A stretch of 35,933 nt of DNA, from NCBI RefSeq assembly GCF_009725985.1, contig NZ_RCNR01000049.1, forward strand, positions 1 to 35,933, read 5' to 3'. The DNA is from Zobellia amurskyensis (GTDB lineage: Bacteria > Bacteroidota > Bacteroidia > Flavobacteriales > Flavobacteriaceae). The translations under genes and the position numbers were made by a program. This document shows positions 1 through 35,933 of this stretch, piece by piece. How positions within the stretch are numbered: position 1 is the stretch's first letter; each line of letters starts with the position of its first letter. The notes beneath the pieces were generated by a model. That model was not told the origin of the DNA and did no database searches. It saw nothing but the letters and a program-made list of their open reading frames with translations.

Positions 1-20
1 TTAAAACCGCAGAAAATAAG

Positions 21-1043
21 GTGTCTTCCGAGACGAAAAAACTAAGCGAATTTGTTAAGGACAAAAGTAAATCGCTGGTAGATCGTTTAGAGTCGTATGA
101 AGATATTATAAATCTTGAAGTGGGAGATACAGGCTTGCACCGAGCGAAAGCTATGGAACGTGAGTTTGATATTCGTCAGCTTTATATAAAGTATGAAGGC
201 GATAACCCTACGGGAACACAAAAAGACCGTATTGCCTTTGCACAAATCTATGATGCCCTCCGTAGGGAATTTGAAGTAGTGTCCTTGGCTACTTGTGGTA
301 ATTACGGGGTTGCGGTGGCCTTAGCGGCCAACTTGGCTGGTATTGCTTGTAGAATTTATATTCCCGAGAGTTTTCATACTGATCGTGTTGTTGAGATGCA
401 GTTACTTGGAGCCGAGATTATTCGGATACCCGGTAATTATGAAGATGTCGTAAAAGAAAGTAGTGAACTCGCCAAAAATAACGGTTGGTATGATGCAAAT
501 CCTGGGGGTGCGAACACGCCTTTGCAGATTAGTGCGTACTCGCAGATTGCAACAGAGATTTTCGAAGATTTAGGAGATGCACCTAAGTATTGCGCCGTTC
601 CGGTTTCTAATGGAACACTTTTCGCAGGAATTTATCGTGGGTTTGTTAGTTTGTACAAAAGAGGAAAAACCTCTAGAATACCAAAAATGGTAGCGGCTTC
701 ATCCTCAAATAAAAACCCTATCATTCAATCATTTTTACAAGGGTTAGATCATTGTAAAGATTTGAATCCGGAAGCTATTAAGGAGACTAAATACAACGAG
801 CCACTTATTAACTGGCATAGTTTTGATGGAGAAGAAGCGCTGTATGCATTAAAGGAGTCAGATGGAGAGGCATACAATATTAGTGACAAAAAGTTAAGGG
901 ATATGACGGCCTTGTTGGCTAAAAAGGAGGGCTTTCGCATTTTGCCCGCATCTACGGCGGGACTTATAGCCCTGCTGGAACTTGATGAAAAAATGAATTT
1001 TGAACCAGACCGCTTTGTTGCGGTTCTGACGGCAAAAAATTAA
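21..1043 (+). CDS. Threonine-synthase-like PLP-dependent enzyme (fold type II)
   Basis: This is a 340-residue PLP enzyme of the threonine synthase/cysteine synthase fold. The lysine that should bind PLP is K68 in EGDNPTGTQKDR, which matches the EGxNPTGSFKDR motif of threonine synthases. ATCGNYGVAVALAANLAG (about 90-107) matches the substrate Asn loop, and PVSNGT (about 193) is the probable phosphate-binding loop. The GTG at 21 is the first usual start codon, but the frame stays open to the window edge, so the true start may lie upstream. It is shorter than classical threonine synthase. It sits 10 bp before a DUF1611 gene and an epimerase gene, which suggests a lyase or deaminase acting on an unusual amino acid rather than threonine biosynthesis. 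The family call is firm; the substrate is unknown. Confidence 0.8.
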   Translation: MSSETKKLSEFVKDKSKSLVDRLESYEDIINLEVGDTGLHRAKAMEREFDIRQLYIKYEGDNPTGTQKDRIAFAQIYDALRREFEVVSLATCGNYGVAVALAANLAGIACRIYIPESFHTDRVVEMQLLGAEIIRIPGNYEDVVKESSELAKNNGWYDANPGGANTPLQISAYSQIATEIFEDLGDAPKYCAVPVSNGTLFAGIYRGFVSLYKRGKTSRIPKMVAASSSNKNPIIQSFLQGLDHCKDLNPEAIKETKYNEPLINWHSFDGEEALYALKESDGEAYNISDKKLRDMTALLAKKEGFRILPASTAGLIALLELDEKMNFEPDRFVAVLTAKN

Positions 1044-1053
1044 TATTAAGAGA

Positions 1054-2127
1054 ATGAAAAAATCAATTGATGGAAAGGCTCTAGTTTATTGCAATGGAGC
1101 TTTTAATACACCTAATGGGAAAACCGCTCACGGTCTAGTTCGTTTTACTGAACGCTATGATGTTGTGGGTGTGATAGATGCGAATTATGCCGGAAGGGAT
1201 GCAGGTGAAGTACTTGATGGGAAACCTAGTGCAATTCCCATTTTTGCGAATATAGATCAGGCAGTTGAAACCCTGGGGGCTTCTGGCAACACACCTGAGT
1301 CGCTTGTTGTTGGTTTAGCACCGGATGGAGGCCGATTACCACAAGAAGCAAAGGCTACTATTTTTAAAGCTTTGGAAATGGGTTGGAATGTAGATAGTGG
1401 TTTGCACGACTTTTTGACTAACGATGCAGTGTTGATGGAAATCGCAGCTAAAAATAACTGTCGCATTCGTGATGTTCGTAAAACACCGGATAGAGATAAA
1501 CTCCATTTTTTTACGGGGGAAATAGAAAAAGTAGACTGTTTAAAATTGGCCATTTTAGGAACGGATTCTGCATTGGGAAAACGTACCACAGCTTGGTTGT
1601 TGGTGCACGGTCTAAGGGATGCCGGTCACAAGGCTGAAATGATAGGTACTGGGCAAACTGCATGGATGCAGGGCGCTAAATATAGTATGGTAATGGACAG
1701 TTGCATTAACGATTTTGTGTCGGGTGAAATTGAACATGCCGTTGTTAGTGCCTACAAAAACGAAAACCCTGATGTTATTGTTATTGAAGGACAAGGTAGT
1801 CTTATGAACCCTGCTTACCCGGGTGGTTTTGAAATATTGGCCGCGGGTAGACCGGATTATGTAATACTGCAACACGCCCCAAAACGACTAGAGTATGATG
1901 GTTTTCCAGGCTATAAAATGCATTCTTTGGCAGAGCAAATAAATGCAATTGAAGTCATTTCCGGTAAAATGGTAATAGCCATTACCGTAAACCATGAGGG
2001 AATGGAAGAAGATGAGATACTGGAAGTGTGCAAACAAATTACGCTTGAGACAAAGCTTCCCGCTTTTGATGTTCTCAAGTATGGTACTAAAGAACTGGTT
2101 GCATTATTAAAGGAAAAAATTAAATGA
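1054..2127 (+). CDS. DUF1611 family protein, DgcN-like
   Basis: A 357-residue cytoplasmic protein with the DUF1611 layout: an N-terminal Rossmann-like half (VVGVIDANYAGRDAG, about 37-51) and a C-terminal P-loop NTPase-like half with a Walker A motif GTDSALGKRTT at about 169-179. IEGQGSL (about 244-250) is a conserved second loop. From memory, DUF1611 proteins paired with an enolase-superfamily epimerase include DgcN, an N-acetyltransferase acting on D-glutamate in marine bacteria. The stop codon overlaps the start of the following epimerase gene (ATGA at 2124-2127), so the two are very probably translationally coupled. Assigning it as DgcN is an inference from family and neighbour, not from recognised active-site residues. 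Confidence 0.75.
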   Translation: MKKSIDGKALVYCNGAFNTPNGKTAHGLVRFTERYDVVGVIDANYAGRDAGEVLDGKPSAIPIFANIDQAVETLGASGNTPESLVVGLAPDGGRLPQEAKATIFKALEMGWNVDSGLHDFLTNDAVLMEIAAKNNCRIRDVRKTPDRDKLHFFTGEIEKVDCLKLAILGTDSALGKRTTAWLLVHGLRDAGHKAEMIGTGQTAWMQGAKYSMVMDSCINDFVSGEIEHAVVSAYKNENPDVIVIEGQGSLMNPAYPGGFEILAAGRPDYVILQHAPKRLEYDGFPGYKMHSLAEQINAIEVISGKMVIAITVNHEGMEEDEILEVCKQITLETKLPAFDVLKYGTKELVALLKEKIK

Positions 2128-3185
2128 AAATAACCAATGTGTCTTATGAGCGGCTTGATCTTAAGCTCTCAACGCCTTATACTATCGCTTACGAAACAAT
2201 AGATAATACGGTAAATTTTATACTTAAAATTGAGACAGATAGTGCCATAGTTGGGTATGGATGTTCCGCTCCGGACAAAATAGTGACGGGAGAACATCCT
2301 AAAGAAGTTGAGGCGGCGCTAAGAGAGGTTATTGTCCCTTATTTAAAAGGGAAAGACCCATTTACCTATTCCTATATTCTAAAGGATCTTAAAAAGCTTT
2401 TAAGTAGAAAATCGTCTTCTTTGGCTATGGTAGATATGGCGCTTTACGATTTAATCTCTAAAAAGGCAGATGTACCGTTGTATAAGTTCCTGGGCGGTTA
2501 CCGACAGAACATCCCAACAAGTATAACGATTGGTATATTATCTTTAGATGAGACTTTAGCTCAGGCCAAGGAATTCGTTCAGCAGGGATTTTCAATTCTA
2601 AAGGTCAAGGGCGGGCATAATCTTGCGGAGGACATTGAAAAAATGACCTTGTTGCATGAAAAGTTTCCTGAGGTTACTTTCCGTTTTGATGGAAACCAAG
2701 GATATTCGGTGGTTGACTCTGTTGCATTTGTAAAAGCTACGAGCCAGATTGGAATTGAAATTTTTGAACAGCCCACAAAATTAGAAAAGGAAGAGCGCTT
2801 AGGAGAGGTTATGGATCAGATAGATATTCCGTTAATGGCTGATGAAAGCTTAAAAACCCTAACCGACGTATTCCGACTTGCCCAGAATGAAAGAGTGGAT
2901 ATGGTGAATATTAAGTTGATGAAGGTGGGAGGTATTTTTGAAGGAATGCACATCAATTCCGTAGCAAAATCAGCAGGTATTGAAACTATGGTAGGCTGTA
3001 ATGATGAGTGTGCTTTGGGTATATCCGCAGGACTTCATTTTGCACTTTCCAGACCCAACATTTGTTATGCCGATTTAGACGGTCATTTAGATGTAGTAGA
3101 CGACCCTTTTAAAGGTTTGTTCAAACTGGAAAAAGGGGTGCTATATCCTTCGGACGCTCCAGGTTTGGGTAAAATAAGTTTGTAA
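2124..3185 (+). CDS. Enolase-superfamily dipeptide/N-acyl amino acid epimerase, DgcA-like
   Basis: A 353-residue member of the muconate-lactonizing/dipeptide epimerase subgroup. The catalytic set is complete: KVK with bases K160/K162, metal ligands D189 (FRFDGNQG), E215 (FEQP) and D240 (MADES), and the opposing lysine K264 (NIKLMKVGG). The C-terminal stretch DLDGHLD (318-324) resembles the Asp pair that holds the substrate amino group in L-Ala-D/L-Glu epimerases. Two readings fit: a cell-wall dipeptide epimerase, or an N-acetyl-D-glutamate racemase (DgcA). The overlap with the DUF1611 gene favours the second. It converges with the metalloprotease gene, with only 4 bp between the stop codons and no obvious hairpin. 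Confidence 0.85.
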   Translation: MKITNVSYERLDLKLSTPYTIAYETIDNTVNFILKIETDSAIVGYGCSAPDKIVTGEHPKEVEAALREVIVPYLKGKDPFTYSYILKDLKKLLSRKSSSLAMVDMALYDLISKKADVPLYKFLGGYRQNIPTSITIGILSLDETLAQAKEFVQQGFSILKVKGGHNLAEDIEKMTLLHEKFPEVTFRFDGNQGYSVVDSVAFVKATSQIGIEIFEQPTKLEKEERLGEVMDQIDIPLMADESLKTLTDVFRLAQNERVDMVNIKLMKVGGIFEGMHINSVAKSAGIETMVGCNDECALGISAGLHFALSRPNICYADLDGHLDVVDDPFKGLFKLEKGVLYPSDAPGLGKISL

Positions 3186-3189
3186 TAAA

Positions 3190-5754
3190 CTAGTTCTCCT
3201 CACTTTCTTGGATAGAAATATCCCTACGGAATGGAATGAATAGCGGATCTACATCTTTGGTTTCACCAATAACCGATTCAATTTCCCTTTTAAGATAATT
3301 TAAATGGGCAATGGTCAGTCTATCGGTCATCACGGGAATGGTCCGCTTAATTTTTCCCTGTAAATTCAAAAGGTTGTCAAGCGCCAATGAACGAACATCT
3401 GTATTAGAAGTATAACCCTCAGAAAGTTTGGCTAAAATACCTTCTACCAAGCCTTCTGCTTCGTCCGGCTTGTAAAGTGTAATTAGGTTAGAAACGTATG
3501 ATTTCTGTAATTTTCTTCGGTAGGCGTTCGTTTGATAAAAAACATTCATATCACCCCATACCAACTGATTCAAATCATCCATATAATCTTGGGGAAGGTA
3601 TGGATCTTCATCTTCATATCGCTCTGCAATGAAAGTCATACGGCTTAATCGGCTGCCGCCTAAAAGATTAAGCATAACGCTCTCCATGGTCTTGGTTACG
3701 GATTCTTTGGATTGTGGAGATTGTATGGCATTGAGTATATCGTTTCGTAATAACCATTTAGGCTCTTTAAAAATATAATTGTTTAAAAATACCAATGCCT
3801 GTTTTTGCTTATGTTTATCTACTGGGCGGTATACTTCACCTTCTTCACCCATTGTTTTTGGGGTTACGTAAATACCTGCAATGTTTTTAGAAACATGAAA
3901 AATATAGTCGCTATACTGACCAACAAGATCCTTATAAATTTGATCTAAATTGGCATAATCGTCGCTACTCTTTTCTTGCGTCCATTTTCTCAAGTATGGC
4001 GCAATACGTTGTAAGTTTAGAATGCCGTACATACTAGCTTGCATGGCATCGTCACCCAAATCTTCGGTTTGTGACCTAGGGTCAAAATCACGCCCTTCGC
4101 CACCAAACCATAATCTTGGATTTGCGGAAACACTATCCACTACCATCTGACTTAAAAATTCCTTTTCATCCTTTATGGACAGATCTTCTGTAAATCTAGA
4201 ATAACCCCATTGTATGGCCCATTTATCATAATCGCCTATCCTGGGCATTAAATCTTCTGTGGGAATACTATCTTCTGGTTGTGCAACATAGTTAAAACGC
4301 GCATAATCCATAATTGAACTTGTATGTCCGTTCTTTCTTAGAAATTCAGCATCGCGTAACTTTTCCACAGGAGTTGCCGAGCTGGCTCCCATATTGTGTC
4401 TAAGCCCTAAAGTATGTCCTACTTCATGGGAAGCTACAAAACGGATAAGGTTACCCATAAGCTCTGTATCATATTCCATTTTTCTAGCACGCTCATCAAC
4501 TGCACCGGCCTGAACCATGTACCAACTGTGTAATAAGCTCATAAGATTGTGGTACCAACCAATGTGGCTCTCTAATATTTCACCACTTCTAGGATCTACA
4601 ATATTTGGTCCGTACGCATTTTTGGAAGGTGAGGCAAAATAGCGAAGGACTGAAAAACGAGAATCTTCCAGACTCATACTCTTATCGTTCTCTGGCCATG
4701 GCTTTCCAACAATTGCATTTTTAAACCCGGCTTGTTCGAATGCCACTTGCCAGTCATTGATGCCTTGTATAAGAAAAGGTCTCCACTTTTTAGGAGTGGC
4801 AGGATCAATATAATAGACAATAGGTTTTTTTGGTTCTACCAATTCCCCCTGTTTCCATTTTAAGGAATCTTCGGCTTTAGGTTCTAATCGCCATCTATGT
4901 ATATAGGTGTTGCGGTCTACTTGTTGTTGGTCGTCTCCATATTCCAAGTACGAACTTGCAAAATAACCTACACGGGCATCGTACAGTCTTTTTTTCATTG
5001 GAACTTTTGGAAGCAGGATAAAGGAGTTATTGATTTCCAATGTCACCACTCCGGCAAGAATCGCGGCGGGAAGCTCTTTTCTCTTATCAACGCTAGACCT
5101 TGCCTTATAGGTCTTGACCGTTTTGATTTCCGTATTAACGGGAAACGAATTTATTTCCTTTATATACGATTTGTCCTTTTCAAGAGAGGTTAGTTTATAA
5201 TCGTCTTTCTGATCACCACTAAGCGCTAAAAGTGGGTTCTCACCATTTATGAAATCTGTTACATCTATGACATGGGATTGCTTGTCTTCATTGGTAGCTT
5301 TTATAGCAAAAGCTTCAAGAATAGGGGTGATGTTTGAATTGTTTACGGCTTTTGATATAGCATCATCCTCGCTGGCAGAACTTACCAATGTGGAAATACG
5401 AAGAAAAATATTGTTTGAAGGTCCTTTTTCGAAGGTTATGGTGTTCTCTGAAATTTTTTCACCACCGTAGTTTCCGGCTCCAGAAGGTGTTTTGATAAAC
5501 CGGGTAACGACAAGCATTTCTCGTTTTAAAAGACTGTCCGGTATTTCAAAATAGTATTTATCTCCTATTTTATGAACATCAAAAAGGCCTTTGGTGGAAA
5601 TAGCTTCACTGGTAATTAACCGGTCATAGGCTTTAGCACTGGTTGATGCTAGGTTTTCGACCTTACCCTTCTTATTGGATTTATTAGCTATGCCTATGGT
5701 GCTGCAAGATACAGCCAACAATAGCAACCCTATATATGTAAAAAGTTGTTTCAT
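3190..5754 (-). CDS. Large lipoprotein zinc metalloprotease (DUF5117/DUF5118 type)
   Basis: An 854-residue envelope protein. The N-terminus has a lipoprotein signal ending AVSC, with C17 as the lipidated cysteine. HEVGHTLGLRH at 443-453 is a metzincin zinc site HExxHxxGxxH (H443, E444, H447, H453). Length and layout fit the Bacteroidota family with N-terminal DUF5118/DUF5117 and a central zinc protease domain. It probably sits on the outer membrane as an exported peptidase; substrates are unknown. It is transcribed alone, with about 330 bp of gene-free DNA upstream that contains a sigma70-like promoter, a possible structured RNA, and a hairpin displaying CCCAA about 22 nt before the start codon. 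Confidence 0.88.
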   Translation of the reverse strand: MKQLFTYIGLLLLAVSCSTIGIANKSNKKGKVENLASTSAKAYDRLITSEAISTKGLFDVHKIGDKYYFEIPDSLLKREMLVVTRFIKTPSGAGNYGGEKISENTITFEKGPSNNIFLRISTLVSSASEDDAISKAVNNSNITPILEAFAIKATNEDKQSHVIDVTDFINGENPLLALSGDQKDDYKLTSLEKDKSYIKEINSFPVNTEIKTVKTYKARSSVDKRKELPAAILAGVVTLEINNSFILLPKVPMKKRLYDARVGYFASSYLEYGDDQQQVDRNTYIHRWRLEPKAEDSLKWKQGELVEPKKPIVYYIDPATPKKWRPFLIQGINDWQVAFEQAGFKNAIVGKPWPENDKSMSLEDSRFSVLRYFASPSKNAYGPNIVDPRSGEILESHIGWYHNLMSLLHSWYMVQAGAVDERARKMEYDTELMGNLIRFVASHEVGHTLGLRHNMGASSATPVEKLRDAEFLRKNGHTSSIMDYARFNYVAQPEDSIPTEDLMPRIGDYDKWAIQWGYSRFTEDLSIKDEKEFLSQMVVDSVSANPRLWFGGEGRDFDPRSQTEDLGDDAMQASMYGILNLQRIAPYLRKWTQEKSSDDYANLDQIYKDLVGQYSDYIFHVSKNIAGIYVTPKTMGEEGEVYRPVDKHKQKQALVFLNNYIFKEPKWLLRNDILNAIQSPQSKESVTKTMESVMLNLLGGSRLSRMTFIAERYEDEDPYLPQDYMDDLNQLVWGDMNVFYQTNAYRRKLQKSYVSNLITLYKPDEAEGLVEGILAKLSEGYTSNTDVRSLALDNLLNLQGKIKRTIPVMTDRLTIAHLNYLKREIESVIGETKDVDPLFIPFRRDISIQESEEN

Positions 5755-5775
5755 TGATATAAAAATTAACCGCTC

Positions 5776-5794
5776 CTATAATTTGGGATTATAG
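5776..5794 (-). promoter_or_regulatory. Hairpin in the metalloprotease leader
   Basis: On the minus strand CTATAAT and ATTATAG form a perfect 7-bp stem with loop CCCAA, 22-40 nt upstream of the metalloprotease start codon. The 3' arm runs into AGGAG, which could influence ribosome access. No U-tract follows directly, so a terminator is less likely. The sequence CCCAAAT is complementary to ATTTGGG in the small-RNA cores at the right end of the window. Confidence 0.4.
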
Positions 5795-5970
5795 ATGATA
5801 GTCGGTGTTCGCCCCTTAAAATGTGCCCGTGATGGGTCTTCGTATAAGTAGCGAACGTGTCAGTTCTTACTTTAGTATGGTTTTGGCTGAGTCTTCTTCG
5901 CTTTTAACAGAAAATTGTATCCGCAGTAAGTAGCTTGCGCCCGTAACCCTGAATATATACGGCTATCTCT
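5793..5970 (-). ncRNA. Candidate structured RNA of about 180 nt (6S-like size) or long leader
   Basis: The gene-free stretch upstream of the metalloprotease reads like a transcribed RNA on the minus strand. A promoter lies at 5988-6015. About 10 nt after the expected start, AGAGATAG (5970-5963) can pair with CTATCATCT (5801-5793), closing a domain of about 178 nt apart from one bulged A. Inside it, GTTCGC pairs with GCGAAC (around 5855-5805), CTTACT pairs with AGTAAG, and CCC-ATCAC-GGG forms a small hairpin. Size and end-to-end pairing resemble 6S RNA, for which a flavobacterial family (6S-Flavo) is known, but I cannot match the sequence from memory. The alternative is a structured 5' leader of the metalloprotease mRNA. 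Confidence 0.3.
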
Positions 5971-5987
5971 ATTAAAAAGTTGAGTTG

Positions 5988-6015
5988 AATATACAATTCT
6001 GAAAGTTGTATGTCA
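5988..6015 (-). promoter_or_regulatory. Promoter TTGACA-N17-TATATT upstream of RNA/metalloprotease
   Basis: Read on the minus strand, TTGACA is followed after exactly 17 nt by TATATT, ending at 5988. TATATTCA also approximates the Bacteroidota -7 box TAnnTTTG. The expected transcription start is near 5980, about 225 nt upstream of the metalloprotease start codon. Confidence 0.45.
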
Positions 6016-6086
6016 ATCTATTAAGAAAAAAATAGGAAAAGGAAGATGTTTTGTAAGAATAGACAAACAACCGGTGATAGTTTTTA

Positions 6087-6869
6087 TTATCGAATCAAAA
6101 TCATGATAGCCCCTAATGCTGTTAGTACTAAAATCATTTTTCGATAAAAATCTTCTTTTATAATTTTCACCAGACGTATGCCCAGGAAAACACCTAGAAT
6201 AATTCCGGGTACCAATTTTAAATCGAACAAAAGGGTTTCAACCGTTATAGTTTCCCAAACGAAGATATGTAAGGGCAGTTTTAGAACATTTATAATAAGA
6301 AACAGCCAAGCTGCCGTACCAATAAATTCGTTTTTGGGTACGCGCATGGCCAAGAAGTAAATATTACTGAACGCACCACCTAAATTGCCAATCATGGTGG
6401 TAATACCTGCAATGGTTCCTACGAGACCTGCAAATAACCAATGTGTAGGCACGGATTTGGACTTTCGTCTATCCCACCAGTACATCATGAGCACGCTTAC
6501 CAAGATGATGATGGCCATAGCTATTTTAAATAGTCCTTCATCCAAATCGTTTCCTATTAATACGCCACAAGCAATACCAACCAGAATCCAAGGAAGGAAT
6601 TTTACTATATGTGCCCAATTGGCGTGTCTGTTGTAATAGATTACGGCAAAAATATCGCCCACCACCAGCAGCGGAACTACAATGCCGGTAGAGGCTTTTG
6701 CGGTAAACGCAAGAGCCATTAGAGTTACGTTAACAATCGCAATTCCTTTAATGCCAGCCTTTGAGAGTCCAATAACGGTTGCGGCTGTAAATGCAAGGGC
6801 CCAAGCAGTAAGTGTAATGTCAAAAGAAGTAGTTAAAAGCACAGAAAGAGGTTTGTATGAAAACAACAA
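6087..6869 (-). CDS. TauE/SafE-family membrane permease
   Basis: A permease of about 260 residues with eight or so hydrophobic segments. The conserved TauE/SafE pattern is visible in its two halves: GLSKAGIKGI near the N-terminus and GTIAGITTMIGNLGGAF in the middle. Members export sulfite, sulfoacetate or other organic anions; the substrate here is unknown. The start is unusual: the first 50 codons of the frame hold no ATG. Candidates are TTG at 6869 or 6866, or GTG at 6842, and the frame is closed by a stop at 6894-6896. It diverges from the sodium:solute symporter gene, with about 55 bp between them. Confidence 0.8.
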   Translation of the reverse strand: MLFSYKPLSVLLTTSFDITLTAWALAFTAATVIGLSKAGIKGIAIVNVTLMALAFTAKASTGIVVPLLVVGDIFAVIYYNRHANWAHIVKFLPWILVGIACGVLIGNDLDEGLFKIAMAIIILVSVLMMYWWDRRKSKSVPTHWLFAGLVGTIAGITTMIGNLGGAFSNIYFLAMRVPKNEFIGTAAWLFLIINVLKLPLHIFVWETITVETLLFDLKLVPGIILGVFLGIRLVKIIKEDFYRKMILVLTALGAIMILIR

Positions 6870-6924
6870 AAGTATCCTAAAAAAACAATATCTTTAACAA
6901 TTCACCGAAAACCCTTTACTATTA

Positions 6925-8736
6925 ATGGAGTTATCTACATTAGACTACAGTTTTATCATTGTTTTTTTCTCTATTGTCCTAGGTATAGGATTTTATGTTT
7001 CTAAAAAGTCGGGTAAGAACTCATCCGAGTTTTTTCTTTCGGGTAGGACCATGCCCTGGTGGTTACTAGGTCTTTCAATGGTGGCAACTACCTTTTCTAC
7101 CGATACCCCCAATTTGGTGACCGATATTGTTAGAACAAACGGTGTATCTGGTAACTGGGTTTGGTGGGCCTTTTTAATTACCGGTCTGCTGACGGTTTTT
7201 GTATATGCCAAGCTTTGGCGTAAATCTAACGTAAATACAGATTTAGAGTTTTATGAAATGCGTTACGGCGGGGCTCCTGCAAGTTTTTTGAGAAAATTCC
7301 GAGCTATTTATTTAGGGGCACTGTTCAATATAATTACTATGGCTTCAGTAACTCTGGCAGCTATAAAGATTGGCGGTATTATGTTGGGTCTTGAGCCGTG
7401 GGAAACTGTAGTAGGTGCCGGTTTAATTACCGTTACATTTAGTGCTTTAGGAGGTTTTAAAGGTGTTGTATATACCGATTTTCTTCTATTCTTTGTAGCT
7501 ATGGCAGGTGCAATAGGTGCAGCCTATTATCTAGTGAATATTCCGGAAGTTGGTGGTATTGAGGCATTGATGGCAAATGAAAATGTGACCAGTAAACTTG
7601 ATATTCTACCTGATTTCAGCAATAAAAAAGCATTGATTACCCTCTTTATCATTCCTTTAGCTGTACAGTGGTGGAGTTCTTGGTACCCTGGGGCGGAACC
7701 AGGTGGTGGTGGATATATAGCACAACGTATGTTAGCGGCAAAAGATGAAAACCATGCGATTGGTGCCACTTTCTTTTTTAATATAATGCACTATGCGCTT
7801 AGACCTTGGCCGTGGATTTTAGTTGCCTTGGCCTCGTTAGTTGTCTACCCGGATATCGCCAGTATTCATGAGGCTTTTCCAAATATAGCGGAAGATAAGT
7901 TAGGACAGGATTTGGCATATTCTGCCATGTTAACCAAGTTGCCTAGCGGACTGTTAGGTGTAGTTTTGGCTTCTTTGATAGCTGCTTACATGAGTACGAT
8001 TTCTACACAGTTAAACTGGGGGTCATCATATATTGTATTTGATTTTTACAAGCAACAGGTAAACCCTAATGCCACTGAAAAACAAATGGTATCCGTAGGT
8101 AGAATTTCTACAGTGGTACTTATGATTTTAAGTGCCGGTTTGGCCTTAGCTCTTGAAAATGCCCTTCAGATATTCGAAATATTATTGACTTTTGGTGCAG
8201 GTACCGGACTCATCTTTATCCTAAGATGGTTTTGGTGGCGTATTAATGCATGGAGCGAGATTACAGCTATGTTCGCTTCTGGTATAATTTCGATTTTATT
8301 AAAAACGACCTCTTTAGGTGCTTTTCTTTTTGCTGAAACCACTGGTGTTTTTCCAGATTGGTCCGAATACCCTTTTGTAGTGGTGGTTACATCTGCCATA
8401 TGGTTAACGGCTACATTTATGACGCAACCAGAATCTAAAGAAACGCTTCGTTCTTTTTACAAACGCATTCAACCCGGTGGCCCAGGATGGTCCAAAGTTG
8501 TTGATGATGCCAAGGCGGACGGTGAGAAAATAAAGAATGAAAATGAGAAATGGAGCGTACCGCAAGGAATTACCGCAATGCTTCTTGGGTGTGTTCTAAT
8601 CTATACCATCATGTTCGCTACCGGATATTGGATCTATGGCAGAACCGAAGCTGCGCTATTGCTTACGGGAATAGCTGTAGTCTCTGGTTTCCTCCTTATA
8701 CGGGCGTGGAACAAAATGAAAGAAAATATTCTATAG
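6925..8736 (+). CDS. Sodium:solute symporter (SSS family)
   Basis: A 603-residue inner-membrane transporter with about 13-15 hydrophobic segments. SEFFLSGRTMPWWLLGLSM (about 34-52) is the hallmark region after TM1 of the SSS family, and SALGGFKGVVYTDF (about 173-186) is the conserved TM5 region. Large flavobacterial members of this group often import sugars, sialic acid or other organic solutes with sodium. No sugar-degradation genes flank it, so the substrate cannot be inferred. A weak -7 box TATCTTTA lies at 6889-6896. The gene ends 26 bp from the convergent small lipoprotein gene, and one arm of a 15-bp inverted repeat lies just after the stop. Confidence 0.9.
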   Translation: MELSTLDYSFIIVFFSIVLGIGFYVSKKSGKNSSEFFLSGRTMPWWLLGLSMVATTFSTDTPNLVTDIVRTNGVSGNWVWWAFLITGLLTVFVYAKLWRKSNVNTDLEFYEMRYGGAPASFLRKFRAIYLGALFNIITMASVTLAAIKIGGIMLGLEPWETVVGAGLITVTFSALGGFKGVVYTDFLLFFVAMAGAIGAAYYLVNIPEVGGIEALMANENVTSKLDILPDFSNKKALITLFIIPLAVQWWSSWYPGAEPGGGGYIAQRMLAAKDENHAIGATFFFNIMHYALRPWPWILVALASLVVYPDIASIHEAFPNIAEDKLGQDLAYSAMLTKLPSGLLGVVLASLIAAYMSTISTQLNWGSSYIVFDFYKQQVNPNATEKQMVSVGRISTVVLMILSAGLALALENALQIFEILLTFGAGTGLIFILRWFWWRINAWSEITAMFASGIISILLKTTSLGAFLFAETTGVFPDWSEYPFVVVVTSAIWLTATFMTQPESKETLRSFYKRIQPGGPGWSKVVDDAKADGEKIKNENEKWSVPQGITAMLLGCVLIYTIMFATGYWIYGRTEAALLLTGIAVVSGFLLIRAWNKMKENIL

Positions 8737-8744
8737 TATGGCTT

Positions 8745-8844
8745 ACAAAAACGAGGTTATATTACTCTGCATCTTCCAAAACAATTTGTAGAACTTCATT
8801 ATCCATGATTTCGATAACCGAAGTTGATTTAACCTCGTTTTTGT
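8745..8844. repeat. 15-bp perfect inverted repeat across two convergent gene ends
   Basis: ACAAAAACGAGGTTA at 8745-8759 is repeated as its exact reverse complement at 8830-8844, with 70 bp between. The left arm lies after the symporter stop. The right arm lies in the coding sequence of the small lipoprotein (codons for NKNEV). The symporter transcript could therefore form a 15-bp stem with a 70-nt loop ending in CGUUUUUGU. It may be a 3'-end stabiliser or imperfect terminator, or a scar from replication template switching. Confidence 0.7.
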
Positions 8845-9178
8845 TTCCATCTTCATCGTAAGTGAACGATTTAAAAGAAACTTCTTCACCATCATTGAAT
8901 ACTGCCATTTGATAAATGGTACGAGGACCTTGTTCTAAAGTTGTTATGCTATAATTACTGAGACTTTGTCCATATTCCTTTTCTGCTCCAGTGCCATGTC
9001 TGAGTTTGAAGGTTACATAATCTGCAGAAAATCCTGCTGAATTAGCAAAAGATATTCCGGTGTCATTAGAGATTTTTGCTTCTCCACTTACTAGAGTGGG
9101 TTCTTTTTCATCTTTTGAACAGCTTGCCGTTATCACCAGAACAACACTGCAAAGTAGGTGTACAATGCGTTTTTTCAT
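8762..9178 (-). CDS. Small secreted lipoprotein of unknown function
   Basis: A 138-residue protein with a lipoprotein signal ending ITASC (lipidation at C20) followed by SKDEKEPT, a common start for Bacteroidota surface lipoproteins. The rest is predicted mostly beta with many acidic residues; I recognise no catalytic motif or family. It is transcribed alone, converging on the symporter gene. Its leader holds two CCCAAATC sites 20-42 nt before the start codon, one in a hairpin loop (see 9193-9220). Confidence 0.75.
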   Translation of the reverse strand: MKKRIVHLLCSVVLVITASCSKDEKEPTLVSGEAKISNDTGISFANSAGFSADYVTFKLRHGTGAEKEYGQSLSNYSITTLEQGPRTIYQMAVFNDGEEVSFKSFTYDEDGNKNEVKSTSVIEIMDNEVLQIVLEDAE

Positions 9179-9192
9179 AATTCTAATTTTAT

Positions 9193-9220
9193 AGGAGGAT
9201 TTGGGGTCTCCTGATTTGGG
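9193..9220 (-). promoter_or_regulatory. Leader hairpin with CCCCAAATC loop plus a second CCCAAATC site
   Basis: On the minus strand AGGAG (9212-9208) pairs with CTCCT (9197-9193) around the loop ACCCCAAATC. A second CCCAAATC lies directly upstream (9220-9213). Both lie in the leader of the lipoprotein gene that starts at 9178. CCCCAAATC is exactly complementary to GATTTGGGG in three of the four small-RNA cores at 35171-35691, and CCCAAATC to GATTTGGG in all four. It could be a binding site for that RNA; chance cannot be excluded. Confidence 0.3.
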
Positions 9221-9415
9221 TAGATATTATTGGCTAACATCTTATGAATCAACGCCTGTTGCTTTGGCTTATTGTATATAATCGTTGTTCGGTATACTAT
9301 TTCTAAAAAGGCACCCTGGTCATGCTTATATTTTTATGTGGCATGAAATAAAGCATACCAATTAAGGAAAACTTGCGTTATAATTTATCCAAACTTTAAC
9401 CAAACCTACCTACGC

Positions 9416-12400
9416 ATGAGATTTTACCGTCTTCTACTAGTGGCCTTTGTATTTTCTGCATCTTGTTCCCAAGCGCAAGAAAACAAGAAAATTGATTCTC
9501 ATTGGCAGCTTCTTCTTAAAAACCAAAGGAAAGAAGCCCAGGTTAAGTTCCAGAAAAAGAATAAGGGTACCCTGCCCGATATGTTAACTACAGAAATCAT
9601 AGCCAACGAGAACGGTACATTTACCGCTGCAGATGGGTTTATTAAAAATATAATTTCCCAACAGGATTTTGAATACTATCTGTATGCCTTATGGAACCAC
9701 AATTTCTTTTTTGACTCCTATTTGAGTACGGGTTTCAATAAGAAAAACGTTCATAATATAAATAGTATACCATTAGACAAAATCAATAACACTACGGTAA
9801 AAGAATCGCTTAGGTATTTAAAATCTGCCGTAGCTCAACATGCTGATGATTGGGCAACGTATGACCAACTAAACGATGCCATACCCGCTATTAAAGCATG
9901 GCAGTTCTGCGGTAGTTTTGAGAATTTGAACGGTAGTGGTTTAGCTACTGAATATGCACCGGAAAAGAATGTAGCCTCCAAGACGGATTTCAATGCCAAT
10001 AGCAACGGATTCATTAATTGGTATGACCAAAGAGGTCGTGAGAAAGATGCCTATCAATATTATTCTAACCACTCAGAGTATGGTGGTGGGGTAAACTATG
10101 CACAGACCTTCATCACAAATCCAACAGCAAAAAAAGCGGTAGTGCGTTTAGGTAGTTCTTCTTTTGCAAGAGTTTGGTTGAACGATGTATTGATTTATGA
10201 AAACACTAACGATGGCATAACCGATATGGATGCCTATAATGTTCTCGTAAACCTTCCTGCAGGCAAGAACCGACTATTAGTGAAGAGTGCGGATCAAAGT
10301 GGAATTGCTTATTTTATTGTTAGAATTACAGATGAAGAAGGTAATGCTTTCAACGATTTAAAATATAAAGCAACCCCAACTAGTTATCAGAAAAGCTCAT
10401 TAGCAGCTATTGCTCCAAAATCTTTACCTCATGCTGTAGAAGATTTTTTCCAAAATAGATTAAAGCAAGACCCAGACAACTTTTTTAATACGATATGTTT
10501 GATCAATACCTACTTGCGAAATTCAAAGTTTAATGAGGCTAAAGCTGCTTTACAGCCTTGGATAGATGCATATCCTGAAAGTTCATTTTTAAGAAAGTAT
10601 CTTATTGAGTGTTATACAAAAGAGAAGGATTACGCCTCGGCAAAAGAGCTGCAAAAGAATATTGAGAGTGATGACGAAAAATATTATTTGTCGTACATCT
10701 ATCGTTTTGAGGATTCTCGGGAGCTTTTTAAATTGCCCTTACCGGAATTTGAAGAATTCGTAGATGAGTTTTCGGCTTCAACTGATATGGATATTTTAAA
10801 ACAATCCGCTAAATTGCTATTGAATATTAGGCAAGAAAATAAATCTGCCGTAAAGGAAACGTTACAGACCATTACGGAGGGTTATAAGGATCAGCTTAGT
10901 ATCTTAAAAGTGTACCTCAATATATATTCGGCCTATTTAAATGAAGATGATAAGGCGATAAAAATTTTGGAAGATATTGATGGGACTTATTTTGATTACG
11001 GTGCATTGCAATCGTTAGCTGGTTTCTACAACAAACAAGATAGAAAGAAAGAGGCCTTAGCTCTTTTTGAAAAGCGGTATAATTTGGTGGATCACGATAA
11101 TATCTACCTATCGGATTATATTGCCTATCAACATGAATATAAGAAGTATGAAGAGTCTTTGCCGTACATAGACCAAATGCTGGAGAATTTCCCGTATTCA
11201 TTTGTTGCCATGGAATTAAAAGGTACTGCCCTAGAGCAATCCGGAAGAAAAAAGGAAGCCCTGGTCTGGTACAAAAAATCACTTCGGCATAACGGCGCAA
11301 ATACGTCCTTGCGCAAGAAGATAGACGACTTGTCTAACGCCAAGGATTATTTAGAAGAATTAGCTACACCTAATATCTATGAATTTATGGCTCAAACCCG
11401 TAACAAAGGTGTAAAGGGCAATTATGGGTATAACTATTTGTTGGATGAAAGTTTGCTTCAGCTGTATCCAGAAGGTGGTGGTAAGTCGCAGACACGCTAT
11501 GTAGTCGAGATTACGAGTGATAGTGGTATAGAGTCTTTAAAAGAGGTAAATCTTGGTTTAAGCGGTAACTATCACATTACAAAATCGGAAATAGTAAAGC
11601 CTAATAAAAAGATAGTTCCTGCATCAAAAAGTGGTTCTAGTATTGTCTTTAATAACCTAGAAATTGGGGATATTATTTATGTAGATTATGAAAGCAGTTA
11701 TGCCAATAGTGGAAGGTTTTATAAAGACCACGTAGATTATTTTCAATTTGATTCTTTTCATCCTATCCGTAAAAATACCTTAAAGATATTGGTGCCCAAG
11801 GATAAGGAATTCACTACTAAAACACTTAATGGCTATGTTAGTTATAAAAAGCGAAATATAGATGATTATGTATACCATGAGTGGGAAACTATTGATCAGG
11901 AAGAATTGAAGCCTGAGGAGAATTTTATGCCAAGTCTTAGTGATGTAGCTAGCTATGTGCACGTAAGCACAATAGGCTCCTGGGATGAAATAGCCAATTG
12001 GTATTCAGATTTGGTACGCCCACAGATTGTTATAAATTCTGATGTAGAGGAAGCTTTTAAAACAATTTTTCCTTTAGGAAGCAATGGGTTATCAGAAGAC
12101 GAAAAGGCTTCTAAGATCTATTATTACATTATGGAGAACTTTAGCTATAGCCATGTTGGTTTTAGACAAAGTGGTTTTGTTCCGCAAAGACCTTCAAAAA
12201 CCATAAAATCTAAATTGGGCGATTGTAAAGATTTTTCAACGCTGTATGTCACTTTGGCCCAAATGGCAGGTTTAAAATCGCATTTAGTTCTAGTGCTTAC
12301 ATCAGACTATGGCGAAAGTACAATGGTACTGCCTAGTCAAGATTTCAATCATTGTATAGCCAAGGTTTTTATAGACGGTAAACCCCAGTATTTGGAGCTT

Positions 12401-13216
12401 ACGGATAACAATATGCCTTATAAGTCAATACCTACCAGTCTTGAGAGCGCTACTGCTTTGGATATTCCGAATAAATGGATGGAAGACGTCAAGAAGGGTG
12501 TTTATAAACTAAAGGATATTGACCATACTACCACGGTGCTAGAAAGTAATATGGAGTATATAATTGGAGAAGGTTCTCATAAATTAAAAATTGAGTCTGT
12601 TCTAAAGGGCAGCATCAACGCGCATTATGCAGCTGTTTTTAAAGAAAACAATTATGAGGTTGTAAAAAAGAGTATTACGGACGATTTTAAAAGTAGAATT
12701 ACTGAGGACTTTACTTTTGACAGTATACACGATATTACCTATGAACTCCGTTCGCCCGTTTTAAAATATACATCAGACCTAACGGTAAATGAAAAGCTGG
12801 ATGAAATTGGCAGTATGAAAGTGTTTCGTATTCCGGCCGTGAACAATGCTTATAATACATCCATAATTCAAGATGATGAGCGTGCTTTTCCTATTGACTA
12901 TTTACTCTATGAAAATGCAGATGTCTACAAATCCAGTTACGTCATCAGACTAAAAGCAGATGAGCGCTTTGTTGAAATTCCGGAAAGTGCGGACTATAGC
13001 TTTAAAAATCATCATTTTAAAATTGATTATGAGCTGGCCAAAGAAAACGAGTTACATATTACTATAGAAGCTAAAACCTCAAAAGAGCGTATTGCGGCAA
13101 GTGATTATAAAGATTTTAAAGCTTATGTAAAAGCAGCCCTAGATGCTAAACAGCAACTCATAGGGTTTAAGAAAAGTAAGAAGGAAACTAAAGTAAGTTT
13201 CTCGGGTAAAAAATAA
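9416..13216 (+). CDS. DUF3857 and transglutaminase-like exported protein with TPR-like repeats
   Basis: A 1266-residue envelope protein. The signal ends SASC (possible lipidation at C17), but SQAQ could also serve as an ordinary signal peptidase site. Roughly residues 340-640 are helical and TPR-like. A DUF3857 domain follows (about 650-850), then a transglutaminase-like domain with a complete triad: C937 (LGDCKDFS), H979 (FNHCIAK) and D997 (LTDNN). A C-terminal beta-rich region (about 1040-1240) resembles DUF2569/3858-type tails. Such proteins may act as periplasmic proteases or peptide cross-linking enzymes; the role is unknown. It converges on riboflavin synthase, with one base between the stop codons. 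Confidence 0.85.
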   Translation: MRFYRLLLVAFVFSASCSQAQENKKIDSHWQLLLKNQRKEAQVKFQKKNKGTLPDMLTTEIIANENGTFTAADGFIKNIISQQDFEYYLYALWNHNFFFDSYLSTGFNKKNVHNINSIPLDKINNTTVKESLRYLKSAVAQHADDWATYDQLNDAIPAIKAWQFCGSFENLNGSGLATEYAPEKNVASKTDFNANSNGFINWYDQRGREKDAYQYYSNHSEYGGGVNYAQTFITNPTAKKAVVRLGSSSFARVWLNDVLIYENTNDGITDMDAYNVLVNLPAGKNRLLVKSADQSGIAYFIVRITDEEGNAFNDLKYKATPTSYQKSSLAAIAPKSLPHAVEDFFQNRLKQDPDNFFNTICLINTYLRNSKFNEAKAALQPWIDAYPESSFLRKYLIECYTKEKDYASAKELQKNIESDDEKYYLSYIYRFEDSRELFKLPLPEFEEFVDEFSASTDMDILKQSAKLLLNIRQENKSAVKETLQTITEGYKDQLSILKVYLNIYSAYLNEDDKAIKILEDIDGTYFDYGALQSLAGFYNKQDRKKEALALFEKRYNLVDHDNIYLSDYIAYQHEYKKYEESLPYIDQMLENFPYSFVAMELKGTALEQSGRKKEALVWYKKSLRHNGANTSLRKKIDDLSNAKDYLEELATPNIYEFMAQTRNKGVKGNYGYNYLLDESLLQLYPEGGGKSQTRYVVEITSDSGIESLKEVNLGLSGNYHITKSEIVKPNKKIVPASKSGSSIVFNNLEIGDIIYVDYESSYANSGRFYKDHVDYFQFDSFHPIRKNTLKILVPKDKEFTTKTLNGYVSYKKRNIDDYVYHEWETIDQEELKPEENFMPSLSDVASYVHVSTIGSWDEIANWYSDLVRPQIVINSDVEEAFKTIFPLGSNGLSEDEKASKIYYYIMENFSYSHVGFRQSGFVPQRPSKTIKSKLGDCKDFSTLYVTLAQMAGLKSHLVLVLTSDYGESTMVLPSQDFNHCIAKVFIDGKPQYLELTDNNMPYKSIPTSLESATALDIPNKWMEDVKKGVYKLKDIDHTTTVLESNMEYIIGEGSHKLKIESVLKGSINAHYAAVFKENNYEVVKKSITDDFKSRITEDFTFDSIHDITYELRSPVLKYTSDLTVNEKLDEIGSMKVFRIPAVNNAYNTSIIQDDERAFPIDYLLYENADVYKSSYVIRLKADERFVEIPESADYSFKNHHFKIDYELAKENELHITIEAKTSKERIAASDYKDFKAYVKAALDAKQQLIGFKKSKKETKVSFSGKK

Positions 13217-13217
13217 T

Positions 13218-13814
13218 TTAAGCGTTGTTCTGGTAAGACATCAGCTTTGCCACATATTTACCAATAACGTCAAACTCTAGATTTACCGTTGTACCTATTT
13301 GGTATGATTTAAAGCGGGTGTGCTCGTAGGTGTAGGGAATAATAGCCACGCTAAAGCTGTTTTTTTCTGAATTAACCACGGTAAGGCTTGTGCCATCAAT
13401 AGTAATGGAGCCCTTCTCAATAGTAGGATTCCCTGTTCCGGCATCATATTCAAAAGTAAAGAACCAACTACCATCTTTTTCTTCAATAGCCCTACATGTA
13501 CCGGTTTGGTCTACATGTCCTTGAACAATATGGCCATCTAAGCGGGAACCAAGAATCATGGCACGTTCTAGGTTAACTCTTTCACCCACCTTTAGTTCGT
13601 CTAAATTAGTTTTTTGCAAAGTTTCATCAATAGCCGTTACGGTATAGGTGTTTTCATCTAGGGAAACTACGGTGAGACAAACACCATTATGAGCAACGCT
13701 CTGATCAATTTTGAGTTCTGGCGTCAATGAAGATTTAACCGTAATATGAAGGTTGCTGCCCTCTTGTTCCAATTGCTGAATTTCGCCTAAAGTTTCGATA
13801 ATGCCCGTAAACAT
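13218..13814 (-). CDS. ribE: Riboflavin synthase, alpha subunit
   Basis: A 198-residue enzyme that dismutates two 6,7-dimethyl-8-ribityllumazine molecules to riboflavin. The N-terminal signature MFTGIIE is diagnostic. Two tandem lumazine-binding halves are visible, each with a VxHNGVCLTV or KGSITIDGTSLTV motif (about 40-52 and 135-147). Length matches the family. No other riboflavin genes are nearby. It diverges from pdxA, with 59 bp between the two start codons. Confidence 0.95.
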   Translation of the reverse strand: MFTGIIETLGEIQQLEQEGSNLHITVKSSLTPELKIDQSVAHNGVCLTVVSLDENTYTVTAIDETLQKTNLDELKVGERVNLERAMILGSRLDGHIVQGHVDQTGTCRAIEEKDGSWFFTFEYDAGTGNPTIEKGSITIDGTSLTVVNSEKNSFSVAIIPYTYEHTRFKSYQIGTTVNLEFDVIGKYVAKLMSYQNNA

Positions 13815-13831
13815 GTTCCGTTAAATTTAAG

Positions 13832-13864
13832 TAGTTTTGTACCCTAGATTATTAGGCAAAGGTA
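13832..13864. promoter_or_regulatory. Divergent -7 boxes for pdxA and riboflavin synthase
   Basis: TAGTTTTG (13832-13839, plus strand) fits TAnnTTTG and points to pdxA, giving an expected start near 13845. On the minus strand TACCTTTG (13864-13857) also fits and points to ribE. Neither has a clear TTTG at -33. The two start regions nearly coincide, so the promoters may interfere. Confidence 0.4.
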
Positions 13865-13873
13865 AAGAATAAG

Positions 13874-14920
13874 ATGCAGGAAGAAGGAAAAATTAAACTC
13901 GGTATTTCAATAGGCGATTTAAACGGAATAGGTTGTGAGGTAGTACTCAAGACCTTTGAAGACGCACGCATGCTGGATTTTTGTACACCGGTCATATTTG
14001 CATCCAACAAAACCATTTCATTTCAGAAAAAAGAATTGGGCTTAGATATCAATTATCACGGCATTACTGATGCCTCAAAAGCGGTAGATGGTAAGATAAA
14101 CGTTGTTAATGTATGGAAAGAGATTCCTAAAATCAATTTTGGAGAAGCTACCGAAGAAGGAGGTAAATATGCCATTAAGTCTTTGCGAGCAGCAGTTGAT
14201 GCATTAAAGAACGATACTATAGATGCTTTGGTTACGGCACCTATCAATAAAAATAATATTCAGGCGGAAGATTTTAAATTTCCAGGCCATACTGATTTTT
14301 TGGCCCAAGAATTAGAGGGCGAAAGCTTAATGTTCATGGTAACGGATGAGCTTAAAGTAGGCTTACTTACCGATCACGTTGCCGTAAAGGATGCCCCTTC
14401 GGCCATAAATCCTATTTTGATCAGGAACAAAGTGCGTACCATAGAGAAATCGTTACAGATGGATTTTGGTATTCGTGCCCCAAAGGTGGCTATGTTAGGT
14501 ATTAACCCACATAGTGGCGATAATGGTATTATAGGTAAGGAAGACGATGAGGTCTTGAAGCCGGTTATCAAAGAAATGTCAGAAGGAGGTCATTTGGTTT
14601 TTGGCCCATATTCTGCCGATAGTTTTTTTGGTTCTGATGCTTATAAAAGTTTTGATGCCATTTTAGCGGCCTATCATGACCAAGGGCTTATACCGTTCAA
14701 GACATTGTCATTTGGTAAAGGCGTTAATTTCACTGCGGGGCTGTCTAAGGTAAGGACATCTCCCGATCATGGTACGGCGTATGAAATTGCAGGTAAAGGC
14801 AAAGCAGACCATAGCTCTTTTAAAGAAGCGGTCTTTACGGCGTTACAAATTTTTAAGAATAGAAAAGAGTATCAAGAACTAACTGAAAACCCTTTGCAGA
14901 AGCAGCGGATAAGGCGCTAA
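13874..14920 (+). CDS. pdxA: 4-hydroxythreonine-4-phosphate dehydrogenase
   Basis: A 348-residue NAD-dependent enzyme of pyridoxal phosphate synthesis that oxidises 4-phosphohydroxy-L-threonine, which then yields 3-amino-2-oxopropyl phosphate. Family motifs with the metal-binding histidines are present: FPGHTDFL (about 136-143), AYHDQGLIPFK (about 268-278) and SPDHGTAYEIAG (about 297-308). The N-terminal GISIGDLNGIGCE matches the phosphate-binding start of PdxA, where GDPAGIG is usual; DLNGIG is the common Bacteroidota variant. It diverges from riboflavin synthase. Confidence 0.95.
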   Translation: MQEEGKIKLGISIGDLNGIGCEVVLKTFEDARMLDFCTPVIFASNKTISFQKKELGLDINYHGITDASKAVDGKINVVNVWKEIPKINFGEATEEGGKYAIKSLRAAVDALKNDTIDALVTAPINKNNIQAEDFKFPGHTDFLAQELEGESLMFMVTDELKVGLLTDHVAVKDAPSAINPILIRNKVRTIEKSLQMDFGIRAPKVAMLGINPHSGDNGIIGKEDDEVLKPVIKEMSEGGHLVFGPYSADSFFGSDAYKSFDAILAAYHDQGLIPFKTLSFGKGVNFTAGLSKVRTSPDHGTAYEIAGKGKADHSSFKEAVFTALQIFKNRKEYQELTENPLQKQRIRR

Positions 14921-14931
14921 TAGAGGGTTTT
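14886..14931 (+). terminator. Possible pdxA terminator overlapping the stop
   Basis: AAAACCCT (14886-14893) pairs with AGGGTTTT (14924-14931) over a 30-nt loop that includes the stop codon, and a short T-run follows. The large loop makes this a weak call. Confidence 0.25.
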
Positions 14932-15008
14932 TATTGCAACTGCCCGCTTTAATTTCAAGAATTGGTCTATAAGATAGGCGAACTTATTGAATTCCAATTA
15001 AAAAAGGG

Positions 15009-15038
15009 TTGTAAGTTTATTAAATAATAGTATCTTTG
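15009..15038 (+). promoter_or_regulatory. Promoter of the yceD-rpmF operon
   Basis: TTG (15009-15011), a 19-nt spacer and TATCTTTG (15031-15038) form a textbook Bacteroidota primary-sigma promoter. Transcription should start near 15043. This rules out the in-frame ATG at 15036 as the yceD start, because it lies inside the -7 box. Confidence 0.75.
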
Positions 15039-15040
15039 CA

Positions 15041-15062
15041 CCCGCCTTTAATCTGGCGGTGT
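15041..15062 (+). promoter_or_regulatory. Leader hairpin upstream of yceD-rpmF
   Basis: CCGCC (15042-15046) pairs with GGCGG (15055-15059) over an 8-nt loop, at or just after the expected transcription start. It could stabilise the 5' end of the ribosomal-protein mRNA or serve as a regulatory site. Confidence 0.35.
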
Positions 15063-15080
15063 ATAAAAATCAGTGTTGTA

Positions 15081-15605
15081 ATGATGAAGCAAAAGGAGTT
15101 TAACATTCCTTTCTCAGGGTTAAGACAAGGAAAACACGAATTTGAGTATACGATTAATAACCCGTTCTTTGAATCTTTTGGGTACGATGAGTTCAATGCC
15201 GCAGACATTAATTTGCATGTAGCTTTGAACAAGATGAGCACAATGCTCGAATTAGAGATGAAAGCCCAAGGCACGGTTAATGTAAATTGCGACCTGACCA
15301 GCGAACCGTTTGATTTGCCAATTGAGGCAGATTTGGAGCTCGTAGTCAAGTTTGGGGAAGAATTTAATGATGAAGATGATGAGATTCTGATTATTCCTCA
15401 TAGAGAACACCAGGTTAATATTGCACAATACGTATACGAAATGTTAGTGTTGGCCGTACCGCAGAAAAGAATTCACCCAGGGGTTTTAGACGGTACATTG
15501 CAATCGGAAGCATTAAAAAGGCTTGAAGAATTGCAGCCCAAGGAAGAGAAAAAAGAAAGTGATCCCAGATGGGACGAATTAAAGAAACTGTTAACGGATA
15601 AATAA
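15081..15605 (+). CDS. yceD: YceD/DUF177 family protein
   Basis: A small acidic protein of about 174 residues in the DUF177 family, nearly always encoded just before rpmF. It is linked to large-subunit or 23S rRNA metabolism, but its biochemistry is not settled. The central acidic patch (EEFNDEDDEILIIPH) and the C-terminal SDPRWDELKKL are typical. I choose ATG 15081 (or 15084, MKQKEF) over the longer frame from 15036 because the promoter -7 box covers the upstream ATG. It is followed 7 bp later by rpmF. Confidence 0.88.
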   Translation: MMKQKEFNIPFSGLRQGKHEFEYTINNPFFESFGYDEFNAADINLHVALNKMSTMLELEMKAQGTVNVNCDLTSEPFDLPIEADLELVVKFGEEFNDEDDEILIIPHREHQVNIAQYVYEMLVLAVPQKRIHPGVLDGTLQSEALKRLEELQPKEEKKESDPRWDELKKLLTDK

Positions 15606-15612
15606 GTTTTAA

Positions 15613-15810
15613 ATGGCACATCCTAAGAGAAAAATATCGAGAACCAGAAGGGACAAAAGAAGAACACATTATAAAGCGGTAGCACCAACTTTGGCTACTG
15701 ACCCAACTACTGGCGAAATGCACTTGTTTCACAGAGCGCATTGGCATGAAGGAAAACTTTATTATAAAGGTCAAATTTTGATCGACAAGACTGAAGAAGC
15801 CGAAGCATAA
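15613..15810 (+). CDS. rpmF: 50S ribosomal protein L32
   Basis: A 65-residue basic protein. The N-terminus [19 protein letters not shown] is the L32 signature. The zinc-binding cysteines of C+ type L32 are absent: the middle reads [15 protein letters not shown], so this is the zinc-free C- form usual in Bacteroidota. It is the second gene of the yceD operon and is followed by an intrinsic terminator. Confidence 0.97.
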
Positions 15811-15840
15811 ACGTATCGGTTATCTTATGATGAATTCACG

Positions 15841-15873
15841 ACTCCCGTATTTAATGACGGGAGTTTTTTATTT
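15841..15873 (+). terminator. Intrinsic terminator after rpmF
   Basis: ACTCCCGT (15841-15848) and ACGGGAGT (15857-15864) form a perfect 8-bp stem with an 8-nt loop, followed by TTTTTATTT. Confidence 0.9.
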
Positions 15874-15988
15874 CTAGTACTCAAATCTCAAAAACGCATA
15901 GTTTTACAGGGAAAATTCATGGAAATTGATTAATTTTCACGAATTTTGAAGCATTTTTGAAGGTTTCTGATATCAAATCGACTTTAAG

Positions 15989-16981
15989 ATGAGTAAAACA
16001 ACAGCAGCAATTACAGCTGTAGGAGGGTATGTTCCAAAATTTGTTCTAACGAACAACATGTTGGAAGATATGGTGGAGACAAATGATGAATGGATCGTTT
16101 CCAGAACAGGAATTAAAGAAAGACGGGTATTAAAGCCCGAAGAAGGAGAAGGTACTTCATACTTGGCAATAAAGGCCGCTGAAGACCTGATCCAAAAGAA
16201 AAATATTGACCCAAAGGAGATTGATCTGGTAATTATTGCCACTGCAACTCCAGATAGTATGGTAGCATCTACCGCTGCTTTTGTAGCATCGGAAATTGGG
16301 GCTGTAAATGCATTTGCCTATGATCTTTTGGCAGCGTGTTCCAGCTTTTTGTTCGGTATGTCTACTGCTGCTAGTTATATAGAGTCCGGTAGGTATAAAA
16401 AAGTATTGTTGATAGGCGCGGATAAGATGTCCTCAATAATAGACTATACAGATCGTACTACCTGTATTATATTTGGTGATGGTGCCGGCGCGGCATTGTT
16501 CGAGCCAAATGAAGAAGGTTTGGGCTTACAAGATGAATACCTAAGAGCGGATGGTTCCGGAAGACAATATTTAGGTATGGATGCTGGTGGCTCTTTAATG
16601 CCGGCAACAGAAGAAACTGTCAAAAATAGAAAACACTTTATTTACCAAGACGGTAGAACTGTGTTCAAATTTGCGGTTTCGAATATGGCAGATGTAGCCG
16701 AAAAGATTATGGAACGCAATAACTTGGAGCATACAGATGTTTCTTGGCTGGTTCCACATCAAGCCAACAAAAGAATAATAGACGCGACCGCCAATAGAAT
16801 GGGTCTTGACAATGATAAAGTGTTAATGAATATTGAAAGATATGGCAATACCACTTCGGCAACATTGCCATTGTTATTGGCCGATTTTGAAGGTCGATTA
16901 AAAAAGGGTGATAACCTTGTTTTTGCCGCTTTTGGCGGTGGTTTCACTTGGGGTTCCATTTACCTAAAATGGGCTTACTAA
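15989..16981 (+). CDS. fabH: 3-oxoacyl-[ACP] synthase III (KAS III)
   Basis: A 330-residue enzyme that starts type II fatty acid synthesis by condensing an acyl-CoA with malonyl-ACP. The catalytic triad is complete: C117 (LLAACSSFLFG), H257 (VPHQANKRI) and N287 (GNTTSATLP). GDGAGAALFEPN and AAFGGGFTWGS are further family motifs. In flavobacteria FabH often prefers branched acyl-CoA primers, but the sequence does not decide this. It is followed by accB and accC, as is typical for the phylum. Confidence 0.96.
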   Translation: MSKTTAAITAVGGYVPKFVLTNNMLEDMVETNDEWIVSRTGIKERRVLKPEEGEGTSYLAIKAAEDLIQKKNIDPKEIDLVIIATATPDSMVASTAAFVASEIGAVNAFAYDLLAACSSFLFGMSTAASYIESGRYKKVLLIGADKMSSIIDYTDRTTCIIFGDGAGAALFEPNEEGLGLQDEYLRADGSGRQYLGMDAGGSLMPATEETVKNRKHFIYQDGRTVFKFAVSNMADVAEKIMERNNLEHTDVSWLVPHQANKRIIDATANRMGLDNDKVLMNIERYGNTTSATLPLLLADFEGRLKKGDNLVFAAFGGGFTWGSIYLKWAY

Positions 16982-17014
16982 TTAAATACCGATCACTAAA
17001 ATAAATAACATTCC

Positions 17015-17503
17015 ATGGATATTAAAGAAATTCAAAGCCTGATCAAGTTTGTAGCAAAGTCAGGCGCCAGTGAAGTAAAGTTGGAAATGGAGGATTTAAA
17101 AATCACCATTAAGACAGGTACTTCAGATTCTGGTAATGAAACGACCTACGTTCAGCAGATTCCAATGCCCCAAGCTCAGATGATGACTTCTGCGCAAGCT
17201 CCACAAGTGGAAACGGCAGCGGGTGACGCTGCAAAAGCCGAGAAAAAAGAAGAAGATTCAAAGTATATTACTATTAAATCTCCAATTATCGGTACTTTTT
17301 ATAGAAAACCATCACCAGATAAGAGCGCTTTCGTTGAGGTAGGTAGCTCTATTGGTAAAGGAGATGTGCTTTGTGTTATTGAAGCTATGAAGCTTTTTAA
17401 TGATATTGAATCTGAGGTTTCAGGTAAAATCGTGAAGGTTTTGGTAGAGGATTCTTCTCCTGTAGAATTTGATCAGCCTTTATTTTTGGTAGACCCATCA
17501 TAA
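17015..17503 (+). CDS. accB: Acetyl-CoA carboxylase biotin carboxyl carrier protein
   Basis: A 162-residue BCCP. The biotinylated lysine is K126 in [13 protein letters not shown]. The N-terminal helical segment ([24 protein letters not shown]) and the flexible Ala/Pro/Gln linker (about 48-75) are standard. It carries CO2 from AccC to the carboxyltransferase, whose genes accA and accD are not in this window. It lies 33 bp after fabH. Confidence 0.96.
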
Positions 17504-17589
17504 ATATAAATTCTGAATCCCAAATATGATTTTCCTGAAAAAGGGACTGAATTTTGGTACTTGGATTTTGGAATTTAAATTGAAAAAGT

Positions 17590-18942
17590 ATGTTCAAGAA
17601 AATATTGATTGCAAATAGAGGAGAGATTGCACTTCGTGTTATACGTACCTGTAAAGAGATGGGTATAAAAACCGTGGCGGTCTATTCTAAAGCAGATGAA
17701 GAGAGTTTGCACGTGCGTTTTGCGGACGAAGCTGTCTGTATTGGTCCGGCACCAAGTAGTGAATCTTACCTTAAGATACCTAATATAATAGCTGCGGCAG
17801 AAATTACTAATGCTGATGCCATTCACCCAGGGTACGGATTTCTTTCTGAAAATTCTAAATTCTCTAAGATTTGTGCCGAGCACGATATTAAATTCATTGG
17901 TGCTTCTGGCGAGCATATAGACCGTATGGGAGATAAATCTTCCGCTAAGAAAACAATGAAAGAGGCCGGTGTTCCTACCGTTCCTGGTTCGGACGGTCTT
18001 TTAAAAGATGTTGCCGATGCTTTAAAGATTGCCAAGAAAATGGGTTATCCCGTTATGGTCAAGGCAACTGCAGGTGGTGGCGGAAAAGGTATGCGAGCGG
18101 TCTGGAAGGAAGAGGATATGGAAGACCTTTTTGAGAGTGCCGTTCAGGAAGCTACTGCTGCTTTTGGTAATGGCGGTATGTATATGGAGAAATTGATAGA
18201 GGAACCAAGACATATTGAAATTCAGATTGTTGGAGATCAGTATGGCAAGGCCTGTCACCTTTCGGAAAGAGATTGTTCCATTCAGCGTAGACATCAAAAG
18301 CTTACGGAAGAGACGCCCTCTCCATTCATGACGGACAAACTTCGTGATGATATGGGTAAAGCGGCCGTTAAGGCAGCTGAGTATATAAAGTACGAAGGCG
18401 CGGGTACAATAGAATTTTTGGTGGACAAACACCGAAATTTCTATTTTATGGAAATGAATACCCGTATACAAGTGGAGCACCCTATTACTGAACAAGTCAT
18501 TGATTATGATTTGATTCGTGAGCAAATTTTAGTTGCAGGTGGTGTGCCAATTTCAGGTAAAAACTATCTTCCAAAATTACATTCTATTGAATGTAGGATT
18601 AATGCGGAAGACCCATATAATAACTTTAGACCTTCACCAGGTAGAATAACTACGTTACACATACCAGGCGGACATGGTGTTCGAATGGATACACACGTGT
18701 ACAGTGGGTATAGTATTCCACCGAATTATGATTCTATGATAGCAAAGTTGATTACCACGGCGCAAACGCGTGAAGAGGCAATCAACAAAATGAAAAGAGC
18801 GCTAGATGAATTTGTAATTGAAGGTATCAAAACCACAATTCCTTTCCATAGGCAGTTAATGGATCATCCAGATTATTTAGCAGGTAATTATACTACCGCA
18901 TTTATGGAGGATTTCAAAATGGATCCGCCGCCAGCGGAATAA
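17590..18942 (+). CDS. accC: Acetyl-CoA carboxylase biotin carboxylase subunit
   Basis: A 450-residue ATP-grasp enzyme that carboxylates biotin on BCCP. The N-terminus [19 protein letters not shown] is the biotin carboxylase signature. [12 protein letters not shown] (about 158-169) is the glycine-rich ATP lid, and [14 protein letters not shown] (about 288-301) carries the metal and catalytic residues. Length matches E. coli AccC. It ends the fabH-accB-accC operon and is followed by a strong terminator. Confidence 0.97.
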
Positions 18943-18947
18943 GATTT

Positions 18948-18976
18948 AAAACCCCGATATTTATCGGGGTTTTTTT
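18948..18976 (+). terminator. Intrinsic terminator after accC
   Basis: ACCCCGAT (18951-18958) pairs with ATCGGGGT (18963-18970) over a tetraloop, and the pairing extends through flanking A/T bases. A run of seven T follows. The next gene begins only 11 bp after the T-run. Confidence 0.92.
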
Positions 18977-18986
18977 ATGTTTGAAA

Positions 18987-20102
18987 ATGGAGCTTAGCTA
19001 TTGGGAATATAAAACATGGTTGTCTCACATCGATTTTACCATTGTAGGCAGTGGTATCGTAGGGCTCAACTGTGCCTTAAGACTTCATGAGCGTTTTCCA
19101 AAAGCGAAAATCCTGATTCTGGAGAAAGGATTTTTACCTCAGGGAGCAAGCACCAAGAATGCAGGTTTTGCCTGTTTCGGGAGTATTTCAGAGATTTTGG
19201 CAGACCTAGGGGTTCATAGTGAGCAAGAAGTGATAAACTTGGTAGGGCAACGCTGGAAAGGGATACAGTTGCTTCGAAAGAACCTTGGGGATCAAGCTAT
19301 AGATTTTCAGGTACATGGCGGGCATGAGCTATTTCTTGGTTCTGCACAAAACTTATATCACAAATGTGCTGAGCAACTTCCTGAAGTGAATAAACTTTTA
19401 AAATCTGTTTATGGTGCTGATGCTTTTCATTTAGGCCCTAATGTCTTCGGTTTTAATAAAGTGAAAGAAAAGTATATTACCAATACTTTTGAAGGGCAAT
19501 TGGATACGGGTAAAATGATGAATTCGTTATTGCAATTAGTGCAGCGTGCAGGTATTGTGCTGATAAATTCTATTACGGTGGAAGATTTTTCCGCAAATGA
19601 ATCGGGTGTTCATGTGAAAACCGATCGGTTTGAATTCAAAACAAAAAAGATATTCATTGCCACGAACGGTTTTGCTGGGCAATTATTGAATGAAGAAGTA
19701 AAACCGTCCAGAGCACAGGTGCTGATTACGGAGCCTATTGAGAACTTGCATATAAAGGGTACTTTTCATTTTGACGAAGGCTATTATTATTTCAGGAATA
19801 TAGATAACCGTATCTTATTTGGAGGAGGAAGGAATTTGGACTTCAAAGGAGAGGAGACCAATCAATTTGGATGTACACAGACCATTCAACAACATCTGGA
19901 TACGCTGCTCAAAGAAGTAGTTCTTCCGCATACACCTCATACCGTAGCTCAAAGATGGAGTGGTATCATGGGTACGGGAAAACAGAAAAAACCCATTGTG
20001 AAGCAAATTTCGGATAATGTATATTGTGGAGTGAGGTTGGGAGGCATGGGCATTGCCATAGGAAGCAACGTAGGGAAAGAACTTGCTGATTTAACGGAAT
20101 AG
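18987..20102 (+). CDS. FAD-dependent amino acid oxidase-like oxidoreductase (DAO family)
   Basis: A flavoenzyme of about 371 residues. The Rossmann FAD motif IVGSGIVGLNCALRL sits near the N-terminus, followed by the acidic residue of ILILEKG and the DAO-family segment GASTKNAGFACFGS. The C-terminal RWSGIMGTGKQKKPIV and GVRLGGMGIAIGSNVG close the FAD fold. Members oxidise glycine, sarcosine or D-amino acids; the substrate here is unknown. I choose ATG 18987 over an in-frame TTG at 18981. The start lies 11 bp after the accC terminator, leaving almost no room for a separate promoter and leader. Confidence 0.82.
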   Translation: MELSYWEYKTWLSHIDFTIVGSGIVGLNCALRLHERFPKAKILILEKGFLPQGASTKNAGFACFGSISEILADLGVHSEQEVINLVGQRWKGIQLLRKNLGDQAIDFQVHGGHELFLGSAQNLYHKCAEQLPEVNKLLKSVYGADAFHLGPNVFGFNKVKEKYITNTFEGQLDTGKMMNSLLQLVQRAGIVLINSITVEDFSANESGVHVKTDRFEFKTKKIFIATNGFAGQLLNEEVKPSRAQVLITEPIENLHIKGTFHFDEGYYYFRNIDNRILFGGGRNLDFKGEETNQFGCTQTIQQHLDTLLKEVVLPHTPHTVAQRWSGIMGTGKQKKPIVKQISDNVYCGVRLGGMGIAIGSNVGKELADLTE

Positions 20103-20169
20103 GCCGCGTAAGAATAGAAGCGCCTTTAAAACCTCATAAAAATCTTTTATATGAGAACAAGCATTTGGT

Positions 20170-20200
20170 TTTGCGGGCTTAGCTAGAATTGCTACTTTAA
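20170..20200 (+). promoter_or_regulatory. Probable promoter of the dehydratase gene
   Basis: TTTG (20170-20173), a 19-nt spacer and TACTTTAA (20193-20200) match the TTTG/TAnnTTTG layout except for the last two bases. It lies 29 bp before the start codon. Confidence 0.45.
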
Positions 20201-20228
20201 CTCCTTTCAAAAAATTTCTCCTCAGTTT

Positions 20229-21950
20229 ATGAAAGATAAGAAACACCTGCGTAGTAGTGAATGGTTTGGCGGAAAGGATAAAATGGGTTTTGTACATCGC
20301 TCTTGGCTAAGAAACCAAGGCTATCCCGATGATTATTTTCAAGGTAAACCTGTAATTGGTATCTGTAATACTTGGTCGGAACTAACACCTTGTAACGGAC
20401 ACTTGCGTGATTTTGCAGAAGTAGTCAAAAGAGGAATTTTGGAAGCAGGAGGATTTCCTTTGGAATTTCCGGTGATGTCTTTGGGAGAAACTATTATGAA
20501 ACCCACCTCCATGCTCTTTCGTAATTTGGCTAGCATGGACACGGAAGAATCTATACGCGCTAACCCGCTTGATGGTATAGTGCTCTTGACCGGCTGTGAT
20601 AAAACTACACCAAGTACCGTAATGGGTGCCTGTAGTGTAGATTTACCTACTATTGTGGTGCCCGGAGGCCCTATGCTTAGTGGTAGGTTTAGAGGAGAAA
20701 AGATGGGATCTGGTTCCATGAACTGGATGATCAAGGAAAAACAAAATGTAGATGGATTTACCGATGCGGATTTTACCGAAGCTGAAGTTTGTGTAGCCCG
20801 CAGTATTGGGCATTGTAATACTATGGGAACGGCTTCTACCATGGCTACTATGGTGGAGGCATTGGGGTTGACCCTGCCAGGGTTTTCGTCTATTCCAGCT
20901 GCGGATTCCCGCAAGAAACTATTTGCACAGCTTACCGGTAGGCGTATTGTAGAGATGGTAAAAGAAGATTTGACCTTATCTAAGGTATTGACCAGGCAGG
21001 CTTTTGAGAATGCCATAGTGACCAACGCTGCTGTTGGCGGTTCTACAAATCTTATTATTCATTTAACCGCTATTGCGGGTAGAATAGGTGTTGATTTAAA
21101 TCTTGAGGATTTTGATACATTGGGAAGTAAGGTTCCTCTTCTGGTGAATTTAAAACCTTCCGGAAAGCACTTAATGGAAGATTTCTTTTATGCAGGCGGA
21201 CTTCCCGTAGTATTGAAAGAACTGAAGGAAAAATTACATAGTGATGCATTGACCGTAAACGGAAAATTTATCACCGAAAACTATACAAAAGCAATTTGTT
21301 ACGATGATGATGTTATCGGAACAATTGCAAAACCTTTTCAAGAAGAAGCCGGCATAGCGGTGCTTAAGGGTAACCTTTGTGAAGATGGAGCGGTTATTAA
21401 ACCTTCGGCAGCATCAAAAGAATTGATGAGACACTCAGGTAAAGCAGTTGTTTTTGAAAGTATGGAAGATTACCATGCCCGAATAGATGATCCTGATTTA
21501 GATATTGATAAGAATAGCGTCATTGTATTAAAAGGAGTTGGGCCTAAGGGCTATCCAGGTATGCCCGAAGTTGGTAATGTAGACCTTCCAAAAAAATTAT
21601 TGATACAAGGTGTTACCGATATGGTACGTATTTCTGACGGGCGAATGAGCGGTACGGCAGCAGGAACAGTAATTCTACACGTCTCGCCGGAGTCTACAGT
21701 GGGGGGAACTTTGGCTTTAGTTCAAAATGGAGATGTAATTACGCTAGATGTTGAGAACAGAAGCTTGCATTTGGAGGTTTCTACAGAAGAACTGGCAAAG
21801 CGCAAGACAGCTTGGAAAATGCCTAAACCTCTGGCGGATAGAGGTTATGTAAAAATGTATATAGATCACGTAGAGCAGGCAAACAAAGGTGCTGATTTGG
21901 ACTTTCTAGTAGGTGGGTCGGGATCAAAGGTAGATAGGGACCTGCATTAA
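20229..21950 (+). CDS. IlvD/Edd-family dehydratase, sugar-acid (L-arabinonate-like) type
   Basis: A 573-residue iron-sulfur dehydratase. Candidate cluster ligands are C55 (NTWSELTPCNGH), C123 (TGCDKTTPST) and C196 (SIGHCNTMGTAST). These spacings equal those I recall for Rhizobium L-arabinonate dehydratase, a [2Fe-2S] enzyme. The N-terminal LRSSEWFGG...GFVHRSW is characteristic of the sugar-acid branch rather than of dihydroxy-acid dehydratase IlvD. ISDGRMSGTAAG carries the catalytic serine. The probable role is dehydrating an aldonic acid to a 2-keto-3-deoxy acid; no kinase or aldolase gene is nearby. A GreA-like gene follows 4 bp later. Confidence 0.85.
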   Translation: MKDKKHLRSSEWFGGKDKMGFVHRSWLRNQGYPDDYFQGKPVIGICNTWSELTPCNGHLRDFAEVVKRGILEAGGFPLEFPVMSLGETIMKPTSMLFRNLASMDTEESIRANPLDGIVLLTGCDKTTPSTVMGACSVDLPTIVVPGGPMLSGRFRGEKMGSGSMNWMIKEKQNVDGFTDADFTEAEVCVARSIGHCNTMGTASTMATMVEALGLTLPGFSSIPAADSRKKLFAQLTGRRIVEMVKEDLTLSKVLTRQAFENAIVTNAAVGGSTNLIIHLTAIAGRIGVDLNLEDFDTLGSKVPLLVNLKPSGKHLMEDFFYAGGLPVVLKELKEKLHSDALTVNGKFITENYTKAICYDDDVIGTIAKPFQEEAGIAVLKGNLCEDGAVIKPSAASKELMRHSGKAVVFESMEDYHARIDDPDLDIDKNSVIVLKGVGPKGYPGMPEVGNVDLPKKLLIQGVTDMVRISDGRMSGTAAGTVILHVSPESTVGGTLALVQNGDVITLDVENRSLHLEVSTEELAKRKTAWKMPKPLADRGYVKMYIDHVEQANKGADLDFLVGGSGSKVDRDLH

Positions 21951-21954
21951 AATT

Positions 21955-22404
21955 ATGACAGAAAAAGAACAACTGCATCAATTTTGTGCCACTTTCATAA
22001 CCGAAAGAATAGGTAGGATTCAGAAAAATATTGGGGATATTCAATCGTCTTTGACCTCTGAAACCAAAAGTAGTGCGGGTGATAAACATGAAACGGGCCG
22101 CGCTATGTTACAGCTTGAACGCGAAAAGTTAGGGCAACAGTTGTCTGAGGCCGAAAAAATGAAACAAATACTCGCTAAAGTGCCAAAAGAGGTCAATACT
22201 GCCAAAGTTGGTCTTGGCAGCTGGGTTGTCACGTCAAAGGCAGATTACTTTTTGGCAATTTCTGCTGGTGAGTTCAAGGTTAATGGTAAATGCGTTTATT
22301 GTATTTCTGCAGCAACTCCCATAGCCAAGCTACTCTTTGGAAAACAAATAGGAGATACGGCAAACTTTAATGGACAAGAAATAAAGATTACTGAAATAAG
22401 ATAA
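21955..22404 (+). CDS. Small GreA/GreB-like protein
   Basis: A 149-residue protein with a predicted N-terminal coiled coil (about 1-75) whose tip reads SAGDKHETGRA. The C-terminal domain includes SAATPIAKLLFGKQIGDTANFNGQEIKITEI (about 119-149, in part), which resembles the C-terminal domain of GreA/GreB elongation factors (SPIGKALLGKKVGD). From memory, relatives are sometimes labelled 3-oxoacyl-ACP synthase in databases, which this sequence does not support: no thiolase fold or Cys-His-Asn set. It could bind the RNA polymerase secondary channel. It probably shares a transcript with the dehydratase gene. Confidence 0.65.
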   Translation: MTEKEQLHQFCATFITERIGRIQKNIGDIQSSLTSETKSSAGDKHETGRAMLQLEREKLGQQLSEAEKMKQILAKVPKEVNTAKVGLGSWVVTSKADYFLAISAGEFKVNGKCVYCISAATPIAKLLFGKQIGDTANFNGQEIKITEIR

Positions 22405-22423
22405 AATTGAATACGGGAAAAAA

Positions 22424-22882
22424 TTATCCCATACCCTTCATTGAAGCTAAAGTGGCGGACCAAACAATTACAGACGAAAGAAAAATGCCGATGGTATTTG
22501 CCCAAAAGGCTTTTGTCTTTTCAATCTTAAAAAGATAGGATGCAATACTGCCTGCATATACACCCGTGCCAGGCATAGGAATCATTACAAACAAGATTAG
22601 TCCCCAAAAACCATAGCGTTTAATTTTATTGCCCGATCCAGTTTTAGCTTTTCGCGCAACAAAAATAGCTGACTTCTTATAGAACCCCCATTTTAAGAAA
22701 TAACGATTTATTTTTTCAAGAAAGAAAATCATTAGGGGAAATACCAGCACGTTGGCAGCAAAACAAAGAAGAAATACCAGATAGATATTAAGGCCATTGA
22801 GCAACCCATAAGGTATGCCCACCTTAGCTTCTCCAAAGGGGGAAAGGCTCCATAATATGGCAATAATAAAATCTATAATCAC
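22424..22882 (-). CDS. Small multidrug export-type membrane protein
   Basis: A 152-residue membrane protein with about four hydrophobic segments. SPFGEAKVGIPYGL (about 14-27) and MIPMPGTGVYAGSIASYLF (about 100-118) are the two paired motifs of the putative small multidrug export family (PF06695). These re-entrant, Pro/Gly-rich repeats are typical. The transported substrate is unproven. It converges on the GreA-like gene. Confidence 0.78.
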   Translation of the reverse strand: MIIDFIIAILWSLSPFGEAKVGIPYGLLNGLNIYLVFLLCFAANVLVFPLMIFFLEKINRYFLKWGFYKKSAIFVARKAKTGSGNKIKRYGFWGLILFVMIPMPGTGVYAGSIASYLFKIEKTKAFWANTIGIFLSSVIVWSATLASMKGMG

Positions 22883-23032
22883 AGTTATTTTTTTTTGAGG
22901 GGCTAAACTACTAATCCAAGCGGTTTAAGCATCATCTGAACTCATAAATAATTCCAAAAATTGTGCCGTTAAAAAAATGGCAGTTCAATTTAACAGATTT
23001 TAACTTTTCGACAAGAGGTACAATAATATCTA

Positions 23033-23062
23033 TTTGTCTGAGTTTTAGACTATATATATTTA
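23033..23062 (+). promoter_or_regulatory. Promoter of the 53-residue lipoprotein gene
   Basis: TTTG (23033-23036), an 18-nt spacer and TATATTTA (23055-23062) fit the Bacteroidota promoter with one mismatch. The start codon lies 21 bp downstream. Confidence 0.5.
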
Positions 23063-23083
23063 ACAACCTAAAATCTTTAACCT

Positions 23084-23245
23084 ATGAAATCTTTATTTGC
23101 TAAATTATTTTTACTTGCTTTTGTATCAATGACAGCTTTTTCATGTAGCGTAAAATCCGAATTGGAAGATATTGCCGATGACTTGGAAGAACAAGAAAAC
23201 AACGATGCCCGAACTGAAGTTATCAAATTAGAAGATAACCAATAA
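23084..23245 (+). CDS. 53-residue lipoprotein, acidic
   Basis: ATG at 23084 to TAA at 23243-23245 encodes 53 residues. The N-terminus MKSLFAKLFLLAFVSMTAFSC is a complete lipoprotein signal (lipobox TAFSC, C21). The mature part is only about 33 residues and strongly acidic (ELEDIADDLEEQENND), probably helical. A promoter precedes it and a strong terminator follows 20 bp after the stop, so this is a stand-alone gene despite its size. The function is unknown; an envelope stress or anchoring peptide is only a guess. Confidence 0.75.
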   Translation: MKSLFAKLFLLAFVSMTAFSCSVKSELEDIADDLEEQENNDARTEVIKLEDNQ

Positions 23246-23264
23246 GTTCATATTAATATAAGTA

Positions 23265-23297
23265 AAAAGGGAACCTCTTTAGGTTCCCTTTTTTTAT
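23265..23297 (+). terminator. Intrinsic terminator after the small lipoprotein gene
   Basis: GGGAACC (23269-23275) and GGTTCCC (23282-23288) form a 7-bp stem with a 6-nt loop, preceded by AAAA and followed by at least seven T. Confidence 0.92.
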
Positions 23298-23332
23298 GCT
23301 CAAAAGTTTTTACGCTTTTGTGTGTATAGTGG

Positions 23333-23719
23333 TTACTGTACAACAATGGTGTTGTCGGTAGCAGTCGGATTCATAGGGCAAAAGTATACATATTCTCCTT
23401 TTTCCAACACTGTAGGTTTAGATGATTGCGTTTTACCGGTAGCAACAACTTTTGTTACATAAGCGGTCTGAATATGGTTTTCTGGCTTGCTAATATCCTC
23501 ACCTTTTTTTACTAGAACAAAACCAACATCATGACCAACACCATTGTTGGCAATTTCAAATACATAAGTACCGGGAACAACGGTAAGTTGCTTCTTCGTA
23601 AATTCCCCAGGAGTTTGCTCAAGGTCAATTGTTTTTACTTTTTTGTTCATTTTGTCTTGAGCGTTTGCTGAGAAAGCTACTGTAAACACTAATACTATTG
23701 CTGCTATTATATTTTTCAT
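23333..23719 (-). CDS. Periplasmic cupredoxin-like protein
   Basis: A 128-residue secreted protein with a Sec signal (cleavage near SANAQ) and a plastocyanin-like beta fold. Candidate copper ligands are H63 (GVGHDVGF), C114 and M116 (YFCPMNPT). The usual second histidine of the C-x(n)-H-x(n)-M loop is not seen: the segment after C114 is PMNPTATDNT. The site may therefore be an atypical or non-copper cupredoxin, or use H82 or M116. It is probably an electron carrier or copper/redox sensor in the periplasm. It follows the AhpD-like gene on the same strand, about 105 bp downstream. Confidence 0.75.
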   Translation of the reverse strand: MKNIIAAIVLVFTVAFSANAQDKMNKKVKTIDLEQTPGEFTKKQLTVVPGTYVFEIANNGVGHDVGFVLVKKGEDISKPENHIQTAYVTKVVATGKTQSSKPTVLEKGEYVYFCPMNPTATDNTIVVQ

Positions 23720-23824
23720 AATTTTTAGTTTTTGTCTTTTTATAAAGACGGATTATTAAAAGGGATTCGATATTAAAATCTGATTAGTAAACAAACCTGT
23801 GCAGTTTTGAACTGTGCAGCGCTT

Positions 23825-24373
23825 TTAGGCTTCAACAGCTTGTAACGGAGCGGCCACTGGAAAATCTACAGGAACATCTGTGGTTTTGTGCAAATAGTTT
23901 GATATGGTCTTATCACCAACCAAAACAATAGTATCTACTAGATTTTCTTTTGTCCATCCTGCGTTTAAGAATTTTTCAACTACTGCGTCATCTGCTGCAC
24001 CACGGTTTTCTGTAATGTTTTTAGCAAAACTGGCAAGAGCGTCTAACTTACTGTCAAAAGAAGCTTTTCCGGCTCTAAGCTCAAGAATTTCTGAATCGCT
24101 AAAACCGTTCATTTTACCAATGGCAGTATGTGCAGATAGGCAATAAGTACATTCGTTAACTTGGCTTACGGCTAGGTTCACTACTTCTTTTTGTTTGGCA
24201 TTCAAAGAAGTTTTAGCGTTGCTTAATGCTAAATAGTTTGCTAAGGCATTTTCGGAATAAGCGTAGGTAGCGTAAAGATTGGGTACAAAACCAACCGCTT
24301 TTTCTAGATTATCAAAAATAGCTTGATTGCTTGTGCTTACTTCTTGTCTTGTGGGTACATTAAATTTGCTCAT
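23825..24373 (-). CDS. AhpD-like / carboxymuconolactone decarboxylase family protein
   Basis: A 182-residue all-helical protein. The AhpD-type active site is complete: E74-C75-T-Y-C78-L-S-A-H82, the ECxYCxxAH motif of peroxidase-type CMD proteins. FVPNLYATYAYSENAL (about 29-44) and VLVGDKTISNYLHKTTDVPVDFP near the C-terminus match the PA2694-like subgroup. It probably reduces organic peroxides or other electrophiles with a thiol donor. An AraC regulator and a 50-residue Cys/His peptide are encoded upstream on the same strand. Confidence 0.85.
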   Translation of the reverse strand: MSKFNVPTRQEVSTSNQAIFDNLEKAVGFVPNLYATYAYSENALANYLALSNAKTSLNAKQKEVVNLAVSQVNECTYCLSAHTAIGKMNGFSDSEILELRAGKASFDSKLDALASFAKNITENRGAADDAVVEKFLNAGWTKENLVDTIVLVGDKTISNYLHKTTDVPVDFPVAAPLQAVEA

Positions 24374-24450
24374 AATTTTGGTGTTGTGTCATATTCTTCA
24401 AGCGTATGTTTACCGCTGTGATCAATGACCATTATTAATTTATTATTGTT

Positions 24451-24603
24451 TTAAAATTCTAAATGAGGTTTTTCCGCATCACAATAAAAATCGTGGTGAT
24501 GTTTTTGCTCACAATGGGTTTGTGCATCTACGGTTTGTAACTGCCTAGTGGGGCGAGAGAAAATCTCAATAAGGTTGAAAAGGGATATATGTTTTAGTTT
24601 CAT
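24451..24603 (-). CDS. Putative 50-residue Cys/His-rich peptide
   Basis: An ORF of 50 codons from ATG (24603) to TAA between the AraC gene and the AhpD-like gene. The C-terminal half, THCEQKHHHDFYCDAEKPH, holds two cysteines, five histidines and several acids, which looks like a metal-binding segment. CATCTTTG (24636-24629), one base from the -7 box, lies 25 bp upstream of the start. There is no signal peptide. It fills an otherwise empty 320-bp gap. A chance ORF cannot be excluded without homologues. Confidence 0.45.
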   Translation of the reverse strand: MKLKHISLFNLIEIFSRPTRQLQTVDAQTHCEQKHHHDFYCDAEKPHLEF

Positions 24604-24687
24604 CTTGCGTTGTATTTTAATTACACTGCAAAGATGCGAGGTAAGTGGAGTTGTTTGTTAGGCGCGATTTCCCGACCACTTGTAGAA

Positions 24688-24707
24688 ATTTCCCTTTACT
24701 GGGAAAT
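24688..24707 (-). terminator. Hairpin at the AraC gene end
   Basis: ATTTCCC (24707-24701 read on minus) pairs with GGGAAAT (24694-24688) over a 6-nt loop that covers the AraC stop codon. The following TTCTAC is a poor T-tract, so this may be a weak terminator or a symmetric site. Confidence 0.35.
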
Positions 24708-25544
24708 AGGGGCAACTTCTCTATATTGAGAAGGAGAAATGCCCGTCATTTTCTTGAAAAAACGACTAAAATGAGCTGGGTCATTGAAACCTAGGTCGTA
24801 TGCAATTTCTTGATTTTGCTTGTCGGTAAAATTGATTAATCGCTTTGCTTCAAGTGCTAACCTATCTAAAATAATCTGCTGTGGTGATTTTTGATTGTAG
24901 ATGGAGAAAAGATTCGATAGCGTTTTTGGGCTTTTAAATAGGAGCTCTGCATAATCGCTTACTTTTCTTTTAGTTTTATAGTGGGTATCTACTAGAACAT
25001 TAAATTTTCGGATAATTTCAACTTGGTCGTTATCCAGTTTTTTAACGATTAGTTGCTCCTTTGCCAAACGCGTACAAATGATAATTAGTCGCTTTAACAA
25101 CATTTGAAGCATATCACCTTGAATTCCATCGGGAGTAGAAAATTCATCTTCAAATATTTCGTAAAGCGTACTGAATTTTCGTTTCTGCGACTCCGGAATT
25201 GTTATTATGGGAAGGTCTTGAGTACCAAAAAATAAAATTCCGTTACAGGATACTTCATGATCGTGGTCGTTTATGCAATAAAACTCCCTGTTAAAATGGA
25301 AAGCGGTTAGGGGTAACGCAGTATTTTCATAAGAAACATGCTGCAAGTAAGTTGTAGTTACCAATTGATCTGGCAATAGCTCAACTATCATACCATCTAC
25401 AATCAGTTCAAGAGGGTCGCGGTTTCGGTTCCATAGCATATAAATATTTCCAGAATTTACAGAGAATTGATTCTGGTACTTTTTTATATCATCCGTAAAC
25501 CCTAAATGAGAGCCTAGTTTGGTGTCATTGAACTCAAATTTCAT
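24696..25544 (-). CDS. AraC-family transcriptional regulator
   Basis: A 282-residue regulator with an N-terminal cupin-like sensing domain (about 1-130, including the His-rich INDHDHEVSC) and a C-terminal double helix-turn-helix (about 180-280). The second helix pair ends with the signature DLGFNDPAHFSRFFKKMTGISPSQYR, in which GFNDPAHFSRFFK is the AraC hallmark. It probably controls the downstream AhpD-like and cupredoxin genes on the same strand. The effector is unknown. Confidence 0.88.
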   Translation of the reverse strand: MKFEFNDTKLGSHLGFTDDIKKYQNQFSVNSGNIYMLWNRNRDPLELIVDGMIVELLPDQLVTTTYLQHVSYENTALPLTAFHFNREFYCINDHDHEVSCNGILFFGTQDLPIITIPESQKRKFSTLYEIFEDEFSTPDGIQGDMLQMLLKRLIIICTRLAKEQLIVKKLDNDQVEIIRKFNVLVDTHYKTKRKVSDYAELLFKSPKTLSNLFSIYNQKSPQQIILDRLALEAKRLINFTDKQNQEIAYDLGFNDPAHFSRFFKKMTGISPSQYREVAPISQ

Positions 25545-25725
25545 TTGGGATAAGTTAGATTAATTGACCAAATTAGTCTCCAATCTAAAGATAACCTTAC
25601 CCAAATGCTTTGTAGATGAATATAAATTTGATGTTAAACGATTCTAACTGTTTGTTAGACAAAAAGTCTTTTTGTACTATTGATAAAGGAAATCAGTAGG
25701 GCTAGTTAATATAATTATTAATAGG

Positions 25726-26235
25726 ATGAAGGCGTACGATGAAGCGGCAGGTAAGTTTTACAGTAAAATAAATATAAGTCCGGTGCCATTGGTTTCGTGG
25801 GATATTCACAGCATGAACTTTTATGGGCTGTGCGAGAAAGGTAAAGATGTTATTTTAATACAGAATATAGCCGAACGAAATAGGTGGGCTTATCGTAAAC
25901 TAGATAATTTGTCTTTGTTAGATAACGAGGTTGTTGTCATTACCAATAACGATTTGACCATTGTACATGCTACAGGCAATATTGTTTCAATGACGGGCTA
26001 TACACCTGAAGAGATTATAGGAAATACGCCTAAACTATTTCAAGGAGAAGGAACCAGCCAAGAAACTTTGGGGAAAATAAAAACGGCCATCGAAAGAAAA
26101 ATTCCTTTTGAGGCCGTTGTTTTAAATTATAAAAAAGACGGAAGCACTTATAATTGCGAGATAAAAGCAGAGCCTATATTCAACAATAGGGGGCAACTCG
26201 TTAATTTTATAGCTTTTGAAAAAGAAGTGGCCTAG
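25726..26235 (+). CDS. PAS-domain protein, LOV-like but lacking the photoactive cysteine
   Basis: A 169-residue protein whose C-terminal two thirds (about 60-166) form one PAS domain: IVHATGNIVSMTGYTPEEIIGNTPKLFQGEGTS, in parts, then KKDGSTYNCEIKAEPIFN. The segment GNTPKLFQG aligns with the LOV motif GRNCRFLQG, but the flavin-adduct cysteine is proline. There is no output domain (no kinase, HTH or GGDEF), so it must act through a partner. The N-terminal 60 residues are unassigned. A -7 box TAAATTTG lies at 25623-25630, about 96 bp upstream. The 3' end forms part of a bidirectional terminator shared with pyk. Confidence 0.8.
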   Translation: MKAYDEAAGKFYSKINISPVPLVSWDIHSMNFYGLCEKGKDVILIQNIAERNRWAYRKLDNLSLLDNEVVVITNNDLTIVHATGNIVSMTGYTPEEIIGNTPKLFQGEGTSQETLGKIKTAIERKIPFEAVVLNYKKDGSTYNCEIKAEPIFNNRGQLVNFIAFEKEVA

Positions 26236-26249
26236 AGACCACTTCTTTT
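26220..26249. terminator. Bidirectional terminator between the PAS gene and pyk
   Basis: AAAAGAAGTGG (26220-26230) and CCACTTCTTTT (26239-26249) form a perfect 11-bp stem with an 8-nt loop. T-runs occur on both strands. It overlaps the PAS stop codon and also serves pyk on the minus strand. Confidence 0.88.
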
Positions 26250-26268
26250 AAAATTATCTAAACTTAAA

Positions 26269-27705
26269 TTAGTTCTTCTCAATTTCGGTTACACGTAATG
26301 TGTTTACCATACCTTTTTCTTTCATAGGCATTGCCGCTAAACTAATTAGCATATCTCCAGGCTCTAAAAGCCCCTTGTCACACGCCATTTTATTAACGTC
26401 GTCAATAGTTTCATCGGTAGAAACATATTTATCGTAATAAAAAGCACGAACACCCCACAGTAAATTTAACTGGGTTAAAATGCGTTTGTTAGAGGTAAAC
26501 ACCAAAATATGTGCACTTGGTCTCCATGCGGAAATCTGAAAAGCGGTATAACCACTATTGGTCAAAGTAGAAATAGCTTTAGCCTTTATTTCATTTGCCA
26601 TGATAGCTGCATGGTAACAAATAGACTTGGTAATATATCTTTTTGTACGAATGTGCGGTGGATCGTGAGGCACCTGAATAAGCTCGGAACCTTCTACACT
26701 TTGTAAAATGCTCGTCATTTTTTCAATAACCTGAACCGGATAGTTTCCAACAGATGTTTCTCCTGAAAGCATTACGGCATCAGCACCGTCCATAACGGAG
26801 TTTGCTACATCGTTTACCTCGGCACGTGTTGGTGTAAGGCTGGTAATCATCGTTTCCATCATTTGAGTAGCGATAATTACCGGTATACGAGCTTTTTTAG
26901 CTCTAAGAACCAGCTGTTTCTGAATTAACGGAACCTCTTGTGCAGGTACTTCAACACCTAAATCACCACGGGCCACCATAAGGCCATCACAATATGCAAC
27001 AATCTTATCTATATTTTCAACAGCTTCCGGCTTTTCAATTTTAGCGATAATCGGAATTTTCTCGTCTGCATGTTCTTTGATAATTGCCTGTAGATCGATA
27101 AGGTCTTGGCTAAAACGAACAAAAGAAAGAGCGATCCAATCTACCTTTAGCGAAATTGCAAAAATGGCATCCTTAACGTCTTTTTCTGTTAAAGCAGGCA
27201 AAGAAATATTTGTATTAGGAAGGTTAACTCCTTTTTTGGAACGTAATGGGCCGCCTTGTATAACTTTGGTTTTTACTTCAGATTTTCCGTCTGTAGTAAC
27301 TACTTCGAACATCAATTTTCCGTCATCAAGTAAGATGCGCTCACCAGGCTTAACATCTTGAGGAAAAGCGTCATAGTTCATATATACCCTTTCGGCACTA
27401 CCTTCAAAAGGCTCGCCGGTAACAAAAGTGATTTCATCACCTGGGGCAACTACAACTTCACTTGCCATAACACCTACCCTTAATTTAGGACCTTGCAAAT
27501 CTGCAAGAATAGAGGTATTACGACCGGTTTCTTCATTGAGCTCCCGTATCATTTTTACACGTTCTGTAACGTCAGCGTAGTCTGCATGAGAAAAGTTGAT
27601 GCGAAAGACATCTACACCAGCTTCCATCATATCTTTCAGCACTTCCTTTTTGCTTGTGGCCGGCCCTAGGGTGGCTACAATTTTTGTCTTTTTATTACTT
27701 GGCAT
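26269..27705 (-). CDS. pyk: Pyruvate kinase
   Basis: A 478-residue glycolytic enzyme converting phosphoenolpyruvate and ADP to pyruvate and ATP. The signature AKIEKPEAVENID (about 220-232) holds the catalytic lysine. VARGDLGVE and MMETMITSLTPTRAEVNDVANSVMDGADAVMLSGET (in parts, about 290-320) are diagnostic. The C-terminal allosteric domain is present (about 350-475). It is 3 bp downstream of the IPExxxVDY gene and is probably cotranscribed with it. Confidence 0.97.
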   Translation of the reverse strand: MPSNKKTKIVATLGPATSKKEVLKDMMEAGVDVFRINFSHADYADVTERVKMIRELNEETGRNTSILADLQGPKLRVGVMASEVVVAPGDEITFVTGEPFEGSAERVYMNYDAFPQDVKPGERILLDDGKLMFEVVTTDGKSEVKTKVIQGGPLRSKKGVNLPNTNISLPALTEKDVKDAIFAISLKVDWIALSFVRFSQDLIDLQAIIKEHADEKIPIIAKIEKPEAVENIDKIVAYCDGLMVARGDLGVEVPAQEVPLIQKQLVLRAKKARIPVIIATQMMETMITSLTPTRAEVNDVANSVMDGADAVMLSGETSVGNYPVQVIEKMTSILQSVEGSELIQVPHDPPHIRTKRYITKSICYHAAIMANEIKAKAISTLTNSGYTAFQISAWRPSAHILVFTSNKRILTQLNLLWGVRAFYYDKYVSTDETIDDVNKMACDKGLLEPGDMLISLAAMPMKEKGMVNTLRVTEIEKN

Positions 27706-27708
27706 TGA

Positions 27709-28173
27709 TCAAAAAATTAAATTGTTCTTAGATTTGAGTTTGTCAGTTTCTATGGCGTAAGCCGTTATAATTTTGGGTATGTTTTGTAGTGTTTTCACAA
27801 GATTTTCCATATTAATAAACCCATCTTGTTCTATTTTTAAAAAATAGTCCACATCTCGGTGTTCGGGCACCATGTGAAATGTTGTAAATGATGGTTCATC
27901 CTTAAATAGCCCTTTCCGGGTCATTGTGTCCTCTACTAAACCATTATTCGTAAATAAGGTCCAGTACCTATCGTTGATATCATCTTTCCATTCAAAAATT
28001 GGAACTGTAATATGACCAGTAAGATCAAGATCTTTATGAGACCTTTTAAAGTTCGATTTTAAATGAAGATTGAGTGCGTAGGCTATGGCATAATCTTCAA
28101 GGCTACTATGCAACGCAACTAAATCGAATGAATCTTCGTAAAAGTCGTTCGTAATTTTATGTACTGCTACCAT
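27709..28173 (-). CDS. IPExxxVDY family protein
   Basis: A protein of about 154 residues of a Bacteroidota-specific family named for its motif, here VPEHRDVDYFLKIEQD. No enzymatic function is known. The frame extends upstream to an ATG at 28212, but the first 13 residues (MYGINIIFTTLCP) look like non-coding leader. The ATG at 28173, giving MVAVHKITNDFYED, fits the family start better. A near-consensus -7 box TATCTTTA lies just upstream. The conserved order rnc-IPExxxVDY-pyk supports the identification. Confidence 0.85.
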   Translation of the reverse strand: MVAVHKITNDFYEDSFDLVALHSSLEDYAIAYALNLHLKSNFKRSHKDLDLTGHITVPIFEWKDDINDRYWTLFTNNGLVEDTMTRKGLFKDEPSFTTFHMVPEHRDVDYFLKIEQDGFINMENLVKTLQNIPKIITAYAIETDKLKSKNNLIF

Positions 28174-28282
28174 AGGGCACAAAGTGGTAAAGATAATATT
28201 AATACCGTACAACGCCTAGATTAGGCAAGAGTAAAACTATTTTTGAACAAACTATAACATTTTGGTTACATAAAATTACGAT

Positions 28283-29020
28283 TTAAGACTTATCCATTTT
28301 GTCTTGTAACGCATAATATGCTCTTTTGGAAGCTCGTTCTTCGGCTTTCTTTTTAGAGGTGGCCCTGGCTTTTGCTACAACAATATCTCCAATACTGAGT
28401 TTTACTGCAAAGTGTTTCAAAGTGTCATTACCGGTATCATCATAAACGTCATAATCAAACGTTTTTTTCTGTTTCTGACACCATTCTATTATAAGGCTCT
28501 TGTAGCTTATGACCTTACCCTCTAATTGCTCTATATCTACGTAAGGTTCTATAACCTTTTGGCTGATGAATTTTTCGCAATATTTATAGCCTCTATCCAG
28601 ATAAATAGCACCTACCAGTGCCTCAAAAACGTTGCCGTGTATGTTTTCTCCAAAGTGAGATTTTGGAATACGACTTTTAACATGATCAATGAGACCTAGA
28701 TCCTTACCGAGTTCGTTGAGGTGTTTTCGGCTTACGATTTTAGAACGCATCTTGGTTAGATAGCCTTCATCTCCTTCAGGTACTTGATCGTATAAATGTT
28801 TAGAAATTATGGTACCCAACATTGAATCTCCCAAAAATTCAAGTCGCTCATAATTTAAAGGGTTACCGTCTTTATCCTTTTCGTTAGCTGAACGGTGTAC
28901 GAACGCTTTTTTATATATGGATAGGTTTTTAGGTTTAAAACCTAAAATAGAAGAGATTCCACCAAAAAAATCCCCATCCTCTTTAGGATGGGAATTGAAT
29001 ATATTGGAAGGGAAACCCAT
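28283..29020 (-). CDS. rnc: Ribonuclease III
   Basis: A 245-residue double-strand RNA endonuclease with an RNase III domain (about 20-165) and a C-terminal double-stranded RNA-binding domain (about 170-242, ending KKKAEERASKRAYYALQ). The signature NYERLEFLGDSML carries E61 and D65. The second acidic pair reads GNVFEALVGAIYLD: E133 is present, but the position equal to E. coli D114 is N130. I think this Asn is common in flavobacterial relatives. It lies 6 bp after fabF. Confidence 0.95.
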   Translation of the reverse strand: MGFPSNIFNSHPKEDGDFFGGISSILGFKPKNLSIYKKAFVHRSANEKDKDGNPLNYERLEFLGDSMLGTIISKHLYDQVPEGDEGYLTKMRSKIVSRKHLNELGKDLGLIDHVKSRIPKSHFGENIHGNVFEALVGAIYLDRGYKYCEKFISQKVIEPYVDIEQLEGKVISYKSLIIEWCQKQKKTFDYDVYDDTGNDTLKHFAVKLSIGDIVVAKARATSKKKAEERASKRAYYALQDKMDKS

Positions 29021-29026
29021 ATTGTA

Positions 29027-30280
29027 TTACTCGCTAAATTTTTTGAAAATTACGCAGGCATTATGACCACCGAACCCAAAGGTATTGCTCAAGGCAACGT
29101 TTACGTCGCGCTCTTGTGCTTTGTTTAGGGTCAGATTTAATTTAGGATCTATATTTTCATCTACAGTAGTGTGGTTTATAGTTGGAGGAACCAAACTATG
29201 TTGCATAGCTAAAATTGATGCAATGGCCTCAATTGCTCCGGCAGCACCTAGTAAGTGACCGGTCATTGATTTTGTAGAATTAATATTGATGTTAGGGGCA
29301 TGTTCACCAAAGACCTCACTAATAGCCTTTAATTCTGCCACATCGCCAAGGGGCGTAGAAGTACCATGAGTATTTATGGTGTCTACATCTTCCGGTTTTA
29401 GACCGGCATCCCTTAAACAGTTTTTCATTACCTGTACTACTCCTATTCCGTCTGGATGAGGAGCGGTCATGTGGTAGGCATCACTCGAAAGTCCGCCACC
29501 AGCAACCTCGGCATATATTTTTGCACCACGTGCTTTGGCGTGTTCGTATTCTTCTAGAATTAAAGCACCTGCACCTTCACCAAGTACAAATCCGTCTCGG
29601 GTCGCGTCAAATGGTCTAGAAGCTGTTTCGGGACTATCATTTCTAGTGGATAGGGCATGCATGGCTCCAAAACCACCCATACCTGCAATGGTTACTGCAG
29701 CTTCGCTACCTCCGGTTACAACTACATCACAATGACCTAAACGAATATAGTTTAGGGCATCTATCATAGCATTGGCCGAAGAGGCACATGCGGAAACAGT
29801 GGTGTAGTTAGGTCCCATAAAACCGTGTTTGATAGAGATATGCCCTGGAGCGATATCTGCAATCATCTTAGGTATAAAAAATGGGTTGAACCTAGGTGTT
29901 CCATCACCTTCGGCAAAGTTCATGACTTCGTTTTGAAAAGTTTCCAAACCGCCAATACCGGCGCCCCAGATAACTCCAACACGAAACTTATCTACTTCAT
30001 CTAGGTTAAGACCGGAATCTATAATTGCCTCATCGGAAGAGACCAAGGCATATTGCGCAAACCTATCTAATTTTCTCGCCTCTTTGCGATCAAAATGCTC
30101 TAGAGGGTCAAAATTTTTAAGCTCGCAGGCAAATTTTACCTTAAATTTTTCGGTATCGTAATAGGTAACGGGAGCAGAACCGCTCTTTCCGTTTTTAAGA
30201 CCTTCCCAATATTCCTCAATATTGTTACCTATGGGAGTCAACGCACCCAACCCAGTAACTACAACTCGCTTTAATTGCAT
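29027..30280 (-). CDS. fabF: 3-oxoacyl-[ACP] synthase II (KAS II)
   Basis: A 417-residue elongating condensing enzyme of fatty acid synthesis. The Cys-His-His set is complete: C165 (TTVSACASSANAM), H305 (NTHGTSTPLGD) and H342 (KSMTGHLLGAAGA). Its partner acpP lies immediately upstream, separated by a terminator-like hairpin, and rnc follows 6 bp later. Confidence 0.97.
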   Translation of the reverse strand: MQLKRVVVTGLGALTPIGNNIEEYWEGLKNGKSGSAPVTYYDTEKFKVKFACELKNFDPLEHFDRKEARKLDRFAQYALVSSDEAIIDSGLNLDEVDKFRVGVIWGAGIGGLETFQNEVMNFAEGDGTPRFNPFFIPKMIADIAPGHISIKHGFMGPNYTTVSACASSANAMIDALNYIRLGHCDVVVTGGSEAAVTIAGMGGFGAMHALSTRNDSPETASRPFDATRDGFVLGEGAGALILEEYEHAKARGAKIYAEVAGGGLSSDAYHMTAPHPDGIGVVQVMKNCLRDAGLKPEDVDTINTHGTSTPLGDVAELKAISEVFGEHAPNININSTKSMTGHLLGAAGAIEAIASILAMQHSLVPPTINHTTVDENIDPKLNLTLNKAQERDVNVALSNTFGFGGHNACVIFKKFSE

Positions 30281-30322
30281 TGAACCTAATTTTTGGTTTA
30301 CTTAGTAAGTCAAGCGTAAATT

Positions 30323-30363
30323 AAAAAAATTATCCATGCGATAATGGTTACCACATGGATAAT
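30323..30363 (-). terminator. Terminator-like hairpin between acpP and fabF
   Basis: ATTATCCATG and CATGGATAAT form a perfect 10-bp stem (30329-30338, 30354-30363) with a 15-nt loop that contains TGGTTACCA, itself able to pair. On the minus strand it is followed by TTTTTT. Partial termination here would give more acpP than fabF transcript. It needs readthrough, or a separate promoter, for fabF. Confidence 0.75.
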
Positions 30364-30392
30364 TTTGAATCTCGTTCAAGAAATCATAAAGA

Positions 30393-30626
30393 TTACTTCG
30401 CTTCTTCTATATAGCTAATGGCTTGGCCAACTGTTGCGATGTTCTCAGCTTGATCGTCTGGAATTTGAATATCAAATTCTTTTTCGAATTCCATGATTAA
30501 TTCCACGGTATCCAATGAATCTGCGCCTAAGTCGTTAGTAAAGCTAGCTTCCGTTACTACTTCGTTCTCATCCACACCTAATTTATCAACGATGATAGCT
30601 TTTACTCTTGATGCAATGTCTGACAT
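30393..30626 (-). CDS. acpP: Acyl carrier protein
   Basis: A 77-residue acidic carrier of acyl chains. The phosphopantetheine site is S37 in [12 protein letters not shown]. Length and acidity are standard. It is the first gene of the acpP-fabF-rnc group and diverges from purN. A full -7 box lies 34 bp upstream of its start. Confidence 0.98.
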
Positions 30627-30659
30627 AATAATATTGTTTTTAAAAAATTAAATTGGTTG

Positions 30660-30748
30660 CAAAAATAAAAAACTTTGGACTAAATCCACTATTTGTCGTT
30701 AAAATGTCATGTAATTTATAAAATTTCAGGATAAGAGCGGTATTTTTG
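30660..30748. promoter_or_regulatory. Divergent -7 boxes for acpP and purN
   Basis: On the minus strand TATTTTTG (30667-30660) fits TAnnTTTG and points to acpP. On the plus strand TATTTTTG (30741-30748) fits and points to purN. Neither has a clear TTTG 18-19 nt upstream. Confidence 0.45.
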
Positions 30749-30785
30749 GTCTAAATATTTTACTATCAGTAAGGTTTATAGATAC

Positions 30786-31355
30786 ATGAAAAACATTGTA
30801 TTATTTGCATCCGGTTCGGGTTCTAATGTTGAAAACATTGTTCAATATTTTCAAGAAAATTCTGAAGTTAATATTAGTGCCGTGTTAACCAATAAAACAC
30901 AGGCTCAAGTTCTGGATAGGTGTAATAGGTTGAATATAAATGGATTATATTTTAATCGAAATGCTTTTTATGAGACAGATTGCGTACTGGATATTGTAAA
31001 AACTTTCAATCCGGACCTTATAGTATTGGCAGGTTTTCTTTGGAAAGTGCCAAAGAATCTTATAGCAAATTTCCCTAATAAAATTGTGAATATCCATCCT
31101 GCTTTATTGCCAAAATATGGTGGCAAAGGTATGTACGGGAATAATGTGCATGAGGCTGTGCGAGCCAATAATGAGACCGAAACAGGTATTACTATTCACT
31201 ATGTGAATGAAAATTATGATGAAGGTGCCGTTATTCGGCAGGTAAAAACGTCTGTTTTGGCAACTGATACGCCAGAAACTATTGCCCACAAAGTACATGA
31301 GCTTGAATATGAATATTTTCCGAAGGTCATTGAGGAATTATTACGTGGGGAATAA
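30786..31355 (+). CDS. purN: Phosphoribosylglycinamide formyltransferase (GART)
   Basis: A 189-residue purine biosynthesis enzyme that transfers a formyl group from 10-formyl-THF to GAR. The N-terminal FASGSGSNVENI is the phosphate-binding loop. The catalytic residues N102, H104 (VNIHPALLPKYGG) and D145 (YDEGAVI) correspond to N106, H108 and D144 of the E. coli enzyme. The start of rnhA overlaps its stop codon (TAATG at 31353-31357). Confidence 0.96.
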   Translation: MKNIVLFASGSGSNVENIVQYFQENSEVNISAVLTNKTQAQVLDRCNRLNINGLYFNRNAFYETDCVLDIVKTFNPDLIVLAGFLWKVPKNLIANFPNKIVNIHPALLPKYGGKGMYGNNVHEAVRANNETETGITIHYVNENYDEGAVIRQVKTSVLATDTPETIAHKVHELEYEYFPKVIEELLRGE

Positions 31356-31990
31356 TGGCAAAAAAAGCAAAATTCTACACGGTCTGGAAAGGGAAAAAAC
31401 CTGGTATTTATGATTCTTGGGCTGCTTGTAAAGCAGCCATTACTGGTTATAAAGGTGCTCAATACAAATCTTTTGAAACGTTTGATCAGGCCAAAAAAGC
31501 ATTTAACGGAAATTATGATGATTTTAAAGGGAAGAAAAAAGGGAAACCGGTTTTAACCCCTGAGCTTATACAGCGTTTTGGTACACCAAACTATCATTCT
31601 ATATCTGTGGACGCCGCTTCTAGCGGAAATCCTGGGGTCATGGAGTATCAAGGAGTAGATACCCAAACGGGTAAAAAGCTTTTTAGACAAGGACCCTTTG
31701 CGCAAGGCACTAATAATATAGGGGAGTTTTTAGCTATTGTACACGGTCTTGCCTTTTTGAAAAATAACAAAAGCGATAGAATAATTTATACAGATTCTCG
31801 TACCGCCATGAGTTGGGTGCGCAAAAAAACCTGTAACACTAAATTGCAGGAAACCGCCAAGAATAAAGAAGTTTTTGATTTGATACGTAGGGCTTTGGAA
31901 TGGTTAAAAAACAATTCGTATAACACTCCGATCGTTAAATGGGAAACGAAGGTTTGGGGAGAAATTCCGGCAGATTTTGGACGGAAATAA
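31355..31990 (+). CDS. rnhA: Ribonuclease H1-like protein with N-terminal hybrid-binding domain
   Basis: A 211-residue protein. Residues about 4-50 (FYTVWKGKKPGIYDSWAACKAAITGYKGAQYKSF, in part) form the RNase H1 hybrid-binding (viroplasmin-like) domain. The catalytic domain follows, with the acidic residues of ISVDAASSGNPG, NNIGEFLAIVHG and IIYTDSRTAMSW. It degrades RNA in RNA-DNA hybrids. It overlaps purN by one base, so the two are co-translated; the pairing has no obvious functional logic. Confidence 0.9.
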   Translation: MAKKAKFYTVWKGKKPGIYDSWAACKAAITGYKGAQYKSFETFDQAKKAFNGNYDDFKGKKKGKPVLTPELIQRFGTPNYHSISVDAASSGNPGVMEYQGVDTQTGKKLFRQGPFAQGTNNIGEFLAIVHGLAFLKNNKSDRIIYTDSRTAMSWVRKKTCNTKLQETAKNKEVFDLIRRALEWLKNNSYNTPIVKWETKVWGEIPADFGRK

Positions 31991-32020
31991 GAATATGATA
32001 GCTCTGCCACATTTATTTTT

Positions 32021-32030
32021 ACGTTAACGT
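32021..32030. promoter_or_regulatory. Palindrome ACGTTAACGT
   Basis: A 10-bp perfect palindrome flanked by T-runs in the gene-poor stretch after rnhA. It could be an operator half-site pair; nothing else supports a role. Confidence 0.2.
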
Positions 32031-32132
32031 TTTTCCAATATTGCTTTCATTCACAAGTTCTCTTGTCCAAAAACCGTTTTAGTAAGAGTTTGAAAAAAAT
32101 AAAAAGGTGAGACTGGCTGCCTTTTTTGTAAG

Positions 32133-32175
32133 GGTATATTTGCACGTAATAGTATTTCAAAAGCGTATATTTGCA
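32133..32175 (+). promoter_or_regulatory. Two repeated -7 boxes upstream of the PfkB kinase gene
   Basis: GTATATTTGCA occurs twice, at 32133-32143 and 32165-32175. Both contain TATATTTG, a full TAnnTTTG box, 32 bp apart and in the same direction. Clear -33 elements are missing, but two tandem start sites are plausible for the kinase gene. Confidence 0.5.
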
Positions 32176-32193
32176 GCTTAAACTTAAAATTGC

Positions 32194-33120
32194 ATGGGCA
32201 AACTTCTAATCGTGGGCACTGTTGCCTTTGACGAAATTGAAACTCCTTTCGGAAAAACCGATAAGATTTTGGGGGGCGCAGCTACCTTTATAGGTTTAGC
32301 GGCTTCTCAATATAACGTAGAATCAGGAATCGTTTCTATAGTTGGCGAAGATTTGCCAAAGGCATATCTTAATGTGTTAAAGGATAAGAATATAGATCTT
32401 AGTTCTTTAGAGATTGTAAAAGGAGGTAAGACTTTTTATTGGAAAGGAAAATACCACAATGACCTTAATTCTAGGGATACTTTAGTAACGGAATTAAACA
32501 CACTTGCTGATTTTAACCCTGTAGTATCCGAAGGTTTTAAGGATGCGGATGTGGTTATGTTGGGCAATCTTCACCCTAGTGTTCAACTGAGTGTAATTAA
32601 TCAGATGGAAAAACGACCAAAGTTAATAGTATTGGATACTATGAATTTTTGGATGGATAATGCACTTCCAGAGTTAATGGAGGTCATAAAACATATTGAT
32701 GTCCTTACGATAAATGACGAAGAAGCTAGACAGTTGACCAATGAATACTCTTTAGTAAAGGCTGCGAAAGCTATTCAGAAAATGGGACCGAAGTATTTGG
32801 TGATTAAAAAGGGTGAACATGGAGCACTTTTGTTTCATGAGGAGAAAGTTTTCTTTGCTCCCGCTTTACCTTTAGAAGAGGTTTTTGATCCAACAGGTGC
32901 CGGAGATACATTCGCAGGAGGGTTTGCTGGATATTTGGCGGCCACCAGCGATCTTTCATTCAATAATATGAAAAACGCTGTCATACATGGTTCAAATTTG
33001 GCGTCGTTCTGTGTTGAACGGTTTGGGACCGAGCGTATGGAAATCTTAAAAAAGGAAGAGGTCACTAAAAGGTTGCATCAATTTAAAGCCTTGACCCAAT
33101 TTGATATAGAATTACAATAA
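32194..33120 (+). CDS. PfkB-family carbohydrate/nucleoside kinase
   Basis: A 308-residue ribokinase-fold kinase. The C-terminal signature DPTGAGDTFAGGF (232-244) contains the anion hole and catalytic base D238. The N-terminal GGAATFIGLAASQ is the substrate-side signature. The substrate is not evident. Its position just before a PurF gene makes a nucleoside (inosine, guanosine or adenosine) kinase or a ribokinase plausible, as an inference only. It is followed by a terminator. Confidence 0.88.
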   Translation: MGKLLIVGTVAFDEIETPFGKTDKILGGAATFIGLAASQYNVESGIVSIVGEDLPKAYLNVLKDKNIDLSSLEIVKGGKTFYWKGKYHNDLNSRDTLVTELNTLADFNPVVSEGFKDADVVMLGNLHPSVQLSVINQMEKRPKLIVLDTMNFWMDNALPELMEVIKHIDVLTINDEEARQLTNEYSLVKAAKAIQKMGPKYLVIKKGEHGALLFHEEKVFFAPALPLEEVFDPTGAGDTFAGGFAGYLAATSDLSFNNMKNAVIHGSNLASFCVERFGTERMEILKKEEVTKRLHQFKALTQFDIELQ

Positions 33121-33125
33121 TGACA

Positions 33126-33149
33126 CGCCCCTATATTAGGGGCTTTTTT
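33126..33149 (+). terminator. Intrinsic terminator after the PfkB kinase gene
   Basis: GCCCCTA (33127-33133) pairs with TAGGGGC (33137-33143), followed by TTTTTT. The purF start codon lies only 17 bp after the T-run. Confidence 0.9.
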
Positions 33150-33165
33150 AATACGTATATTTATA

Positions 33166-35064
33166 ATGAGTGACGCGATTAAACATGAATGTGGTATTTC
33201 GGTAATACGGTTACTTAAACCGTTAGAGTATTACAAAGAGAAGTACGGTACGGCCTTTTACGGGGTAAATAAAATGTACCTAATGATGGAAAAGCAGCAC
33301 AATCGTGGTCAAGATGGTGCGGGCTTTGCGAGTATTAAGTTAGATACCGCTCCTGGTGAACGTTACATGAGCAGGGTACGGTCTATTGCGCAACAGCCTA
33401 TACAGGATATCTTTGCGCAGATCAATGATCGTATAAATACAACACTTCAAGAACACCCGGAGTATGCTGATGATGTAGCTGCTCAAAAGAGGAATATTCC
33501 TTACATAGGAGAAGTGCTTTTAGGGCATGTACGCTATGGTACTTTTGGTAAGAACAGTATTGAGAGTGTTCACCCCTTCCTAAGACAGAATAACTGGATG
33601 CACCGTAACATTATTGTTGCAGGTAACTTTAACATGACTAACGTTCACGAGTTGTTCGATAATTTAATCCAGATAGGGCAGCATCCAAAAGAAATGGCGG
33701 ATACGGTAACCGTAATGGAGAAAATAGGTCACTTTTTAGATGATGCTGTTGCTAAGCTATATAAGCAAATCAAAAAAGAAGGATATACAAAACAAGAAGC
33801 GTCACCCATAATTGCAGATCGTCTTAAAGTTCATAAAATATTAAGAAGAGCGGCCAAAAACTGGGATGGTGGTTATGCCATGGCAGGTCTTTTGGGGCAT
33901 GGAGATGCTTTTGTTCTTAGGGATCCGGCGGGTATTAGACCAACTTATTATTACCAAGATGATGAGATTGTAGTTGTGGCTTCTGAGCGCCCTGCTATAC
34001 AAACGGTGTTTAATGTGCCTTTTGAAGAGGTCAAAGAACTTGATCCTGGTCATGCTATCATAATCAAAAAGGATGGTACTTCTTCTATTACCCAAATATT
34101 GGAACCTACAGAGCGTAAGGCATGTTCGTTTGAACGTATCTATTTTTCTAGAGGGAGTGATAAGGAAATCTATCAAGAACGAAAGAAACTGGGAAGACTC
34201 CTTTTTCCGCAGATATTGAAATCTATTGATCACGATATAAAGAATACGGTCTTTTCGTATATACCCAATACTGCTGAAACCTCTTTCTTTGGAATGGTAA
34301 GAGAGGCGCAGAATTATCTAAATAAGAGAAAAGAGGAGCAGATACTTTCTATTGGATCAAAAATTACAAGTGAAGAGCTTCATGAAATTTTAGAGGTTCG
34401 TCCACGGATTGAGAAAGTGGCTATTAAAGATGCTAAGTTGCGCACCTTCATTACTCAAGATAGCAGTAGGGATGATCTTGTAGCTCACGTGTATGACATT
34501 TCCTATGGATCGGTAAAGAAAGGCGATAACCTGGTTATTATAGATGATAGTATAGTTAGGGGAACAACACTGAAGAAAAGTATACTTCGGATTTTAGACC
34601 GGTTGTCACCAAAGAAAATAATTGTAGTATCATCCGCGCCACAAATAAGGTATCCGGATTGTTACGGTATCGATATGGCCAAGTTAGAAGATTTTATCGC
34701 ATTCAAGGCGGCCTTGGCGTTACATGAGGAACGCTTTACTATGAACGTTGTAGATGATATTTATGATAAATGTCTAGAGCAGGTAAGTAGTAAGGATAAA
34801 GATGTAATTAACTACGTTAAAGAATTTTATGCACCTTTTACTCCTGAAGAAATATCCTTAAAAATAGGGGAGTTGCTTAGCCCGGAAGAGATTAAAGCTG
34901 AGGTAGAGATTATTTACCAGAGTGTAGAAGCACTACATGAAGCTTGTCCAAAGAATTTAGGAGATTGGTATTTTACCGGTGATTACCCTACCCCAGGAGG
35001 TAACCGAGTAGTAAATAAAGCCTTTATAAACTTTTACGAAGGCAAGAATGAACGCGCGTACTAA
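33166..35064 (+). CDS. purF: Amidophosphoribosyltransferase, long Bacteroidota form
   Basis: A 632-residue enzyme for the first step of purine synthesis: PRPP plus glutamine to phosphoribosylamine. The N-terminal glutaminase domain begins MSDAIKHECGI, so the nucleophile is C9 and an 8-residue propeptide must be removed, as in Bacillus PurF. NRGQDGAG and GHVRYGTFG are glutamine-site motifs. The PRPP loop is VIIDDSIVRGTT (about 457-468). It is about 120 residues longer than E. coli PurF, with an insertion around 95-115 and a helical C-terminal extension. It could be a second PurF paralogue. Two hairpins, the second a strong terminator, follow. Confidence 0.92.
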   Translation: MSDAIKHECGISVIRLLKPLEYYKEKYGTAFYGVNKMYLMMEKQHNRGQDGAGFASIKLDTAPGERYMSRVRSIAQQPIQDIFAQINDRINTTLQEHPEYADDVAAQKRNIPYIGEVLLGHVRYGTFGKNSIESVHPFLRQNNWMHRNIIVAGNFNMTNVHELFDNLIQIGQHPKEMADTVTVMEKIGHFLDDAVAKLYKQIKKEGYTKQEASPIIADRLKVHKILRRAAKNWDGGYAMAGLLGHGDAFVLRDPAGIRPTYYYQDDEIVVVASERPAIQTVFNVPFEEVKELDPGHAIIIKKDGTSSITQILEPTERKACSFERIYFSRGSDKEIYQERKKLGRLLFPQILKSIDHDIKNTVFSYIPNTAETSFFGMVREAQNYLNKRKEEQILSIGSKITSEELHEILEVRPRIEKVAIKDAKLRTFITQDSSRDDLVAHVYDISYGSVKKGDNLVIIDDSIVRGTTLKKSILRILDRLSPKKIIVVSSAPQIRYPDCYGIDMAKLEDFIAFKAALALHEERFTMNVVDDIYDKCLEQVSSKDKDVINYVKEFYAPFTPEEISLKIGELLSPEEIKAEVEIIYQSVEALHEACPKNLGDWYFTGDYPTPGGNRVVNKAFINFYEGKNERAY

Positions 35065-35070
35065 TTGACG

Positions 35071-35133
35071 TTATCGATGAAATGCATAGATAAACGTATT
35101 TCATCGATAATATACGCCATTTGGCGTTTTTTT
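35071..35133 (+). terminator. Tandem hairpins after purF, the second a strong terminator
   Basis: The first hairpin is a perfect 13-bp stem: TTATCGATGAAAT (35071-35083) with ATTTCATCGATAA (35098-35110), and it has a 14-nt loop without a T-run. The second, ACGCC-ATTT-GGCGT (35114-35127), is followed by TTTTTT and is a standard intrinsic terminator. Confidence 0.9.
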
Positions 35134-35170
35134 AGCCGCTTAGGCGGAGGTCAGATTACATTTGGTCTTG

Positions 35171-35245
35171 CCATAGCATAAGTAGGTTAAGTTCATGGTA
35201 AGATTTGGGGCAAAAAGGTGGAGATTTCTCCACCTTTTTATTTTT
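35171..35245 (+). ncRNA. Small RNA, copy 1
   Basis: About 75 nt. The -7 box is TACATTTG (35157-35164), with a T-run ending near 35133 in the -33 region. Six nt later the 39-nt core (35171-35209) begins CCATAGCATAAG and ends AGATTTGGG. CCAT (35171) can pair with ATGG (35195) around a 20-nt loop. The terminator stem is GGTGGAG/CTCCACC (35217-35223, 35228-35234) with a tetraloop, flanked by AAAAA and TTTTTATTTTT. The core contains no convincing ORF. Confidence 0.85.
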
Positions 35246-35404
35246 CACTACTTTTTCCCTTCTTGAAAATTTAAAATTCTTCTAAAAGCATACATTTTTA
35301 ACCGTGTTGGTATTTATAGTTTGTTCATAAACCCTTTAACCGATTTTTATACAGTTGGGCAAAGATGTTTTTATATAGATCAATGCCGTTGTACATTTGG
35401 AGGA

Positions 35405-35479
35405 CCATAGCATAAGTAGGTTAAGTTCATGGTAAGATTTGGGGAAAAGGGCGGAGTTTATCTCCGCCCTTTTTATTTT
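35405..35479 (+). ncRNA. Small RNA, copy 2
   Basis: About 75 nt. The -7 box is TACATTTG (35392-35399), 5 nt before the core (35405-35443), which is identical to copy 1. The terminator stem is GGGCGGAG/CTCCGCCC (35449-35456, 35462-35469), loop TTTAT, followed by TTTTTATTTT. The stem position that is U-A in copy 1 is C-G here. TTTGGAGGACC before the core is shared with copy 3. Confidence 0.87.
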
Positions 35480-35651
35480 CCATACTTTCTCGCTTAGTAG
35501 ACTTTTCAGAACACAGACTTCCGGTTTTCCAACTTTCATTTTCCAATAGGTTAAAGCATGTTATTTTGGTTGAAAAGGTATTTCAACTAGAGTTTTGAAC
35601 GTTTGTCCAAAACCTTTTTTTTAAGGCTGGTGTAGCACTACTTTTGGAGGA

Positions 35652-35725
35652 CCATAGCATAAGTAGGTTAAGTTCATGGTAAGATTTGGGGAAAAAAGGT
35701 GGAGCTATGCTCCGCCTTTTTTATT
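35652..35725 (+). ncRNA. Small RNA, copy 3
   Basis: About 74 nt. The -7 box is TACTTTTG (35639-35646), 5 nt before the core (35652-35690), identical to copies 1 and 2. The terminator stem is GGTGGAGC/GCTCCGCC (35698-35705, 35709-35716) with one U.G wobble, followed by TTTTTT. A T-run near 35613-35622 occupies the -33 region. Confidence 0.86.
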
Positions 35726-35847
35726 GCCAAAAACCTCGTGAATATGAGGCTTCAGGGCATGTTTTGACTTTTCTGTCAACAATTCAGTTGAAAAAAAACC
35801 GCAAATATTTCTTTTTTATTTCCCACAATACCAGTATTTTAGTATCG

Positions 35848-35924
35848 CCATAGCATAAGTAGGTTAAGTTTATGGTAAGATTTGGGACGAAAAGGGTGGA
35901 GACTTCTCCGCCCTTTTCATTTTT
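35848..35924 (+). ncRNA. Small RNA, copy 4
   Basis: About 77 nt. The -7 box is TATTTTAG (35835-35842), one mismatch, 5 nt before the core (35848-35886). The core has a single change, C to T at 35871, outside the CCAT/ATGG stem, and the base after GGG is A rather than G. The terminator stem is GGGTGGAG/CTCCGCCC (35894-35901, 35906-35913) with a U.G wobble, followed by TTTTCATTTTT. The copy is complete within the window. Confidence 0.82.
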
Positions 35925-35933
35925 AAACGACAC

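Follow-up and report, generated by a model that had tools for sequence, protein, structure and literature searches.

Putative tandem sibling small RNA genes conserved in Flavobacteriaceae, with candidate start-codon targets and candidate multi-site sponges

Introduction

To our knowledge, few base-pairing small RNAs (sRNAs) are understood in the Bacteroidota. The FopS/GibS family of Bacteroides (RF04319) comprises multi-copy sRNAs of about 65–70 nt, whose 5′ seed blocks start regions. Fourteen genes with susC targets are described, and the part of the report available to us presents none of them as a tandem array (PMC11697453). In Flavobacterium psychrophilum, the sRNA Rfp18 is encoded by one deletable gene and pairs with its targets through its third stem-loop; according to the available part of the report, deletion of the gene lowers two protease mRNAs (PMC9723704). 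Candidate sRNAs of Flavobacterium columnare have also been published, as far as the accessible part of the source describes them.

Sibling sRNAs are described outside this phylum. Qrr1–4 of Vibrio cholerae are near-identical sRNAs with a common pairing region, with which a separate sponge, QrrX, pairs; conserved promoter elements lie upstream of the sponge (PMC9732341). In Caulobacter, the four siblings SisA–D (alphaR8) have one sponge, CrfA, and a target site is located 5′ of the start codon (PMC12559287). OmrA and OmrB of Escherichia coli, as described in the same report, are tandem siblings controlled by a two-component regulator (PMC12559287). These three systems are compared on the parts of the reports that were available. 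Here, a tandem array of putative sibling sRNA genes from Zobellia amurskyensis is described.

Results

The analysed DNA, referred to as the window, is one entire contig of 35,933 bp within a 5.1-Mb genome. Four direct repeats with a unit length of about 75 nt span positions 35170–35922 of the plus strand (region 35135–35925). The 39-nt core CCATAGCATAAGTAGGTTAAGTTCATGGTAAGATTTGGG starts at 35171, 35405, 35652 and 35848, with start-to-start spacings of 234, 247 and 196 nt. It is the same in three copies, and the fourth carries one C-to-T change. In each unit, a −7 box of the TAnnTTTG type is followed by a purine where +1 is expected, the core and an intrinsic terminator, the hairpin of which begins 0–3 nt past the core. 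Copy 1 (35170–35244) has its −7 box at 35157–35164 (TACATTTG), the core at 35171–35210 and the terminator hairpin at 35212–35239, its +1 being derived from the −7 box. The respective elements of copy 2 (35404–35478) are at 35392–35399 (TACATTTG), 35405–35444 and 35445–35473, those of copy 3 (35651–35725) at 35639–35646 (TACTTTTG), 35652–35691 and about 35692–35722, and those of copy 4 (35847–35922) at 35835–35842 (TATTTTAG), 35848–35887 and 35889–35918. The transcription start is likely to be the purine directly before CC, 5 nt past the box and 6 nt in copy 1. No open reading frame (ORF) of at least 80 aa overlaps the array region. Thus the preliminary description of four near-identical repeats in DNA without genes, with cores placed 5–6 nt after a −7 box and running into a terminator, was accurate. 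Whole units fold better than their dinucleotide shuffles (z −2.99 to −4.37).

The left neighbour of the array is a conserved gene similar to purF, which encodes an amidophosphoribosyltransferase-like protein (33166–35064, plus strand). Its product contains glutamine amidotransferase domains and scores 134.9 bits with the purF model, the cut-off of which is 350. Further copies beyond the right edge had been considered possible. The contig stops 11 nt past copy 4, and since this copy belongs to the subtype that closes nearly every such array in relatives, the full copy number is probably four. The nine Zobellia genomes contain 4–6 copies each.

Flavobacteriaceae form a large family with marine and soil members. 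When the core was searched in flavobacterial genomes, as had been suggested, a 93-nt query matched 193 of the 199 sampled Flavobacteriaceae genomes at E ≤ 1 and 162 (counted by hand from the result table) at E ≤ 0.001. A covariance model, R1, was built from 54 copies. With the stricter filters used owing to sample size, it matched 32 of 246 genomes in a sample of the order and 26 of 296 in a sample of the phylum, all of them Flavobacteriaceae (32 of the 40 and 26 of the 30 family members, respectively); none of the 206 and 266 genomes outside the family matched. An exact 20-mer was found in at least 118 stretches of named genomes. The 80 matches listed belong to Flavobacteriaceae or to less precisely named Bacteroidota or Flavobacteriia bins and include Zobellia, Maribacter, Flavobacterium, Muricauda, Winogradskyella and Aquimarina; F. 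psychrophilum is absent among these 80. The 54 aligned copies come from 25 genomes and are invariant in 37 of 77 columns, which supports the view that each repeat is an sRNA gene equipped with its own promoter and terminator. The spacers have diverged, as stated earlier, and the terminators differ in sequence.

The usual site of the array is between the purF-like gene and a superoxide dismutase gene. In 93 loci, a purF-like left neighbour was present in 74 and a convergent Fe/Mn superoxide dismutase gene on the right in 68, several of the loci without one of these neighbours being cut by locus ends. Three subtypes are distinguished in one large clade. In subtype A, the first copy, the core is followed by GGGGC, and in subtype B, the middle copies, by GGGGA; subtype C, the last copy, has the core GTTTATGG and its own conserved promoter. 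The label A means just GGGGC after the core and has no positional meaning for the A-only arrays of other clades. In the window, copy 1 is of subtype A, copies 2 and 3 are of subtype B, and copy 4 is of subtype C. The A-Bn-C order is nearly fixed in this clade: among 165 locus strands, redundancy included, the orders ABC (24), ABBC (21), ABBBC (7) and ABBBBC (2) were found, with lone exceptions such as ABCC, ABA and AAB. It is thus mainly the number of middle copies that varies. A mobile element or selfish repeat with no regulatory role would account for tandem, near-identical copies. The conserved neighbours, the nearly fixed subtype order and the lack of any exact match in the IMG/VR viral contigs all argue against it. 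Moreover, the check for a repeat scattered at random over the genome returned just the four array copies with the covariance model at E ≤ 0.001, and this explanation can practically be set aside in favour of sRNA genes.

The unit folds into one 5′ hairpin followed by the terminator. The stem ACCAUA/UAUGGU presents a nearly invariant loop, AGUAGGUUAAG, and is followed by the tail GAUUUGGGG. Over 42 distinct core variants, the outer helix is paired in 100% of cells, with changes to G-U or U-G only, and the inner helix in 87%; sliding the partners by 1–3 columns gave 17–50%. Covariation is modest, with three pairs changed on both sides compared with 1.3 after shuffling, and 44 of 500 shuffles reached as high a value. 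The loop positions G16, U18, U19 and A20 and the tail positions U35, U36, G38 and G39 are invariant in all 42 variants, and most of their neighbours are nearly so. In Flavobacterium genomes (genus g127, termed so from core matches to named Flavobacterium loci) the loop is UUAGUAGG. The pairs between GGGG and the terminator proposed by RNAalifold in alignment A1 were rejected as an artefact of unequal terminators in an ungapped alignment; therefore, four pairs in model R1 are doubtful.

Two TTNRWC boxes near −70 and −50 were found upstream of the A and B copies. The pair is present in 192 of 310 distinct upstream regions, compared with a mean of 0.26 and a maximum of 4 in mononucleotide shuffles, and in one of 57 type C regions. 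The boxes are 7-mers placed 20 bp apart from start to start, with 13 bp between them. Beyond the letters fixed by the search they favour G, C, A or C, and T or G before TT, as judged around positions already set by the search pattern. Direct repeats separated by 11–13 bp upstream of a promoter are a feature of LytTR-type regulation. The boxes also resemble the AlgR consensus CCGTTCGTC, which itself is present in one locus (L061). Control of the A and B copies by a LytTR-type regulator acting through these repeats is proposed as probable. In the window, only copy 3 is preceded by both boxes (TTCAACT at 35582 and TTTGTCC at 35602; 35582–35608, plus strand, 20 bp apart). Copies 1 and 2 have one box each on the plus strand, TTCATCG at −71 (35100–35106) and TTTAACC at −70 (35335–35341), with off-pattern partners near −51 and −50, respectively. 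The subtype C promoter block (35811–35842, plus strand) has no box pair and is conserved across 56 type C copies.

A 13-bp inverted repeat just past the purF-like gene (35071–35083/35098–35110) holds the box in both orientations, and similar inverted repeats precede the first copy in some other loci. A genome-wide regulon defined by the strict double-box pattern was rejected: 13 matches were obtained in the Z. amurskyensis genome compared with 17 for the reversed pattern, without enrichment. Two of these 13 matches (G000:C11:4351 and G000:C47:22757) lie 0.2–0.3 kb upstream of where a susC profile match starts, which may be due to chance.

Candidate targets were searched among 683 start regions, drawn from about 16% of the Z. 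amurskyensis genome and from the window, with mechanically called ORFs. The tail complement CCCAAAT occurs 13 times, where 4.97 are expected (p 0.002, uncorrected for the 34 words examined), and ranks first of 140 letter permutations, the mean of which is 2.6. For all core 7-mers taken together, the count in these regions is not raised (189 vs 179.1). In two of the CCCAAAT genes, ACCTACTT, the complement of the loop, also follows downstream, as antiparallel pairing requires. In a third, the 138-aa lipoprotein-like gene of the window at 8765–9178 (minus strand), the gap between the sites is longer than in other targets; with CCCCAAATC at −28 from the ATG (site 9206) and ACCTACTT from codon 7 (site 9159), it is a weak candidate target.

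The bipartite complement CCCAAAU ... ACCUACUU, in the right antiparallel order, adjoins start codons, mostly of genes for exported proteins. The pattern CCCAAATN{5,35}CCTACTT is present in each of the nine Zobellia genomes, with 116 matches in total. After subtraction of the array's own antisense (41), 75 matches remain, compared with 18 for the reversed pattern. With gaps of 3–14, which exclude normal array copies, the 199 family genomes gave 168 matches vs 97 for the reversed pattern. Matches in orthologues are non-independent among these 168; one string recurs at least nine times, running antisense to a 505-aa ORF in the single locus that was read, and one match, in G195, is probably an array copy. 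For the 206 genomes from other families of the order, the counts were 45 vs 62 (Fisher p 2e-4 between the two sets), and the Z. amurskyensis genome gave no match. In 0.8 Mb of this genome, tail-then-loop order was found three times, loop-then-tail once and reversed letters never, all small numbers. A 0.8-Mb sample of one Flavobacterium-like genome yielded one CCTACTA match, no CCTACTT match and no clear targets.

In seven of 30 tool-chosen sites (L383–L412), the first ATG of an ORF no shorter than 100 aa follows 0–6 nt after the end of the site, with 0.1 expected; L453–L472, hand-picked for recurring strings, were left out of this count. Sixteen of the 30 lie inside ORFs or antisense to them; L409, which is among these 16, also adjoins an ATG. 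In the Zobellia loci, the start of such an ORF lies within or just past the site in 7 of 26. Predicted duplexes with candidate targets and sponges have energies of −22.7 to −35.6 kcal/mol, partly by construction as the sites were picked for their seeds; the mean for susC starts is −15.65. SusC start regions, guessed as targets from Bacteroides FopS, were discarded: 30 of 57 matches were tested and no complementarity beyond shuffles was seen (mean z −0.25 to 0.1). Long perfect antisense partners were discarded as well. All 36 CCCCAAATCTTAC matches in 40 genomes fall at array coordinates, and TTAACCTACTTA gave scattered non-array matches without evident conservation.

Several target groups span genera, with the seeds kept and the spacer changing; the reading frame changes once. 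"Lipoprotein" is read here from the N-terminus, and orthology within a group from leaders and N-termini, not from trees. A 545-aa lipoprotein with one LVIVD-repeat match carries the string in six of nine Zobellia genomes and has likely orthologues in four other genera; across the five genera, TTAGAACCCAAATCTAA and CCTACTT..ATGAAAA are preserved in its leaders, with a variable spacer. In the gene of a 107-aa T9SS-sorted protein (8 of 9 Zobellia genomes) the site lies across the ATG. A 578–602-aa lipoprotein, whose PelZ match scores far below the cut-off, is found in five of nine Zobellia genomes and a 327–339-aa DUF4138/TraN-like protein in six of nine; two members of each were read. A 435–437-aa 7TMR-DISM protein with a borderline LuxR-type match (two scanned) and a 119–124-aa lipoprotein with the motif P-E-N-(N/D)-DP (no Pfam match in two scanned) each occur in three genera. 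A 138–145-aa lipoprotein of four genera has AACCTACTTAA just past the ATG in two reading frames, its genes beginning with ATG AAA ACC TAC TTA, ATG AAA AAC CTA CTT or ATG AAA ACC AAC CTA CTT. Two more candidates were met once each: at L400, a protein of 396 aa that looks exported, and at L397, one of 147 aa with no clear export signal. The box pair is located upstream of 5 of 22 target loci tested, namely all four of the two-frame lipoprotein, one of two of the PelZ-like protein and none of the remaining 16. These bipartite complementary sites thus lend outline support to the earlier proposal that such sRNAs act on several mRNAs. Pairing in the 5′ leader may also activate the mRNAs or act on their stability, as reported for Rfp18, another flavobacterial sRNA, where the protease mRNAs are lower in the deletion strain (PMC9723704, available part). 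The loop complement is at most a few nucleotides away from the start codon or falls within the first codons, a position for which ribosome occlusion would be the simplest outcome, and we consider activation or stability control unlikely. Repression at the start site is the reading followed below.

Complements of loop and tail also recur as 2–6 modules in intergenic stretches, several of them ended by a terminator. The Zobellia sites without a start codon are of this kind: intergenic, with several modules followed by an intrinsic terminator. In one such module, CCCCAAATC-GAATCTT-GAACTTAACC, the core is present as its reverse complement except for a mismatched centre of 7 nt. Two multi-module units stand in tandem in L310 and L355. 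Similar-looking arrangements were found at a second Zobellia locus (L354, L368, L372), in G050 with three units about 466 bp apart and in G152 with two units 7 kb apart. Module counts are 2–6 in eight stretches, compared with means of 0.13–0.4 and a maximum of 3 for shuffled cores; the 45-nt windows were just 30 nt apart, so counts may be high, and the scan of about 490 nt covers two units in L310 and L355. A search for three-module clusters in 0.8 Mb of the Z. amurskyensis genome returned L310 only and nothing with three shuffled cores, and none were found in the Flavobacterium-like 0.8-Mb sample.

In seven loci (L310, L355, L372, L368, L462, L463, L472) TTCACAACA repeats were found, as two exact copies 21 bp apart in five and singly in the other two. 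They mostly adjoin a TAATTTAG-like box. The TTCACAACA/TAATTTAG-type promoters recall the type C sRNA promoter (CYCACAATACCAGTAATTTAG). Terminators were read in the Zobellia loci, L462, L463 and L471, and the promoter-like elements are conserved; L471, in G120, has just one site, together with a promoter-like box and a terminator. Seven other genomes of seven genera have in common a different multi-module stretch, S1 (L388, L453–L458). Modules were counted in three of these loci, all seven are without a clear G+C-rich terminator, and four have the box pair upstream. Overall, the pair precedes 4 of 13 candidate sponge loci. In two genomes, sRNA and module differ together (sRNA GUAGAUUUGGGG with module CCCAAATCTAC in G005; sRNA GUAAGAUUUGGGG with module CCCAAATCTTAC in G120), and these two cases are suggestive of covariation. 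The multi-module stretches are regarded as candidate sponges for the sRNAs.

It might be argued that the RNAs mainly titrate an RNA-binding protein, like the CsrB/RsmZ decoys, and that the mRNA sites are secondary or coincidental. Multi-copy arrays do occur among protein decoys, and the whole core, stem sequence included, is more nearly invariant than a short antisense seed needs to be. Against this stand the enrichment and correct order of complementary sites at start codons, and a decoy does not predict separate stretches that contain the complement several times. We regard a protein decoy as quite improbable and retain base pairing with mRNAs.

Discussion

Two features expected of sibling base-pairing sRNAs are seen in the sequences: several near-identical units, each with a promoter and a terminator, and conserved complementary sites at the start codons of trans mRNAs. 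The units, their conservation, the stem, the bipartite start-codon sites, the multi-module stretches and the box repeats can be read directly in the DNA. We propose that the array encodes trans-acting sibling sRNAs of about 75 nt. The 5′ stem would display a loop with AGUAGGUU; a single-stranded tail, GAUUUGGGG, would come next, and then the terminator. Together, loop and tail would pair with CCCAAAU, a spacer and ACCUACUU just upstream of or across start codons and block ribosome access to the mRNAs, mostly those of exported proteins such as lipoproteins, a T9SS-sorted protein and a 7TM sensor. Intergenic RNAs with several complementary modules would sequester the sRNAs as sponges, the sRNA dose would be set by copy number, and a LytTR-type regulator would probably drive the A and B copies through the −70/−50 repeats. 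We hold this reading, derived from sequence comparison, to be likely as a whole. A broader proposal seems to us evenly balanced between true and false. It assumes a family-wide Flavobacteriaceae circuit, in which dose-variable tandem siblings clamp the start codons of surface-protein mRNAs with two seeds at once and are opposed by multi-module, partly tandem sponges. The sRNAs, some of the sponges and some targets would stand under the same LytTR-type boxes, and the sponges would have grown by repetition of the core antisense, mismatched at its centre like the bulged sponges made by design.

One conserved locus, cross-genus candidate targets and candidate dedicated sponges are all readable from sequence. 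Pairing, dosage and sponging can therefore be tested directly in marine bacteria. If true, natural sponges with several sites and central mismatches would be an unusual architecture.

A search of the window against Rfam 15 gave no match at gathering score, and the earlier remark that the RNA may be new holds against this database. Membership in an Rfam family was rejected; that in Flavo-1, which had been suggested, is not supported, Flavo-1 being absent from the lists at E ≤ 10. A literature search on flavobacterial and Bacteroidota sRNAs in one open library returned no description that we recognised as this RNA in the accessible texts.

FopS shares the phylum, the multi-copy nature, the size and the start-blocking 5′ seed with the Zobellia units, and the core shares with it the 9-mer UUCAUGGUA followed by AGAUUU; 7 of 500 shuffled cores also share some 9-mer with one FopS sequence. 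Membership in RF04319 was rejected at 19.0 bits, the gathering score being 56. The FopS anatomy, with the 5′ end GUGUUUUUCAU and no 5′ hairpin in the aligned model, differs from that of the Zobellia units, which have such a hairpin, and so do the 14 genes and susC targets. In the phylum sample of 296 genomes RF04319 matched three, all outside Flavobacteriaceae, and none of the 30 family genomes. FopS is thus kept as an analogy and not as a homologue. In another family of the order, a FopS-like RNA (L230 in G216) scored 43.9 bits (E 6e-5), below gathering, with the 5′ end GTGTTTTTCAT, which suggests that FopS relatives reach the Flavobacteriales.

Rfp18 resembles the Zobellia RNAs as a flavobacterial sRNA conserved beyond its species and tied to secreted proteins. 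It is set apart, by its description in the available part of the report alone, by the third pairing stem-loop, whereas the Zobellia unit is a 5′ hairpin with a terminator (PMC9723704). OmrA and OmrB share the tandem arrangement and may also share control by a regulator, and differ in having two copies and belonging to another phylum; they too were compared by description only (PMC12559287). SisA–D are similar in being four siblings, in having a sponge, to which the candidate sponges may correspond, and in the target site 5′ of the start codon. They differ, according to the available part of the report, in belonging to the Alphaproteobacteria, in their 10-mer core, in their use of Hfq and in siblings without a conserved promoter motif (PMC12559287). 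In circuit design, the proposed system resembles Qrr1–4 and QrrX, with near-identical siblings, a common pairing region bound by a separate sponge and conserved promoter elements upstream of that sponge. In the available part of its report, this system is Gammaproteobacterial and Hfq-based, with dispersed genes and unrelated sequence (PMC9732341). The Zobellia genes, in contrast, stand in tandem at one locus, and the candidate sponges are multi-module and sometimes arranged in tandem units. The best reading of the sequences is a circuit of sibling sRNAs, targets and sponges in the Bacteroidota that would work like Qrr/QrrX and is unrelated to it in sequence.
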